A stretch of DNA of 58,109 nt from Ruminococcus sp. (GTDB lineage Bacteria; Bacillota; Clostridia; Oscillospirales; Ruminococcaceae), in assembly GCA_017441505.1 (NCBI GenBank), contig JAFRXL010000050.1, forward strand, positions 1 to 58,109, read 5' to 3'. Shown here piece by piece: positions 1-58,109 of the stretch. A model generated the notes under the pieces. It was not told the DNA's origin. It saw only the letters and a list, made by a program, of their open reading frames with translations, and ran no database searches. Every line of letters starts with the position of its first letter. The first letter of the stretch is position 1. The position numbers and the translations under genes were made by a program.

Positions 1-51
1 TATACACACCATTTCCATCTGCTCTCGCTCTGCCTTGTTTTCTTTAAGCAT
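1..51 (-). CDS. IS1182-like transposase, first 17 codons only (runs off the left edge)
   Basis: The minus strand reads ATG at 51 followed by 17 open codons (MLKENKAEREQMEMVCI) to the window edge. A GGGAG ribosome site lies about 12 nt upstream. This N-terminus, with the EREQMEMVCI stretch, resembles the start of IS1182-family (DUF772/DDE) transposases, where this segment precedes the first helical domain. Only 17 residues are visible, so the family call rests on recalled similarity and the gene's integrity is unknown. If correct, an insertion sequence abuts the guaB terminator region. Confidence 0.55.
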   Translation of the reverse strand, partial: MLKENKAEREQMEMVCI

Positions 52-98
52 CTTCACTCAGCTCCCTTCTTCTTTTCTATTTTACCACATTACTTTGT

Positions 99-127
99 AA
101 AAAGTCCAGTGTGGCACTGGACTTTTT
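99..127. terminator. Bidirectional terminator between guaB and the transposase gene
   Basis: Perfect inverted repeat AAAAAGTCCAGTG / CACTGGACTTTTT with a 3-nt loop. It has a T-run on both strands and lies downstream of guaB. A second hairpin, GGCGTACCA-aaca-TGGTACGCC, is at 140-161. Either hairpin could instead belong to the terminus of the insertion sequence. Confidence 0.75.
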
Positions 128-178
128 CGACAAGCTGAGGCGTACCAAACATGGTACGCCTTTTCTGATTTATTCAAT

Positions 179-1663
<1,485 letters not shown>

Positions 1664-1686
1664 TTACAATAAGTTTATTAACTTTA

Positions 1687-1715
1687 ATCATACTATTTTT
1701 ACACGGATATGTCAA
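1687..1715 (-). promoter_or_regulatory. Sigma-A promoter of guaB
   Basis: On the minus strand TTGACA (1710-1715) and TATGAT (1687-1692) are separated by exactly 17 bp, placing the transcription start near 1680, about 30 nt before the guaB ATG. The short leader leaves no room for a purine riboswitch. Confidence 0.8.
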
Positions 1716-1832
1716 TACCTGTTTAGAGCTGGGCGGTATAGAAATTTATAGTCGAAAAAAGAAGTGTTTTGGCAAAAAAAGCAATGTAACATTTTAAAGC
1801 ATCAACACATCAAAGCGGATCGTTTGTAGTTT

Positions 1833-3035
1833 TCAGGACATTCCGGCTTCTGCATACATTTTTAGTATAATAGAAGCGTCGGAGCCGTCAACATCTCCGC
1901 TGTTATCGCAGTCGGCAGCCATTACGCCGAAGGCATTAAGTTCGCCGTCGAACTCGCTTGCGATTAGAGAATATTCTCTGAGAGCGATAGCTGCATCAGA
2001 GCCGTCGACACTGCCGTCGTCGTCGACATCACCGAGAATGAACGGACGCAGCTCGATACCGGAGGAACCGGCATATTTTTCGGCAGCAGAGCCTTCCTCA
2101 CCGTGCAGCGAGAAATTAGCGATATTCTCGACAGCACCTGTTCTGATGCTGTAATGGAATCCTATAGCCTGATCGCCTATCTGAGTAACAGTTTCCGGAA
2201 TATAGAGTCCATACAATTCGGTGCAGCCGAAGAAAGCGTTATCACCTATAGTCTGGGTCGAAGCGGGGATAGTTATGTATGTAAGAGCTGAGCAGGCATT
2301 GAAAGTATTGGTATTGATACTTTTAAGCTGTTCGCTCAGTCTGACTTTCTTCAGGTTAGAGCAGGACATAAAGCAGCTCTTGCCGATATTCTTGACGGAA
2401 TCCGGTATATCGAGAGTTTTCAGCGAGGTACAGCCGGAAAAAGCAAAGTCACCGAGAGCGGTAACGCTATCGGGAATGTCAACGGACAAAAGAGCGGTTT
2501 TGCCGAGAAAAGCAGCTTTGCCGATAGTTTTTACAGACTCCGGAATGACGGCATTATTGTCACCGGCATAGACTAAAAGTGAAGAGCCTTTGTCTTTGGC
2601 AAGACTGCCGTTCAAAGAAGAAAAACTGCTGTTTTTAGCGGCAACAGTTATACTTTTCAGTTTAGGACAAGCTGAAAATGAGTAATCGCCAAGAGTATTC
2701 AGTCCTGAGCCTATGGTAATATCGGTAAGCTCCGGACAAGCAGAAAAGCTGCGTTCACCTATAGAAACAACGCTGTCCGGTATGACTAAAGACTCTATAT
2801 CCTCCGCACCCATTAAAGTATTATCAGCAATAGCAGTCACGGTAAGACCGTCTATAGTCTGAGGTATCACGAGGTCTTTTTCATAGCCGTTTATCCCGAT
2901 TATAACGGCATTTTCTCCCTGTACTTCATAGGTGAAGGACATAGTTTTCCCAGAATCAGCATTTACAGCTGTAAAGGGAACTGCCGCCGCAGTTAATGCG
3001 GCGGCTGAAATAAATGAAAGTATTCTATGTTTCAT
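1833..3035 (-). CDS. Secreted leucine-rich-repeat (BspA type) protein with C-terminal dockerin
   Basis: A 400-residue exported protein. It has an N-terminal signal peptide (MKHRILSFISAAALTAAAVP, cleavage near AVNA). About ten BspA/LRR_5-type repeats follow, with the recurring pattern I-P-x-S-V-x-x-I-G-x-x-A-F. The last roughly 70 residues form a dockerin with two calcium loops (DVDDDGSVDGSD and DCDNSGDVDGSD). Known role of these modules: the dockerin binds a cohesin on a scaffoldin or on the cell surface, and BspA repeats mediate adhesion. The start at 3035 is chosen because GGGAGGT precedes it and a signal peptide follows; that ribosome site lies inside the end of the upstream amidohydrolase gene, whose stop is 1 nt away. 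Co-transcription with aro and fab genes is odd for a surface protein. Confidence 0.88.
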   Translation of the reverse strand: MKHRILSFISAAALTAAAVPFTAVNADSGKTMSFTYEVQGENAVIIGINGYEKDLVIPQTIDGLTVTAIADNTLMGAEDIESLVIPDSVVSIGERSFSACPELTDITIGSGLNTLGDYSFSACPKLKSITVAAKNSSFSSLNGSLAKDKGSSLLVYAGDNNAVIPESVKTIGKAAFLGKTALLSVDIPDSVTALGDFAFSGCTSLKTLDIPDSVKNIGKSCFMSCSNLKKVRLSEQLKSINTNTFNACSALTYITIPASTQTIGDNAFFGCTELYGLYIPETVTQIGDQAIGFHYSIRTGAVENIANFSLHGEEGSAAEKYAGSSGIELRPFILGDVDDDGSVDGSDAAIALREYSLIASEFDGELNAFGVMAADCDNSGDVDGSDASIILKMYAEAGMS

Positions 3036-3036
3036 A

Positions 3037-4206
3037 TTATACCTCCCTGCGGCAGATGTCACCGCTAATGACAACGAGGGCAGGTTCGGTCATCAGGTCG
3101 AGAGGGTTCTCACCCTTTCTATATAGCTGTATATCGGCATCCTTGCCGACTGTGAGCGAGCCGGTCTCTTCGTCGATGCCGAGTATCTCGGCAGGATTTA
3201 TAGTGAGCATTTTCAGAGCTTCCTCCGGATCAAGTCCGCCTTTTACGGCAGCCTGAGCAGAAAGCGGAAGATACTGTATAGGAATTACAGTGTGGTCAGT
3301 GCATATAGCGAGCTTAACTCCGTTTTCGTGCATAACAGAGGTGTTTCTGAGCTCAAGCCCTTTCATTTCGGGCTTGCATCTGTCGCATATTATCGGACCG
3401 CATATCACCGGTATCTTTTCACCGGCGATTATGTCAGCTATCTTATGCCCCTCAGTACCGTGTATGATGACCGCATCGAGGGAGAATTCCTTTGCGATAC
3501 GCATAGCGGTGCAAATATCGTCGGCACGGTGGCAGTGGAAGAAAGCTTTCATTTTTCTGTCGAGAAGGAGCATAAGGGCTTCGCATTTTATATCGTACTC
3601 CGGCGGGTCATAGTTTTCGCTGTCGGAGTAGTAGCTGTCCATATCGTGGACGTATCTTTTAGCCTTATAAAGTCCCTCACGTATAAGAGCGGTAACAGCC
3701 ATACGTGTTACGGGAGTTTCCTCACGTCCGTTATAGACGTTTTTAGGATTTTCGCCCATAGCGAATTTTATACCGCACGGCTTTATGAGCATATCGTCTA
3801 TTCTTCTGCCGTTGGTTTTTATAGCACATATCTCACCGCCGCAGGCGTTTGCACTTCCGGGGCTTGAAGCCACAGAAGTTATGCCACGCATACGGGCTTC
3901 CTCGAAACAGCGGTCGAAAGGATTTATACCGTCGATAGCTCTCATCTGAGGAGTGAACGGGTCGGTAGACTCATTGCAGTCATCGCCCTCGAAGTCGAGA
4001 CCGTCCTCGATGATGCCGAGGTGGGTATGAGCGTCAATAAAGCCCGGCAGGAGCATACCTCCCTCAGCGTTGATGCTGTCCTCAGGGATGAGGTCAGGCA
4101 CACCCTCGCCGATACCGGTTATTACACGATCCTCTATTTTCAGCCAGCCGTTTTTGATGACTCCGGCAGAGTCCATGGTATGGATTTCAGCATTATATAT
4201 AAGCAT
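3037..4206 (-). CDS. Metal-dependent amidohydrolase (imidazolonepropionase-like)
   Basis: 389 residues. The amidohydrolase-superfamily pattern is clear: LLPGFIDAHTHLGI gives the HxH metal site near residue 60, FFHCHRADD and IIHGTEGH supply later histidines, and ICTDHTVIP supplies the metal-binding Asp. The C-terminal beta domain (VGKDADIQLY) is typical. It resembles the imidazolonepropionase-related group; the substrate cannot be told from sequence, and no histidine-degradation genes are nearby. The ATG at 4206 has GGAGAA in front and starts at the conserved MLIYNAEIHT, so it is preferred over an upstream ATG. It lies 16 bp after aroK and 1 bp before the dockerin gene, in the fabD-aro operon. 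Confidence 0.85.
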   Translation of the reverse strand: MLIYNAEIHTMDSAGVIKNGWLKIEDRVITGIGEGVPDLIPEDSINAEGGMLLPGFIDAHTHLGIIEDGLDFEGDDCNESTDPFTPQMRAIDGINPFDRCFEEARMRGITSVASSPGSANACGGEICAIKTNGRRIDDMLIKPCGIKFAMGENPKNVYNGREETPVTRMAVTALIREGLYKAKRYVHDMDSYYSDSENYDPPEYDIKCEALMLLLDRKMKAFFHCHRADDICTAMRIAKEFSLDAVIIHGTEGHKIADIIAGEKIPVICGPIICDRCKPEMKGLELRNTSVMHENGVKLAICTDHTVIPIQYLPLSAQAAVKGGLDPEEALKMLTINPAEILGIDEETGSLTVGKDADIQLYRKGENPLDLMTEPALVVISGDICRREV

Positions 4207-4222
4207 AAAGTTCTCCGTAAAA

Positions 4223-4720
4223 TTATTTTTTAAGGGCATCCGCTATTTTTTCAGCGATCTCTATCGGACTTCCTGAGCAGTCTATCCTTATGGTCGAATT
4301 CTGCATATACACGCTTTTACGCTGATCGTAGAGAGCCTTCAGCTCTTCTTTGGTAGACTTCATGACTATAGGTCGATTTGTGTCACCTGCAATACGTTCA
4401 TAGCAAGTCTCGAAAGGCACATCGAGGAAAACAACGGCACTTCCGGAAGCCTTTGCAGCAGATGCGGTATCGCTGTTGAGCATAGCTCCGCCGCCGCAGG
4501 CAGCAACAGTAGTTTTACCGCAGAGTGATTTTACTATCTCAGCTTCAACATGGCGGAAGAAAGGCTCACCTTTTTTCTCGAAAATTTCAGGTATAGTCAT
4601 ATCAAGAGTTCTTTCGATAAGATCATCGGTGTCGCAGAATCCGCAGCCGAGTTTTTTTGCTGCAAGCTTTCCGACGGTTGTCTTTCCGCAGCCCATAAAG
4701 CCGCATAAAAATACAGTCAT
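4223..4720 (-). CDS. aroK: Shikimate kinase
   Basis: 165 residues, normal length for shikimate kinase, which makes shikimate-3-phosphate in the chorismate pathway using ATP. Walker A is GFMGCGKT (residues 7-14), DTDDLIE binds shikimate and Mg, FFRHVEAE is the shikimate-binding segment, CGGGAML is Walker B-like, and NRPI is in the lid. It lies 26 bp downstream of aroE and is clearly part of the fabD-aroE-aroK operon. Confidence 0.95.
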   Translation of the reverse strand: MTVFLCGFMGCGKTTVGKLAAKKLGCGFCDTDDLIERTLDMTIPEIFEKKGEPFFRHVEAEIVKSLCGKTTVAACGGGAMLNSDTASAAKASGSAVVFLDVPFETCYERIAGDTNRPIVMKSTKEELKALYDQRKSVYMQNSTIRIDCSGSPIEIAEKIADALKK

Positions 4721-4746
4721 AACATACCTCCGTTACCTGACCGGCA

Positions 4747-5580
4747 TTACTTGTTCATAGCTTCAACAGCTTTTCCGACTTCAGTGATGATATTATCTAT
4801 ATCCTCGCTGCGGAATTTGCCGCCGTACCATATCTCGTGAGCCTTTACAGCCTGATATACGAGCATTGCAGCTCCGCCGACGGCTGTTTTTCCCATAGCT
4901 CTTGCCTTTTTCATGAGGAGAGTTTCGATAGGGTTATATATTACATCAAAAACGCTTCCGCTGTTTTCGATCACCTTGTCGCTTACGGCACAAGCGTCTG
5001 TTTTCGGGTACATACCTACAGGAGTTGCATTTATGAGCAGGTCAAATTTGCCGTCAAGTTCAGAAATATCAGTTATTCTGACGCAAGCTCCGTTGCATTT
5101 TTCGAGTATCTCAGCCATAAGGAGCTGAGCTGTCTTTACGTCCTGAGGGATAACAGCGAGGGTGATATTTCCGCCGTGCAGGGCAGTCTCGATAGCGATC
5201 ATTCTGCCGACTCCGCCGCAGCCGAGTATAGCTACATTTCCGCCGATAGGAAGTCCCTCAGCAGAGAGCAGGAAACCGTCACAGTCGGTATTGTAGCCAA
5301 TGAGTTTACCGTTATCATTCTTGATACAGTTTACGGAATTATAACGCAGAGCACTGTCACCAAGCTCGTCCATAAGGTGAATAACAGCCTGTTTATGAGG
5401 GATAGTAACGTTCATACCCTTGTGCTGGAGTATGAGCGGACGGCTTTCTGTTATGTCTTTAGGTTCAATGTCAACAAGAGAATATTCTGCATCCAGACCG
5501 CTGAGAGCGAAAAGTCTCTCATGAATGAGCGGCGACATAGAGTGTCCGAGCGGATGACCTGTAAGTGCGAACTTATCCAT
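4747..5580 (-). CDS. aroE: Shikimate dehydrogenase
   Basis: 277 residues from the ATG at 5580; it reduces 3-dehydroshikimate to shikimate with NADPH. Motifs: GHPLGHSMSPLIHE (substrate site), GMNVTIPHKQ with the catalytic Lys, YNTDCDGF, the Rossmann loop GCGGVGR, and NATPVGMYP. The start is set by AAGGAG about 9 nt upstream and by the family-typical KFALTGHPLGHS beginning; a 17-residue longer form has no ribosome site. It overlaps the end of fabD by 8 nt, implying translational coupling of fatty-acid and aromatic synthesis genes. Confidence 0.95.
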   Translation of the reverse strand: MDKFALTGHPLGHSMSPLIHERLFALSGLDAEYSLVDIEPKDITESRPLILQHKGMNVTIPHKQAVIHLMDELGDSALRYNSVNCIKNDNGKLIGYNTDCDGFLLSAEGLPIGGNVAILGCGGVGRMIAIETALHGGNITLAVIPQDVKTAQLLMAEILEKCNGACVRITDISELDGKFDLLINATPVGMYPKTDACAVSDKVIENSGSVFDVIYNPIETLLMKKARAMGKTAVGGAAMLVYQAVKAHEIWYGGKFRSEDIDNIITEVGKAVEAMNK

Positions 5581-6487
5581 AGATCTTATCTCCTTCGATA
5601 GCTTCAAGTTTTTCAACATTATAGGCTTCAACGTCCTTGAAAGTCTTCTTTACGAGACCTGTAAGAGTCTTTCCGGGACCGAATTCAACGAATTTATCAG
5701 CTCCGGCATCTCTCATAGCAACGAGTTCCTCGCTGAAACGTACAGGAGAAACGATGTGCTTAGCGAGCATTGAAGGCATATCAGAGAAATCTGTGAGCTC
5801 TCCGCCTGTGAGGTTTGAGTAGTACTTTACCTGCGGAGCTTTGAATGTTACAGTTTTAGCTGTTTCGTAAAATTTATCAGCAGCGGACTGCATGAATTTG
5901 GAGTGGAAAGCACCGGCTACCTTCAGCGGCATAACACGGGCTTTCATCTCTTTGAATATCGGAGCTACCTCCTCGATACCTTCCGGAGTACCTGCGATAA
6001 CGGTCTGGAGAGGGGAGTTGTAGTTTACAGGAACTACATATTCCTTAGCAGCAGCACACACTTCCTCAACCTTGTCTGCACCTATTTTAACAATAGCAGC
6101 CATAGTACCGTTTGTGGTTGAAGCAGCCTCATCCATAGCAGCAGCTCTTGCTTTTATAAGGCGGAAAGCGTCCTCAAGAGTAATCATACCTGAAGCGTAC
6201 ATAGCGGAGTATTCACCAAGAGAGTGACCTGCAACTCCGTCGAAAGTGAATCCCTTTGACTGAGCAGCTCTGAGGCAAACCATAGAAGTTGCCATGATAG
6301 CAGGCTGAGAATATATCGTCTTAGCAAGCTCTTCATCGTCAGCTTCGTGGCATATAGCTCTGAGGTCGAAACCGAGTATCTCTGAACCAATATCATATAT
6401 CTCGGCGGTTTCAGGAAAAGCCTCAGCGATGTCAGCTCCCATGCCTTTAGCCTGAGAACCCTGTCCGGAAAATAGTGAAATTGTCAT
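5573..6487 (-). CDS. fabD: Malonyl-CoA:ACP transacylase
   Basis: Loads malonyl groups onto acyl carrier protein for type II fatty-acid synthesis. 304 residues with the opening LFSGQGSQ, the nucleophile elbow GHSLGEYSA (Ser about 89), a conserved Arg nearby and GAFHSKFM with the catalytic His. The ATG at 6487 (MTISLF) is chosen because the AAAGG ribosome site would touch the alternative ATG four codons earlier. Unusually, fabD is not inside the fab operon but heads the opposite-strand operon with aroE and aroK. It is divergent from fabH, so both operons could share control through the 6500-6739 spacer. Confidence 0.95.
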   Translation of the reverse strand: MTISLFSGQGSQAKGMGADIAEAFPETAEIYDIGSEILGFDLRAICHEADDEELAKTIYSQPAIMATSMVCLRAAQSKGFTFDGVAGHSLGEYSAMYASGMITLEDAFRLIKARAAAMDEAASTTNGTMAAIVKIGADKVEEVCAAAKEYVVPVNYNSPLQTVIAGTPEGIEEVAPIFKEMKARVMPLKVAGAFHSKFMQSAADKFYETAKTVTFKAPQVKYYSNLTGGELTDFSDMPSMLAKHIVSPVRFSEELVAMRDAGADKFVEFGPGKTLTGLVKKTFKDVEAYNVEKLEAIEGDKIYG

Positions 6488-6584
6488 AATAATATACATC
6501 CTTTCTGTTGGTTATACACAATGTAAAAACAAAACGAGTAAATACTGCCAGATTTTTTGTGTAAAATGATGATGTTTTGTCTGG

Positions 6585-6603
6585 TTTTTGACAAAGTCAA
6601 AAA
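6585..6603. promoter_or_regulatory. 19-bp palindrome, candidate fatty-acid regulator operator
   Basis: Perfect inverted repeat TTTTTGAC-AAA-GTCAAAAA in the fabD/fabH divergent spacer, ending 6 bp upstream of the fabH -35 box. The TTTGA...TCAAA core resembles FabT-type (MarR family) operators described in other Firmicutes, but the arm spacing differs and no such regulator gene is in this window. The assignment is inference. Confidence 0.55.
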
Positions 6604-6609
6604 ATATCA

Positions 6610-6638
6610 TTGCAAAAAAACTGGAAATGATTTATAAT
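6610..6638 (+). promoter_or_regulatory. Sigma-A promoter of the fabH-acpP operon
   Basis: TTGCAA (6610-6615), 17-bp spacer, TATAAT (6633-6638). The start near 6645 leaves a leader of about 95 nt before fabH. Confidence 0.8.
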
Positions 6639-6739
6639 ATAAGATGTGTGGGATGATATATCCCTCTTAATAATATAACATAAAAATTCAGGTTTTACAA
6701 CCTGTTTTTAGAAATTATAGTTTTTAAGGAGATTTTTTA

Positions 6740-7732
6740 ATGGGTATCAACATTCTGGGCATGGGAAAATATGTGCCTGAGCAGGTCTTGACAAACGATG
6801 ATTTTAAACGATTCATTGATACCAATGATGAGTGGATAAGAACAAGAACAGGCATCGTCAGCAGACCAATGGCAGGCTGGGAGCCTACCTGGTACATGGG
6901 AAAACTTGCTGCTTTGCAGGCTATAGAGAGAGCCGGCATTGATCCGGCAGACATTGGACTTGTTATTTCTACTACCGCTACCGCTGATTTCCATACTCCG
7001 AGCATGGCAAGTGTGATACAGTACGAGACAGGGGCTGTAAATGCAGGTGCATTTGACCTCAACGCTGCTTGTACGGGATTTGTTTATGCTCTTGATACCG
7101 CAAGAAGATTCCTTGAAACAGACAGAACGATGAAATATGTGTTGGTCGTGGCTAACGAGTCACTTTCACGCTTCCTTGATTTTACAGACAGAGGCTCATG
7201 CATACTTTTTGGTGACGGTGCTGCTGCTGCTGTAGTTGAATACAGCGACAAGCTCTTCACATCAGCTCTTGGCTCACAGGGAGAGGGCGGCAAGTACCTC
7301 TATGCACGTGCGATGCAGGTAGCTCCGGAAGTACAGACCGAAGCTCCGGAGGACTTCACATCCGATTACGATGAAACTCCTCTGCATAAACTCTTCCAGA
7401 ACGGCAAGGAAGTATATAAATTTGCAGTTCAGGCACTTCCTAAATCGTTTGAACTTGCAGCTGCAAAGGCTGGTCTGACAAAGGACGATATTGACTGGTT
7501 CATCCCGCATCAGGCTAATATAAGGATAATAGAGACTGCTGCAAAGAAGCTTGATGCTCCTATGGATAAGTTCATCATATCACTTGACCATTACGGAAAT
7601 ACATCAAGTGCATCCATACCGCTTGCACTGAATGAAGCCGTTGAAAACGGTGTGGTAAAAAGAGGTCAGAAGCTGGCACTTATCGGATTCGGTGCCGGAT
7701 TGACATACGGCGGAATAATCATGGAATACTGA
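6740..7732 (+). CDS. fabH: Beta-ketoacyl-ACP synthase III
   Basis: Starts fatty-acid synthesis by condensing an acyl-CoA with malonyl-ACP. 330 residues. The catalytic Cys is in LNAACTGF (Cys 111), the His in WFIPHQANIR and the Asn in YGNTSSASIP, a complete Cys-His-Asn triad. DEWIRTRTGI near the N-terminus is typical. AAGGAG precedes the ATG. First gene of the eleven-gene plus-strand operon; only 21 bp separate it from fabK. Confidence 0.97.
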   Translation: MGINILGMGKYVPEQVLTNDDFKRFIDTNDEWIRTRTGIVSRPMAGWEPTWYMGKLAALQAIERAGIDPADIGLVISTTATADFHTPSMASVIQYETGAVNAGAFDLNAACTGFVYALDTARRFLETDRTMKYVLVVANESLSRFLDFTDRGSCILFGDGAAAAVVEYSDKLFTSALGSQGEGGKYLYARAMQVAPEVQTEAPEDFTSDYDETPLHKLFQNGKEVYKFAVQALPKSFELAAAKAGLTKDDIDWFIPHQANIRIIETAAKKLDAPMDKFIISLDHYGNTSSASIPLALNEAVENGVVKRGQKLALIGFGAGLTYGGIIMEY

Positions 7733-7753
7733 TAAGATCGTGAGGAAATAATT

Positions 7754-8680
7754 ATGAAGACAAGAATAACTGAACTTTTAGGCTGCGAATACCCTATAAT
7801 TCAGGGAGGTATGGCTTGGGTAGCTGAGAATACTCTTGCTTCTGCTGTTTCAAATGCAGGAGGAATAGGTCTTATAGCAGGAGGAAACGCTCCTATAGAC
7901 TACCTCAGAGAGCAGATACGTCTCTGTAAGGAAAAGACAAATAAGCCTTTCGGTGTTAATATAATGCTTATGAGCCCTAATGCTGACGATCTCGCTCAGC
8001 TCGTAATTGACGAGGGAGTAAAGGTCGTTACTACAGGTGCAGGAAATCCCGGAAAATATATAGCTGCATGGAAAGAGGCAGGAGTAAAGGTAATACCTGT
8101 TGTTCCGTCAGTAGCACTTGCAAAGAGAATGGAAAAGAGCGGAGCTGACGCTGTTATCGCTGAGGGAACAGAGTCCGGCGGACATATCGGTGAGAATACT
8201 ACAATGTGTCTCGTACCGCAGGTAGTTGACGCTGTTCAGATACCGGTAATTGCTGCCGGCGGTATCGCTGACGGCAGAGGTATGGCTGCTTCATTCATGC
8301 TCGGTGCTGAGGGCGTCCAGATCGGTACACGCTTCCTTGCTTCCGAGGAATGTCAGATACATCCTGTATTCAAGGATCTCGTAATAAAGGCAAAGGATAC
8401 AGACAGCGTTGTTACAGGAAGATATACAGGTCATCCATGCCGCAACGTAAAGACAAAGTTCGCTAAGAAGCTTGCTGCCGGAGAAAAGGACGGTACTCTT
8501 TCACCTGATGAGTTCGAGAAGCTCACAGTAGGTGCTCTCAGAAGAGCAGTTGTTGAGGGCGATGTAGAGTCCGGTTCATTCCTCTGCGGAGCTATCGCAG
8601 GTATGATAAACGAAGTTAAGACCTGTGCAGAGATAGTCAAGGAAATAAACGACGGAGCTGAGAAGCTTCTTAAATTATAA
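7754..8680 (+). CDS. fabK: Enoyl-ACP reductase II (FMN-dependent)
   Basis: 308 residues of the nitronate-monooxygenase-like FMN barrel used by Firmicutes for the last reduction of each elongation cycle. Seen: the start YPIIQGGMAWV, the phosphate-binding AEGTESGGHIG, VIAAGGIADGRGM and LGAEGVQIGTRF. It sits between fabH and fabG with short gaps, which supports FabK rather than another nitronate monooxygenase paralogue. No fabI or fabL is present in the window. Confidence 0.94.
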   Translation: MKTRITELLGCEYPIIQGGMAWVAENTLASAVSNAGGIGLIAGGNAPIDYLREQIRLCKEKTNKPFGVNIMLMSPNADDLAQLVIDEGVKVVTTGAGNPGKYIAAWKEAGVKVIPVVPSVALAKRMEKSGADAVIAEGTESGGHIGENTTMCLVPQVVDAVQIPVIAAGGIADGRGMAASFMLGAEGVQIGTRFLASEECQIHPVFKDLVIKAKDTDSVVTGRYTGHPCRNVKTKFAKKLAAGEKDGTLSPDEFEKLTVGALRRAVVEGDVESGSFLCGAIAGMINEVKTCAEIVKEINDGAEKLLKL

Positions 8681-8706
8681 TAAACTCAGAAAAGGAGATC
8701 ATAATT

Positions 8707-9447
8707 ATGGCAACAGCAATCATAACAGGTGCTTCACAGGGCATCGGAGCTTGTATAGCAAGAAGACTTGCTAAGGACGGTTTTGATGTAGCTATCAATC
8801 ACTATCCAAGTGATGGAGATAAGGAAAAGGCACTTGCAGTTGCAGAAGAATGCAGAGCTTTCGGAGTTAAGGCTGAATGCTATGCGGCTGACGTTTCAAA
8901 GTTCGATCAGTGCGAAGCTATGGTAAAGCAGGTAAAGGAAGATTTCGGCACTATAGATGCTCTTGTTAACAATGCAGGTATCACAAAGGATAAGCTCCTT
9001 GCACGTATGACTGAAGATGAATATGACGTTGTTATCGCTGTAAACCAGAAGAGCGTCTTCAATATGACTAAATTCGTTACTTCTGTTATGATGAAGCAGA
9101 AGCATGGACGTATCGTAAACGTTGCATCTGTTGCAGGTCTTTACGGTAATCCGGGTCAGATGAATTACTCAGCAACAAAGGCTGCTATAATCGGTATGAC
9201 AAAGACAACTGCAAAGGAATTCGGCAAGAAGAATATCACCTGCAATGCAGTTGCTCCGGGATTCATCCACACTCCGATGACTGATGTGCTTTCAGATGAG
9301 ATAAAGGCAAAAATGCTTGATGCAGTTGCTCTCAGGAGATACGGAGAGCCTGAGGAGATCGCTTCTGTTGTTTCATTCCTCGTTTCTGATAACGCTTCTT
9401 ACGTTACAGGACAGGTAATAGAGATCTCCGGCGGTCTTCAAATGTAA
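8707..9447 (+). CDS. fabG: 3-oxoacyl-ACP reductase
   Basis: 246-residue short-chain dehydrogenase that reduces 3-oxoacyl-ACP with NADPH. The cofactor loop is GASQGIGACIA (residues 8-18), NNAG follows, and the active site has Ser in VASVAGLYG with the YSATK Tyr-Lys pair. The C-terminus YVTGQVIEISGG is diagnostic of FabG. AAAAGGAG precedes the ATG, 26 bp after fabK. Confidence 0.96.
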   Translation: MATAIITGASQGIGACIARRLAKDGFDVAINHYPSDGDKEKALAVAEECRAFGVKAECYAADVSKFDQCEAMVKQVKEDFGTIDALVNNAGITKDKLLARMTEDEYDVVIAVNQKSVFNMTKFVTSVMMKQKHGRIVNVASVAGLYGNPGQMNYSATKAAIIGMTKTTAKEFGKKNITCNAVAPGFIHTPMTDVLSDEIKAKMLDAVALRRYGEPEEIASVVSFLVSDNASYVTGQVIEISGGLQM

Positions 9448-9498
9448 TAATATATACTGATTTTAGATTAAATTTTGAAAGGAAATATTGAAAGATTT

Positions 9499-10755
9499 AT
9501 GAGCAGACGAGTTGTAATTACCGGAATGGGTGCTGTTACTCCTCTTGGTACAGGCGTAGACAAATTCTGGCAGGGGATAAAGGATAATAAGATCGGTTTT
9601 TCCTTTATAGATGCTTTTGATACAGAGAGAACAGGCGTTAAGATAGGCGGTATCGTAAGAGATTTCGACGAGACACAGTATTTTGACGTTGAGGGCTGTT
9701 TCGATAAAAAAGAGTCAAAGCGTATGGATACTTTTACAAAGTATGCAGTAGTTGCTTCACATGAGGCTCTTGTGGATGCCGGTTCTGATTTTTCAGACAT
9801 TGATCCGTACAGAGCAGGTGTTATCATCGGCTCAGGTATCGGCGGCATCGACCTCACTCTCAGTGAGCATAATAAGTTCCTTGCCAAAGGACCAGGCAGA
9901 ATGTCCGCATTCTATATCCCTATGATGATAAGCAACATGGCTGCCGGAACTGTTTCAATGAAGACCGGCTTCAGAGGTGCTAATTTCGATATAACAACAG
10001 CTTGTGCAAGCTCGACCCATTCAATTGGCGAGGCTTTCAGAAAGATAAAGGACGGCTATCTTGATGTCGCTCTTGCAGGCGGTACAGAGAGCACTAACGT
10101 TGAGTTCACTTACGGCGGATTCGCCAATATGAAGGCTCTTACAAAGTCCGATGATCTTGAAAGAGCTTCAATTCCTTTTGATAAAGAGAGAAACGGCTTC
10201 GTTCTCGGCGAGGGAAGTGCAGTTCTTGTGCTTGAAGAGTATGAGCACGCAAAGGCAAGGGGAGCTAAGATATACGCAGAAGTAGCAGGATATGGTGCTA
10301 CCTGTGACGGCTATCACATGACATCTCCGATGCCTTCCGGTGAGGCTGCCGGTATGGGCATGAAGCTTGCTATGGAAGAAGCAGGACTTGCTCCGGCTGA
10401 TGTTGATTACATCAACGCTCACGGCACTTCAACAGGTCTTAACGATAAGTACGAGACAGCAGCTATAAAGGTCGCTTTCGGTGACGAGGCTTATAACGTG
10501 AAGATAAATTCCACAAAGTCCATGATAGGTCATCTTCTTGGTGCAGCAGGTGCAGTTGAGGCTGTTGTGTGTGCAAAGTCAATAGAGGAAGGCTTTATCC
10601 ACCGTACTATCGGCTATAAAGTGCCGGATGAAGAGTGTGACCTCAATTATTGTACAGAAAAAAATGTGGAGCAGGAGGTTCGTGCTGCCCTTTCAAATTC
10701 ACTGGGCTTCGGCGGACACAATGCTACACTTTGTTTTAAAAAAATAAATGATTAA
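9499..10755 (+). CDS. fabF: Beta-ketoacyl-ACP synthase II
   Basis: Elongating condensing enzyme, 418 residues from ATG 9499. Catalytic Cys in TTACASSTHSIG (Cys 169), His in NAHGTST and His in IGHLLGAAGA, a full Cys-His-His set. MSRRVVITGMGAVTPLG is the usual N-terminus, so the in-frame TTG 24 nt upstream is less likely. The ribosome site is modest (GAAAG close to the ATG, AAAGGA further up). Next gene is accB, 15 bp away. Confidence 0.96.
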   Translation: MSRRVVITGMGAVTPLGTGVDKFWQGIKDNKIGFSFIDAFDTERTGVKIGGIVRDFDETQYFDVEGCFDKKESKRMDTFTKYAVVASHEALVDAGSDFSDIDPYRAGVIIGSGIGGIDLTLSEHNKFLAKGPGRMSAFYIPMMISNMAAGTVSMKTGFRGANFDITTACASSTHSIGEAFRKIKDGYLDVALAGGTESTNVEFTYGGFANMKALTKSDDLERASIPFDKERNGFVLGEGSAVLVLEEYEHAKARGAKIYAEVAGYGATCDGYHMTSPMPSGEAAGMGMKLAMEEAGLAPADVDYINAHGTSTGLNDKYETAAIKVAFGDEAYNVKINSTKSMIGHLLGAAGAVEAVVCAKSIEEGFIHRTIGYKVPDEECDLNYCTEKNVEQEVRAALSNSLGFGGHNATLCFKKIND

Positions 10756-10770
10756 CGGGGAGGATCGACG

Positions 10771-11247
10771 ATGAGCGAAATATTCGGTATCGTAGATACA
10801 GAAACAATCGAAAAGCTTGCCGACATTATAAGTAAAAAGGAGCTTTCCGAGCTTACTATTGCTGACGGCGACAAGACAATAACAATCAAGGGTAAGAAGT
10901 GCCCTCCGCCGGCACCGGCAATGCCAGTGCCATTTATGGGGATGCCTGCTCAGGCAGCTCCGGTACCTGCTGAAACACCAGCTGCTCCGGAGAACGAAGC
11001 TGCTGCTGTAAGCGGAAATGTTGTAAAATCACCAATAGTCGGAACATTCTATGCAGCTCCTTCACCTGACAAGCCGGCATTTGTCAAGGTCGGTGACGAG
11101 GTCAAGAAGGGCGACGTTATAATGATAATCGAGTCCATGAAGCTCATGAACGAGATACAGTCCGATTTTGACGGCGTAGTTGAACAGATACTCGTTTCAG
11201 ACGGACAGGCTGTAGAGTACGATCAGCCTATCATGATAATAAAGTAA
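10771..11247 (+). CDS. accB: Biotin carboxyl carrier protein of acetyl-CoA carboxylase
   Basis: 158 residues: N-terminal helical part (1-45), an Ala/Pro-rich hinge (about 46-85) and a C-terminal biotinyl domain with ESMKLMNEI, where Lys 124 is the biotinylation site. It carries carboxybiotin between AccC and AccAD. GGGGAGG precedes the start. Position between fabF and the remaining acc genes fits the operon logic. Confidence 0.95.
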   Translation: MSEIFGIVDTETIEKLADIISKKELSELTIADGDKTITIKGKKCPPPAPAMPVPFMGMPAQAAPVPAETPAAPENEAAAVSGNVVKSPIVGTFYAAPSPDKPAFVKVGDEVKKGDVIMIIESMKLMNEIQSDFDGVVEQILVSDGQAVEYDQPIMIIK

Positions 11248-11286
11248 GAGATAATAAGCCATAAAAGGGTTATTTCGGGGTATATT

Positions 11287-12009
11287 ATGGAATACAGATA
11301 CATAACACCAGAAAATATAAGTACAGGAGAAATTACTGTTTCCTGTGCCGAGGCTTCTGAGGAAGCTAAAAGTTATAATAACAAAATGGCTGCAATGATG
11401 AGCATAAAGGACTCTTGGGTGAAGATCTCCGACTTCTTTCGGACTCTTCATCTCATAACCTACCTTATGACTCTCTGCATCTTTTTCAAGCCATTCATTT
11501 TTCCGGAGGACACTTCGTTCAATATCGGAGCTTCCATTATAGCAGGAGCAGGTTATTTTTACTTCGTTCTGAGATACTGGCATGGAATCGAAGGATATAA
11601 TGCTCCGATAGCCGCTGCTCTGGTCGGAGTTATCGGCGTATCGCTGAGTATTATACTTCTGAAAGGCGGCTATTCGTTCAACTCGGGAGCAGCCTTTTTC
11701 GGAACGGTAGTCTGTACACTGTTCATGATATTCTATGTCTTCTTTCCAAAGAGATACAGTCTGGGGGTATCATTGCTTGGATGCTGTGCGTATATCGCAG
11801 TCAGCTGGATGCCGCTGTTCTATGTTGTGCTGATAGCTGTTACAGCCTTCATCATGGAAAAGAAAGACAGCGTTATGAGAGCTTCGGACGGCTATCCGGA
11901 ATTCCGTCCGCTTAAAATAAGGAACTATACCGACGGAAAAATAAACGTTAGATCGTATGACGGATATAACCGCTTTGACGGTATAGACGATGAAATGGAA
12001 AGTATATAA
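11287..12009 (+). CDS. Uncharacterised multi-pass membrane protein inside the fab/acc operon
   Basis: I do not recognise this 240-residue protein. Residues 1-50 are polar, then about five to six hydrophobic segments follow between residues 55 and 190 (for example ITYLMTLCIFFKPFIF and AALVGVIGVSLSIILL). A cytosolic-looking charged tail ends it. No catalytic motif is visible. It lies between accB and fabZ (39 and 18 bp gaps) on the same strand, so it is co-expressed with malonyl-CoA and fatty-acid synthesis. A role in lipid supply, enzyme anchoring or transport is possible but only inferred from context. Confidence 0.75.
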   Translation: MEYRYITPENISTGEITVSCAEASEEAKSYNNKMAAMMSIKDSWVKISDFFRTLHLITYLMTLCIFFKPFIFPEDTSFNIGASIIAGAGYFYFVLRYWHGIEGYNAPIAAALVGVIGVSLSIILLKGGYSFNSGAAFFGTVVCTLFMIFYVFFPKRYSLGVSLLGCCAYIAVSWMPLFYVVLIAVTAFIMEKKDSVMRASDGYPEFRPLKIRNYTDGKINVRSYDGYNRFDGIDDEMESI

Positions 12010-12027
12010 AATCAGGAGGATAAAATT

Positions 12028-12480
12028 ATGTCAGATGTGCTTATGAATAAAGAACAGATAATGGAAATAATCCCCCACCGTGACCCATTCCTGCTTATCG
12101 ATGAGATAGTTGATATGGAAGTGGGAGTTAAGGTACACGCAAGAAAATATATCAAGGAAGATGATTTCTGGTTCAAGGGACATTTTCCGGAATATCCTGT
12201 AACTCCGGGCGTTCTTATGGTAGAGATGCTCGCTCAGGCAGGAGCAGTATGTATGCTTTCAAAACCTGAATTCAAGGGCAAATTAGGTTTCTTCGGCGGC
12301 ATAGACAAGGCTAAGTTCCGCCGTCAGGTGCTTCCGGGTGACGTTCTTGACCTTGAAGTTGAGATGATACGTCAGAGAGGTCCTGTAGGAACAGGTAAGG
12401 CAATTGCTTCTGTAGGCGGCGAAAAGGCTGTTTCATGCGAGATAACATTCATTGTATCTGACGGAAATAAATCAGAGTAA
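12028..12480 (+). CDS. fabZ: 3-hydroxyacyl-ACP dehydratase
   Basis: 150-residue hot-dog fold enzyme that dehydrates 3-hydroxyacyl-ACP. Catalytic His is in PHRDPFLLIDEI (His 17), and GHFPEYPVTPGVLMVEMLAQ-type helix residues carry the acidic partner. AGGAGG precedes the ATG by 8 nt. Only one dehydratase is seen in the operon; there is no fabA. Confidence 0.96.
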   Translation: MSDVLMNKEQIMEIIPHRDPFLLIDEIVDMEVGVKVHARKYIKEDDFWFKGHFPEYPVTPGVLMVEMLAQAGAVCMLSKPEFKGKLGFFGGIDKAKFRRQVLPGDVLDLEVEMIRQRGPVGTGKAIASVGGEKAVSCEITFIVSDGNKSE

Positions 12481-12532
12481 TATCTGCGGTATCAGACCGC
12501 TGGACAATAATTGATTAAGGAGAACATGAGCG

Positions 12533-13888
12533 ATGTTCAGAAAAGTTCTTATAGCCAACAGAGGCGAAATAGCGGTCAGGATAATACGTGCCTGCCGTGA
12601 ACTGGGAGTTCGCTGTGTTGCAGTTTATTCCACTGCTGACAGAAACTCGCTCCATGCACAGATCGCAGATGAGGCGGTCTGCATAGGACCTCCTGCAACT
12701 AAAGACAGCTACCTGAATATGAATGCTATCATACAGGCAGCATTAAATACAGGTGCAGAAGCTATACATCCGGGATTCGGCTTTCTTTCGGAAAATTCGG
12801 ATTTCGCAAGACTTTGTGAGGATAACGGTATAGTATTTATCGGTCCTTCATATAATTCTATTGATATGCTGGGTAATAAAGCAGCAGCTAAGGAGACTAT
12901 GGCAGCCGCCGGAGTTCCTGTTATACCTGGAACAAAAGGTGCAGTCAAGTCGCTTAAAGAAGCAAAAGAATTCGCCGATAAAGCAGGTTATCCTGTACTC
13001 GTAAAGGCTTCAGCCGGCGGCGGCGGAAGAGGTATCAGAAGAGTTGACGCTCCGGAAGAGCTTGAACCGCAGATAATCGCAGCTCAGCAGGAAGCTAAAA
13101 ATTTCTTCGGTGACGATTCGGTATATATCGAGAAATTCCTCATAAATCCTCATCACGTAGAGATACAGATAATGGCTGATAAGCATAGCAATTACATATA
13201 TCTCGGCGAGCGTGACTGCTCTATGCAGAGAAGAAATCAGAAGGTCCTTGAGGAGTGTCCGAGTCCGATAGTTGACGAGGCTCTCAGAAAGCGTATGGGA
13301 CAGGCAGCTATAACCGCTGCTAAGGAGTGCGGATACTATAACGCAGGTACTATCGAGTTCCTCGTTGACGATAACCGTGACTTCTACTTCATGGAAATGA
13401 ATACACGTATACAGGTTGAACACCCGATAACCGAGGAGGTTACCGGTTTTGACCTTGTAAAAGCTCAGATAGAAGTTGCGGCAGGTATGTCACTAAGCGT
13501 TACACAGAACGATATAAAGCTCCGTGGACACGCTATAGAGTGCCGTATCAATGCGGAGAATCCGGAGCTTGATTTCCGTCCTTCTCCGGGAACTATCACA
13601 GACCTCTATATGCCGGGAGGTCCGGGAATAAGAATCGACGGAGCGGTATTCCAGGGATATACCATAACTCCTTATTATGATTCGATGATAAGTAAGCTCA
13701 TAGCTCACGGCTCTGACCGTCAGGACGCTATCAACAAAATGGCATGGGCACTTTCAGAGTTCCTCGTAAGAGGTGTCGATACAAATATCGACTTCCAGCT
13801 TGCACTTATCAGAAATCCTGATTTCAAGGAAGGAAATTACGATATAGGCTTCCTCGGGAGATATATGGAAGAGTATAAGAAGAAATAA
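12533..13888 (+). CDS. accC: Biotin carboxylase subunit of acetyl-CoA carboxylase
   Basis: 451 residues, full length. It carboxylates the biotin of AccB using ATP and bicarbonate. Seen: [17 protein letters not shown] at the N-terminus, the ATP-grasp glycine loop [26 protein letters not shown], and the metal and bicarbonate site [17 protein letters not shown] lies 10 nt before the ATG. A small GCGGT/ACCGC hairpin (12486-12500) sits in the gap after fabZ. Confidence 0.97.
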
Positions 13889-13904
13889 ATTTAGAAGAAT
13901 TGCG

Positions 13905-14762
13905 GTGATACGATTGTTTGAGGATTTTTTTGGTGTTGTAAAAAAGCGTTTTAACAGCGGTATTGAAGATGACTATAAACCACCGATGTTCAAATGCCCA
14001 CGCTGCCAGTCACTTAGTCCGCTTTCTAAGTATGAGGAGCTTCACAGGGTTTGCCCGCTGTGTAATTATCACGGAAGACTCTCTGCTGCGGAGCGTATCG
14101 CAGTTACTGTGGATAAGGGCAGCTTCAAGGAATTCGATGCAGATATGAAAAGCGGAAATCCTATAGATTTCCCTGATTATACAGAAAAGCAGGAAAAGCT
14201 CCGTGAGAGCACAGACATCAATGATGCTGTTGTGACAGGTACTGCCATGATAAAGGGCTCGGAAGTAGTCATAGGAATAATGGATTCCCGTTATATGATG
14301 GGAAGTATGGGTAGTGTTGTCGGCGAAAAGATAGCCCGTGCATTTGAGTACGCAACAGAGAACGGACTTCCTGTAGTTATGTTCACAGCTTCCGGCGGAG
14401 CTCGTATGCAGGAGGGTATCGTGTCCCTCATGCAGATGGCGAAAACATCAGGAGCAGTCAAGCTCCACAGCGATAACGGCGGTCTGTATATTGCGGTCAT
14501 GACTGACCCGACTACAGGCGGCGTTACTGCCAGCTTTGCTTCACTCGGTGATATAATCATTGCAGAGCCAAAGGTTATTATAGGTTTCGCAGGCAGAAGA
14601 GTAATTGAGAATACTATCAAGCAGAGACTTCCGGAGGACTTCCAGCTTGCTGAGTTTATGCACGAAAAAGGCTTTGTGGATATGATAGTTGAACGCAGAA
14701 AGATGAGAAGCGTTCTTTCACATCTTCTGAAGCTCCACGGCTATGACAAGAAGGAGGTCTGA
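13905..14762 (+). CDS. accD: Acetyl-CoA carboxylase carboxyltransferase subunit beta
   Basis: 285 residues with the N-terminal zinc ribbon (CPRC and CPLC, Cys 31, 34, 50 and 53) followed by the crotonase-like carboxyltransferase domain ([22 protein letters not shown]). It works with AccA to move the carboxyl group to acetyl-CoA. The start is GTG at 13905 with only a weak upstream site, so translation may lean on coupling with accC, 16 bp away. A TTG three codons later is an alternative start. Ends 3 nt before accA. Confidence 0.94.
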
Positions 14763-14765
14763 ACA

Positions 14766-15572
14766 ATGGAAGAAAAAAGATCAGCATGGGAGCGTCTCCA
14801 GCTTGTTCATACAAAGGGCAGACCTACTGTAAGAGATTATATCCCTCTTGTTTTTTCGGATTTCTACGAAATGCACGGCGACCGCCTTTACGGTGACGAT
14901 AAGGCTATACTCGGCGGTATCGGACGTTTAGACGGCAGACCTGTTACCATAATAGGTCAGGTAAAGGGCAGAGACCTTAATGAAAATAAAGCCTGCAATT
15001 TCGCTATGCCTCATCCGGAGGGCTACAGAAAGGCTCTCAGACTTGCAAGACAGGCAGAGAAATTCCACAGACCTATAGTTTGCTTTATCGATACTCCCGG
15101 AGCTTTCTGCGGCGTTGCAGCTGAGGAAAGAGGTATGGGAGAGGCTATCGCCAAGAATATAGCAGAGTTTATGACCCTGCGTACTCCGATCATATCAATA
15201 GTGCTCGGAGAAGGCGGAAGCGGCGGAGCTCTCGCACTCGGCGTATGTGACGAACTCGCTATGCTGGAGAATGCTCAGTACTCAGTACTCTCTCCAAGAG
15301 GTTTTGCCACAATTCTCTGGAAGGATGCGTCCCGTGAGCAGGAAGCAAGCGAAATTATGCGAATTACAGCCGAAGATATGGTCTCACTCGGCGTTGCGGA
15401 GGCTATCATCGAAGAGCCGCTCGGCGGAGCACACAACGATTTAGACAAAATTTCAGAAAATATTAAGGAATATTTGTCACTGAAAATTCCGGAAAAATGT
15501 CAAAAAGATATTGACGAATTATTAAAAGAACGTTATACTAAGTTTAGAAAGATCGGAGAGTTCATTGAATAA
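14766..15572 (+). CDS. accA: Acetyl-CoA carboxylase carboxyltransferase subunit alpha
   Basis: 268 residues, shorter than the enterobacterial protein (about 319) because the N-terminal helical extension is reduced, as is common in Clostridia. The core is intact: RPTVRDYIP, IDTPGAFCGVAAEERG, GEGGSGGALAL and LSPRGFATILWKD. AAGGAGG overlaps the end of accD. Last acc gene before acpP. Confidence 0.95.
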   Translation: MEEKRSAWERLQLVHTKGRPTVRDYIPLVFSDFYEMHGDRLYGDDKAILGGIGRLDGRPVTIIGQVKGRDLNENKACNFAMPHPEGYRKALRLARQAEKFHRPIVCFIDTPGAFCGVAAEERGMGEAIAKNIAEFMTLRTPIISIVLGEGGSGGALALGVCDELAMLENAQYSVLSPRGFATILWKDASREQEASEIMRITAEDMVSLGVAEAIIEEPLGGAHNDLDKISENIKEYLSLKIPEKCQKDIDELLKERYTKFRKIGEFIE

Positions 15573-15589
15573 CTCCGAACTTATATAAA

Positions 15590-15605
15590 TGCAGTTGTGA
15601 CTGCA
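15590..15605 (+). promoter_or_regulatory. Small mRNA hairpin just ahead of acpP
   Basis: TGCAGT-TGTG-ACTGCA hairpin, 10 nt upstream of the AAGGAGG of acpP. It is not followed by a T-run, so it is not a terminator. It may mark an RNA processing or stabilising point that lets acpP be made in excess; this role is inference. Confidence 0.4.
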
Positions 15606-15627
15606 CAAAACTAAGGAGGATAAATAC

Positions 15628-15873
15628 ATGATTTTTGAAAAGCTCAAGGATATTATTGCTGAACAGCTCGGTGTAGAGGCTGAGGAAGTTACTATGGAAG
15701 CAAATATTCAGGACGATCTCGGTGCTGATTCACTCGACGTTGTTGATCTTATCACAACTATCGAGGACGAGTTCGATCTCTCTATCCCTGATGAGGCTGT
15801 TGAAGAGATCAAGACAGTTGGCGATATTGCTAACTACATCGAGAAGAACACAGAGTCAGAGGATGCTGAGTGA
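15628..15873 (+). CDS. acpP: Acyl carrier protein
   Basis: 81-residue acidic four-helix carrier. The phosphopantetheine attachment motif [11 protein letters not shown] places the modified Ser at residue 35. Strong AAGGAGG ribosome site. It closes the operon immediately before a strong terminator, whereas acpP commonly lies next to fabD, fabG or fabF. The Sfp-type transferase at 32843 could modify it, though no AcpS gene is in the window to compare. Confidence 0.95.
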
Positions 15874-15907
15874 TCCTGTCTGAAAGTTTTTCTTAAAGAA
15901 AAGTACG

Positions 15908-15941
15908 TTACCGAGTCAGAATATGACTCGGTAATTTTTTT
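15908..15941 (+). terminator. Terminator of the fatty-acid operon
   Basis: Stem TTACCGAGTCA / TGACTCGGTAA (11 bp) with a GAATA loop and seven T's, about 35 nt after acpP. Confidence 0.9.
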
Positions 15942-15952
15942 GTCTGAAAAAA

Positions 15953-15981
15953 TGTAACCTTTTCTATTCCTGTTTCGTATA
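15953..15981 (+). promoter_or_regulatory. ECF-type promoter of the sigma factor gene
   Basis: TGTAACCTTTT (from 15953) and CGTATA (15976-15981) with a 17-bp gap match the -35 AAC and -10 CGT features known for ECF sigma promoters such as SigW. This implies that the following sigma factor transcribes its own gene. Confidence 0.65.
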
Positions 15982-16011
15982 TAAGGCAGAAGGGCGAAAG
16001 GAGGGAGTACG

Positions 16012-16554
16012 ATGGATGACGAAAAACTCGTCAGGCTGCTCAGGAAAAAGAAGGAAGAAGCTCTTGAAGCACTCGTAGAAAAATATAGTGCATACGTAAG
16101 TACAGTCGCAAGGAACGTCGCCGGCGGTACGCTTGGCAACAGTGATATAGAGGAGATAACCGCTGACGTATTTATAACGGTCTGGAAAAAGAGCAGTGAA
16201 CTCTGTGCGGATACATTAAGATCATATCTCGCAGTCATTGCAAGAAACATTTCAATAGACCGCTTGCGAAAACTTCATTATACAGTGCCGATAGATGAGC
16301 TTGAGATAGACGACAGCTCCGATGTTGAATCAAATACCGATCAAAGACTTATAGCGGATGAATTCAATTCGGTGATAAACGAAATGTCTCAGCGTGACAG
16401 AGAGCTCCTTCTGAGGTATTACTTCTATTATCAGAAGATACCGCAGATAGCAGCTGAAATGAGTATCAGCGAATCTTCATGCAAAACAGGGTTGTTTCGT
16501 GCACGAAACAGGTTGAAAGAAAAATTAATAGAAAGAGGTTATGGTTATGAGTAA
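16012..16554 (+). CDS. ECF-type RNA polymerase sigma factor
   Basis: 180 residues. Region 2 spans about residues 10-85 (LVEKYSAYVSTVARNV, DIEEITADVFITVWKK, ARNISIDRLRK) and region 4 about 120-175 (INEMSQRDRELLLRYYFY, IPQIAAEMSISESSCKTGLFRAR). Spacing and size are those of extracytoplasmic-function sigma factors. GGAGG precedes the start. It overlaps the next gene by 8 nt, and an ECF-like promoter lies upstream, indicating self-activation held in check by the membrane partner. Confidence 0.92.
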   Translation: MDDEKLVRLLRKKKEEALEALVEKYSAYVSTVARNVAGGTLGNSDIEEITADVFITVWKKSSELCADTLRSYLAVIARNISIDRLRKLHYTVPIDELEIDDSSDVESNTDQRLIADEFNSVINEMSQRDRELLLRYYFYYQKIPQIAAEMSISESSCKTGLFRARNRLKEKLIERGYGYE

Positions 16555-17773
16555 AAATTTATATGATCTTTTTTCTGAATACAGGGGTGAACTTCCTGAA
16601 ATAAAAGAAGAGAAGTGCGACAGCGAGCGTATCAAGCAGCTCGTTCGTCAGCAGACTTCCGAGAAAAAGAATATAAAGGTACGCAGAAATCCAAAGATGT
16701 TCATTATTAGTATAGCAGCTGCCCTTACTGCTGTTACAAGTATCACAGCTGCTGCGTATAGCGATAATTTCGGCGGATTCAAGAAAGTACTCCGCCGCAC
16801 AGAGGCAAGTCCGGCAGTAAACAGTGAACTTCCTCTTGTAAACGGAAGCGATACTGACGGTATGGAGGATAATATCTCCGTTGATTCAGTTGCATTTACA
16901 GGCAGCGACAGCGTCAGCGTAAAAACTGCCGGAATGTATTACGATAACAATACCTTTATGCTTTCTGTAGAAATGAAGGTAAGCGATGGAATATCCATTC
17001 GTGACGATGCGGTCGTGATACCTTATTTCACTAAGTATAACGGTGATACTGCTGTTGAGATGCGTGACCAGAGTGGTGCTGCCAATGCTGCAAAGCTCGT
17101 AAAGGGTGACGACTTTCAGACATACTACGCAACATTCTATATCACTGAAAAGGATATTGCAGGAAGTACTATCGGAGTTCGCCTTGAAAATATTATTCCA
17201 AGAGCTGCTTTAACAGACTGCCAGACTGCTATTGTTGCTGAGCAGAATAAGTGGCACGAGGAGTTCGGTACTGACAGTAGCATTGAGGACTGGAAAGCTT
17301 ACTGGAAGGAAAATGACCTCGATAAGCGTACTCTTGACTTCATGGATTCTTATTACAGAGACTGCGATAAGATAGTCGAGGGAAGCTGGACTGCTGAAGT
17401 TGAAGTGCCTGCCGACATTGCTGACACAAGCACATTTGAAAATAACGGATTCAGAGTAAAGGCTGATACACTCTCTATCACTGTTGATGCTGAAAGAGAT
17501 ATTCCGGAGGGAGCATCTTATGAGCCTGTTATCACTCTGAAAAACGGTGATGTGATATTCACTACAGGTACTAAAGAGACTGAGTGGCTCAAAGAAAATG
17601 GAGTGTTTACTTCTGAGGATAAACACGAGAATTTTGCAAGCATTTACTCGAACGTATTCAGCTACAGTAAGCCTCACGATGTTAATGATATTGCTGAGGT
17701 ATCGATGTATATCTTCAATTACGACGGTTCAGAGCTGACTGTTGAGAAGAATCTGGTATATACTGCTGATTGA
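16547..17773 (+). CDS. Single-pass membrane protein, probable regulator of the ECF sigma factor
   Basis: 408 residues. A charged cytosolic N-terminus (about 1-45) is followed by one membrane segment (MFIISIAAALTAVTSITAAA, about 46-66) and a roughly 340-residue external domain rich in short beta-like stretches. The layout matches DUF4179-type anti-sigma-like proteins found beside ECF genes; the family name is from recall. The second of two close ATGs is chosen because AGAGG sits 8 nt before it. Overlap with the sigma gene argues for coupled synthesis. No zinc-binding HxxxCxxC anti-sigma motif is seen. Confidence 0.75.
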   Translation: MSKNLYDLFSEYRGELPEIKEEKCDSERIKQLVRQQTSEKKNIKVRRNPKMFIISIAAALTAVTSITAAAYSDNFGGFKKVLRRTEASPAVNSELPLVNGSDTDGMEDNISVDSVAFTGSDSVSVKTAGMYYDNNTFMLSVEMKVSDGISIRDDAVVIPYFTKYNGDTAVEMRDQSGAANAAKLVKGDDFQTYYATFYITEKDIAGSTIGVRLENIIPRAALTDCQTAIVAEQNKWHEEFGTDSSIEDWKAYWKENDLDKRTLDFMDSYYRDCDKIVEGSWTAEVEVPADIADTSTFENNGFRVKADTLSITVDAERDIPEGASYEPVITLKNGDVIFTTGTKETEWLKENGVFTSEDKHENFASIYSNVFSYSKPHDVNDIAEVSMYIFNYDGSELTVEKNLVYTAD

Positions 17774-17783
17774 TACAATAAAA

Positions 17784-17813
17784 AGGGACTGCCGCAGCAG
17801 TCCCTCTTTTTTT
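17784..17813. terminator. Bidirectional terminator between the sigma operon and the phosphate symporter gene
   Basis: AGGGACTGC / GCAGTCCCT stem with a 4-nt loop, T-run on the plus side and T-rich tract on the minus side, serving both convergent genes. Confidence 0.85.
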
Positions 17814-19614
17814 ATGCCTGATTTGAAACCGGAGCATCGAGCTTCGAGAAGTAATTCTCTGCGAACTCTCTGTAATCCTTTCGGAAAGTCTCGTCGTTTT
17901 CCTTAACATCGTGGAGATATGCGTGGATGTTAGTTTTTTCGTCAGTCTCGATGAGGCATCCTGCGATATTTGAGCAGTGGTCTGAGATACGTTCGAGGTT
18001 TGTGAGTATATCCTGGAAGATGTAGCCGAGCTCTACAGTACACTCGTCGTTCTGCAAACGGCGTATATGACGGTTTTTAAGCTCTGTGCTGAGGTTGTCG
18101 ACCACTTCTTCGAGCGGTTCAACTTTATGAGCGATAGCAAGATCGTCATTTTTGTAGGAGTCAAAAGCATTTTTTATGTTCTCGGAAATAGCCTCGTTTA
18201 TGACAGAGATCTCGTTGAGACATTCAGCGGAGAATTTTATATTCTTCTCGTGCATTTCCTGAGCGGATTCAATAAGGTTTACAGCGTGGTCGGAAATACG
18301 CTCAAAATTGCCTACACAGTGCATCATTTTTGAGACACGGCGGCTGTCCTTGCCGGTCACACTGCTCTTGGAAATTCTCACGAGATAGCTGTTTATCTTG
18401 TCTTCATAATCGTCTATAATATCCTCATTCTCAATAATGAGAGCGGCAGTATCTTCGTTGTATGAGGTGATCGTTTCAAGTGCAAGGAGAATTGTTTTTT
18501 CGGTCAGCTCAGCCATAGCTTCCGTTGTACGGCGGCAGGCTTCAACAGCAACAGCCGGAGTTTTAAGGAAACGTTCATCAAGACCTCTCAGATGATTGAT
18601 CTCTGCTTCAGCAGCTTCACCGCTCTTCTTATCGGATATGATGATGCGTGAAAGCTTAACGAGCATAGATGCAAATGGTAAAAGAATAATAGTTATTGTG
18701 ATATTAAAGATAGAATGCATTACAGCAATTCCGATATATCCGACTGTCTGGTCAAATATTTCAAGGTGTATAACGTTTTGCAATATCAGAGATATTGGTA
18801 AGAGTATCAAAGTGCCGAGGATCTTGATAAGTATGTGTATACAAGCAACTCGCTTTGCATTTTTATTAACGCCGATACTGGAGATAAGAGCTGTAACACA
18901 GGTACCGATATTAAGACCCATGATAATCGGCAGAGCCATTCCGTAAGTAAGGGCACCGGTCTGTGAAAATGCTTGAAGTATACCGATAGAAGCAGCAGAG
19001 CTCTGGATTATTCCAGTGAATCCTGCACCGACAAGCACGCCTAATATAGGATTCTTGAAAGCTGTCAATATCTTTTGGAACTGAGGCGAATCTGCAAGCG
19101 GTGTTACAGCGTCAGACATTAATGTCATACCGGTCATAATAATTGCAAATCCTACAAGGATACGTCCGATGTCTTTTTTCTTGTTTTTCTTTGCACCCAT
19201 TATCATTATAACACCTATAAGTGCAACTAAAGGTGCGAATGAAGATGGTTTAAGCATTTTTACAAACGGATTTTTTCCGTCTACTCCGGCAAGGCTGAGT
19301 ATCCATGCTGTAAGAGTTGTACCTATATCAGAACCGAAACAGACTGCAACGGTCTGTTCAAGCGACATAAGTCCGGAGTTTACAAATCCGATCAGCATGA
19401 CAGTCATTGCTGATGAGGACTGTATCGCAACGGTGATACCTAAACCGAGAAGTATAGCCTTAATTTTGTTTGAAGTCATTTTCTGGAGTGCAGCTTCCAG
19501 TTTACCGCCGGTGAGTTTTTCCAGTCCTGTGGACATTACGTTCATACCGTAAAGGAAGAAAGCAAGTCCGCCGAGCATGGTGAAGATGTTAAAAATAGTA
19601 AATTTTCCGTCCAT
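17812..19614 (-). CDS. nptA: Na+/phosphate symporter with C-terminal PhoU-like domain
   Basis: 600 residues. The N-terminal half has two Na/Pi-cotransporter repeats, each with the conserved QSS motif (AIQSSSAMTVMLIG and IIQSSAASIGIL), and about eight to nine membrane segments up to residue 320. The C-terminal 250 residues are helical and resemble PhoU bundles (FERISDHAVNLIE and LERISDHCSNIAG). Such proteins take up phosphate at the plasma membrane, and the PhoU part senses or gates. Its upstream region carries 11-bp-phased TTTAAC repeats, suggesting phosphate control. Confidence 0.92.
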   Translation of the reverse strand: MDGKFTIFNIFTMLGGLAFFLYGMNVMSTGLEKLTGGKLEAALQKMTSNKIKAILLGLGITVAIQSSSAMTVMLIGFVNSGLMSLEQTVAVCFGSDIGTTLTAWILSLAGVDGKNPFVKMLKPSSFAPLVALIGVIMIMGAKKNKKKDIGRILVGFAIIMTGMTLMSDAVTPLADSPQFQKILTAFKNPILGVLVGAGFTGIIQSSAASIGILQAFSQTGALTYGMALPIIMGLNIGTCVTALISSIGVNKNAKRVACIHILIKILGTLILLPISLILQNVIHLEIFDQTVGYIGIAVMHSIFNITITIILLPFASMLVKLSRIIISDKKSGEAAEAEINHLRGLDERFLKTPAVAVEACRRTTEAMAELTEKTILLALETITSYNEDTAALIIENEDIIDDYEDKINSYLVRISKSSVTGKDSRRVSKMMHCVGNFERISDHAVNLIESAQEMHEKNIKFSAECLNEISVINEAISENIKNAFDSYKNDDLAIAHKVEPLEEVVDNLSTELKNRHIRRLQNDECTVELGYIFQDILTNLERISDHCSNIAGCLIETDEKTNIHAYLHDVKENDETFRKDYREFAENYFSKLDAPVSNQA

Positions 19615-19755
19615 GGTTTTATCTCCTGATCTTTGATAGTACTTTTTTCAGCAGATGATATATTGCTGAAATGAATTAAGTCATCCAATTTTTTCTTTCT
19701 ATCCGACTTCCATTATAAGAAAGAACGGACGAAAGGTCAATAGTTATCCTTAGAA

Positions 19756-19772
19756 TTTAACGTGAATTTAAC
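19756..19772. promoter_or_regulatory. PhoP-box-like direct repeats upstream of nptA
   Basis: TTTAAC occurs twice with an 11-bp period (19756-19761 and 19767-19772). Gram-positive PhoP binds TTAACA-type direct repeats with this same period. Only two clear repeats are present, so the site is tentative. Confidence 0.45.
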
Positions 19773-19834
19773 ATACACAGGCATCAGCTTTACATTATTT
19801 TTCCCTGACAAATGTTCACATATCAGAAAAGCAC

Positions 19835-19863
19835 TTGCAATTATGAAAATATCGTGTTATAAT
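19835..19863 (+). promoter_or_regulatory. Sigma-A promoter of the ATPase/kor region
   Basis: TTGCAA (19835-19840), 17-bp spacer, TATAAT (19858-19863). The start near 19870 precedes the ATPase gene by about 37 nt. Confidence 0.75.
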
Positions 19864-19906
19864 ATAACTTAAAGAATTTTTCATTACCCAAGGATAGATG
19901 TTGTTT

Positions 19907-20560
19907 ATGAAAAAAATAATAGTTGTTACCGGTCACTACGGCAGCGGAAAAACCAACCTTTCTGTAAACCTTGCAGTCAAAGCTGCACAGGAGGGACGCT
20001 CTGTTGCAATAGTCGACCTTGATATTGTAAACCCTTATTTCCGCACCACGGATTTTCGTGACCTTTTTGCTGAAAAGGGTATCAAGCTTATTGCTCCGGA
20101 TTTTGCAAATACAAATCTGGATATACCGTCAATACAGTTCGATGTTGAGCAGCTTGCTGCAAGTGAGGACTGCCTTATCATAGACGTTGGCGGAGATGAC
20201 GCAGGTGCTGTCGCTCTCGGACGCTATGCTGAGTCGCTCGAAAAATACGGCGACGAGCTGGAAATGTTCTATGTTATAAACCAGAGACGCTACCTCACCC
20301 ACACTCCGGACGAGGTCATAAAGCTAATGTACGAGATAGAAGCTGCTTCACGCATGAAGCATACCGCTATCGTAAATAATACAAATCTCGGAACAGAGAC
20401 TACTTCTGAGATAATCGAAGCTTCCCGTCCTTTCGCTGAGGAAACTGCGGAGAGAACAGGTATACCGGTAAAATATACCGTTTACCCGGAGGGATGTTCC
20501 GGAAACGGAGCTTCCGACGAGCTTCCTGTAAAGGTCTATGTGAAAGCTATCTGGGACTAA
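19907..20560 (+). CDS. P-loop ATPase of the MinD/CobQ-like group, linked to the kor operon
   Basis: 217 residues. Walker A is GHYGSGKT near the N-terminus; VDLDIVNPYFRT and LIIDVGGDDAGA resemble the switch and Walker B regions of SIMIBI (MinD/NifH-like) ATPases. No metal-binding CxxC or membrane helix is visible. The ATG at 19907 is chosen because AAGGA is 12 nt away and too close to the earlier ATG. It precedes korDABC on the same strand with only a hairpin element between, so an accessory role in building or activating the ferredoxin oxidoreductase is plausible but unproven. Confidence 0.8.
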   Translation: MKKIIVVTGHYGSGKTNLSVNLAVKAAQEGRSVAIVDLDIVNPYFRTTDFRDLFAEKGIKLIAPDFANTNLDIPSIQFDVEQLAASEDCLIIDVGGDDAGAVALGRYAESLEKYGDELEMFYVINQRRYLTHTPDEVIKLMYEIEAASRMKHTAIVNNTNLGTETTSEIIEASRPFAEETAERTGIPVKYTVYPEGCSGNGASDELPVKVYVKAIWD

Positions 20561-20565
20561 TTTGC

Positions 20566-20655
20566 AATATGTTCCTTTACAGGGAACGCCGCCCGGGATG
20601 TTCTTAGTGATACTGTTATCGGACATCCGGGGCGGCATCCCCTGTATAAAGGTAC
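20566..20655. repeat. GC-rich imperfect palindrome (REP- or MITE-like hairpin)
   Basis: Arms 20574-20601 and 20623-20652 pair along almost their whole length (TTTACAGGG...GCCGCCC...GGATGT against its complement) around a 21-nt loop. There is no T-run, so it is not a simple terminator. It fills most of the ATPase/korD gap and is much more GC-rich than the flanks, suggesting a mobile or structured element. Confidence 0.65.
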
Positions 20656-20696
20656 AATATATAAAATGGTATTCTATGGAAAGGATGTGTGAATGA

Positions 20697-20903
20697 ATGG
20701 CAAAGATGACTGTCATTACTGAACGCTGCAAGGGCTGCGGACTTTGTACAGCTGCCTGTCCTAAGCAGATAGTTGCCCTCCAGAAGGAGAAGCGTAACAA
20801 AAAGGGTTATTTCTATGCTGAATGCACCGACCAGTCCGCTTGTATCGGCTGTGCAATGTGTGCAATGATGTGCCCGGACTGTGCTATTACTGTTGAAAAA
20901 TAA
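20697..20903 (+). CDS. korD: 2-oxoacid:ferredoxin oxidoreductase, ferredoxin-like delta subunit
   Basis: 68-residue protein with two [4Fe-4S] motifs, CKGCGLCTAACP and CIGCAMCAMMCP. It passes electrons from the catalytic subunits to ferredoxin. It lies 30 bp before the alpha subunit gene, the common order in Clostridia. The exact substrate class (2-oxoglutarate or branched-chain oxoacids) cannot be settled from this subunit. Confidence 0.88.
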   Translation: MAKMTVITERCKGCGLCTAACPKQIVALQKEKRNKKGYFYAECTDQSACIGCAMCAMMCPDCAITVEK

Positions 20904-20933
20904 TTATCGTTACTTGAAAGGAGCTGTTTAGCT

Positions 20934-21992
20934 TTGGAAAGAAATCTTATGAAGGGTAACGAGGCTCTCGCAGAGGCTGCTATCAGAGCAGGCTGTAAGT
21001 GCTTCTTCGGTTATCCGATCACTCCACAGACAGAGCTTGCCGCTTATATGGCAAAGCGTATGCATAAGGCAGGCGGTGTATTCCTTCAGGCTGAGTCTGA
21101 GATCGCTGCTATAAATATGGTTCTTGGTGCTGCTTCAACAGGTGTAAGAGCTATGACTTCTTCATCTTCTCCCGGAGTTTCACTCAAGAGCGAAGGTGTT
21201 TCTTATATTGCAGGTTCTGATCTTCCTGCTGTTATCATAAATGTTCAGAGAGGCGGTCCGGGACTCGGCGGTATCCAGCCATCACAGGCTGACTACTGGC
21301 AGGCTACAAAGGCTCTTGGTCACGGCGACTTCCAGCTTCTCGTTTACGCTCCTGCTTCTGTTCAGGAAATGGTAGACTACGTTGTAAAGGCTTTCGACCG
21401 TGCTGATAAGTACCGTATGCCTGCAATGATCCTCGCTGACGGTCTTCTCGGTCAGATGATGGAGCCTGTTTCATTCCCGGAGATCAATCCAAATGCTTAT
21501 GACAAGAGCGGCTGGGCTGCAAACGGTCATAAGAATTCAAGAGAGCACCATATAATCAACTCTCTCTACCTCAAGCCTGATGAGCTCGAAAAGTCCATCG
21601 TTGATCGTTATAAGAAGTATGACATCATCAAGGAGACTGAGACAGAGGCTGAGCTTTATCTCACAGAGGACTGCGATGTTCTCGTTTGTGCATTCGGTGC
21701 AACAGCAAGAGTCGTAAAGTCTGCTGTAAACGATGCAAGAGCACTCGGCATCAAGGCTGGTCTCTTCCGTCCTAAGACACTCTGGCCATTCCCTGTAAAG
21801 GAAATAAACGAGGCTGCTAAGAGTGCTAAGAAGCTTCTCAGCGTAGAAATGTCTATGGGACAGATGGTAGACGACATCAAGCTCGCTATCAACTGCTCAA
21901 AGCCTGTTGAGTTCTTCGGAAGAACCGGCGGCGTTATCCCGACCCCTGCTGAGGTACTGGATGAGATCAAAAGGTTAGGAGGTTCTCTGTAA
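20934..21992 (+). CDS. korA: 2-oxoacid:ferredoxin oxidoreductase alpha subunit
   Basis: 352 residues with the pyrimidine-binding and transketolase C-terminal parts of the oxoacid oxidoreductase family: GCKCFFGYPITPQTE, TSSSSPGVSLKSEG and VQRGGPGLGGIQPSQADY. TTG at 20934 is taken as start because AAGGAG lies 10 nt upstream; the ATG five codons later has no site. It overlaps korB by 1 nt (TAATG). The Kor/Vor class is assigned from overall likeness, so a 3-methyl-2-oxobutanoate substrate remains possible. Confidence 0.88.
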   Translation: MERNLMKGNEALAEAAIRAGCKCFFGYPITPQTELAAYMAKRMHKAGGVFLQAESEIAAINMVLGAASTGVRAMTSSSSPGVSLKSEGVSYIAGSDLPAVIINVQRGGPGLGGIQPSQADYWQATKALGHGDFQLLVYAPASVQEMVDYVVKAFDRADKYRMPAMILADGLLGQMMEPVSFPEINPNAYDKSGWAANGHKNSREHHIINSLYLKPDELEKSIVDRYKKYDIIKETETEAELYLTEDCDVLVCAFGATARVVKSAVNDARALGIKAGLFRPKTLWPFPVKEINEAAKSAKKLLSVEMSMGQMVDDIKLAINCSKPVEFFGRTGGVIPTPAEVLDEIKRLGGSL

Positions 21993-22765
21993 TGGCTGTT
22001 GTATTTGAAAGACCAAAGTCTCTTATTGATATTCCCACACATTACTGCCCTGGCTGTACTCACGGTATAGTTCACAGAATTCTCTGTGAGGTTATCGACG
22101 AAATGGGTATCGAGGGCGATACTATCGGTGTATGTCCTGTTGGATGTTCCGTTATGGCTTACGATTATTTCAATTGTGATATGATCGAGGCTGCTCACGG
22201 ACGTGCTCCGGCTGTTGCTACAGGCGTTAAGCGTACAAATCCTGATAAGTTCGTATTTACATATCAGGGCGACGGCGACCTCGCTGCTATCGGTACTGCT
22301 GAGACTGTTCATGTTGCTACAAGAGGCGAAAATATCGTCGTTATCTTCATAAACAATACTATCTACGGTATGACAGGCGGTCAGATGGCTCCTACAACTC
22401 TGCCGGATCAGGTCACACAGACAACTCCTTTCGGCCGTGACCCTAAGCTTGCCGGTTTCCCTGTAAAGGTCTGCGAGATGCTCTCTACTCTTACAGGTAC
22501 AGCTCTCGCTCAGCGTGTTGCTGTTGACAGCGTTCCTCATATCCGTGAGGCTAAGAAGGCTATAAGAAAGGCTTTCGAGAACCAGAAGGCTGGCAGAGGC
22601 TTCTCTATCGTTGAAGTTCTCTCAACTTGCCCTACAAACTGGGGACTCGCTCCTCTTGACGCTATCAAGAGACTTCAGGACGAAATGATCCCTTACTATC
22701 CTCTCGGCGTTTACAAGGACGTTACTGAGGGCGTTTTCGATAATCTCAAGGGAGGTAATGAGTAA
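21992..22765 (+). CDS. korB: 2-oxoacid:ferredoxin oxidoreductase beta subunit (TPP-binding)
   Basis: 257 residues. The thiamine-diphosphate and Mg motif is seen as QGDGDLAAIG...NNTIYGMTGGQMAPTT, and the cluster-binding HYCPGCTHG is at the N-terminus. It forms the catalytic core with korA. It starts on the last base of korA and ends on the first base of korC, a tightly coupled set. Confidence 0.92.
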   Translation: MAVVFERPKSLIDIPTHYCPGCTHGIVHRILCEVIDEMGIEGDTIGVCPVGCSVMAYDYFNCDMIEAAHGRAPAVATGVKRTNPDKFVFTYQGDGDLAAIGTAETVHVATRGENIVVIFINNTIYGMTGGQMAPTTLPDQVTQTTPFGRDPKLAGFPVKVCEMLSTLTGTALAQRVAVDSVPHIREAKKAIRKAFENQKAGRGFSIVEVLSTCPTNWGLAPLDAIKRLQDEMIPYYPLGVYKDVTEGVFDNLKGGNE

Positions 22766-23295
22766 TGACTACTGAAATTCTTCTTGCCGGATTCGGCGGA
22801 CAGGGCATTCTCTTCGCCGGAAAGATACTCGCTTACTGCGGTCTTATGGACAATAAAGAGCTTTCATGGCTCCCTTCTTACGGTCCTGAGATGCGTGGCG
22901 GTACCTGCAATTGCTCAGTTACTATTTCCGATGACCCGATCGGTTCTCCGCTCGTACTTACTCCGCATCTCCTCATCGCTATGAATCAGCCTTCTTTTGA
23001 TAAGTTTGTTTCATGCGTAAGACCTGGCGGTAAGGTGTTCTTCGACAGCACACTCATCGAGCCTGAGTGCGACAGAACTGATATTGAGCTCTTCGGTATC
23101 CCTTCACAGCAGATGGCTGACGATAACGGTCTTAAAGGCGGTTCAAATATCATACTCCTCGGCAAGCTCCTCAAAGAGACTGGCATCTGCTCTCTTGAGA
23201 CTATGCAGAAGGCTATTGAGAAGGTAGTTCCTCCTAAAAAGGCTGCCCTTATCCCTAATAACTTCAAGGCTATCGAGCTTGGTATGAATGCCTGA
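22765..23295 (+). CDS. korC: 2-oxoacid:ferredoxin oxidoreductase gamma subunit
   Basis: 176 residues beginning [15 protein letters not shown] and containing [12 protein letters not shown], both standard for the gamma domain, which binds CoA. GGAGG precedes the ATG. Last gene of korDABC. Confidence 0.92.
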
Positions 23296-23314
23296 GCAGG
23301 GATGTCATCCCTGC
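23296..23314 (+). repeat. Perfect hairpin directly after korC
   Basis: GCAGGGATG-T-CATCCCTGC starts at the base after the korC stop. There is no T-run. The following 23315-23410 stretch holds further short inverted repeats (GGAT...ATCC) but no gene; it may be remnant repeat sequence. Confidence 0.55.
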
Positions 23315-23417
23315 ACCCTTCTCACGCTTCGCTCGTAAACTCGCTTACTATTGCGGAGTCGGGAAGTTATTGTCGCATACGGATGTAAGTCTGTATCCGG
23401 TGATATAATAAAAATAT

Positions 23418-23447
23418 TGCCCCTGAACTTTTTTAGGTTCAGGGGCA
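23418..23447. terminator. Bidirectional terminator between korC and the XRE gene
   Basis: TGCCCCTGAAC / GTTCAGGGGCA stem with an 8-nt loop and T-rich tracts on both sides. Confidence 0.85.
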
Positions 23448-23460
23448 TTTTGTATGTTGT

Positions 23461-23667
23461 TTACCGCAGAAATGTAGGGTTATCTGTTCGTTCAAGAAGA
23501 TAGTCGATAGATACTCCGAAATAGTCAGCAATACGGATAAGCGTCTGATAATCGGCTTGACGCTCTCCGCTTTCGTATCGGCTTATAGTATTTTGATTTG
23601 TATCAAGTTCGATAGCGAGTCTTAACTGGGTCATACCTTTGTGTTTGCGAAGTTCTTTTAACCTCAT
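23461..23667 (-). CDS. Small XRE-family transcriptional regulator
   Basis: 68 residues, almost entirely one helix-turn-helix: LKELRKHKGMTQLRLAIELDTNQNTISRYESGE. No ligand-binding tail follows beyond DYLLERTDNP. The ATG at 23667 starts at the domain boundary and has a GGTGA-like site; upstream in-frame ATGs lie in the promoter region. It is divergent from the zinc-ribbon protein gene across 137 bp that holds two palindromes, which it probably binds. Confidence 0.85.
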   Translation of the reverse strand: MRLKELRKHKGMTQLRLAIELDTNQNTISRYESGERQADYQTLIRIADYFGVSIDYLLERTDNPTFLR

Positions 23668-23729
23668 AGCAGCTTCACCAAAATTCAAATAATCAGTTTG
23701 TAACAAAGATATAATTATTCTTGTTACTA

Positions 23730-23758
23730 TTGACATAATTATACCAGTTTGGTATAAT
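23730..23758 (+). promoter_or_regulatory. Sigma-A promoter of the zinc-ribbon protein gene
   Basis: TTGACA (23730-23735), 17-bp spacer, TATAAT (23753-23758), a consensus promoter. The spacer itself holds the palindrome at 23740-23756. Confidence 0.85.
23740..23756. promoter_or_regulatory. Operator-like palindrome within the promoter spacer
   Basis: TATACCA-GTT-TGGTATA, perfect 7-bp arms lying between the -35 and -10 boxes. Binding here would block RNA polymerase; the neighbouring XRE protein is the natural candidate. Confidence 0.65.
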
Positions 23759-23791
23759 ATAAATATCCCAAAACGGGATATTTATATTATA
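23753..23791. promoter_or_regulatory. 39-bp perfect palindrome over -10 and leader
   Basis: 17-bp arms (23753-23769 and 23775-23791) around an AAAAC centre, from the -10 box to the ribosome site AAGGAG (23791-23796). As RNA, most of it would form a hairpin at the transcript 5' end ending beside the ribosome site. Confidence 0.7.
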
Positions 23792-23804
23792 AGGAGTGGT
23801 TGTT

Positions 23805-24401
23805 ATGAAAGATACTTCACCAACAAAATTATGTAAACATTGTAAATCAGAGATGAAAAAAGGTGCTAAGGTATGTCCTACCTGCGGCAAAAGACAGAGA
23901 ATGAGTTTAGGCTGTCTTATTCCGCTTGTTATACTTGGAATTATTATTGCTTTGATAGCGATTTTTGTAGGAGCGTGCAGTAAGGGCGTAAATGACGCTG
24001 TAAAGGAAGATGAGAAAAAGAAAGAGGATAAAAAAGTTGCTGCCGAAGAGGTGATATATGATAAAGACGGTATAAAAATTACTTATATGGGTATGGAAGC
24101 TGCAACTTTAAATGTAAGTACAGATATAAAAATGAAGATAGAAAATTCAACAGACAAATCCTTGATAATTACAACAGATGAATTTTCAGTGGATGGATAT
24201 TCGATAAATGCAACAATGTATGCGGAAGTTCCGGCTGGTAAAGCTGCAAATGATTCAATCGAAGTCCTTGATTCTTATTTAAAGGACAACGGATTGTCTT
24301 ATGACAGCATCAAGGAAGCTGAATTTAAAATAAGAATAACTGATAATGATAATATTTTTGATAACGAAAAAAGTGAGACCATAAAAGTTAAACTCAGATA
24401 A
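23805..24401 (+). CDS. Zinc-ribbon membrane-anchored protein of unknown function
   Basis: 198 residues. An N-terminal zinc ribbon (CKHCKSEMKKGAKVCPTC, residues 9-26) is followed by a membrane helix (LGCLIPLVILGIIIALIAIFVG, about 34-55). A Lys/Glu-rich linker leads to an external beta-rich domain of about 120 residues resembling DUF5067-type immunoglobulin-like folds; that likeness is tentative. AAGGAG is 8 nt before ATG 23805, so the ATG three codons earlier is rejected. Probably controlled by the divergent XRE regulator. Confidence 0.8.
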   Translation: MKDTSPTKLCKHCKSEMKKGAKVCPTCGKRQRMSLGCLIPLVILGIIIALIAIFVGACSKGVNDAVKEDEKKKEDKKVAAEEVIYDKDGIKITYMGMEAATLNVSTDIKMKIENSTDKSLIITTDEFSVDGYSINATMYAEVPAGKAANDSIEVLDSYLKDNGLSYDSIKEAEFKIRITDNDNIFDNEKSETIKVKLR

Positions 24402-24407
24402 ACATCA

Positions 24408-24441
24408 GCCCCCCTTGCAGCAAAAAAGCTTCAAGGGGGGC
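24408..24441 (+). terminator. Terminator-like hairpin after the zinc-ribbon gene
   Basis: GCCCCCCTTG / CAAGGGGGGC stem with a 14-nt loop, followed by a short AAAACTTT tract; the weak T-run makes termination less certain. Confidence 0.7.
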
Positions 24442-24459
24442 AAAACTTTAATACATCTG

Positions 24460-24488
24460 TTGACTTACAGCCAAAAATGTGTTATAAT
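24460..24488 (+). promoter_or_regulatory. Sigma-A promoter of the acidic lipoprotein/azlCD operon
   Basis: TTGACT (24460-24465), 17-bp spacer, TATAAT (24483-24488); start near 24495, about 32 nt before the ATG. Confidence 0.8.
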
Positions 24489-24526
24489 TTAGAAACATTG
24501 ATATATTTATAACGGAGGGTAATACC

Positions 24527-25444
24527 ATGAATCTTATAAAAAAGACAGCACTTGTACTTACGATGCTCGTAGGACTTATGACATTCGCATCTTGCGGAGA
24601 TAAAGACGACGACGATGCAAGCAAGAGCTCCTTAAAGAAGAGCAGCAGTGTATCATCAGCAGATGATGACGAAGAGGAAGACGATGAAGAGTCCGAAGAG
24701 GATGACGAGGACGAAGAAGCTGCAACAAAAAAGAAGAAGTCCGATAAGTCTGAGAAGGAAGACGAAGAGGATGAAGAAATAATCGCCGAAGCTGAGGAAG
24801 AAGCTGAAAGAGCTGCAATAGAGGCTGAGGAGGCACGCAAAGCCGCTGAAAGAGAGGATGAGGACACAACAGAGTCCGCAGCAGCTTCCGGTACAAACTT
24901 CAAGCAGGGAACAGTTTCCGATAATACTTATGAGAACGAGTTCTTAGGTATAAAGTTCACAGCTCCTTCTGGTTTTACATATATGTCACAGTCTGAGATA
25001 AACCAGAGCATGAATAATGGTTTTGAGATGACAAAAACCGATTCTTCTGTAAATGATATATTAAAGCTTACAACTATCTATGACGCAGTTGCAAGAAATG
25101 CAAAAGGCGAGACTATCCAGTTCATGTACGAGAATCTTTCAAAGTCTGTTCCTGATCCGGATGAATATGACGAGGAAGCGTACATAAAGGCTGCTTCTGA
25201 GACTGTTGCAAGAGTAAGTACGGGCATGGAAATGAAAGTTGATAATAACAGCGAGAAGATCAAGCTTGGCGGCAAGGAGTTCACTAAATTCACGATAAAA
25301 AGCACCTATCCTGATTACAATATAACTGTAGACCAGATACTGTGTGTCAGAAAGGTAGACGATTTTATGTGCGTAGTAACATATACTTCTATGGCTGGCG
25401 GAGATTTCGATGATTATGTTGACTGCTTCGAGGCTATAGACTAA
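24527..25444 (+). CDS. Lipoprotein with a long acidic low-complexity linker
   Basis: 305 residues. It has a signal peptide and lipobox (FASCG, Cys about 23). An Asp/Glu/Ser/Lys-rich stretch follows (about 25-125, with runs such as DDEEEDDEESEEDDEDEE). The C-terminal domain of about 170 residues has no motif I recognise (YENEFLGIKFTAPSGFTYMS at its start). GGAGGG precedes the ATG. It ends exactly where azlC begins, so the two are probably co-translated; a link to amino-acid export is only contextual. Confidence 0.82.
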   Translation: MNLIKKTALVLTMLVGLMTFASCGDKDDDDASKSSLKKSSSVSSADDDEEEDDEESEEDDEDEEAATKKKKSDKSEKEDEEDEEIIAEAEEEAERAAIEAEEARKAAEREDEDTTESAAASGTNFKQGTVSDNTYENEFLGIKFTAPSGFTYMSQSEINQSMNNGFEMTKTDSSVNDILKLTTIYDAVARNAKGETIQFMYENLSKSVPDPDEYDEEAYIKAASETVARVSTGMEMKVDNNSEKIKLGGKEFTKFTIKSTYPDYNITVDQILCVRKVDDFMCVVTYTSMAGGDFDDYVDCFEAID

Positions 25445-26146
25445 ATGAGAACAAGATTTGTAAGGGGGATGTGTCATGGCATCCCCATTGCTTTGGGTTA
25501 TCTTTCGGTATCGTTCGGATTTGGTATCATGGCTGTCAGAGCGGGACTTACTCCTTTTGCGGCTACGATAATTTCTGCGTCAAACCTGACCTCCGCAGGA
25601 CAGGCTGCCGGAGTTGATATTATTGCTGCCAGCGGAGCTATCATAGAAATGATACTTGTCCAGCTGACCATAAATATAAGGTACTCGCTCATGGCACTTT
25701 CTCTTTCGCAGAAGCTGGACAAGAGATTCTCGACACCGCATAGATTTGCAGCATCATTTGGTATAACCGATGAGATATTTGCAGTATGTTCAGCTCAGAT
25801 AGAACCTCTTACACCTGCGTATATGTACGGCATGATACTTGTGGCATTTCTTGGCTGGGTTAGCGGTACTGCTCTCGGAGCTGCCGCCGGACAGCTTCTG
25901 CCGGCTGCGGTAAGCAGTGCCCTTGGTATAGTATTATACGGAATGTTCCTTGCGATAATCATACCGCCGTCAAGGAAGCAAAAAAGCGTACTTATGGTTG
26001 TTCTTGCGGCAGCAGCCGTGAGCATATTGTTCAGATACGTTATAACCGCAGTAAGCGGTGGATTTGCAGTAATTATAAGTGCTGTGATCGCCTCAGCTGT
26101 GGGAGCATTATTGTTCCCGATAAAAGATGAGGAGGCTGAGGAATGA
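25445..26146 (+). CDS. azlC: AzlC-type branched-chain amino-acid exporter, large subunit
   Basis: 233 residues with the AzlC signature: GIPIALGYLSVSFGFGIMA near the start, SASNLTSAGQAAG, and LTINIRYSLMALSLSQ. About five to six membrane helices. With AzlD it exports branched-chain amino acids in relatives. The ATG directly follows the TAA of the lipoprotein gene with no clear ribosome site, so translation is likely coupled. The 4-nt overlap with azlD is typical. Confidence 0.9.
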   Translation: MRTRFVRGMCHGIPIALGYLSVSFGFGIMAVRAGLTPFAATIISASNLTSAGQAAGVDIIAASGAIIEMILVQLTINIRYSLMALSLSQKLDKRFSTPHRFAASFGITDEIFAVCSAQIEPLTPAYMYGMILVAFLGWVSGTALGAAAGQLLPAAVSSALGIVLYGMFLAIIIPPSRKQKSVLMVVLAAAAVSILFRYVITAVSGGFAVIISAVIASAVGALLFPIKDEEAEE

Positions 26147-26442
26147 CAGTTGCTTTGTATATAATAGTTATGGCTCTGGTGACCTATCTCATACGAATGA
26201 TACCATTTGTGTTCTTTCGCAAGAAGATAAAGTCACGTTTTTTCAGGAGCTTCCTGTACTATATACCGTATGCCGTACTTAGTGCAATGACTATCCCTGC
26301 TATTTTTTACAGTACCGGCAGTGTCATAACTGCTGTAGTCGGAACTGTTGCAGCAGCCGTGCTTGCTTATTTCGGACTGCCCCTTATAGCAGTTGCCCTG
26401 ACAGCCGCCGCTGCCGCTTTTGCCGCAGGATTCTTTATATAA
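26143..26442 (+). CDS. azlD: AzlD-type branched-chain amino-acid exporter, small subunit
   Basis: 99 residues, about three to four membrane helices, with the family pattern MALVTYLIRMIPFVFF and YYIPYAVLSAMTIPAIF. GAGGAGG-type site lies in the end of azlC. It works with AzlC. The downstream 26438-26465 sequence recurs in inverted form at 27464-27489. Confidence 0.88.
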   Translation: MTVALYIIVMALVTYLIRMIPFVFFRKKIKSRFFRSFLYYIPYAVLSAMTIPAIFYSTGSVITAVVGTVAAAVLAYFGLPLIAVALTAAAAAFAAGFFI

Positions 26443-26465
26443 GTCTGTATTTTTGGGGGAGCATA
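26438..26465. repeat. Inverted repeat copy A flanking the 26659-27348 gene
   Basis: TATAAGTCTGT...TTGGGGGAGCATA overlaps the azlD stop. The reverse complement of 27464-27489 reads TATAGGTCTGT...TTGGGGGAGCGTA, matching all but a few positions. The two copies bracket about 1 kb containing one gene. Confidence 0.6.
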
Positions 26466-26501
26466 GTCTTATCGTAGTAAAAGCAAATCAAATCGAATAG
26501 G

Positions 26502-26540
26502 ATGAAGGCAGCGACACCATAATAGTGTCGCTGCCTTCAT
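26502..26540 (+). terminator. Terminator-like hairpin after azlD
   Basis: 16-bp perfect stem from ATGAAGGCAGCGACAC with a 7-nt loop, followed by TATTATTT. Strong stem, weak T-run. Confidence 0.7.
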
Positions 26541-26658
26541 TATTATTTCGCCTGTTCATCAAGTATGATTAATATACAGCTCTGTATCATTTACTGTACA
26601 GAGTCGTAGCTGCAATTTAGAGTATTATGCGTCAAACAAGGGGCTGGTAAGTATAAGA

Positions 26659-27348
26659 TTATTTTTTTCTTATTCTCCCGTATGTATCTTTTCTATACTT
26701 GACTTCACAATTTGGCAGCATTTTCACTACTTTTTCAATTGTGTCCCGGCTTATTTCATTTTCTCCATAAATATACAGCATTTTTAGTTCAGTATAATCT
26801 GCAAGTTTAGCCAGATCATCATCATCGGTTATCTTGATACCTATATGTTTTGCTTCTTTGAATTCGTCAAAATAATCAGGTGTAATGTACATATCATCAT
26901 AATATACAAACTTTTCTTCAAGAGGTTTACCATATTTTTCATAATTATATATTTCTGTTTTGTTACCTATTTCACCGAAAAAAGCAAGACGTATAGTTTT
27001 TTCATGTAATATTTCATCTTTATGAGAAGAGAGATAAGCTGAAATAACATTTTTTATTTTGACAATGTCATCCAAACAATCATCATCGTCATACAATTCA
27101 TCATAATTGCCTTCGCTTTCAAAGCGAAAATATACGCCTTCTTTTCCCTCGTCCGCTGCTTTTATATACTTAAACCCTTCTAAATCAAGATCTGAGATCT
27201 GTTCTGAAACCTCCTCGCAATAAGACGGACAAGGAACAGGCTCTTCCTTTTCAAAGTATTTATATGTAAATGAATATACAATAAGCAGGATTGAAGTTAA
27301 TATAGCAATAATAAGTATAACTAAGGATACCTTATTTTTGTTTTTCAT
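26659..27348 (-). CDS. Membrane-anchored protein of unknown function
   Basis: 229 residues from ATG 27348 (AGGTGA just upstream). One N-terminal membrane helix (VSLVILIIAILTSILLIVYS, residues 6-25), then an acidic, Asp/Tyr-rich external domain of about 200 residues. The C-terminal part (LAKLADYTELKMLYIYGENEISRDTIEKV) looks like a short leucine-rich segment. Markedly more AT-rich than its neighbours and flanked by inverted repeat copies, so it may be acquired. No function can be named. Confidence 0.7.
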   Translation of the reverse strand: MKNKNKVSLVILIIAILTSILLIVYSFTYKYFEKEEPVPCPSYCEEVSEQISDLDLEGFKYIKAADEGKEGVYFRFESEGNYDELYDDDDCLDDIVKIKNVISAYLSSHKDEILHEKTIRLAFFGEIGNKTEIYNYEKYGKPLEEKFVYYDDMYITPDYFDEFKEAKHIGIKITDDDDLAKLADYTELKMLYIYGENEISRDTIEKVVKMLPNCEVKYRKDTYGRIRKK

Positions 27349-27463
27349 TTTTTCACCTGAAATCTTTTTAATATATTTCAAGAATATTTGTAAAGCTACC
27401 TATATCATCTTTGTATTCATCATAATCTATGTAGAGGAATTTCCCCCAAGACGACGTAAAAAT

Positions 27464-27489
27464 TACGCTCCCCCAAACACAGACCTATA
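27464..27489. repeat. Inverted repeat copy B flanking the 26659-27348 gene
   Basis: Reverse-complement partner of 26438-26465. It sits 7 bp beyond the stop of the 27496-28338 lipoprotein gene, the same position relative to a stop codon as copy A has next to azlD. Confidence 0.6.
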
Positions 27490-27495
27490 AAAAAA

Positions 27496-28338
27496 TCAGT
27501 ATGGAAGGACGAACTGACCAGCGTAGAGCTTATTATCGCTGCCAATAACAGCTGAGAAGTCGTTAGTTTTTGAAGTTGGAGTATCCGGAGACATATCCGA
27601 GCCTGAATAGAAGCTTTCGACAGAGAAAACTATCTCGTTCATATTTCTCTCCTTGACCGATGTAACTTTAGAAGCTGTATAGTAGAGGTCCTGACCTCTT
27701 GCGGCAGATAAAGCGTACACTGCACCGTCCTTTTCGATATACAGGTCAGCGAGCTGGTCTTCGTGAGTATCGCTGAACACCTTATGGTAGTCTCTGAGTA
27801 CATCGCTGTACGAGCTTACATCTGGAGCGAGTATACGGTGATACTGCCAGCCGAAATCATTTTCGATGAAATCGTCGTTATCGAGCTCATATGGACAGCC
27901 GACAGTATAGCTCCATTCCGTGCGGCAAGCGGACTGGAAGAGAGCCTGTCCGGCAGAGAGGAGCTCAGCTTCATCGAGTTCGGATATATCTTTTTTGAGC
28001 ACAACAGCTCCGTTTTCGTCATAAGAAAAAGCAGAGTTAGCCAATGGGTCGAGCTGCTGTTGTTCTTCTTCCGCAGCAGTTTCCGTGGGCTGGGAGTTTG
28101 TAGTTTCAACAGAGCCGGCTGCACCTGAAACGACAGCAGTAGTGTCCTGCTGTTGAAGAGCCTCGGTAGTGGGAACGAGTGGGTCGGACTGAGTGATTAT
28201 TTCCTCCGATGCTGATACCGGAGCGGTCGGAGTTTCGGAAGATAAAGTGCTTGAAGCTATAGAAGCTTTCTTGCCGCATCCGGCAGAAAGGCATAAAACA
28301 GCTGAAAATGCAATAAATGCGGATAAATATCTATTCAT
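27496..28338 (-). CDS. Lipoprotein of unknown function
   Basis: 280 residues from ATG 28338 (AGGAG 7 nt upstream). Signal peptide with lipobox LSAGCGKK (Cys about 21), then a Ser/Thr/Glu-rich linker to about residue 110. A C-terminal domain of about 165 residues has conserved-looking aromatic positions (AFSYDENGAVVLKKDIS, WSYTVGCPYE, FGWQYHRI). The start lies 4 bp after the rnr stop, so it is co-transcribed with rnr. No homologue recognised. Confidence 0.78.
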   Translation of the reverse strand: MNRYLSAFIAFSAVLCLSAGCGKKASIASSTLSSETPTAPVSASEEIITQSDPLVPTTEALQQQDTTAVVSGAAGSVETTNSQPTETAAEEEQQQLDPLANSAFSYDENGAVVLKKDISELDEAELLSAGQALFQSACRTEWSYTVGCPYELDNDDFIENDFGWQYHRILAPDVSSYSDVLRDYHKVFSDTHEDQLADLYIEKDGAVYALSAARGQDLYYTASKVTSVKERNMNEIVFSVESFYSGSDMSPDTPTSKTNDFSAVIGSDNKLYAGQFVLPY

Positions 28339-28342
28339 AGTA

Positions 28343-30508
28343 TTACTCCTGTTCTTCGTCTGATTCAAGGACGAAATCGATGATACCGTCGCTGACGTTG
28401 ACAGCGGCACAAACAACTCTTACAGGCTGACCGAGAGTATAGGAAACTCCGCTGAATTTCTCTGTAAGCGAAACAGGTTCGGAGTAGTCGTATTCACCCT
28501 CAGGCAGAGTGCGGATATGGATAAGACCCTCGATAGTGTTTGGGAGCTCGGCATAGAAGCCAAATTCGGTAACGCCGGAGATACGTGCATCGAAAGCCTC
28601 ACCGATATGCGAACGCATATACTCGGCTTTGTAGCAGTCCTCGCATTCACGCTCAATGGTAACAGCTCTTATCTCGGCAGCGGATGAGCGTTCGGCGGCA
28701 TTAGAAGCGAAACCGGCATAGCGTTTGCTGAGCCATTTATCGTCATATCCGGCGAGGATGTCGGTTATGATGCGGTGTATAGCGAGGTCGGGGTATCTTC
28801 TTATAGGTGAAGTGAAGTGAGCGTAGTCATCAAGCACCAGACCAAAATGACCGAGCGGTTCAGTTGAGTATTTAGCCTTTGCCATGGACCTGAGTATCAT
28901 AAGGTTCACAGCTTCGTACTTGTCCGTACCCTTAGCACTTTCGAGTATCTTAGCGGCGTGATAAGGCTTGAACTCGGTGAAATGCGGACATTCAAGTCCG
29001 AATTTCGGGAGCAGTTCATGAAGATTCTCGACCTTAGCTTCCGGCGGAGCTTCGTGTATACGATAAACGAACGGGACTTTCTTGTCTTTTGCGAGTTTAG
29101 CAGCAGCCTCGTTTGCAGTGAGCATAAACTCCTCAATAATACGCTCGGACTTACCTCTCTCACGAGGAAGAACACCGCAGCAGACACCGTTTTCGTCTAT
29201 GAGCAGCTTGCTTTCAACGGTCTCTATCTCCGGAGCATTTCTGCGTGAACGCTTAGCTATGAGCAGGTCAGCGAGCTCGTTCATGAGGAAAATATCGTCC
29301 TTGACCTCAGCGTACTTTTCGGCTATATCAGCGGAGCAATTGCCGCTGAGGATAGAGTTTACTTCGGAATATACACCCTTTACCTTAGAACGTATAACGC
29401 TCTTGCAGAAGCGGTAAGAGAGCATATTCCCGTCCCTGTCGAGCTCCATAAAAGCGGAAAGAGTGAGCCGGTTTTCGTTCGGATTGAGCGAGCAGATGCC
29501 GTTTGAGAGCTCTTTCGGGAGCATAGGAATTACCTTATCGGCATAGTAGATGCTCGTACCACGCTTCATAGCGTCCTTATCGATAGCACTGTTGCCCTTT
29601 ACGTAATGGGATACGTCAGCGATATGAACTCCGAGCGACCAGCCCTTGTCGGTCTTTTTAATGGACACAGCATCGTCAAGGTCTTTGGACTCAGCACCGT
29701 CAATGGTGAATATGTTCATATCTCTGAGGTCTTCACGGTTGTTCAGACAGAAGTCCTGAACGCCGCCCTCCTCGATTTTTCTTGCTTCTTTCAGAACATC
29801 ATCCGGGAACACAGTTTCAGCACCATGCAGAGCGAGTATCGAAGCGGCACATGAAGCCGCTTGTTCAGAGCAGCCGAAAACAGCGGTTATTTTTACTTTA
29901 TGTTCCGCATGACGCTTTCCACGGTAGGCTATCTCAGCGAGTACCTTGTCGCCGCTGCTGTAAGGCACACTGTCGTCCTTAATGATGATCATATGATTTT
30001 TTGATGCTATATCCGGTACGAGGTAAAGTTCATCATCGACCTCCTCGATACGTCCTGTGAGGACGGAGCTTCCGAACTGTATAATGTCGACCACTTCTCC
30101 CTCCGGCTCACCGGAGCGTGAGGGAATATCCTCAACGAGGACTCTGTCGCCCGGCATCGCACCGAGCATACATTTGCCCGGGACGAAATACTCCGTACCG
30201 TTATCGGTCATAACGAAGCCGAAAGTACGGCTAAGGCGAGAGACTGTACCGCATTTTACTCCAAGGCGGCCGCAAAGACCGGTCTTCATACCCTTTTTCA
30301 TGAGGATATAGCCTTCTGTACGAAGCTCGTCGAAGGCTTTTATGAAGTTATCACGTCCCTGTTTTTTGGTTCGGCACTTAGTTTCGAGTTCGCTGAGCGG
30401 CATCAGTTTTTTATCGTAAGTACCCAGAAAAGTGAGTATCTTTTTTCTATAGCTTTCGACGGTGCAAAGACCGCCGGACTTTTTTACTGCGGCTTTCTTT
30501 TTAGCCAT
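28343..30508 (-). CDS. rnr: Ribonuclease R
   Basis: 721 residues: N-terminal helix-turn-helix and cold-shock domains, central RNB exonuclease domain with FTIDGAESKDLDDAVSI (metal-binding Asp cluster) and HYVKGNSAIDKDA. DYAHFTSPIRRYPDL is the RNA-clamping signature, and a C-terminal S1 domain ends the protein (AFDARISGVTEFGFYAEL). It degrades structured RNA 3' to 5'. GGAGGT precedes the ATG. It follows secG, the classic Firmicutes pairing; smpB, often next, is absent here. Confidence 0.95.
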   Translation of the reverse strand: MAKKKAAVKKSGGLCTVESYRKKILTFLGTYDKKLMPLSELETKCRTKKQGRDNFIKAFDELRTEGYILMKKGMKTGLCGRLGVKCGTVSRLSRTFGFVMTDNGTEYFVPGKCMLGAMPGDRVLVEDIPSRSGEPEGEVVDIIQFGSSVLTGRIEEVDDELYLVPDIASKNHMIIIKDDSVPYSSGDKVLAEIAYRGKRHAEHKVKITAVFGCSEQAASCAASILALHGAETVFPDDVLKEARKIEEGGVQDFCLNNREDLRDMNIFTIDGAESKDLDDAVSIKKTDKGWSLGVHIADVSHYVKGNSAIDKDAMKRGTSIYYADKVIPMLPKELSNGICSLNPNENRLTLSAFMELDRDGNMLSYRFCKSVIRSKVKGVYSEVNSILSGNCSADIAEKYAEVKDDIFLMNELADLLIAKRSRRNAPEIETVESKLLIDENGVCCGVLPRERGKSERIIEEFMLTANEAAAKLAKDKKVPFVYRIHEAPPEAKVENLHELLPKFGLECPHFTEFKPYHAAKILESAKGTDKYEAVNLMILRSMAKAKYSTEPLGHFGLVLDDYAHFTSPIRRYPDLAIHRIITDILAGYDDKWLSKRYAGFASNAAERSSAAEIRAVTIERECEDCYKAEYMRSHIGEAFDARISGVTEFGFYAELPNTIEGLIHIRTLPEGEYDYSEPVSLTEKFSGVSYTLGQPVRVVCAAVNVSDGIIDFVLESDEEQE

Positions 30509-30532
30509 AAATTACCTCCTGAAAATTAAAAA

Positions 30533-30557
30533 GCCCTATGACCGGAAGTCACAGGGC
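30533..30557 (-). terminator. Partial terminator between secG and rnr
   Basis: On the minus strand GCCCTGTGAC / GTCATAGGGC with a 5-nt loop is followed by TTTTTAATTTT. It lies inside the secG-rnr transcription unit, so it may lower rnr expression relative to secG. Confidence 0.7.
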
Positions 30558-30564
30558 AGCGTTC

Positions 30565-30822
30565 TTACTTAGAAAGAATTGGAACAAGGTTGATCGCAAG
30601 GACGATGATAAACATTATGATACCGAGTGCTCTTGTGATCTTATTGAGGATAGCTTCTTTAGTTCTGCCTTCATTCTTACCGTAGAATGAATCGGTGCTT
30701 GCACCTGTGAGGGCAGCTGACATACTGTCCTGTGATTTCTGCTCCTGAGAGAGACAAATGATAATTACTAATGCACAAATAACAAGGAGAACTATTCCTC
30801 CTACGATTTCAAGACCTGACAT
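30565..30822 (-). CDS. secG: Preprotein translocase subunit SecG
   Basis: 85 residues with two membrane helices (about 5-22 and 63-80) and a polar loop containing GASTDSFYGKNEGRTKEAILNKIT, close to the family pattern. It assists the SecYE channel. Family length and the neighbouring rnr gene agree. GGAGG lies before the ATG. Confidence 0.9.
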   Translation of the reverse strand: MSGLEIVGGIVLLVICALVIIICLSQEQKSQDSMSAALTGASTDSFYGKNEGRTKEAILNKITRALGIIMFIIVLAINLVPILSK

Positions 30823-30902
30823 AATAAAAATACCTCCGTTTTATGTTCTATGGCAGGTGCCGACAAAAGACACTTTGCCTATATATTTCAAGTAACTATA
30901 GT

Positions 30903-30931
30903 ATTATATCACATATTCGTCTGTTTTTCAA
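30903..30931 (-). promoter_or_regulatory. Sigma-A promoter of secG-rnr
   Basis: Minus strand TTGAAA (30926-30931), 17-bp spacer, TATAAT (30903-30908) preceded by TGA, an extended -10. Confidence 0.8.
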
Positions 30932-31011
30932 GTGTTTTTAAGAAAAAAGCGTAAGAAATTTTTTTGTATAATTTGTAGGAAATGTACAAGTAGGAGTGTA
31001 TCGAAAAAATA

Positions 31012-31040
31012 TTGAAAAGTCCGGAGTATTATGTTATAAT
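31012..31040 (+). promoter_or_regulatory. Sigma-A promoter of the HPrK-like/PqqD/S26B operon
   Basis: TTGAAA (31012-31017), 17-bp spacer, TATAAT (31035-31040); start near 31047, about 22 nt before the first ATG. Confidence 0.78.
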
Positions 31041-31068
31041 ATACTCACATAAAAGATTGGAGAGATAT

Positions 31069-31803
31069 ATGTTTATTGGTAAATATAAAATGGCAGATAA
31101 AGTGATAGAGGTCACTTCGATCTATAATAAAGTCCACGATTACTGCAAGGACTATAGATCTGAAGGTGAACCTGATTTTTCAGTAGTCACATCACAGGCT
31201 GATATAGAATATGAGAAGCAGCGTGAGCTGAAATGTGCCGAAGCTGAGGATCGTCAGCCGCTCGTTACATCTGATGATTATAGCGAGGAACTTGCGGTAT
31301 ACCGTAAAATAGCAGAAAAAATGCCGGACTATGACACTGTTTTATTTCATGGTTCAGTCATAGCGGTTGACGGTCAGGGATTTTTGTTCACTGCCAAATC
31401 CGGCACAGGAAAGTCCACACATACAAGGCTTTGGAGAGAATATCTCGGAGACAAAGCAGTAATGGTCAACGATGATAAGCCGCTTCTGAAGATAACAGAG
31501 GATTCTGTTATAGCCTATGGAACTCCATATAACGGCAAACACCGACTTGGAAGCAATATGTCGGTAAAGCTGAAAGGAATATGTGTGCTTACGAGAAGTC
31601 CGCAGAACAGCATATGCCGTATAACAAAGGCGGAGGCGTATTCAATGCTTCTGCAGCAGATATACCGTCCGGCTGACCCTGTACAAATGGCTAAGACTAT
31701 GAAGCTTGTCGACCGTATCGCCGAAAATACCGAGCTTTATAAGCTCGGATGCAATATGAATACAGAAGCGGCAGAAGTCGCATATAACGGAATGAAAGGA
31801 TGA
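31069..31803 (+). CDS. HPr-kinase/PEPCK-like P-loop protein
   Basis: 244 residues. Walker A is FTAKSGTGKSTHTRLW (about residues 106-121), followed by MVNDDKPLL and a PYNGKHRLG stretch, as in HPr kinase-like proteins that lack the HPr-binding N-terminal domain. The N-terminal 85 residues are different. Relatives occur in peptide-modification clusters, where some phosphorylate a precursor peptide. ATG 31069 has GGAGAG in front. It is first in a three-gene operon with PqqD-like and S26B-like proteins. Confidence 0.82.
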   Translation: MFIGKYKMADKVIEVTSIYNKVHDYCKDYRSEGEPDFSVVTSQADIEYEKQRELKCAEAEDRQPLVTSDDYSEELAVYRKIAEKMPDYDTVLFHGSVIAVDGQGFLFTAKSGTGKSTHTRLWREYLGDKAVMVNDDKPLLKITEDSVIAYGTPYNGKHRLGSNMSVKLKGICVLTRSPQNSICRITKAEAYSMLLQQIYRPADPVQMAKTMKLVDRIAENTELYKLGCNMNTEAAEVAYNGMKG

Positions 31804-31807
31804 TATT

Positions 31808-32068
31808 ATGAAACTCAGCAGCTCATTTATAACACATGACGATGGTGATGAAAAACTGGTCGTATCAACAGGAAGTGCAAATTTTTCCGGACTTGCAAGA
31901 GGAAATGCAACCGCAGGATTTATCATAAGCTGTCTTGAAAATGACACTACAGAGGACGAGATAGTTGATAAAATGCTCGAAAAATTTGATGCTCCGAGAG
32001 AGGTCATCGCAGAGGATGTGCATAAAATAGTTGAGCAGCTCAAAAGCATAGGTGCAATAGATGACTGA
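31808..32068 (+). CDS. PqqD-like peptide-chaperone protein
   Basis: 86 residues. It has the PqqD-like plan: N-terminal beta segment (KLVVSTGSANFSGLARGNATAGFI), then helices with NDTTEDEIVDKMLEKFDAPREVIAEDV and an ending EQLKSIGAIDD. PqqD domains bind leader peptides of ribosomally made peptides. It lies 4 bp after the HPrK-like gene and overlaps the next gene by 8 nt. Confidence 0.78.
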   Translation: MKLSSSFITHDDGDEKLVVSTGSANFSGLARGNATAGFIISCLENDTTEDEIVDKMLEKFDAPREVIAEDVHKIVEQLKSIGAIDD

Positions 32069-32492
32069 GCTTACATATGAGGAATACCTCGAAAAAAACG
32101 GCTCTATGACCTACAGCAATGTCGGCACGAGCATGATGCCACTGCTGAAACAGGGGCGTGACCTTTTTACTGTGACTAAAAAAGGCAGTGAGAGGTGCAG
32201 AAAATACGATGTAGTCCTCTACCGCCGACCGCCGGATAAATATGTGCTCCACAGAGTTGTAAAGGTCAGGGAAAACGACTATGTTATACTTGGCGATAAC
32301 TGCATAAATAAAGAGTACGGCATAACAGACGACGACATATTAGGCGTTATGACCAGCTTTGTCCATAAGGGCAAGCAGCATAAAGTGAATGATATGACAT
32401 ATAGGATATACAGTCACTTATGGGTCGACCTGTCATTTTTTCGTGTAAAGCTGAAAAAGCTCCGCATGAAGATAAAAAGAAAGAGAAAATGA
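32061..32492 (+). CDS. S24/S26-like peptidase with Ser-His type active site
   Basis: 143 residues. YSNVGTSMMPLL carries the nucleophile Ser in the SMxP-like motif. YDVVLYRRPP matches the RGDIV region, and VLHRVVKV has His where bacterial type I signal peptidases have Lys, as in the S26B (SipW-like) group. ILGDNC is the following loop. No membrane helix precedes the active site, so it may act in the cytosol; the C-terminal 35 residues are very basic. Overlap with the PqqD-like gene suggests a joint task such as trimming a bound peptide, which is inference. Confidence 0.78.
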   Translation: MTELTYEEYLEKNGSMTYSNVGTSMMPLLKQGRDLFTVTKKGSERCRKYDVVLYRRPPDKYVLHRVVKVRENDYVILGDNCINKEYGITDDDILGVMTSFVHKGKQHKVNDMTYRIYSHLWVDLSFFRVKLKKLRMKIKRKRK

Positions 32493-32498
32493 AATCAG

Positions 32499-32526
32499 CT
32501 CCCTTGCAAGGCAGGGGAGTAGTTTT
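32499..32526 (+). terminator. Terminator of the HPrK-like/PqqD/S26B operon
   Basis: CTCCCTTGC-AAG-GCAGGGGAG hairpin followed by TAGTTTTTG, just after the peptidase gene. Confidence 0.7.
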
Positions 32527-32591
32527 TGTGCGGAGTATCTGATATATTGCTTCTACAAATAAATATCTATAAAACGACGAAGTCGGCAAAA

Positions 32592-32702
32592 ATGGGATTC
32601 CAAAGGGATTATTATCCCTTTGGCGGAGAGGTGTGCGAGGGGTTACCCCTACCAGTGGTAGGGGATGTCAGCTTGCTGACAGGGGTGGCTGGACCCGATT
32701 AG
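32592..32702 (+). repeat. Cluster of three hairpins with a 36-codon open frame
   Basis: Three perfect hairpins follow each other: CCAAAGGGAT/ATCCCTTTGG (32600-32623), CCCCTACCA/TGGTAGGGG (32646-32664) and TGTCAGC/GCTGACA (32666-32681). The stretch is GC-rich against its flanks. An ATG at 32592 opens 36 codons, but there is no ribosome site and the reading frame runs through the hairpins. The remainder of the 32527-32842 gap holds no gene; AAAACC/GGTTTT inverted arms lie near 32730-32752. It looks like a genome repeat or structured RNA. Confidence 0.5.
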
Positions 32703-32842
32703 GGTGCAGAGCCTCCCCTAAAAAGTAGTAAAACCAGCGTAGCGAGGTTTTACGAACCGTCCACATTTCTTCCCTCGGCTTGACCGACGAGAGTTTTATC
32801 AATATATTACTGCCGTATTAATATTAGGGAAGAGGTGATTAT

Positions 32843-33376
32843 ATGCTGATGATCTCCATGATAGACATTGAAAAGAAAAAACAGCACACTCATGCTCATG
32901 CGGTGCTGCGAGAGATGCTAAGGCTGAAAAATATAGAATATACCAGTGATACGCCGGTCGTAAAGGGAGAATACGGCAAACCCTCACTTGCGGAGCATCC
33001 CGATGTGTACTATAATCTGTCCCATGCTAATGGCATTGCGGCTTGTATCGTGACTGACGCTGAGTGCGGTATAGACTGTGAAAATGTGCGTACTTACCGA
33101 CCAAATGTAATGAAAAGAGCATTTTCTGAAAGAGAACGAGAGTGCGTCGAAAATGCATCTGAGGAGGAGCGTGACCTGCTTTTCTTCCGCTTCTGGACTC
33201 TCAAAGAAGCTTACGTTAAGGCAATAGGCACGGGAATATGTTACCCTATGGAGCAAGCTGAATTTTCGTTCGAGGGACAAAATATAGTGACACCTATCGA
33301 GGGGTACAAGTTCAGGCAGTACATCATCCGTGACGGAAAGTATGTTGTGTCAGTGTGTGAAAAACTTAGGAAATGA
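32843..33376 (+). CDS. Sfp-type 4'-phosphopantetheinyl transferase
   Basis: 177 residues. It attaches the phosphopantetheine arm of CoA to carrier proteins. Motifs: KGEYGKPSL, VYYNLSHANG, CGIDCENV (the GIDxE metal site) and FRFWTLKEAYVKAIGTGI. Shorter than classic Sfp (about 225) through trimming of both ends. GAGGTGA is 6 nt before the ATG. It is separated from the upstream trio by a terminator and the hairpin cluster. It may serve AcpP, or a carrier elsewhere. Confidence 0.9.
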   Translation: MLMISMIDIEKKKQHTHAHAVLREMLRLKNIEYTSDTPVVKGEYGKPSLAEHPDVYYNLSHANGIAACIVTDAECGIDCENVRTYRPNVMKRAFSERERECVENASEEERDLLFFRFWTLKEAYVKAIGTGICYPMEQAEFSFEGQNIVTPIEGYKFRQYIIRDGKYVVSVCEKLRK

Positions 33377-33430
33377 AGATATTTCGTCGAATTTCACAAC
33401 GGAAGTCATAGATATTTTACAATTTGTCAA

Positions 33431-33459
33431 TTGACTTCTATGGGATGATATGGTAGAAT
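33431..33459 (+). promoter_or_regulatory. Sigma-A promoter of the dockerin-only gene
   Basis: TTGACT (33431-33436), 17-bp spacer, TAGAAT (33454-33459) preceded by TGG. An inverted repeat GAAGTCA...TGACTTC has its right arm across the -35 box, a possible operator. The leader of about 110 nt contains TCCTCTTT, which could pair with the AAAGGAGGA ribosome site. Confidence 0.7.
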
Positions 33460-33576
33460 AAGGTTAGTAAGAAAAATTAACGCACATACACATATATTGA
33501 TTAACTGAATGAACTATAAACTCCTCTTTGAGCATTTTTTCTTACTGAAAGCTAATTTTTAAAGGAGGACGAGAAT

Positions 33577-33996
33577 ATGAAAAAGTTGATTTCACTTTTA
33601 TCCGTGGCTGCACTCGGATTTGCAGCTGTTCCAATGACATCTGTTGCTGAGGCATATGTTTTTGACGTTAACCGTGCTATACTCGGTGATGTTAACTGCG
33701 ACGGTGCTGTTGATGCCAGCGATGCAGCTGAGTTGCTTCGCTACTACGCTATTATAGGCGGTGCAGGCGGCAAAGACATGATAGACAGAGACGAGCTTCT
33801 TACTAAAGTACCGCATCTTGCAGGAATAGAGCTTGTTGGCGATGTTGACGGCAACGGCAGCATAGACGGCGGTGATGCAGCAGCTACTCTGGCAATTTAT
33901 GCGGAGGGTTCAGGAAAAGCTCAGGCTGAAATTTCAGAAGAGGGATTCCAGTATCTCAGAGAGCATTACAGCGAATTCGACAAAGTTATTGAATAA
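33577..33996 (+). CDS. Small secreted dockerin-only protein
   Basis: 139 residues. Signal peptide (MKKLISLLSVAALGFAAVP, cleavage near AEA, residue 26), then two calcium-loop repeats (DVNCDGAVDASDAAELL and DVDGNGSIDGGDAAATL) forming a dockerin, and a charged C-terminal helix (GFQYLREHYSEFDKVIE). No catalytic or binding module is attached, unlike most dockerin proteins. It could dock onto a scaffoldin and occupy or bridge cohesin sites. Strong AAAGGAGG site. Confidence 0.88.
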   Translation: MKKLISLLSVAALGFAAVPMTSVAEAYVFDVNRAILGDVNCDGAVDASDAAELLRYYAIIGGAGGKDMIDRDELLTKVPHLAGIELVGDVDGNGSIDGGDAAATLAIYAEGSGKAQAEISEEGFQYLREHYSEFDKVIE

Positions 33997-34012
33997 TAGG
34001 TAAAAATAGTTT

Positions 34013-34050
34013 TGCCGCAGTTCTTTTTTAGTAAAGGACTGCGGCATTTT
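34013..34050. terminator. Bidirectional terminator between the dockerin gene and the phage block
   Basis: 14-bp stem TGCCGCAGTTCTTT / AAAGGACTGCGGCA (two wobble positions) with T-rich tracts at both ends; it serves both convergent units. Confidence 0.85.
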
Positions 34051-34054
34051 TAGT

Positions 34055-34984
34055 TCAAGGGTCTCTTGGAAATTTATCCTCGTAGACGCTTATTTCGGTT
34101 ATTACACCTCTTTGACTTCCCCTGACGGAGACAGCAGCGATCCTTTGAGAAATGATATTCTGAAACGTGACAATATCAGAAATATCCTCGCCGTTGTAGC
34201 CACTGTAGGAGCAGAAGAAGCGTTTTCTCGCACGGAAAGCGTATTTATCACGGAAAAGCAGGGCATCCTGAGGGTCACGGAGAAATTCCATATCGAGGTC
34301 CATATAGTGATGACGTACAATTTTAGCATTTACAACATCGGTATCTTCAAGTTCGTATTCGCCGTATTCGCCGGACATATCAGCCATATGGAAATGGCTT
34401 ATGAGCCTTTTGCCGGATATTTCAGAACCAACGGAGAGCAGCTGAGAATTGTTATAGGAAAATACAGCCGGCTGTGAAACAGGGGTTATCCTCACGCAGT
34501 TATCATCTCTGATATAAGGGTATCTTCCGCACTGACGATAAGCGAGATTGACGATAGAGTCCCACATGGTGGAATGTTTATCAACGTAGATATATCCGCT
34601 TGAATCGGAATTATTTTCGTGAGTGATATAAGGCAGGGGATAGAAGCTGTCCATGAGCTGATTGAAGGAGATGTTGAATTTTAGTCCCGGTTCGATCTGA
34701 TTCTGACCGAGCATGGAAGTGAATCCACGGGAGCTGAAAGAAGCAATTGAAGTGCCGCCGGACAAAGTTTCCGTAAGAGTATCTATAGTGCCGTGATGCA
34801 GAAGTTTGTTCCCGATATACAGCGAAACTTCGCAGGAGTTTTTAGGAATATCTGAGGAGCACCTGAGTTTTGCGTTCAGTACGGTATAGGGCAGATAAGC
34901 GTCTTTCCGGAAACTGAATGAAAGGAGTTCATTCTGATAGGTATACAGACCTGATGCGGTCTTGAAAAGTAAGCGGATATTCAT
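34055..34984 (-). CDS. Phage tail hub/baseplate protein (XkdQ-like)
   Basis: 309 residues. Opening and domain pattern resemble XkdQ/gpD-like tail-hub proteins of PBSX-type phages: beta-rich N-terminus (VLNAKLRC, VSLYIGNKLLHHGTID) and MWDSIVNLAYRQCGRYPYI before the second domain. It is last in the head block, and it is the only tail gene seen besides the small gene upstream. It overlaps that gene by 4 nt. No tape-measure, tube, sheath or fibre gene follows; the block ends at a terminator. Confidence 0.72.
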   Translation of the reverse strand: MNIRLLFKTASGLYTYQNELLSFSFRKDAYLPYTVLNAKLRCSSDIPKNSCEVSLYIGNKLLHHGTIDTLTETLSGGTSIASFSSRGFTSMLGQNQIEPGLKFNISFNQLMDSFYPLPYITHENNSDSSGYIYVDKHSTMWDSIVNLAYRQCGRYPYIRDDNCVRITPVSQPAVFSYNNSQLLSVGSEISGKRLISHFHMADMSGEYGEYELEDTDVVNAKIVRHHYMDLDMEFLRDPQDALLFRDKYAFRARKRFFCSYSGYNGEDISDIVTFQNIISQRIAAVSVRGSQRGVITEISVYEDKFPRDP

Positions 34985-35379
34985 TCAGTCACCTCGTTTA
35001 CAGCTGCCGGAGCCGGAGTTATAAGTGTGATAGAAGCATAGATGAAGTCGTCGCCCTTATCCTCGGCACGGAAGGACTGTATACGGCAATCCGTGAAAGA
35101 GAGTCCACGGTAGCCGGTGGAGAAAGAAACATTATTTCTCAGCATATAGCTTATATCAGTGATTATCGCAAGCGGAGAAGCTCCGCCTGAAATTCTGCCG
35201 CTGAAAGATAGCTTCATAGCTTTGGGAGCTGAGTTCGTGATAATATCGTCACCCGAAACAGAGGGAGCTTCCGAGAAAACTCTGCTGCCCTCCGCCTTGA
35301 ACTCCTCGCACCATAGAGTAATACTGCCGATAGAAACGGGAACGGCTTCTCTTTGGCTGATAGTGACTGTGCTGCTCAT
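34981..35379 (-). CDS. Small phage structural protein, unassigned
   Basis: 132 residues, beta-rich, no motif I recognise (SIGSITLWCEEFKAEG, MKLSFSGRISGG, YRGLSFTDCRIQSF). Its position between the neck protein and the hub gene, with 4-nt overlaps on both sides, makes a tail or baseplate component likely. Confidence 0.65.
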   Translation of the reverse strand: MSSTVTISQREAVPVSIGSITLWCEEFKAEGSRVFSEAPSVSGDDIITNSAPKAMKLSFSGRISGGASPLAIITDISYMLRNNVSFSTGYRGLSFTDCRIQSFRAEDKGDDFIYASITLITPAPAAVNEVTE

Positions 35380-35786
35380 ACAGGACTCCTTTCGTCTTTT
35401 ATCATACCTGCTGCTGAGAAGTCGACAGTAAGCACGAGCCTGTGGATATTAGAGTCCGGCTTAATGGTTATGTCGTTGATAGAGCTGTTAAGCGAGGACA
35501 TACTTTTTACAGCCGGAGCAATGATCTCGTCAAAATATGTATAGAGCCTGTCCATAGTCCAGCTCTCGGGAGCAGTTATGCGGAGCGAAATATCCGCTTT
35601 AAACGGTATATAGACATAATTCTGGGAGTATATCGGTACAGAGCTGCTGAACGAGCGTATCTCTGCAACCGAGAAGATACCCTTGCTTTTACGCTGGATG
35701 TCGACTGCATCGAAAGCACTGTACACTTCTTTGACACCGTGTTCAGTGAGGAGATTTATTATATCAGAAATTATAGTTTTCAGCAT
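35376..35786 (-). CDS. Phage neck/tail-completion-like protein
   Basis: 136 residues from ATG 35786, which has AAAGGAA upstream; a longer frame start lies inside the previous gene without a site. It is a small mixed alpha/beta protein (MLKTIISDIINLLTEHGVKE start, FKADISLRITAPESWTMDRLY). Place in the block after the connector suggests a head-closure or tail-terminator role; sequence alone does not prove it. Confidence 0.65.
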   Translation of the reverse strand: MLKTIISDIINLLTEHGVKEVYSAFDAVDIQRKSKGIFSVAEIRSFSSSVPIYSQNYVYIPFKADISLRITAPESWTMDRLYTYFDEIIAPAVKSMSSLNSSINDITIKPDSNIHRLVLTVDFSAAGMIKDERSPV

Positions 35787-36154
35787 GGTATCATTTCCTT
35801 TCCTGATGAAGTACCGAAGAATACAAAGGTCTTGGGACTTATGAGGTCGCTGCAAAGGGTAAGGTAGTCTCTCAGCATTCTTTCGGAGTATAAAAGTGCA
35901 GGGTTTGAGCTGTTGCTGTTCATTTTACCTGCGTAGGTATATTTGGAATTATCACGGGAGGCTTCTGCCTGTCGCAGACGGTAAGCTGCAATAGAAGCTG
36001 TGAGGAAGTCAAGACGAATATCTGAGCTGTCAGAGTCCGGCAGGAGCATTTTTTCAGTTTCGGTCATAGCGAGCTGAATGAAAGGAACGTAAGCACTTAT
36101 ATCGTCCTCGCCTATAAATAGGGCGAAAATAGACTTAACTGATTCTAAGTTCAT
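35780..36154 (-). CDS. Phage head-tail connector-like protein
   Basis: 124 residues, mostly helical (VKSIFALFIGEDDISAYVPFIQLAMTETEKML), similar in plan to gp6/YqbG-type connectors that sit beneath the portal. AGGAG precedes the ATG. Gap of 11 bp to the protease gene and 7-nt overlap with the next gene. Confidence 0.68.
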   Translation of the reverse strand: MNLESVKSIFALFIGEDDISAYVPFIQLAMTETEKMLLPDSDSSDIRLDFLTASIAAYRLRQAEASRDNSKYTYAGKMNSNSSNPALLYSERMLRDYLTLCSDLISPKTFVFFGTSSGKEMIPC

Positions 36155-36165
36155 TAGTCACACTC

Positions 36166-36999
36166 CTATCTCATTGAAAAGTCGGAAGTATTGTCGCTGT
36201 CTCCGGACTGCTCCTCAAGCTGGATCTCAATACCTCCTGAGGAGCGTTTTGCTTCGAGGGCTTTTTTTAGTTTTAAAAGCTGACTTGTGTCCATATTTTT
36301 AGATGATACAGCAACGGTGTCCGCAGCGAGTCTGCCTCCGGAGAAATATGCAAGTCTGCGGATGTCACGGCGAAGCTCCTCATCAGCTTTTTCGAGTATG
36401 GCATAAGCAGGTGAAGCAGCTGCCTGTTCGGAGCTGTAGTGCTTAGTTACACCTGCATTGACCTGAGCCGGAACAGCAACAAAGCTCCATTCATAAGCGT
36501 CTTTGATGTCATCAAGAATGGTGTGGCAAAGATTTTTGCCGTAGAGCTTGTTTGACTTGTGACCGCAATTTTGTACTGATTTATCGCATCCGCATACCGA
36601 GCATATCCTTTTTGCAGCAGAGCAGGATATGCTTACTTCCTTTTTGATGCCGCCGTCAATTTCAGCGATGAGGTCATGATTGTCAGCAGTCCTGACCATA
36701 TAAGCGTAAGCTTTGACGTATTTGTAAGGCGAGCCGTATTTAGTAGTGCGAGCCTCGTCAGTTATGAGTTCGGTATCAAAAATACGAGCAGTCTGATTTG
36801 AAGCACTTGGGTCGTGGTCGGAGATGCCGGTCTTACCGATGAAAAGACTGCATATCTGTTCAAGAGCATTGTCCGAGAAACGTTCGCAGTCACGGTCTAT
36901 TTCGTTATCACAGAGAATAACGGAGAATGTGTATATTTCGTCCTCTGTAAACTCACGTCTTGTGAATTTGTTTATCTTGGCAAGAGTTTCAGTATCCAT
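36166..36999 (-). CDS. Phage head maturation protease-like protein
   Basis: 277 residues. KTGISDHDPSASNQTARIFDTELI, KEVSISCSAAKRICSVCG and DAYEWSFVAVPAQVNAGVTK form the pattern I associate with prohead proteases in gut Clostridia prophages. The conserved His and Ser lie in the first two segments. A Cys-rich insert (CSVCGCDKSVQNCGH) may bind metal. The last 90 residues look scaffold-like. AAAGGCGG precedes the ATG. It lies after, not before, the capsid gene and is separated from it by the inverted-repeat element. Confidence 0.7.
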   Translation of the reverse strand: MDTETLAKINKFTRREFTEDEIYTFSVILCDNEIDRDCERFSDNALEQICSLFIGKTGISDHDPSASNQTARIFDTELITDEARTTKYGSPYKYVKAYAYMVRTADNHDLIAEIDGGIKKEVSISCSAAKRICSVCGCDKSVQNCGHKSNKLYGKNLCHTILDDIKDAYEWSFVAVPAQVNAGVTKHYSSEQAAASPAYAILEKADEELRRDIRRLAYFSGGRLAADTVAVSSKNMDTSQLLKLKKALEAKRSSGGIEIQLEEQSGDSDNTSDFSMR

Positions 37000-37021
37000 A
37001 ATTACCGCCTTTCTGTAGCAT

Positions 37022-37331
37022 TACCGCCCCCGTTGTTCGTGGTGACTGTGTAGAGTTTTTACGCTTCTTATTGAGGGAAACCCTTTTGAAAAAGGGTTCT
37101 CCCTCAAACTCCCTTCCTAAAACTTTCGGCTCTATTTTTTCCCCAGATAGGGTACTCCGGGAGTATTTTTAATTGACATATTTTTGAATATTTGAGAGTA
37201 CCCTATCTGGGGAAAAATCAATCTGAAAGTCTTTGGAAAGGGGTTCGGGGAAGAACCTTTCCTCAGAAAGGTTTGCCCCGATAAAAGGCGTATGATCCCT
37301 ATACCAGCACGACGAGCAACGGGGGACGGTA
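37022..37331. mobile_element. About 310-bp inverted-repeat (fold-back, MITE-like) element
   Basis: The left half 37022-37157 and the right half 37196-37331 are reverse complements with scattered mismatches. Outer ends TACCGCCCCCGTT / AACGGGGGACGGTA, middle segments GGGAAACCCTTTTGAAAAAGG-like, and a perfect inner stem TTTTTCCCCAGATAGGGTAC / its complement, around an AT-rich loop of about 40 bp. It contains no open frame of note and fills the whole capsid/protease gap. As RNA it would fold into one long hairpin. Target-site duplications are not obvious. Confidence 0.75.
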
Positions 37332-37338
37332 TATAATG

Positions 37339-38304
37339 TTAGTTACTGGATGTTACTTTGAGCAATTTTACGGCATCGGGAGTAATTTTTCTGAATCCGC
37401 AGGTAATAGAGACAGTGATCTGGTCGAGCTGGCGGTCGATGAGCTTATCGGTCTCCATAACGAGGTCGGTGCTGGTGATAAATTCGAGAGCGAAGCAGCG
37501 GTCGATACCGATGATAGTGGTATTATCAGCAGCGGAAGTCTTAACGAGTTCAGAGCCGAACGGGAGAATGAAACGGCCGTCAGAATCAGCAGAGCAATCC
37601 TTCATCTGATCCATAGCAGCGATCTTTGAAGCGAGTTCCGGAGAAGCTATAACTGTAGTCATATCGAAGCAGTCGAAGCTTCCATAGAGCTTAGCAAGAT
37701 CGTCATAAGTGAGGGCGGAAGTAGTTATCTGAGCCGCATCCTCAACAAGAGCGGCAACAGCATCCTTGACGACGGTCACAGCGAGTTTCACGCCGATGCT
37801 TCTGAGCATGATGCCGAAAACATCGAGTCTCTGCTGGCGGATAGCCTCATAAGAAGCACTGATAAGTCTGCCGTACTTAGCGAGGACTGTAGCGGTAGCA
37901 CTCTCCGTCACGGAAGCAGTCGGGAGCTGGTCAGCCTGTTCTGAGGCTGTATATTCCTCAGAGTCATCGAGAGTGCAGCCGAGGTACTGTCCGGAGCAGC
38001 TCATAGTTTTGGCTGCACATATGGAAGAGAGCACAGTCTCGTCGAAGCCTTTTCTGATACATCTTGTGACGAATTCAGGGAAGAGTACAGCAGTTTCGGT
38101 AGAGGAATAGAATTTTTCCACACGATCGCAGTCCGGACCGGAAATTCTTATATTGAAGCGTTTGAGCTGACGTTCAAAAGCGTCGAGCTTTTCGAGTGGA
38201 GTACCGGAGTAAGCAGAAGAGGGGTCAAGCTCTTCGAGGGCGGAAGTGAAAGATTTTCCGCTGAGATTGTAAAGACCTTTTTCGAGTTTAATATCGTTAT
38301 ACAT
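37339..38304 (-). CDS. Phage major capsid protein-like
   Basis: 321 residues. Helical N-terminal third, then segments typical of HK97-fold capsids (YTASEQADQLPTASVTESATA, KYGRLISASYEAIRQQ, LAVTVVKDAVAAL, SFDCFDMTTVIASPELASKI) and a beta-rich end (TVSITCGFRKITPDAVKLLK). GGAGG precedes the ATG. It follows the portal gene by 63 bp. Family assignment is by position and general pattern. Confidence 0.72.
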   Translation of the reverse strand: MYNDIKLEKGLYNLSGKSFTSALEELDPSSAYSGTPLEKLDAFERQLKRFNIRISGPDCDRVEKFYSSTETAVLFPEFVTRCIRKGFDETVLSSICAAKTMSCSGQYLGCTLDDSEEYTASEQADQLPTASVTESATATVLAKYGRLISASYEAIRQQRLDVFGIMLRSIGVKLAVTVVKDAVAALVEDAAQITTSALTYDDLAKLYGSFDCFDMTTVIASPELASKIAAMDQMKDCSADSDGRFILPFGSELVKTSAADNTTIIGIDRCFALEFITSTDLVMETDKLIDRQLDQITVSITCGFRKITPDAVKLLKVTSSN

Positions 38305-38367
38305 AAGTTTACCTCCAAAAATATAATTATTTTAAACAGAGAAGTGGCTGAGTCGGTCAAGCAGAAT

Positions 38368-39501
38368 TTAATTGATTTTATCAAGCCTGAGCTCGATTTC
38401 CCGTGCCTGAGCATTTTTAAGACGAGATTCCGCAAGAACGGATTCATCCTGTAGATTGATATTATCCCATTCGACACGGCAGGAAGCCTCAGAGCCTATA
38501 GAGCAGAGGAAGGAGTTTCCTATATCGCATATAATGGGAGTAAGCAGACGGCGGTAGTATTCAAGCTCGGAAGTGAGAATATCCGCCTGCTGAGAGGACA
38601 TTCTCTCGGTACTGCTCCAGCTAAGTCCGAGCAAAAACGGCGGTATAGAGAGTTTAGCTATGAGCTGTTCGAGTATCTGCCGAACAGGGATATTGGTGTC
38701 GAACATTTTGTTATCAGCACCGATGACCTTAATATCAACGTCCCCGACAGCAATGAAGTCCTTGACCTGACCGTATTTAGCGGAATTCATACCGTCCGCC
38801 CACTGCTCGGCTATCTGCTGAGCACGTTCACGGGAGTAAATAACATCTCCGGGGTCGGACTGAGGTCTGTATGTTACTGCATATCTCACATTGCCGGCAC
38901 GGTCGAAGTTCTGACCGATACACTGGTATATTCTAAGGAGAATACTGCTGAGTGACGGAAGACCTCTTAAAACCGAGTGACCTCCGGTGAGAGAAGCGTA
39001 GAGGATGCGTTCGGGATGGGATATAGTTCTTAAAGAGCCGTCAGCCTTACGGAATGAATAGCGGCGGTCGAAAGGGTCAGAGCCGGAATATACCTTTATT
39101 CTGGATATATCACCGTTCCATAGACCGGATATAGTGGAATTTTTATTATCGGGGACTATCTCGCCTATCGCACTGCCGTAGGTTATAAGACTGTCGAGGA
39201 AATTATCGGCAAAGCAGTTCACCGAGCGTCCGGTAAGTCCGACAGGGACGTTATCGAGAAAATTATCGAGAGCATCCTGTACATTTTCATCCGAGCAGAT
39301 GACTTTGAAACCTCCGGTCAGTCTGATTATCTTCATTATAGCGGCATCGATTATGGGAACAGCCGCTCTTAGTCTGTCGTAGAGTTCTTTTTCAGCCTGT
39401 TCCATTACGGTAGGCAGAGCTGTATCACCACATGGACTTCGCATAGCGGCGGCTATCTCCGGAACATTTCTGCCGGAGTTTTTTCGTCTGAAAAGTTTCA
39501 T
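38368..39501 (-). CDS. Phage portal protein
   Basis: 377 residues with portal-like features: PIIDAAIMKIIRLTGGFKVIC, a long central region, IPPFLLGLSWSSTERMSSQQADILTSELEYYRRLLTPI near the end, and C-terminal helices. It forms the DNA entry ring where terminase docks. AAGGAGG lies just before the ATG; 32 bp after terL. Confidence 0.85.
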   Translation of the reverse strand: MKLFRRKNSGRNVPEIAAAMRSPCGDTALPTVMEQAEKELYDRLRAAVPIIDAAIMKIIRLTGGFKVICSDENVQDALDNFLDNVPVGLTGRSVNCFADNFLDSLITYGSAIGEIVPDNKNSTISGLWNGDISRIKVYSGSDPFDRRYSFRKADGSLRTISHPERILYASLTGGHSVLRGLPSLSSILLRIYQCIGQNFDRAGNVRYAVTYRPQSDPGDVIYSRERAQQIAEQWADGMNSAKYGQVKDFIAVGDVDIKVIGADNKMFDTNIPVRQILEQLIAKLSIPPFLLGLSWSSTERMSSQQADILTSELEYYRRLLTPIICDIGNSFLCSIGSEASCRVEWDNINLQDESVLAESRLKNAQAREIELRLDKIN

Positions 39502-39533
39502 AAAACCTCCTTTTAAGGAAACTGAACGGTGTA

Positions 39534-40781
39534 TTATCTTGCGACTGAAAAGGTAAAGAGTTCATCGCCGCACTTATCACGGAGCATATCCGCCACGAAG
39601 TAACGCATATCATCCATAGCGTGGTCATTCTCTTTTATGGGAGCATCCACACCGGCTTTTTCACTCCACCTGTAGAGGTGAAATTCATGTATTATATCTC
39701 TGCACGAGCAATGAAATCTGAGTTTATTCTCACGCAGAGCATTGCTCACCTGACGAATACCTGTGATAACGTCATTTTCGGCTTTAGCCACTCTGAATCT
39801 GCGGTGTCTGCGGATACACTCAATAAAACTTGCTGCGGACGGGTCGACGATGACCTTACTTATATTCAGATTTCCTGCAAGTTCTTCAAGAGCGGCGTAA
39901 TGTTCCTCATCGGTTCGTGAGACTCCCGTTTTTTTCGAGGAGTAATAATACTCCCTTATGCGGTACCACACGCCTTTGTTAAGTCCCCAAAGACCGAATG
40001 ACGAGGGATTGACAGTGCCGTAATCACAAGATATGACGTATTTTTCGCAAATTACATCTTCTGAGAAAACGTGTATTTTTTCGTTGAACATAGGATACAC
40101 CACACCCTCCGAAGCGGTCCATTTGCCGAGAACGAACCGGTCGAAAAAGGCTCCGGAGTAAAGCCGCCTGTAGCGGTTTTTCATAGCTTCTGAGAGTGAA
40201 GGGTTATCATCCATAGTGAAGTGAAGATACAGTGCATTTTTTTCTTCAGCCTTTTTTATCCACTCATTATAGAACCAATGTGAGGGATTATCAGGATTGC
40301 AGTTGAACCACATTTTCGAGCCGTTTACTGAGCATCTTGCCAGAGCCTGTTCAACGAAAGACCGAGGCATCAGAGCAGCCTCATCAAAGAAAACTCCCGA
40401 AAGAGTCATTCCTTGGATCAGAGCTGCGGAGCTTTCGTCCTTACCGCCGAACAGGTAAAAACGGTTTGTGTTGCCGAACATAGTGATGTCGATATAATTG
40501 CAGCTTACTTTTTCAGAGCAGACCGCACCGAGGTCGGAGAGCAGCGGAAAGATCGGTGTGACCACATTTCTTCGCAGAGAGGTGATAGTCTTGCCGCAAA
40601 GAGCAAAAGCGTTGCCGTTGAAACTGGCTGAGGCCCAGAAGATAAATCCCACTGACATAGAAAGTGTTTTACCGCTTCTCACAGCACCGTCGCATATGAT
40701 AGCGTCACGTTTCTTATAGCGGGGATTCTTCCACCAGTTCATGGTAAGCCTTTGTTTTGGAGAAAGATCACTGATCTTCAA
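39534..40781 (-). CDS. Phage terminase large subunit (PBSX/XtmB type)
   Basis: 415 residues from a TTG at 40781. ATPase motif DGAVRSGKTLSMSVGFIFWA (Walker A), GVFFDEAALMPRSFVEQAL (Walker B), then the nuclease half with VISCDYGTVNPSSFGLW (first acidic residue), VDPSAASFIECIRR and DDMRYFVADML at the end. GGAAGG stands about 7 nt before the TTG; it overlaps terS by 14 nt. It packages DNA into proheads. All key motifs appear intact. Confidence 0.9.
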   Translation of the reverse strand: MKISDLSPKQRLTMNWWKNPRYKKRDAIICDGAVRSGKTLSMSVGFIFWASASFNGNAFALCGKTITSLRRNVVTPIFPLLSDLGAVCSEKVSCNYIDITMFGNTNRFYLFGGKDESSAALIQGMTLSGVFFDEAALMPRSFVEQALARCSVNGSKMWFNCNPDNPSHWFYNEWIKKAEEKNALYLHFTMDDNPSLSEAMKNRYRRLYSGAFFDRFVLGKWTASEGVVYPMFNEKIHVFSEDVICEKYVISCDYGTVNPSSFGLWGLNKGVWYRIREYYYSSKKTGVSRTDEEHYAALEELAGNLNISKVIVDPSAASFIECIRRHRRFRVAKAENDVITGIRQVSNALRENKLRFHCSCRDIIHEFHLYRWSEKAGVDAPIKENDHAMDDMRYFVADMLRDKCGDELFTFSVAR

Positions 40782-41262
40782 CAATATCACCTTCCTCTGC
40801 GGAAGAGGTAAGAGCCGACATAAGGTCATCAGCTTTACTGCGGTCGCTGAAAGCAGTTTCGAGCTCATAAAGTTTTTCGAGAGCTTTCAGCCTGTCGAAT
40901 AGTTTTACCTCAACTCCGCCGTTTTTATCACGTTTTATCTCTGATACGTTGAAAAGGTCGAGTTCAGAGATAACATCGGGCGGCGGTAGCTCCTCGGCGA
41001 ATACCAGTCTTACAGCGTCAGTACAGCTTCCGAAAGCGAGCCTTTTAAGCCCAGCCATGACGTTACCGCTGTCCGACAAAGCATCTCTGTATCTGGAGAT
41101 CTTACGTCTGCAACAGACGCTGTTCAGAGCTTTTAGTCCCTCTGAGAGAGCGGACTTGCTGCTGAAACCAGCTTTCAGAGCCGCTTCAGCGGCATTGCCG
41201 AGAACAGCATAATAGCAGCAGAAAGCGTTCCGTTTGCTTATTTTTTCTTTATCGTCCTGCAA
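40768..41262 (-). CDS. Phage terminase small subunit
   Basis: 164 residues from TTG 41262, chosen because AAGGAGGT stands 8 nt upstream; an upstream in-frame ATG lacks a site. N-terminal helix-turn-helix region (RNAFCCYYAVLGNAAEAALKAGFSSKSAL) as in terminase small subunits of the PBSX type, then a helical C-terminus. First gene of the head block. Upstream, a terminator at 41354-41382 separates it from the lipoprotein gene, and I see no good promoter. Confidence 0.8.
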   Translation of the reverse strand: MQDDKEKISKRNAFCCYYAVLGNAAEAALKAGFSSKSALSEGLKALNSVCCRRKISRYRDALSDSGNVMAGLKRLAFGSCTDAVRLVFAEELPPPDVISELDLFNVSEIKRDKNGGVEVKLFDRLKALEKLYELETAFSDRSKADDLMSALTSSAEEGDIVEDQ

Positions 41263-41353
41263 TTTACATACCTCCTTTTTGGTACTGAGCGGAAATGCAC
41301 CGTTCATAAGAGGGCAGAAAAACGGCAGAATTCAATGGAAAACAGTTGTATAA

Positions 41354-41382
41354 TAAAAAAATCTCTCCGAAGAATCGGAGAG
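41354..41382 (-). terminator. Terminator directly upstream of the phage block
   Basis: Minus strand CTCTCCGA-TTCT-TCGGAGAG followed by A then seven T's. It stops read-through from the lipoprotein operon into terS. Confidence 0.8.
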
Positions 41383-41429
41383 GTGAACAAAAATATGCAA
41401 ATCTGTTTGTATGACTTGAACAATAAAAT

Positions 41430-41455
41430 GGAGTACCACTATAGAATGGTACTCC
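41430..41455 (-). terminator. Terminator of the lipoprotein operon
   Basis: GGAGTACCA / TGGTACTCC stem with an 8-nt loop, followed on the minus strand by ATTTTATTG. Together with 41354-41382 it forms a double terminator. Confidence 0.75.
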
Positions 41456-41464
41456 CGAATATTT

Positions 41465-42499
41465 TTATTTGACCAGCTCAACAGCCATGTCATAAAGTTC
41501 ATCAAGGCTGTATTCCTTATCATCAGAACTTTCGGTACTGATATGGTCATCTTCCTTTACAGGGATGCTGTTTGCCGGAAAGGTTCCGACCTTGCCTTCT
41601 TTGTCCTTTGAATTTAATGCTGAAAATACAGTACAGCCGTCTTCAATAACAACAAAATAATCGAAGTCATCCTTTTTATCGAAATAATTCTCAGCGTACT
41701 CATCAAGCTTATCAATATCCAAGTCGTCTGGTACATTTACATTCTTGCTGCTGTCGGAGCATATGATATATGTACCGCTGACATCAGCAGCGTCACGGTT
41801 TTCTATATCGCACAGAGCTGACGCATAACCTTTTCCTAAAGCACTTGCCCAACTGTTACTGCTGGTTTTTTTTGACTTATTGATGTATTTCCACATACTT
41901 TCGTCCACTTTCCAGCCTTCATCGCCGACATGATAAACGAGCATTTCGGCATATTTTTCATCGTCGTCGACTTTATACTTAACATATACTAAATAAGCTT
42001 CGTCAATATCATAAGGTGAAGTGGAATCATCCTTATTTAATTCCTTATATTTTTTTTGTATTTCCTCACGTTTTTCATCATTGAGACTATTGAGTTCATC
42101 TAAGTTACTCAATCCATATTCTTCCAGAATGTCGAGAGGATATTTTACTTGACCTAAATAAGTGGAAAATTGTTTTATAGATTCATCAGGAAAATCATTT
42201 TCCTTTTTGATCTCTAAAACTTCAATATCCTTGTTCATAAGTTCCTGAAATTCCTCATTTGTGTCGAAATCGCCGTATTTTTCAAGCATTTTAGCGAGAT
42301 CATCAGGATACATAAGTTTTAATGCCTTTTCGATATCGCCGTTGTCAACAGTGTCGATATAATTCTCGATAATATCCTTATAATCTGAGGATTTTTCTTT
42401 ATCGCTGCTGCTGTCGTCGTCGTCTTTAGTAAGTCCGCAGCCGCCAAGAGCGATTCCTGCTGTCAGAGCAGCTAATGTCAATGAAGTGATCTTTTTCAT
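41465..42499 (-). CDS. Lipoprotein, paralogue 3 of the tandem family
   Basis: 344 residues from ATG 42499 (GGAGAAA upstream). Lipobox LGGCGLTK (Cys about 20) and an acidic linker with runs of Asp and Ser. An N-terminal domain contains LMYPDDLAKMLEKYG and EGWKVDESMWKYINKSKK. A C-terminal domain resembles the end of the 43170-44333 protein (YAENYFDKKDDFDYFVVIEDGCTVFSALNSKDKEGKVGTFPANSIPV in that region, cited here by position about 270-330). Function unknown; probably surface-exposed. Confidence 0.8.
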   Translation of the reverse strand: MKKITSLTLAALTAGIALGGCGLTKDDDDSSSDKEKSSDYKDIIENYIDTVDNGDIEKALKLMYPDDLAKMLEKYGDFDTNEEFQELMNKDIEVLEIKKENDFPDESIKQFSTYLGQVKYPLDILEEYGLSNLDELNSLNDEKREEIQKKYKELNKDDSTSPYDIDEAYLVYVKYKVDDDEKYAEMLVYHVGDEGWKVDESMWKYINKSKKTSSNSWASALGKGYASALCDIENRDAADVSGTYIICSDSSKNVNVPDDLDIDKLDEYAENYFDKKDDFDYFVVIEDGCTVFSALNSKDKEGKVGTFPANSIPVKEDDHISTESSDDKEYSLDELYDMAVELVK

Positions 42500-42536
42500 A
42501 TTTTTTCTCCTTTTCATGGTATCTAATTTTGCGAAG

Positions 42537-43139
42537 TTAAGAGCGTTGTTCGATACCTACTTTCCAACCATCATTCTCAATATAGTACATTTGAACGACC
42601 CAGTGATTAATAACACTGTCTTCAAGTTCACATTCAACGTTAACTTCAACGTCATATGCTTCAGTTATATTGTACTTTGTGTCTTTAGCATTTAATGCGG
42701 CTTTCTTATCCTCTTCTGTAATATCACTTAGATCGTTGCCATATTTTTTCATAATATTTAGCATAGCTTCACATTCAATTAATTGTTTTTTTATTTGAGC
42801 AATGTCATCATCAGACATTTTTTCTTTTTTTAATATGCTTTTGTATATTACGTTTTTACCTATTTGATCATCTATACTGAGTGGTTCTAAAAAATGTGAA
42901 TCACATTCAATACCAGTATCAACAAATTCAGTAGGATAAGAGAAATAAGCAATCTTATTTAAATCTTCGTTTTTGTATGCAGCGAGATAATCTTTTATAG
43001 CATCTTCAATATTTTCTGAATGATTTGGCTGTGCGAATGTTTCAGATGAAGAAACAGAGCTGCTTTCTTTTTTTCCGCATCCTGTGAGCATAGTGAATAC
43101 GGTTGTAAAGGCTAAAATGCCTGCGATAATTTTTTTCAT
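42537..43139 (-). CDS. Lipoprotein, paralogue 2, one-domain form
   Basis: 200 residues. The first 22 residues are almost identical to the next gene upstream (MKKIIAGILAFTTVFT then M/I-LTGCGK), as are the ribosome site and leader, showing tandem duplication. It keeps only the N-terminal domain (FSYPTEFVDTG, YNITEAYDVEVNVE, MYYIENDGWKVG) and ends where its relatives continue into a second domain. AAGGAG precedes the ATG. Confidence 0.8.
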   Translation of the reverse strand: MKKIIAGILAFTTVFTMLTGCGKKESSSVSSSETFAQPNHSENIEDAIKDYLAAYKNEDLNKIAYFSYPTEFVDTGIECDSHFLEPLSIDDQIGKNVIYKSILKKEKMSDDDIAQIKKQLIECEAMLNIMKKYGNDLSDITEEDKKAALNAKDTKYNITEAYDVEVNVECELEDSVINHWVVQMYYIENDGWKVGIEQRS

Positions 43140-43169
43140 ATTTTTCTCCTTATATTTTACTAATGTTTT

Positions 43170-44333
43170 TTATTTTAATAAATCCTTAGCAAGCTGGTAG
43201 AGTTCTTCATAGGAGTGGTTGAAATTCTCGTCTCTTTCCTTTGAATAGTCATTAATATCAGCCGGTAAAGTATAAGCCGGATAAGTGCCTATATATGTAT
43301 CATCGTCCTTATTCTTTATTACAGCATAAATCGGACAGCCATTGTCAATAACGACAAAATAATCTATTTTTACAATATCGTCAAAATAGTTCTTTGTCTG
43401 TGACTTTATCTTGTCAACAGGCTTGCTCTCTGCATTTACGTTCATGCTGTCATCGGAGCTTATTATATATTTTCCGCTCAGGTCAACACCTTCAACGTCC
43501 AAATCGGTTAATGCGGATGCAAAGGCTTTTTCAAGTGAGGAAGCGTGTGCATTAAGAGTGGTTTTTTTGGATTTTTTGACATATCCGACCATAGATTCTT
43601 CAAGTTTCCAGCCGTCACCGTCGATATAATATACAAGGAAGTACATTTCATCGGGGTTGCCTTCTTCGCCCTCATACTCTATTTCAACATCAACCAAGTA
43701 TGCCTGTGTTATCTTATATCTGGAGTCTCTTACCTCCATTGCAGCTTCCTGTTCTTCTTCGGGAATAGCTTCAACGTCACCTTTGTATTTCTTTATGAGT
43801 TCAGCAGCTGCTGCGTACTGAGCTAATTCCTCGCCTGCATCTGCGATCTCGTCATCAGGTACTTTTTCTTCACTGATTATACCCTTGTATATTATTTTTT
43901 TACCATCGCTGTCTAAGTCTTCCTTCAATTCATCCATCATGTCCGGACGATATTCCAAAATAGTATCAATTACATCAGTAGGGTAATAGGAGTACAAAAG
44001 CTCCTTATAATTCTCTGCGTTTATATTTTCGATCGCATCTTTGATGAAATCCTCATAGTCTCCGGACGGCTCAATATAGCCGCTGTCTGAACTATTATTA
44101 TTTTCTTTAGTTTCAGTTTCGGTATTTTCCTCGGTTACGTCTTCCTCAGTTACGTTTTCTTCGGTTGAGTTTGTATTATCCTCGTCTGTTGAAGCAGAAT
44201 CACCAGCTTTTTCGGCGGACTGAGCAGAAGAACTACTGCTCTTTTCGGAAGAACTGCTTTCGTCCTTTCCGCATCCTGTGAGTATTGTGAATACTGTTGT
44301 AAAGGCTAAAATGCCTGCGATAATTTTTTTCAT
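43170..44333 (-). CDS. Lipoprotein, paralogue 1 of the tandem family
   Basis: 387 residues: signal peptide and lipobox LTGCGKDE (Cys about 21), a Ser/Glu/Thr linker to about residue 85, the shared domain (YSYYPTDVIDTILEYRPDM, ITQAYLVDVEIEYEG, DGDGWKLEESMVGYVKKSKK), and a second domain (ASALTDLDVEGVDLSGKYII, DYFVVIDNGCPIYAVI). It is the first gene after the promoter at 44374-44403. Function unknown. Confidence 0.8.
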   Translation of the reverse strand: MKKIIAGILAFTTVFTILTGCGKDESSSSEKSSSSSAQSAEKAGDSASTDEDNTNSTEENVTEEDVTEENTETETKENNNSSDSGYIEPSGDYEDFIKDAIENINAENYKELLYSYYPTDVIDTILEYRPDMMDELKEDLDSDGKKIIYKGIISEEKVPDDEIADAGEELAQYAAAAELIKKYKGDVEAIPEEEQEAAMEVRDSRYKITQAYLVDVEIEYEGEEGNPDEMYFLVYYIDGDGWKLEESMVGYVKKSKKTTLNAHASSLEKAFASALTDLDVEGVDLSGKYIISSDDSMNVNAESKPVDKIKSQTKNYFDDIVKIDYFVVIDNGCPIYAVIKNKDDDTYIGTYPAYTLPADINDYSKERDENFNHSYEELYQLAKDLLK

Positions 44334-44373
44334 GGTATACCCTCCTATATTTTTCAGTTAAACTGATAAAAAT

Positions 44374-44403
44374 ATTATATCACTACAATTATATTGATGT
44401 CAA
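44374..44403 (-). promoter_or_regulatory. Sigma-A promoter of the lipoprotein operon
   Basis: Minus strand TTGACA (44398-44403), 18-bp spacer, TATAAT (44374-44379) preceded by TGA. The -35 box lies inside the palindrome 44388-44409. Confidence 0.75.
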
Positions 44404-44409
44404 TATAAT
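44388..44409. promoter_or_regulatory. 22-bp palindrome over the -35 box
   Basis: ATTATATTGA-TG-TCAATATAAT, perfect 10-bp arms covering the lipoprotein promoter -35 box; a likely repressor site. Confidence 0.6.
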
Positions 44410-44470
44410 GCATATTATTTGTATATAGTGCTGGGGAAATAAAAAAAAATAAAAAATATGTAAAGTGGAC

Positions 44471-44499
44471 GTGACAAATAATGTAAAGCTTGCTATACT
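44471..44499 (+). promoter_or_regulatory. Sigma-A promoter of the XRE/twin membrane protein operon
   Basis: GTGACA (44471-44476), 17-bp spacer, TATACT (44494-44499); start near 44506, inside the palindrome that follows. Confidence 0.65.
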
Positions 44500-44505
44500 A
44501 TTATT

Positions 44506-44521
44506 GTAAAGTTAACTTTAC
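44506..44521. promoter_or_regulatory. Operator-like palindrome at the transcription start
   Basis: GTAAAGTTAACTTTAC, perfect 16 bp, with further TGTAAAG half sites at about 44459 and 44482. The arrangement suits autoregulation by the XRE protein encoded next. Confidence 0.65.
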
Positions 44522-44540
44522 TTCTGGGGAGGTCGATAAT

Positions 44541-44747
44541 TTGAAAAATAAGATACAGGAGCTTCGGAAAGAAAGGAAGGTCACGCAGCAGGAGCTTGCT
44601 GACGCACTTTCGGTCACGAGACAGACTATAATATCACTTGAAAACGGAAAATACAATGCGTCCCTCACGCTTGCACATAAAGCGGCTCAGTTTTTTGGCA
44701 TTACTATTGAGGAGCTGTTCATTTTTGAGGGCGACGAGAACATTTAA
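44541..44747 (+). CDS. Small XRE-family transcriptional regulator
   Basis: 68 residues from TTG 44541, with GGGAGGT 7 nt upstream; longer frames start inside the promoter. A single helix-turn-helix: IQELRKERKVTQQELADALSVTRQTIISLENGKYNASLTLAHKAAQFF, ending IEELFIFEGDENI. This is the YvaO/Cro-like group often followed by small membrane proteins, as here (12-bp gap). Confidence 0.88.
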   Translation: MKNKIQELRKERKVTQQELADALSVTRQTIISLENGKYNASLTLAHKAAQFFGITIEELFIFEGDENI

Positions 44748-44759
44748 AGGAGAATAACT

Positions 44760-45188
44760 ATGGAAGAATTCAGGAAAAAGATCAAAAGAAAAGTTATAAT
44801 TAGTACAATATTTTGTATGTCAGGACTTTTTATCTACTTTATACTCATTCGTATCACAGGAGCTCCTGACTATGCAAGAGGCATTCTCTCAGGAGCTTTC
44901 GGTGGCACAGAAGTTGTAGCGGTTTTCTATATATTCAAACTGATGCCTCTCCTTCAAGACGAAGAAAAGCTGAAACAGGCATACATAACAGAGACTGACG
45001 AAAGAAATACTTTAATACAGAAAGAAACCGCAAAAACATCTTCAACGATCTTGGTCATGGTATTATCTCTTGCAGCAATTGTAGCAGGTTTTTTCGATCC
45101 TGTTGTCTCCATGACACTTGCATTTGTTATAATCTTAGCAGGAATTATTTCAGTCGCAGTAACAGCATACTACAACAAAAAGATGTAA
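44760..45188 (+). CDS. Small membrane protein, twin 1
   Basis: 142 residues with about four membrane helices (about 12-32, 43-60, 95-113 and 117-136) and a central charged stretch KQAYITETDERNTLIQKETAK. This layout resembles DUF3796/DUF2178-type proteins that follow XRE regulators; the family name is from recall. AAAGGAG precedes the ATG. The next gene is its paralogue. Confidence 0.78.
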   Translation: MEEFRKKIKRKVIISTIFCMSGLFIYFILIRITGAPDYARGILSGAFGGTEVVAVFYIFKLMPLLQDEEKLKQAYITETDERNTLIQKETAKTSSTILVMVLSLAAIVAGFFDPVVSMTLAFVIILAGIISVAVTAYYNKKM

Positions 45189-45200
45189 AGGAGAATAACT

Positions 45201-45617
45201 ATGGAAGAATTCAGAAAAAAGCTTAAAAAGCGTTTAAAGATATTCTGGGCACTGATAATCGTATTCACAATAAGTTACGTGCTGCTGCTGATTTTCGGCA
45301 GTGACAAAGGATATAACGGCGGATTTTTTACCGGTATAATCACGGTTTCGATCATGAATTTAGTAAGGACAAAAAAGTCGCTTAAAGACGAAAAGAAGTT
45401 CAAAGAGCAGTATATCCGGGAAAACGATGAGCGGCTTGGTACTATCGAAAAAGAGGTAACTAAGACTACATTTAATGTAACTCTTGTAGTGCTGTCTTTG
45501 GCAGTTATCGTGTCGAATTATTTCAATATCATTGTAAGCTGTACATTAGCCTGTGTACTTGGAATTATCAGTGCGATCTACCTTGGCTCGCTTATTTACT
45601 ACAACAAAAAGATGTAA
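45201..45617 (+). CDS. Small membrane protein, twin 2
   Basis: 138 residues, paralogue of the preceding gene: identical first six residues (MEEFRK), the same central motif (KEQYIRENDERLGTIEKEVTK) and the same ending (YYNKKM). The ribosome-site region AAAGGAGAATAACTATGGAAG is repeated exactly upstream of both genes in its core, so the pair arose by tandem duplication. Four predicted membrane helices. Function unknown. Confidence 0.78.
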   Translation: MEEFRKKLKKRLKIFWALIIVFTISYVLLLIFGSDKGYNGGFFTGIITVSIMNLVRTKKSLKDEKKFKEQYIRENDERLGTIEKEVTKTTFNVTLVVLSLAVIVSNYFNIIVSCTLACVLGIISAIYLGSLIYYNKKM

Positions 45618-45622
45618 AACAA

Positions 45623-45654
45623 AACTCCCCGATACCGTGAAGTATCGGGGAGTT
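45623..45654. terminator. Bidirectional terminator between the twin genes and the PFOR gene
   Basis: 13-bp stem AACTCCCCGATAC / GTATCGGGGAGTT with a 6-nt loop, T-rich on both sides. Confidence 0.82.
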
Positions 45655-45727
45655 CATTATATTTCCGTAACTAAACGAAAATCCGTCTGAGCATAATAAA
45701 CACGTTAAACAGCGTCAAACTGTCTGA

Positions 45728-48700
45728 TTAGTCGTTACCGTAGAGCTTTGTGAGACGTGTAAGGTAATCGTAACGATCCTTAGCGTTCTCAACAGCAGCG
45801 TCGAAGAGCTTCTCAGCTCTCTCTGGGTTAGAGCGAGCGAGTGAGTTGTAACGAACTTCGCCCATGAGGAAGTTCTTGTACTCGTCAACGTTTGGAGCCT
45901 TAGAATCAAGGATGAATGGGTTCTTGCCCTCAGCCTTGAGCTCTGGGTTGTATCTGTAGAGGTGCCAGTAACCAGCCTCAACAGCCTTCTTCTCCTCAGC
46001 CTGAGCAGTAGCCATACCAGTCTTGATACCGTGGTTGATACATGGAGCGTAGCAGATAACGATTGAAGGACCGTCATAAGCCTCAGCCTCAGCAAATGCC
46101 TTGATACACTGGTTCATGTTAGCACCCATAGCAACGTGTGCAACGTAAACGTAGCCGTAGCTCATTGCGATACCAGCGAGGTCCTTCTTCTTAACGACCT
46201 TACCAGCAGCAGCGAACTGAGCGATAGCACCTGTAGGTGTAGACTTGGAAGCCTGTCCGCCTGTATTTGAGTAAACCTCTGTATCGAATACGAGGATGTT
46301 GATGTTCTTGCCCTGAGCGATAACGTGGTCAAGACCGCCGAAACCGATGTCGTAAGCCCAACCGTCACCACCGAAGATCCACTGTGACTTCTTGCTGAGG
46401 TAATCCTTCTCTGCGAGGATAGCCTTAGCATCGTCGCATCCGCAAGCTTCGAGAGCAGCAACGAGCTTATCTGTAGCTTCTGCATTCTTAGCACCGTCGT
46501 TGTAAGTATCGAGGTACTCAGCGATAGCAGCCTTAACGTCAGCATTTTCAGCCTTCTCCTGGAGAGCGAGGACCTTATCAGTAACTCTCTTTCTGAGTGT
46601 TTCCTGAGCGAGGTACATACCGTAACCGAACTCAGCGTTATCCTCGAAGAGTGAGTTGCTCCAAGCAGGACCTCTGCCCTTCTTGTTAACTGTGTAAGGT
46701 GTAGAAGGAGCTGAACCACCCCAGATTGAAGAACAACCTGTAGCGTTAGCGATCATCATTCTGTCGCCGAAGAGCTGTGTAACGAGCTTAGCGTAAGGAG
46801 TTTCACCACAACCAGCACAAGCACCTGAGAATTCGAGGAGTGGCTGTCTGAACTGTGAACCCTTAACGGAATCAGCCTTGAACTTAGCAGCAACCTCTGG
46901 CTTTTCGTCGATAGTTCTGCCGTAGTTGAATACTTCCTGCTGATCCATCTGTGAAGCGATAGGCTCCATAACGAGTGCCTTCTCCTTAGCAGGACAAACG
47001 TTAGCACAAACGCCGCATCCTGTACAATCGAGAGTAGAAACAGTCATAACGAACTTGAGATCGCCGAGAGCTGGCTTGAAGTCAGCAGACTTTGTCTGAG
47101 CAGGAGCCTTAGCGAGTTCATCAGCTGTCATAGCAACAGGTCTGATTACAGCGTGTGGACATACATATGCACACTGGTTACACTGGATACACTTAGAAGC
47201 ATCCCATGAAGGAACCTTAACAGCGATACCACGCTTCTCGAAAGCAGCAGAACCCTGTGGGAAAGTACCGTCAGCTCTGTCTACGAAAGTAGAAACTGGG
47301 AGAGTGTCACCCTTCTGAGCGTTACATGGGATCTGGATGTTGTTTACGAAGTCCTGAAGAACCTTGTCATCGCAAGTTACAGGAGGCATACCCATCTGAG
47401 TATCAGCACAATCCTTCCATGAATCAGGAACGTCAACCTTAACGATGTTCTGGTGACCAGCATCGATAGCGTTCCAGTTCTTTTCAACTACGTCCTGACC
47501 CTTCTTGCTGTAAGAAGCTTCAGCAGCAGCCTTCATGTACTTGAGAGCGTCCTCGAAAGGAATGATGTTAGCGAGCTTGAAGAAAGCAGACTGGAGGATA
47601 GTATTGATACGTGTACCCATACCTGTCTCTTCACCGAGCTTAACGCCGTTGATTATATAGAAGTTGATGTTGTTCTGAGCGATATATCTCTTAACCTGTC
47701 CCGGGAGGTTAGCATCGAGTTCTTCTGGGCTCCAGATAGTGTTGAGGAGGAAAGTTCCGCCTGGCTTGATGTCTGAAACCATATCATACTTATCGATGTA
47801 GCTCTGGTTGTGACAAGCAACGAAATCAGCCTTGTTGATGAGGTAAGTAGACTTTATAGGAGTCTTACCGAAACGGAGGTGAGAGATTGTAACACCGCCG
47901 GACTTCTTTGAGTCATAAGCAAAGTAAGCCTGAGCATAGAGATCAGTGTGGTCACCGATGATCTTGATAGAGTTCTTGTTAGCACCTACAGTACCGTCTG
48001 AACCAAGACCCCAGAACTTACAAGCAGTTGTACCAGCAGGAGCTGAATCCGGGTTCTCTTCGAGTGGGAGAGAGAGGTTAGTAACATCATCGTTGATACC
48101 GATTGTGAATCTTGGCTTCTCTGTGTTCTTGAATACAGCAACGATCTGAGCCGGAACAGTGTCCTTGGAACCGAGACCGTATCTACCTGTGAATACAGGA
48201 ACATCGTTGAACTTTGTGCCCTTGAGAGCAGCAACAACGTCGAGGTAGAGAGGCTCACCGAGTGAACCAGGCTCCTTAGTTCTGTCGAGAACAGAGATTC
48301 TCTTAACAGAATCAGGGATAACTTCAACGAGCTTGGAAGCAACGAAAGGTCTGTAGAGACGAACCTTAACGAGACCGTACTTACCGCCGTTAGCGTTGAG
48401 GTAATCGATAGTCTCTTCGATAGTCTCGTTTACAGAACCCATAGCAACGATGATGTGCTCAGCGTCAGCAGCACCGTAGTAGTTGAAGAGCTTGTAATCT
48501 GTACCGATGAGGTCGTTTACCTTGTTCATGTAATCTTCAACGATAGCCGGAAGAGCATCATAGTACTTGTTGCAAGCTTCACGAGCCTGGAAGAATACGT
48601 CTGGGTTCTCAGCAGAACCACGGAGAACAGGTCTTTCTGGGTGGAGAGCACCGTCTCTGAAAGCCTGAGCAGCATCCTTGTCGAGGAGGCTGTAGAGAGT

Positions 48701-49273
48701 CTCGTCATCCCATGTCTCGATCTTCTGGATCTCGTGGGAAGTACGGAAACCGTCGAAGAAGTGGAGGAAAGGAACTCTGCCCTTGATTGTAGAAAGGTGA
48801 GCAACAGCACCGAGATCCATTACTTCCTGAGCACTGCCTGAGCAGAGCATAGCGTAACCTGTCTGACGGCAAGCATAAATATCTGAATGGTCACCGAAAA
48901 TGTTAAGAGCGTGGGAAGAAACGCATCTTGCAGAAACGTGGATAACGTTTGGAAGAAGCTCACCAGCGATCTTGTACATATTTGGGATCATAAGGAGAAG
49001 ACCCTGTGAAGCAGTATATGTAGTAGTAAGAGCACCTGCTGAAAGTGAACCGTGAACAGTACCGGCAGCACCAGCTTCGGACTGCATCTCAGCAACTGTT
49101 ACAGGCTGACCGAAAAGGTTTTTCTTGTCTTTAGCAGACCAGCTGTCTGTAACCTCAGCCATAACTGAGGAAGGTGTGATTGGGTAAATAGCAGCTACAT
49201 CAGTAAATGGATATGATACCCAAGCAGCAGCATTGTTACCGTCCATGGTTTTCATTTTTCTTTTGATTGCCAT
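45728..49273 (-). CDS. nifJ: Pyruvate:ferredoxin (flavodoxin) oxidoreductase, one-chain form
   Basis: 1181 residues, full length for the homodimeric enzyme that splits pyruvate to acetyl-CoA, CO2 and reduced ferredoxin. Order: pyrimidine-binding domain (AWVSYPFTDVAAIYPITPSS), gamma domain (FWGLGSDGTVGANKNS), and two ferredoxin clusters (CIQCNQCAYVCP, CTGCGVCANVCP). The TPP domain follows with CAGCGETPYAKL, NATGCSSIWGG and GGDGWAYDIGFGGLDHV. GGAGG precedes the ATG. Codons are those of a highly expressed gene. Strong own promoter at 49361-49389. Confidence 0.97.
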   Translation of the reverse strand: MAIKRKMKTMDGNNAAAWVSYPFTDVAAIYPITPSSVMAEVTDSWSAKDKKNLFGQPVTVAEMQSEAGAAGTVHGSLSAGALTTTYTASQGLLLMIPNMYKIAGELLPNVIHVSARCVSSHALNIFGDHSDIYACRQTGYAMLCSGSAQEVMDLGAVAHLSTIKGRVPFLHFFDGFRTSHEIQKIETWDDETLYSLLDKDAAQAFRDGALHPERPVLRGSAENPDVFFQAREACNKYYDALPAIVEDYMNKVNDLIGTDYKLFNYYGAADAEHIIVAMGSVNETIEETIDYLNANGGKYGLVKVRLYRPFVASKLVEVIPDSVKRISVLDRTKEPGSLGEPLYLDVVAALKGTKFNDVPVFTGRYGLGSKDTVPAQIVAVFKNTEKPRFTIGINDDVTNLSLPLEENPDSAPAGTTACKFWGLGSDGTVGANKNSIKIIGDHTDLYAQAYFAYDSKKSGGVTISHLRFGKTPIKSTYLINKADFVACHNQSYIDKYDMVSDIKPGGTFLLNTIWSPEELDANLPGQVKRYIAQNNINFYIINGVKLGEETGMGTRINTILQSAFFKLANIIPFEDALKYMKAAAEASYSKKGQDVVEKNWNAIDAGHQNIVKVDVPDSWKDCADTQMGMPPVTCDDKVLQDFVNNIQIPCNAQKGDTLPVSTFVDRADGTFPQGSAAFEKRGIAVKVPSWDASKCIQCNQCAYVCPHAVIRPVAMTADELAKAPAQTKSADFKPALGDLKFVMTVSTLDCTGCGVCANVCPAKEKALVMEPIASQMDQQEVFNYGRTIDEKPEVAAKFKADSVKGSQFRQPLLEFSGACAGCGETPYAKLVTQLFGDRMMIANATGCSSIWGGSAPSTPYTVNKKGRGPAWSNSLFEDNAEFGYGMYLAQETLRKRVTDKVLALQEKAENADVKAAIAEYLDTYNDGAKNAEATDKLVAALEACGCDDAKAILAEKDYLSKKSQWIFGGDGWAYDIGFGGLDHVIAQGKNINILVFDTEVYSNTGGQASKSTPTGAIAQFAAAGKVVKKKDLAGIAMSYGYVYVAHVAMGANMNQCIKAFAEAEAYDGPSIVICYAPCINHGIKTGMATAQAEEKKAVEAGYWHLYRYNPELKAEGKNPFILDSKAPNVDEYKNFLMGEVRYNSLARSNPERAEKLFDAAVENAKDRYDYLTRLTKLYGND

Positions 49274-49360
49274 AGGAATTTACCTCCTGAAATAGTAAAA
49301 ATTAACGGGTTATAGGGTGGAAAGCGACATTTCGTTAACCACGTATAACTACTGTAAAAC

Positions 49361-49389
49361 ATTATATCACAAAAGCTACAATTTGTAAA
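49361..49389 (-). promoter_or_regulatory. Sigma-A promoter of the PFOR gene
   Basis: Minus strand TTTACA (49384-49389), 17-bp spacer, TGATATAAT extended -10 (box 49361-49366). Leader of about 80 nt. The AT-rich stretch 49390-49619 beyond it holds no gene or clear site. Confidence 0.8.
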
Positions 49390-49619
49390 CACCTTTTTTT
49401 CGTTTGAAGCGGAAATTTATATATTAAATTTAACCTCAAATTTATTGCAAAATTACTATAGGCATATTTAAAACTGCAAAAATGATAAAATGAATTTATT
49501 TAGTCAAATTTGGTTAAGATATGATTTTATTATTTGTATATATTAAAAAAATATGCCACTATCAAATTGTGCAAAATGCCGGAAATTCTTTTTCGGTTTA
49601 AAAAATTAGGCGTTTTTGC

Positions 49620-49648
49620 TTGACGGAAACTGCAAAATAAGCTATAAT
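49620..49648 (+). promoter_or_regulatory. Sigma-A promoter of the small RNA
   Basis: TTGACG (49620-49625), 17-bp spacer, TATAAT (49643-49648). No coding gene follows on this strand before the terminator at 49741-49772. Confidence 0.8.
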
Positions 49649-49654
49649 ATCTAT

Positions 49655-49772
49655 AGTGTTAAATAATCTTTAATTATTAACACTCGTTTTGTTGTCTCCT
49701 TTCTTTTGTTCTACACATATTTATTTTATTTATCTATGTCTAAGCAGGGTCAAAAGCCCTGCTTATTTTTTT
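49655..49772 (+). ncRNA. Candidate small regulatory RNA of about 118 nt
   Basis: A near-consensus promoter points at an intergenic stretch that ends in a plus-strand terminator. Immediately at the predicted start is a hairpin (GTGTTAA..TTAACAC, 49656-49683). Then comes an unpaired pyrimidine-rich region containing TCTCCTTTC (49695-49703), complementary to Shine-Dalgarno sequences, and finally the terminator. No open frame with a ribosome site exists. The architecture is that of Gram-positive trans-acting small RNAs with C/U-rich anti-SD loops. It is not 6S RNA as far as I can tell. Confidence 0.65.
49741..49772 (+). terminator. Terminator of the small RNA
   Basis: TAAGCAGGG / CCCTGCTTA stem with a 7-nt loop followed by seven T's on the plus strand only, so it does not serve the minus-strand spoVAC gene. 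Confidence 0.88.
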
Positions 49773-49782
49773 GTGATTCCGC

Positions 49783-50220
49783 CTACATTATTATATAGTA
49801 TATAATACCGTATATCACCGAGGCTGTACATCCGTAAAGTATGACCGGACCTGCTATGGTGAATATTTTTGTGCCAACTCCGAGGATAGCTCCCTCAGAC
49901 TTTGCTTCTATTGCCGAAGAACTTATCGCATTGGAGAATCCTGTTATCGGTACAAGAGTACCTGCACCGGCGTGTTTTGCGATTTTTTCGTACCAGCCAA
50001 GTCCCGTAAATATGGAGCTGAGCGAGATCAGTATTATAGAAGTCCACAGAGCAGCGGTCGTAGTATCAGAAATGTAGGACTCCAAGAGTGTGCGTATTAT
50101 TTCGCCTATAACGCAGATAAGTCCGCCGACGCAGAAAGCTGTCGCAACATTTACACGGCTGTTTGTTTTGGGAGAAGCATTTTTGCTCATTTGATCGTAT
50201 AATTCAGGTGTGATATTCAT
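49783..50220 (-). CDS. spoVAC: SpoVAC-like stage V sporulation membrane protein
   Basis: 145 residues with four to five membrane helices and the family core GGLICVIGEIIRTLL and AGAGTLVPITGFSNAISSSAIEAKSEGAILGVG. In spore formers SpoVAC is the mechanosensitive part of the dipicolinate channel and is encoded with spoVAD and spoVAE. Here it stands alone: the PFOR gene and an unrelated membrane gene flank it. GGAGGC precedes the ATG. The distinction from SpoVAEb rests on length and the N-terminal YDQMSKNASPKTNS segment. Confidence 0.82.
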   Translation of the reverse strand: MNITPELYDQMSKNASPKTNSRVNVATAFCVGGLICVIGEIIRTLLESYISDTTTAALWTSIILISLSSIFTGLGWYEKIAKHAGAGTLVPITGFSNAISSSAIEAKSEGAILGVGTKIFTIAGPVILYGCTASVIYGIIYYIIM

Positions 50221-50279
50221 AACTGAGCCTCCTTTTGCGGATATTGTGTGCAGGAAGCTGTGATTTATACAGAATTAAA

Positions 50280-50308
50280 TTGACAAATTATATTTTTTAT
50301 GGTATCAT
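50280..50308 (+). promoter_or_regulatory. Sigma-A promoter of the 50341 gene
   Basis: TTGACA (50280-50285), 17-bp spacer, TATCAT (50303-50308) preceded by TGG. Confidence 0.75.
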
Positions 50309-50340
50309 TTCATCGTAATTAAATATTATTAGGAGTATTT

Positions 50341-50910
50341 ATGAAAATAAAAGATTTATTTGACAAAATTAGATGCAATAAAAGATTACTATATAGTTTA
50401 GATGCTGGATTGTTCTTTTCAAGTATTCTTATCATGTTGCTTAGTCAAGCAGGAGATCAAGAAGCCGAATCAAGAGCTGTTATAGGCGGTGGTATGTTTT
50501 ATGTGTCATTTGTTTTATTTCCGCTTATTAGTATGGAAAAAAAGGGAGAGATATTAGAGTTTTTTGGGAAGCATATTTTTCTTTTTTTCATTAGTTTGCT
50601 TTCTCTTTATCATTCATTACTTTTTTATGATAATCATTGGAACGGTGGGGCATTTGGATGTGAACTATTGGCTGCAATTGAATTACTTATTTTTATGTCA
50701 TGGACAGTCTATATATTTGTTGGTTTTGTAAAAGCTTGTATTTATGTAATTTCAAAACTCAAAAGTCATATTTTTTCTGAATCAGCAAAAGAAAACTACT
50801 CGTCTGCCAAGAAAATAATAGAAGGGATAACAGCTTTTATTTTAGCGTTGAGTGCAATGGCTTTATCAATTTCTACCTTGATTGCTACAATGAAATCTTT
50901 TATAAATTAA
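50341..50910 (+). CDS. AT-rich multi-pass membrane protein of unknown function
   Basis: 189 residues with about five hydrophobic segments (LDAGLFFSSILIMLL, GGGMFYVSFVLFPLI, IFLFFISLLSLYHSLL, LLAAIELLIFMSWTVYIFVG and the C-terminal IEGITAFILALSAMAL). A charged stretch lies at about 140-160. Codon use is much richer in A/T than its neighbours, suggesting later acquisition. AGGAG stands 8 nt before the ATG. Monocistronic, with its own promoter and terminator. No family recognised. Confidence 0.75.
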   Translation: MKIKDLFDKIRCNKRLLYSLDAGLFFSSILIMLLSQAGDQEAESRAVIGGGMFYVSFVLFPLISMEKKGEILEFFGKHIFLFFISLLSLYHSLLFYDNHWNGGAFGCELLAAIELLIFMSWTVYIFVGFVKACIYVISKLKSHIFSESAKENYSSAKKIIEGITAFILALSAMALSISTLIATMKSFIN

Positions 50911-50923
50911 AATCGTATTATAA

Positions 50924-50960
50924 AAAGTCCGGAAAATTCATAATGAATCTTCCGGACTTT
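50924..50960. terminator. Bidirectional terminator after the 50341 gene
   Basis: AAAGTCCGGAA / TTCCGGACTTT stem with inner ATTCAT-A-ATGAAT pairing. It also ends the minus-strand two-component operon. Confidence 0.82.
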
Positions 50961-50971
50961 CCTACATATAA

Positions 50972-53002
50972 TTATTGCATGGTAACGACAAAGCAGATGC
51001 TGCTGCCCTCGACGTTTTCCACTTGTACTTTGAACTTGTGCTTGTCGATTATAGACTTTGCAATAGCAAGTCCGAGACCATAACCGCCTGTAGCACGGTT
51101 TCTGGACTCGTCACTGCGGAAGAATCGCTCAAAAATTTTATCTTTGTCCTCTTCCTTTACTCCCTGACCTGTATTGTATACAGAAAGTATCTTTTTATCG
51201 CCGTCCTGAACGAGGGAAACTCTGACAAGACCGCCGTCCTTGGAGTATTTAAGGGCATTGTCGATAAATATCGCAGCCATTTGCTTGATGTGCTTTTCGC
51301 TTCCGTTTATCTTTATGCCGTCGTCCACCTGAACAACGAAATTCTTGTTGCTCTCGAAAGCCTGACATTCAAACGGAAGAGCGGTATTGACTATTGCTTT
51401 GCTGAGGTCAAAATCGGTGCGGACAAAATCATTGGATGTATTATTTTCAAGTCTTGTGAGGTTGAGCAGATCGTTTACGAGGATGTTCATTCTCTCGGTC
51501 TGGGACTTGATGTATGTCAGCCACTTGTTTTCACCAATCTCACCGGCAAGAACGTCCGCATTTGCGGATATGACGGTAACCGGAGTCTTTAGCTCGTGAC
51601 TTGCATCTGAAACGAACTGCTTCTGCTTTTCAAAGGCTATTTTCAGAGGTTTCATTACAAGTCCGCTGAGATAGAATGAAACTACCGACAGCAGGATGAA
51701 AGCTATAGAGCCGATCATTATGGTAGTTCTTGTCAGCTTATGGAGCATATCCATTTCGGCAGTTTTATCGGTGAAAACGAACATAGTGCCGTTGTCCTTA
51801 TCCTGCTGATAGAACTGGAAATTATTCAGCATTCCCGTACTTTCGCCGGAATCGAGTATTTTAGTGATGTATTTCTGAGCGTTCTCATCGGTGAGATCGT
51901 CATTGTTCTGTTTTGAGACATAGTTGCCGGATTCATCAGCCATTACTATGAAGAACTCTGTAGGACCGAGTGATTTCGGGACCGGTTCTCCGAACCTTCG
52001 GTCTTGGAATCTTTTCTTAGGGAGCGTTGTGGATGCCGGCTTTGAAGTTGTCGCTGCGGTTGTGGTAACGTTCGCAGTATTACCGAGAGGCATGATATAG
52101 CCTGTATCATCTGTCATGCTGACGTTGGCGATTTTTTGATCGTCGTCATCATCGTCATCATCTTGTTCGGTATTTTCCGGCGGAACTTCATCCTTCGGCT
52201 TGCTTCCCCAGTAGTAATATGGGTACGGAGGGTAGTAACCGCCCCAGTAACTGAAACCGGGGTCAGGGCATGGACCGAATCCGTACCAGCCGCCATTAGG
52301 CTGCTGCCACCCCTGCTGACCGTTATTTTTATTGTCGTTATTTTCTTTTTTGTCGCCTTTTTTATCATCTTTATCGTCATCATTGTCCTCTTTATGTGGA
52401 CGAGGGTCTTCGTGGACCGGCGGCTCGGGTACATTAGGAGTTGGTTTTGTCACTGCCGGAGGCTTTGGAGTTGTAGTTTGTACACCTGTTGTCTTTACAG
52501 GCTGAACAGGTGCGGGAGGTTGGTGAGTTACGACCGGAGGAACTGTAGGTTCAGTTTCGATTATGATTACAGGCGGTTCGGTCGGTTCTTCTTCTGTATA
52601 AAATTCAGTTTGCGGGATAGTCGGTTCGGTTTCCGCTTCGGTAGGCTCTGTAGTTTCGACAGTAGTTGTTATTTCGGGAGCAGACGTGATCTCTGCTGTT
52701 GTAGGCGGAGAAGTAGTAATATTGTGATTGGTAGGAGTGTCCGGAACGAAAGGCGGTGCTTCACCGTGATCGTTTCGAGGGTCTTTCGGCGGTTCGTTAT
52801 CATTGCCCGGCGGAGTATAATAGAACTCCATAGCTGTATCATCGTATTCAACGCTTGCCGCTATCTGTTTAAGTGCAGACCTTGACTGGTTTTCCATAAC
52901 GATCTTCATTATCAGATTTATAGAGCCGAGAACGGCGATAAATACTGCAAGCAGAATACCGGCGATGATAGCAAAAAGCTTCAGCTGAGCTTTTCTGAAC
53001 AT
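50972..53002 (-). CDS. Membrane sensor histidine kinase with a large Pro/Thr-rich low-complexity sensor region
   Basis: 676 residues. Membrane helix about 10-32, external region about 35-420, membrane helix about 424-446, then the kinase core. The H-box is DASHELKTPVTVIS (His 469), N-box IFIDNALKYS (Asn about 582), F-box IFERFFRSDES and G-box GGYGLGLAIAKS. The external part starts with a short membrane-near segment, then about 150 residues rich in Pro, Thr and Glu. An Asp/Lys/Asn-rich part, a Tyr/Pro/Gly patch (YYPPYPYYYWG) and a run of eight Asp follow, and a folded stretch (PTEFFIVMADESGNYV) precedes helix 2. It lies 15 bp after its response regulator gene. Confidence 0.92.
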   Translation of the reverse strand: MFRKAQLKLFAIIAGILLAVFIAVLGSINLIMKIVMENQSRSALKQIAASVEYDDTAMEFYYTPPGNDNEPPKDPRNDHGEAPPFVPDTPTNHNITTSPPTTAEITSAPEITTTVETTEPTEAETEPTIPQTEFYTEEEPTEPPVIIIETEPTVPPVVTHQPPAPVQPVKTTGVQTTTPKPPAVTKPTPNVPEPPVHEDPRPHKEDNDDDKDDKKGDKKENNDNKNNGQQGWQQPNGGWYGFGPCPDPGFSYWGGYYPPYPYYYWGSKPKDEVPPENTEQDDDDDDDDQKIANVSMTDDTGYIMPLGNTANVTTTAATTSKPASTTLPKKRFQDRRFGEPVPKSLGPTEFFIVMADESGNYVSKQNNDDLTDENAQKYITKILDSGESTGMLNNFQFYQQDKDNGTMFVFTDKTAEMDMLHKLTRTTIMIGSIAFILLSVVSFYLSGLVMKPLKIAFEKQKQFVSDASHELKTPVTVISANADVLAGEIGENKWLTYIKSQTERMNILVNDLLNLTRLENNTSNDFVRTDFDLSKAIVNTALPFECQAFESNKNFVVQVDDGIKINGSEKHIKQMAAIFIDNALKYSKDGGLVRVSLVQDGDKKILSVYNTGQGVKEEDKDKIFERFFRSDESRNRATGGYGLGLAIAKSIIDKHKFKVQVENVEGSSICFVVTMQ

Positions 53003-53017
53003 TCCGGAGGCACCTCC

Positions 53018-53686
53018 TTATTCAAGTGAATATCCCATGCCTCTGGCAGTTTTTATCTGCACAGGAGCGGATAGTGAAGCCAGTTTTTTTCTGAGGAAAG
53101 ATATGTATACTTCTATATTATTGTACTCGACATCGCTTTCATATCCCCATATTTTCTCGATTATCCTCTCTTTAGGCAGTATCTGATGCGGATTGGAGAT
53201 AAGAAGCTCCATTATCTGGTATTCTTTAAGACTAAGCTTTACATCGCTGCCGTTCCAAATAACGGTGCAGGTGCTTTTGTTGAGCTCAAGACCGTTGTAA
53301 TCAAGCTTATTTTCGTCAATGATCTCGCCCTTTCTTCTGGTGAGAGCTCTTACTCGTGCAAGCAGCTCGCCTGTGATGAAGGGCTTTGTGAGGTAATCGT
53401 CAGCACCGGTATCAAGACCGTTTATCTTATCCTCGATCTCACTTTTTGCGGTCAGCAGCAGCACGGGAGTTGATATTTTCTCGTGCCTGAGCTTGCTCAG
53501 GACTTCGATACCGTTCATCCCGGGAAGCATTATATCGAGTATTATGCAGTCGTAAACTCCGGTGAGAGCGTTATCATATCCGTCGATGCCGTTATAGCAG
53601 GTATCGACATTGTATCTGTTTCTTTTAAGTATTTCGGTAAGAGCATCCGCAAGCTGGATCTCATCTTCTACAACAAGTAATCTCAT
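53018..53686 (-). CDS. OmpR-family response regulator
   Basis: 222 residues. Receiver domain with acidic pocket VEDE, phospho-acceptor Asp 51 in CIILDIMLPGMNG, conserved Lys in DDYLTKPF. The C-terminal winged helix has LSLKEYQIMELLISNP and VEYNNIEVYISFLRKKL. It pairs with the adjacent kinase. The promoter upstream has an extended -10 (TGGTATAAT, box 53740-53745 on the minus strand) but a poor -35, hinting at activator dependence. Confidence 0.94.
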   Translation of the reverse strand: MRLLVVEDEIQLADALTEILKRNRYNVDTCYNGIDGYDNALTGVYDCIILDIMLPGMNGIEVLSKLRHEKISTPVLLLTAKSEIEDKINGLDTGADDYLTKPFITGELLARVRALTRRKGEIIDENKLDYNGLELNKSTCTVIWNGSDVKLSLKEYQIMELLISNPHQILPKERIIEKIWGYESDVEYNNIEVYISFLRKKLASLSAPVQIKTARGMGYSLE

Positions 53687-53739
53687 AACAGTACCCCTTT
53701 CGCTATAGTGTAATGTCCATAATTATCCACCATACATCT

Positions 53740-53748
53740 ATTATACCA
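53740..53748 (-). promoter_or_regulatory. Extended -10 promoter of the two-component operon
   Basis: Minus strand TGGTATAAT with no good -35 at 17 bp. Leader of about 50 nt to the response regulator ATG. Confidence 0.55.
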
Positions 53749-53861
53749 TAAAAACTTGAAATAAACTTAAAATACAATATAGTTCAATAAATTGATAAGT
53801 AAAATTTTCTTGCGTGTTTTTGTGCATTTCAACAGTTTTGCTTTATTATCACCAACAAATA

Positions 53862-53890
53862 TTGACTAAGTTTTGAATATGTGTTAAAAT
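53862..53890 (+). promoter_or_regulatory. Sigma-A promoter of the 53972 gene
   Basis: TTGACT (53862-53867), 17-bp spacer, TAAAAT (53885-53890). The leader of about 75 nt holds a stepped hairpin, GGTAT..ATCC-cactaa-GGAT..ATACC (about 53916-53944). Confidence 0.75.
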
Positions 53891-53971
53891 TAACAGGTAC
53901 AGATAATTACAGGGTATAAGGATCCCACTAAGGATGGATACCTCATACGTCAGGGGGAGGGAAGAGTAATC

Positions 53972-54679
53972 ATGCTGTCGCCGTCAGAACGTAAAAAAAA
54001 TAATTTTGGCAGATCGCTTCTGCCTTCGTTTTCATCTGAAATGAAGAAATATGAAGAGATCTATCAGCTATATATCAACGAAGGCTATATCAAAGAGCTT
54101 TGTGAGATATATGCGGATACTTTTATCAACGACAATAAAAAGCCTATACCGGAAGATATTATTCAGGTGGCTAAGCTGTATGACAGGATACACGACAGTA
54201 AAAGTGCTGCATTTTATCTGGATATGCTTTCTGATAAGAAGCTCAGCGGAGATGATAAGTATTACTATTGCATAGAAATGCTGAAGATCAAAAGCAAGCT
54301 CGGACATTGGCGTGATGCCGATGATTTCAGAACTGAAAACATCAATTTCATACAGAATTACTCGCAGAAGAAAACTCTTCAGCAGCAGGCTGATCTGTAT
54401 ATGGCTCTTGCTCTTGTGGATTGTGCTGCAAAACGCTATAATGACGCTTTTAAGCTCATGAAATTCGGGTATAAGCCTCAGGGAAAAAATGACACAAAAC
54501 TTCTTGAAATAATGATAACGGGTGTTTATTTATTGCAGCAAAGCGGCGATCAGGAAGGGCTTGAAGCAGCTGTCGCAAGTGCTCAGGCTTGTCTGAAGCT
54601 GTTCAGCGAATTTGAGTTCAGCTGGAGCCGTGCGTATTATCAGAAATGCATAGACGAAGCGGCTGAGGGTATTATATGA
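53972..54679 (+). CDS. Cytosolic helical-repeat (TPR-like) protein of unknown function
   Basis: 235 residues, no signal peptide or membrane helix. It is almost all helical with TPR-like spacing (IIQVAKLYDRIHDSKSAAFYLDML, QADLYMALALVDCAAKRYNDAFKLM, LLQQSGDQEGLEAAVASAQACLKLF). Probably a protein-interaction scaffold. GGGAGGGAAG precedes the ATG. Monocistronic, ending in the hairpin 54686-54715. Confidence 0.75.
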   Translation: MLSPSERKKNNFGRSLLPSFSSEMKKYEEIYQLYINEGYIKELCEIYADTFINDNKKPIPEDIIQVAKLYDRIHDSKSAAFYLDMLSDKKLSGDDKYYYCIEMLKIKSKLGHWRDADDFRTENINFIQNYSQKKTLQQQADLYMALALVDCAAKRYNDAFKLMKFGYKPQGKNDTKLLEIMITGVYLLQQSGDQEGLEAAVASAQACLKLFSEFEFSWSRAYYQKCIDEAAEGII

Positions 54680-54685
54680 ATTTTC

Positions 54686-54715
54686 GCAGGAGTTGAGATA
54701 CTCCTGCTTTTTGTT
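54686..54715 (+). terminator. Terminator of the 53972 gene
   Basis: GCAGGAGT / ACTCCTGC stem, 6-nt loop, TTTTTGTTTT tail. The following 54716-55062 is AT-rich with isolated TATAAT boxes but no gene seen. Confidence 0.85.
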
Positions 54716-55062
54716 TTATGAAATAATTATATAACTTTCAGCCATATCTTTCCAAAAAAATTCACAGTGCCAGTTTTTTAACTCTTTTAATCATGGATGC
54801 TTTTGTGGTTCAACAATGTAATTTGTTAAAGTGTTAATTTTTGTGTTCATCCACTGCACGATAATTGTGTGACCAATATTTTACCGATATAACGCAGTTA
54901 CCGTGCCGTTTGCTGAAAACAGTGACAAAAATGTATAATTATGAACAAAATATATGTCTCGCTGATATATAAGTTATAATATATTGTTTGTTAACTTCTT
55001 ATTAATAAAAATAAATTAGCGTAAAATTGCAATTTAGTACCAAATTTAAGCAATATTTTCAA

Positions 55063-55091
55063 TTGATTATCTCCCTTCTTTGTTTTATAAT
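55063..55091 (+). promoter_or_regulatory. Sigma-A promoter of the structured RNA
   Basis: TTGATT (55063-55068), 17-bp spacer, TATAAT (55086-55091). Start near 55098. Other TATAAT boxes at 54934-54939 and 54975-54980 could start longer forms. Confidence 0.65.
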
Positions 55092-55097
55092 ACAATT

Positions 55098-55495
55098 GTT
55101 GGATGCGGAATTCATCGATATATCGGGATTCGCTCCACGGCATAATTACATTCAGATACATTTTATGTGTCCTGTAAGAATCGGCAAATATGATACTGTT
55201 TTAGCTTATCCGGTCTAAACTCCGCCGGATCGATCGTACTAATCAATCACACCAGACTAACGTGCATAGAAGCTGTTATTAAACATTAATGCCTATAATA
55301 TGTTTAATCGCCTAAAACAGCTTTCGTCCATCCAAACGTTGAGCTAATCGTACTACACTGGCAAAAAGATCATACGGCACTTCGGAATATGTGCCACGCC
55401 GAAAGTTGTGAATACGTATAGAGGGTGCGTAGTCACAAACGGAATAACGACCTTGATCGGCTTTTGAGAGGGTGTCGATAGGGGTCGTTATTTTT
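55098..55495 (+). ncRNA. Candidate large structured non-coding RNA of about 400 nt
   Basis: A gene-free stretch bounded by a promoter and a plus-strand terminator. Inside are several stable pairings: ATCCGG/CCGGAT (near 55210-55230); a nested pair with outer AAGCTGTT/AACAGCTT and inner ATTAAACAT/ATGTTTAAT (55270-55323); GGCAC/GTGCC (near 55377-55396); and the terminal AATAACGACC/GGTCGTTATT (55443-55492). GC content rises above the AT-rich flanks, as for structured RNAs. The hallmark sequences of RNase P RNA, tmRNA and SRP RNA are absent. A large ornate RNA of the ROOL/GOLLD kind is possible, but I cannot confirm a class. Confidence 0.55.
55443..55495 (+). terminator. Terminator closing the structured RNA
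   Basis: 10-bp stem AATAACGACC / GGTCGTTATT enclosing a 30-nt structured loop, followed by a T-run on the plus strand. Confidence 0.7.
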
Positions 55496-55524
55496 CTGCA
55501 ATCTCCAAAACTTTTTCTATACCT

Positions 55525-55555
55525 GAAAAGGACGTCTGATTCAGACGTCCTTTTC
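55525..55555. terminator. Terminator of the glmU operon
   Basis: Long perfect hairpin GAAAAGGACGTCTGA / TCAGACGTCCTTTTC, T-rich on the minus strand, 23 bp beyond the glmU stop. Confidence 0.85.
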
Positions 55556-55577
55556 GTATTATATTGCACATTTGATT

Positions 55578-56945
55578 TTATTGCTTTTTAAGCTTTCTGA
55601 GTGTGTATCCCTCGTTGACCTTCATGACTCCACGGTCTATAGCGAGTGCGTAGTCGGGAACATCACGTGTAACGGTAGTTCCTGCGGCAGTATATACCGC
55701 CTTTCCGAGCTTGACCGGAGCAATGAGGTTCGTATTGCATCCGATAAAGCAATTATCTCCGATAACACAGCGGCTCTTTGAGATACCGTCGTAGTTTACG
55801 GTAACAGTTCCGCATCCGATATTGACCTTCTTGCCGATGTCACTGTCGCCGATGTAAGCGAGGTGAGCAATAGCAGTCTTTTCACCGATAGTGGAGTTCT
55901 TGATCTCGACAAAGTCACCGATATGTACTCCGCTCTTGATGTGGCTGTCCGGACGGATATGAACATACGGACCAACTGTAACTCCGCTGTCTATAGAGGA
56001 GCTATAAGCCTGTGATGCGTTGAATACAACGTTATCGCCTATAGTGCAGCCGTCTGCGAGTGCGTTAGGACCGATGATGCATCCGCTGCCGATCTTAGTG
56101 CCGTTTCTGAGGATAGTACTCGGCTGGATCTGAGTACCTACACCTATTTCGACGCTGCGTTCTATGATAACTCCGTCTGTACATATGAATTCTACGCCGT
56201 TTGCGAGATGCTTGTCTATAACTGCCATGCGGGCAATATTGTTTAATTCAAGGAGGTCTTTTCTGTCGTTAGCTCCGAGGATTATCTCAGGATTTTCAGA
56301 CTTATATGCACCTGCGTTCTTGCCCTCAGCGAGTGCGATCGAGATAGTGTCGGTGAGGTAATATTCGTTCTGAACATTGTCGTTAGTGAGCTTGCCGAGA
56401 AGTCCGATGAGGTCAGCAGTTCTGAACCAGTATGCTCCGGAGTTTACTTCCTTTATAAGGAGCTGTTCCTCGTTGGCATCTTTCTGCTCAACAATGCCGC
56501 TTATGCCCTTGTCGGTGCGGATTATGCGTCCGTAGCCCTTTGGTTCATCGAGCTCGGCGGTTATAACGGTTACTGCGTTTTTCTGCTGTTTATGTATAAC
56601 CAAAGCTTCCCCGATAGTCTTTGCGTCGATAAAAGGAGCATCTCCGCAGAGCACGAGAGTATTGTCGGAGTCGTCCTCTTTGAGAAATGGCACAGCCTGC
56701 ATAACTGCGTGACCTGTTCCGAGACGTTCAGCCTGTAAAGCAGTCTTGTATCTGCAGTTCAGGTATTCGTCTATCATTTCGCCTTTGAATCCCTTTATGA
56801 CGCATATATCTGATACTCCTGCCTTCTCGCAGGCAGATATTACCCATTCGAGCATTGGTTCTCCGAGAACTTTAAACAGCGGCTTCGGGATGTCGGCTTT
56901 CATACGCTTTCCCTGTCCGCCAGCAAGAATTATCGCCTTATTCAT
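55578..56945 (-). CDS. glmU: Bifunctional GlcNAc-1-phosphate uridyltransferase/glucosamine-1-phosphate acetyltransferase
   Basis: 455 residues, full length. It makes UDP-GlcNAc for peptidoglycan. The N-terminal nucleotidyltransferase domain has LAGGQGKRMKADIPKPL and LCGDAPFID. The C-terminal left-handed beta helix has hexapeptide repeats, with the acetyltransferase site near HIRPDSHIKSGVHIGDFVEIKN and NIGCGTVTVNYDG. GGAGG precedes the ATG. It is followed by its own terminator and preceded by a lipoprotein gene 21 bp away. Confidence 0.96.
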   Translation of the reverse strand: MNKAIILAGGQGKRMKADIPKPLFKVLGEPMLEWVISACEKAGVSDICVIKGFKGEMIDEYLNCRYKTALQAERLGTGHAVMQAVPFLKEDDSDNTLVLCGDAPFIDAKTIGEALVIHKQQKNAVTVITAELDEPKGYGRIIRTDKGISGIVEQKDANEEQLLIKEVNSGAYWFRTADLIGLLGKLTNDNVQNEYYLTDTISIALAEGKNAGAYKSENPEIILGANDRKDLLELNNIARMAVIDKHLANGVEFICTDGVIIERSVEIGVGTQIQPSTILRNGTKIGSGCIIGPNALADGCTIGDNVVFNASQAYSSSIDSGVTVGPYVHIRPDSHIKSGVHIGDFVEIKNSTIGEKTAIAHLAYIGDSDIGKKVNIGCGTVTVNYDGISKSRCVIGDNCFIGCNTNLIAPVKLGKAVYTAAGTTVTRDVPDYALAIDRGVMKVNEGYTLRKLKKQ

Positions 56946-56966
56946 TTTTCTATTCCTCCTGATATG

Positions 56967-57605
56967 TTATTCCGTAAGCTCTTTTATACTTATCGGTATT
57001 ATTTTCCAGCCTTCATTTTCTATATTCACTACAATAAGCGATGTGCCGGCAGATTTTATTACTTTACCAGCACGGGATGTTGCATCTGCCATGAAAGAGT
57101 AGCCTGCGGTCACATTGTATTCAGTATCGGTGAGTCCGTACTGCTTAGCGTAGTAATTCAGATAGCTTTTTGCAAGCTCGATCTCGTTTTCTTTGAGCTT
57201 TACACAGAACTTTATCTCAACACTGCTAAGAGTGGAAGTTTCACCGTCAACTACACTCTCTGCGAAACTGTCATACTCTCCGCATTTTTTCATAGCTTCG
57301 AGCATCTTTGGCGGATATATAGCATTCGCCATAGCTTCGGCATCATCTTCGTAAACTGCTTCTGAAAATTTTTTTGCGACTTTTTTTGCTTCCTCATCCA
57401 TTTCGTCGGTGTTGTGAAGACTTTTTTTACGTTCTTCATTCATTTTATCTGCAACGGCTTTCATATTTGCTTTCTGTTCGTCGGAAAGCCCGGGAACGAC
57501 CGTCTTTTTGCTGTTTGCTGAAGAACTGCTGTCCTTGCTGCCGCAGGAAACGGCTGAGCAAGCTAATAAGCTGCACACTAAAATGCACATCATCGTTTTT
57601 TTCAT
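56967..57605 (-). CDS. Lipoprotein related to the tandem lipoprotein family
   Basis: 212 residues. Signal peptide and lipobox CSAVSCGSK (Cys about 21), Ser-rich linker, then a domain with NAIYPPKMLEAMKKCGEYD, DTEYNVTAGYSFMAD and VVNIENEGWKIIPISIKEL. The spacing of the YPP...M, the Y-N/K-I/V-T segment and the terminal GWK matches the one-domain lipoprotein at 42537-43139, so these are paralogues. It is co-transcribed with glmU. AAGGAG lies rather far (14 nt) from the ATG. Confidence 0.8.
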   Translation of the reverse strand: MKKTMMCILVCSLLACSAVSCGSKDSSSSANSKKTVVPGLSDEQKANMKAVADKMNEERKKSLHNTDEMDEEAKKVAKKFSEAVYEDDAEAMANAIYPPKMLEAMKKCGEYDSFAESVVDGETSTLSSVEIKFCVKLKENEIELAKSYLNYYAKQYGLTDTEYNVTAGYSFMADATSRAGKVIKSAGTSLIVVNIENEGWKIIPISIKELTE

Positions 57606-57786
57606 ATAATAGTAAATATCTCCTTGCTAAGTCAAATTATTTCTAATAGTATTATAATGAGTACTACTAATTATTTTTACATACTTTAACAATAAATGCA
57701 AGTGTTTTTTTCTGAATTTATATTTACGTGCATTTTTTTGTATAAAATGCAACAAAATCCACACTTTATTTTTTTACAATTTTATA

Positions 57787-57815
57787 TGGCAATTTCTGCC
57801 GGAATGTGGTATAAT
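57787..57815 (+). promoter_or_regulatory. Promoter of ppdK
   Basis: TGGCAA (57787-57792), 17-bp spacer, extended -10 TGGTATAAT (box 57810-57815). Predicted start near 57822. Confidence 0.7.
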
Positions 57816-57826
57816 AAATATAACTG

Positions 57827-57853
57827 GAATGCGGACAAACTTTGTCCGCATTC
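57827..57853 (+). promoter_or_regulatory. 27-bp perfect palindrome at the 5' end of the ppdK transcript
   Basis: GAATGCGGACAAA-C-TTTGTCCGCATTC, 13-bp arms, beginning about 5 nt after the predicted start. It could be an operator at the start site or a 5' stabilising hairpin in the mRNA. Confidence 0.7.
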
Positions 57854-57883
57854 GGTAATGTTTAAAACTGGAGGTATATACCA

Positions 57884-58109
57884 ATGGCAAACAAATATTG
57901 CTACCTTTTCTCTGAAGGTAATGCTAACATGAGAGAGCTTCTCGGCGGTAAGGGTGCTAACCTGGCTGAGATGACTAACATCGGTCTCCCTGTTCCTCAG
58001 GGCTTCACAATCACAACTGAAGCTTGTACTCAGTACTATGAGGATGGCGGTATCTCTGATGAGATCCAGGCTGAGATCAACGAGTACATCACAAAAATGG
58101 AAGGAATCA
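57884..58109 (+). CDS. ppdK: Pyruvate, phosphate dikinase, N-terminal part (runs off the right edge)
   Basis: 75 codons are visible: [20 protein letters not shown], then [21 protein letters not shown], the start of the ATP-binding domain. This is diagnostic of PPDK, which interconverts pyruvate, ATP and phosphate with PEP, AMP and diphosphate and is central to pyrophosphate-based glycolysis in such anaerobes. GGAGG precedes the ATG. Codon use is strongly biased, as in PFOR, indicating high expression. Confidence 0.94.

Follow-up and report, generated by a model that had tools for sequence, protein, structure and literature searches.

A kinase-like protein, a leader-binding fold and a soluble peptidase, encoded by three small neighbouring genes in Ruminococcus sp., raise the question of which substrate they serve. 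The sequence-only reading of the window (the whole stretch of 58,109 nucleotides analysed here) had proposed a stand-alone system for modification of a peptide or protein encoded elsewhere. The window makes up one whole contig, C27, of a 2.24-Mb assembly with 79.6% completeness. We now conclude, with a probability of about 0.8, that the three genes encode the maturation core of a RiPP system of Clostridia, working in trans and of the type of the linear polyphosphorylated peptides (LPP), which were described in Bacilli in May 2026 with the lppAKBSDN genes of Paenibacillus alginolyticus (PMC13381572). The gene set, the conserved residues, the precursor family, its co-occurrence with the kinase and the dispersed pairing with secreted proteins were all computed directly.

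The three-gene operon and its relatives

The three ORFs lie on the same strand, with a gap of 4 bp between the kinase and PqqD genes and an overlap of 8 bp between the PqqD and peptidase genes. Their predicted products are as follows.

31069..31803, + strand: HPrK-like peptide kinase (LppK-like), 244 aa; profile matches below cut-off, conserved residues and the start in relatives
31808..32068, + strand: PqqD-type RiPP recognition element (RRE; LppB-like), 86 aa; PF05402 at E 3.4e-13, profile matching lasso B1 proteins and LppB
32061..32492, + strand: soluble S26B-type Ser-His-Asp peptidase (LppS-like), 143 aa; sigpep_I_arch at E 9.4e-9 (below cut-off) and conserved residues

A longer kinase frame starting with TTG at 31012 is not supported, since the starts of relatives fall at about 31069. 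The PqqD protein scored 50.1 bits against Pfam PF05402 (gathering score 23.4), indicating that it belongs to the PqqD family. All matches of the kinase were under the curated cut-offs (Hpr_kinase_C, E 0.003; HPr kinase TIGR00679, E 4.7e-5; ScmC, E 2.7e-5), and the peptidase likewise reached no curated cut-off, its match to sigpep_I_arch being a sub-cut-off one. Residues H94, K115, D135 and D136 of the kinase were invariant in all 51 aligned sequences, that is, the window and 50 of 61 relatives among the matches listed, and this fits the His-Lys-Asp-Asp motif given for lasso kinases in PMC9266682. Within a wider kinase set (n=24), D135 was replaced by Gly in three sequences (L046-L048). For the peptidase, S24, H64 and D79 were invariant in 40 of 40 aligned sequences, which include the Ser and His of the S26 family, type B, and its sequence is without a hydrophobic N-terminal stretch. 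The earlier assignment of the trio as HPrK-like kinase, PqqD protein and soluble S26 peptidase is thus borne out by the ORFs, the profile matches and the invariant catalytic residues; as a placement by profile search it holds above the Pfam cut-off for PqqD, and below the curated cut-offs for the kinase and the peptidase.

The organization of the locus in relatives was examined for the best 80 of 573 named stretches matching the kinase, many of which end at contig ends. Genes were counted by six-frame scan if they shared the strand of the kinase and lay no more than 6 kb from it; counts by the gene caller were lower because overlapping genes were missed. The PqqD gene was found near the kinase in 62 of these 80 loci and the S26 gene in 56, and the complete trio was present in 52 of the 80 and in 21 of 35 same-family loci, the two sets sharing at least two contigs. 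Scattering of the trio in relatives had been named beforehand as a point against its being one system; the trio recurs as a unit in both sets of loci, and its arrangement is not due to chance. The pair of genes often following it encodes an ABC exporter and an NTP_transf_5 protein (PF14907); they were detected near the kinase in 32 and 33 of the best 80, respectively, and all five genes stood on one strand within 6 kb in 19. The proposal of a stand-alone system needs correction in one respect, as the trio often belongs to a five-gene set. The best eleven named kinase matches, with identities of 64-71%, are all labelled Ruminococcus, including four R. flavefaciens. A kinase relative was present in 31 of the 197 genomes of the family, and none was found in the viral contigs searched.

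On the same strand, 3' of the trio, the window carries a stand-alone Sfp-type phosphopantetheinyl transferase (PF01648; 32843-33376, +) and a small protein with a dockerin type I match (PF00404; 33577-33996, +), the latter pointing to a cellulosome-type Ruminococcus. A block of phage structural genes at 34055-40868 (-), with terminase (PF03237, PF04466; 39537-40868), capsid (PF25209; 37342-38304) and three further scanned proteins giving no Pfam match, looks like part of a prophage.

Candidate precursors encoded apart from the trio

Search of the window ORFs gave no precursor-like ORF, in agreement with the missing local precursor reported before; the single regex match, opposite the capsid gene of the phage block, was an unrelated ORF. 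The neighbourhood survey that had been suggested for conserved small ORFs and radical SAM genes gave both: leader-bearing small ORFs close to the kinase gene, for the most part upstream, in a portion of the relatives, and radical SAM genes near some of the peptides. The encoded peptides are mostly 30-60 aa long and carry the leader Y..PEMEV..F..EDVITTS. In 28 of the 80 named loci (best 80 of 573), a peptide gene precedes the kinase gene by at most 1.8 kb. Over these loci the profile gave 40 matches of at least 12 bits, of which 39 were on the kinase strand, and three dinucleotide shuffles of the same loci gave none at that score.

After removal of L205 (two peptides, overlapping L045), 72 of 74 peptides were kept as the distinct set. 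Tyr was present within the first 12 residues of 66 of them and a strict YxxP in 37, and the Ser of the boundary motif VITTS in 65, with no further Ser in the core of 43. The N-terminal half is conserved and the C-terminal half variable; the cores are net negative in 69 of the 72 and have a median length of 14 aa. Tandem copies show much the same leader with different cores (L143, L165, L194). Of eight peptides scanned, NCBIfam matched none and Pfam one at chance level (E 0.06). Enzyme-neighbourhood searches would miss such a family when the genes are far apart. The PDB was uninformative for the leader profile (no chain at E <=10) and for the kinase profile.

A profile made from five peptides detected two candidate precursors in the genome of the window (G000), both on other contigs, and candidates for the remaining parts were found on a third.

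G000:C2:47148-47282, + strand: candidate precursor 1 (five-peptide profile), 23 bp behind the gene of a 988-aa secreted protein
G000:C53:73705-73815, - strand: candidate precursor 2 (five-peptide profile), 13 bp behind the gene of a 1929-aa secreted protein
G000:C10:62888-64591: ABC exporter orthologue, 58% identity over its length (next best 28%)
C10:134573-135289: NTP_transf_5, single copy in the genome

With the trio on C27, precursors on C2 and C53, and exporter and NTP_transf_5 on C10, a candidate exists for every part of the system on four contigs. The earlier suggestion of a substrate encoded elsewhere thus gains two candidate genes, and that of a peptide-modification pathway agrees with the enzyme set, which is that of the RiPP pathway described in the main text of PMC13381572.

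The peptide and the kinase were then counted over whole genomes. Among the 197 genomes of the family, 19 gave a peptide match and 17 of these carried the kinase, so that the peptide was present in 17 of 31 kinase genomes versus 2 of 166 others (p 2.8e-14); this count retains the match of G040 (E 0.0036), which is inside a frame of 1865 codons and probably spurious. The same relation was observed at the level of genus (13 of 23 with the kinase versus 1 of 102 without) and when the six source genomes of query peptides were set aside (11 of 25 versus 2 of 166, p 1.3e-9). For a class-wide sample of 391 genomes, which may include source genomes of the query peptides (G000 being the sole known one), the kinase was present in 38 of the 39 peptide genomes (p 7e-23). 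At the thresholds used, no peptide was detected in 14 of the 31 kinase genomes of the family, nor in 70 of the 108 of the class, among them 26 of the 64 with the closer kinase group, a group delimited by E-value once the search was done. Peptides without a kinase match occur in G177 and G454; G019, of the same genus, has neither. Peptides can far outnumber kinases within a genome: 15 with one kinase in G212, 14 with two in G411 and 15 with two in G213.

The link between trio and peptides is supported because they co-occur, because the peptide genes in part of the relatives lie close upstream of the kinase with the shuffled control blank, because the genome of the window has peptides of its own, and because of the boundary Ser and the parallel between Cys cores and radical SAM genes given below. 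We read this family, from its sequence features, as the putative RiPP precursors of the trio and hence as its previously missing substrate.

Putative secreted partners, stalk proteins and cysteine cores

For 45 of the 72 peptides, a non-cassette gene of more than 250 aa ends within 160 bp upstream. By a crude rule, 35 of these 45 upstream proteins are signal-peptide-like, as compared with 222 of the 807 remaining large genes (p 1.6e-11), and the median length of the upstream proteins is 898 versus 394. The upstream protein of 29 of the 72 peptides contains a domain some 235 aa long, in most cases at the C-terminus, which was detected in 36 of 996 large genes with a profile built from nine of the upstream proteins. 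Its two matches in the genome of the window are the 988-aa and 1929-aa proteins; the profile includes one row from the latter and none from the former, in which the domain is located in the N-terminal half and not C-terminally.

The idea that a peptide accompanies every secreted protein bearing the Ruminococcus C-terminal domain proved wrong. The domain was found at 33 places in 16 of the 197 genomes, and among 19 downstream regions examined up to 500 bp from the match, two of them cut by contig ends, peptides were present behind two, both in G177. In G117, the domain occurs at six places, and a single peptide was detected.

Pairing was also observed in genomes rich in peptides. Of the 15 G212 peptides, 13 were examined, and every one lies behind a protein that carries a different C-terminal block, about 100 aa long; a signal peptide is visible in 12 of the 13 proteins, and the gaps are below 50 bp except one of 228 bp. 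Twelve of the thirteen block proteins (L208-L219) have similar signal peptides, all thirteen have their own precursor behind them, and many of the cores end in an SW.DIYG-like sequence. Six of the 14 G411 peptides were examined; each lies 13-22 bp behind a gene, and of these six genes four show a signal peptide and two are cut at the contig end.

Some loci also encode low-complexity, membrane-anchored stalk proteins, and an ELPFVP-type C-terminus is seen in 17 of the 27 candidates, a count that includes one contig twice. Those with a C-terminal ELPFVPx include L133 9440-9946, L153 9466-9951, L136 6361-6798 and others, and in the one stalk protein scanned Pfam sees only a PT repeat. Certain peptides, for example in L133 and L093, end like stalk proteins. 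The ELPFVP-type motif, a pattern written after viewing the data, was present in 16 of 60 cores versus 2.3 expected. The C-termini of peptides and stalk proteins matched within loci (12 loci, p 0.002), the effect being due to a small number of loci, above all L102 and L139, while L035 and L039 scored under their mispaired mean. We take both the motif and the match as leads. The exact ELPFVP pattern gave no match in the genome of the window, so that a stalk protein is not shown there.

A branch of peptides with Cys in the core and the common leader is found near radical SAM-type genes (L045, L051, L108, L109, L149, L176, L178, L180, L181). When such a gene was defined by a CxxxCxxC pattern on the same strand, Cys was present in the core of 10 of 10 peptides within 6 kb of one versus 1 of 62 others (p 2e-11); the relation was spotted first and counted afterwards. 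Pfam confirmed radical SAM in both proteins scanned (L045, L178). Possibly this branch represents thioether peptides that also meet the kinase, and it would offer a natural swap on one common leader, between the kinase set alone and the kinase set plus a radical SAM enzyme.

Proposed pathway, rival explanations and known systems

The trio is assigned to an LPP-type core because the kinase-PqqD-S26-ABC-NTP operon of relatives equals the LPP core set as given in the main text of PMC13381572, and we infer LPP chemistry because enzymes of these types occur here together with a leader whose Tyr and Ser are spaced almost as in LPP. As described there, LppB binds the YxxP leader, and LppK adds several phosphates to core Ser3, accepting Ser and neither Thr nor Tyr. 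LppS, dependent on Ser, His and Asp, gives no cleavage alone and cleavage together with LppB, unphosphorylated precursor being cleaved poorly. Deletion of lppN made no visible change in the host used, and the role of LPPs is stated in that paper as unknown. By analogy, the PqqD protein would bind short precursors from genes located elsewhere by their leader (Y..P..), the HPrK-like kinase would place phosphate on the nearly invariant Ser of the boundary motif VITTS, and the S26B peptidase, with the leader presented by PqqD, would cut beside this Ser. The distant NTP_transf_5 enzyme may decorate the phosphate, the distant ABC transporter may export the short acidic phosphopeptide, and the product may act with the secreted protein encoded directly upstream of its gene.

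A further-reaching proposal, which we regard as tentative, is that, in many Clostridia, one trans-acting phosphopeptide cassette matures dispersed tiny peptides, each encoded with a secreted protein of lineage-specific C-terminal domain, and that the modified peptide is a ligand or anchor holding or releasing these proteins at the cell surface and not an antibiotic; the stalk proteins, with the same ELPFVP-type motif at their C-terminus, would read the same receptor. The peptides might instead serve the secreted proteins as small partners, structural or regulatory, and be no RiPP precursors at all, with the trio acting on secreted or stalk proteins. Their frequent position directly behind large, mostly signal-peptide-like genes and the C-terminus common to stalk proteins and some peptides agree with this. 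Yet a conserved N-terminal and variable C-terminal half, tandem copies alike in leader and different in core, Cys cores matched to radical SAM genes and an RRE in the operon all argue for precursors, and we consider this alternative unlikely.

It is also quite unlikely that the trio represents the tailoring enzymes left from a paeninodin-like lasso cluster, with cyclase and B2 peptidase lost or on a missing contig. HPrK, PqqD and NTP_transf_5 do occur in paeninodin-like and ruminal lasso clusters as far as these are described, the leader resembles lasso leaders, and the genome of the window is only about 80% complete. The lasso leader peptidase domain Transglut_core3 (PF13471, B2), however, is above cut-off in 3 of 197 genomes of the family, all three lacking the kinase; weaker matches (E <=0.001) occur in 29 of the 197, one of them a kinase genome (G035), and the genome of the window gave no match. 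Moreover, an S26 peptidase occupies the B2 position, and the cores are short. No macrolactam synthetase was seen in the operons. That the kinase is a housekeeping HPr kinase for catabolite control, in an operon unrelated to peptides, seems highly improbable: its match to TIGR00679 amounts to 22.8 bits versus a cut-off of 240, and it is linked to PqqD, S26 and peptide genes. We thus keep the LPP-type core working in trans as the preferred reading of the trio.

Among other known systems, ScmC of SynChlorMet and the HprK-related kinases A and B share an HPrK-like kinase, and the SynChlorMet cassette has a PqqD partner, but the window kinase scores 23.7 versus the ScmC cut-off of 125, and 17.2 and 12.6 versus 200 for kinases A and B. 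Prochlorosins are the product of one maturation enzyme serving many dispersed precursors, through lanthipeptide synthetase chemistry; to our knowledge, their precursors are not paired with secreted proteins. The paeninodin and pseudomycoidin systems (PadeK, ThcoK, PsmK, PsmN), as presented in PMC9266682 and PMC7533575, resemble the present one in the HPrK-like kinase with His-Lys-Asp-Asp and in clusters with PqqD-like B1, NTP-transferase and ABC exporter (LasD), but B2 is absent here and the conserved Ser marks the boundary of the leader instead of lying at the C-terminus.

The closest likeness is to LPP. According to the main text of PMC13381572, both systems use the same five enzyme types (HprK-like kinase, discrete RRE, SpI-like peptidase, MsbA-like exporter and NTP transferase), and both precursors have a conserved N-terminal leader and a variable C-terminus. 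The Y..P start of the leader and the Ser next to its end agree in part, with strict YxxP in 37 and the boundary Ser in 65 of the 72 peptides here; the Tyr-to-Ser spacing is 18 in the printed LPP consensus and 19 in the first row here. Both have an S26/SipW-like leader peptidase with Ser-His-Asp, a likeness of type, as LppS and the window peptidase were not aligned, and no cyclase is seen in either set of genes. That text contains none of the terms clostridi-, ruminococc-, lipoprotein and radical SAM, and its supplements may list clostridial clusters. In the literature searched, we found no second LPP paper, nothing on this clostridial peptide system, and none of the strings ELPFVP, EDVITTS, DVITTSG and DVITASG.

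Against full LPP membership stand the leader, Y..PEMEV..F..EDVITTS here versus YxxPxVLxHQxIxFETxxS in Bacilli; the RRE, since LppB (9x8z) came fourth among solved structures matched by the PqqD profile, after TbiB1, TfuB1 and PbaB1, and is no closer than the lasso B1 proteins; and the precursor gene, which is absent from the window and near the kinase in the 28 of 80 relatives (best 80 of 573) given above. Unlike the LPP genes of that main text, the clostridial precursor genes are scattered in trans, often behind secreted proteins and with as many as 15 in one genome, and the set includes a radical SAM branch with Cys cores and stalk proteins with a common C-terminus. This location behind secreted proteins is a strong hint at what LPP phosphopeptides act with. 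Our verdict, drawn from sequence comparison, is that the system is probably a variant of the LPP kind, with the same machinery, in Clostridia, and with dispersed precursors tied to secreted proteins.
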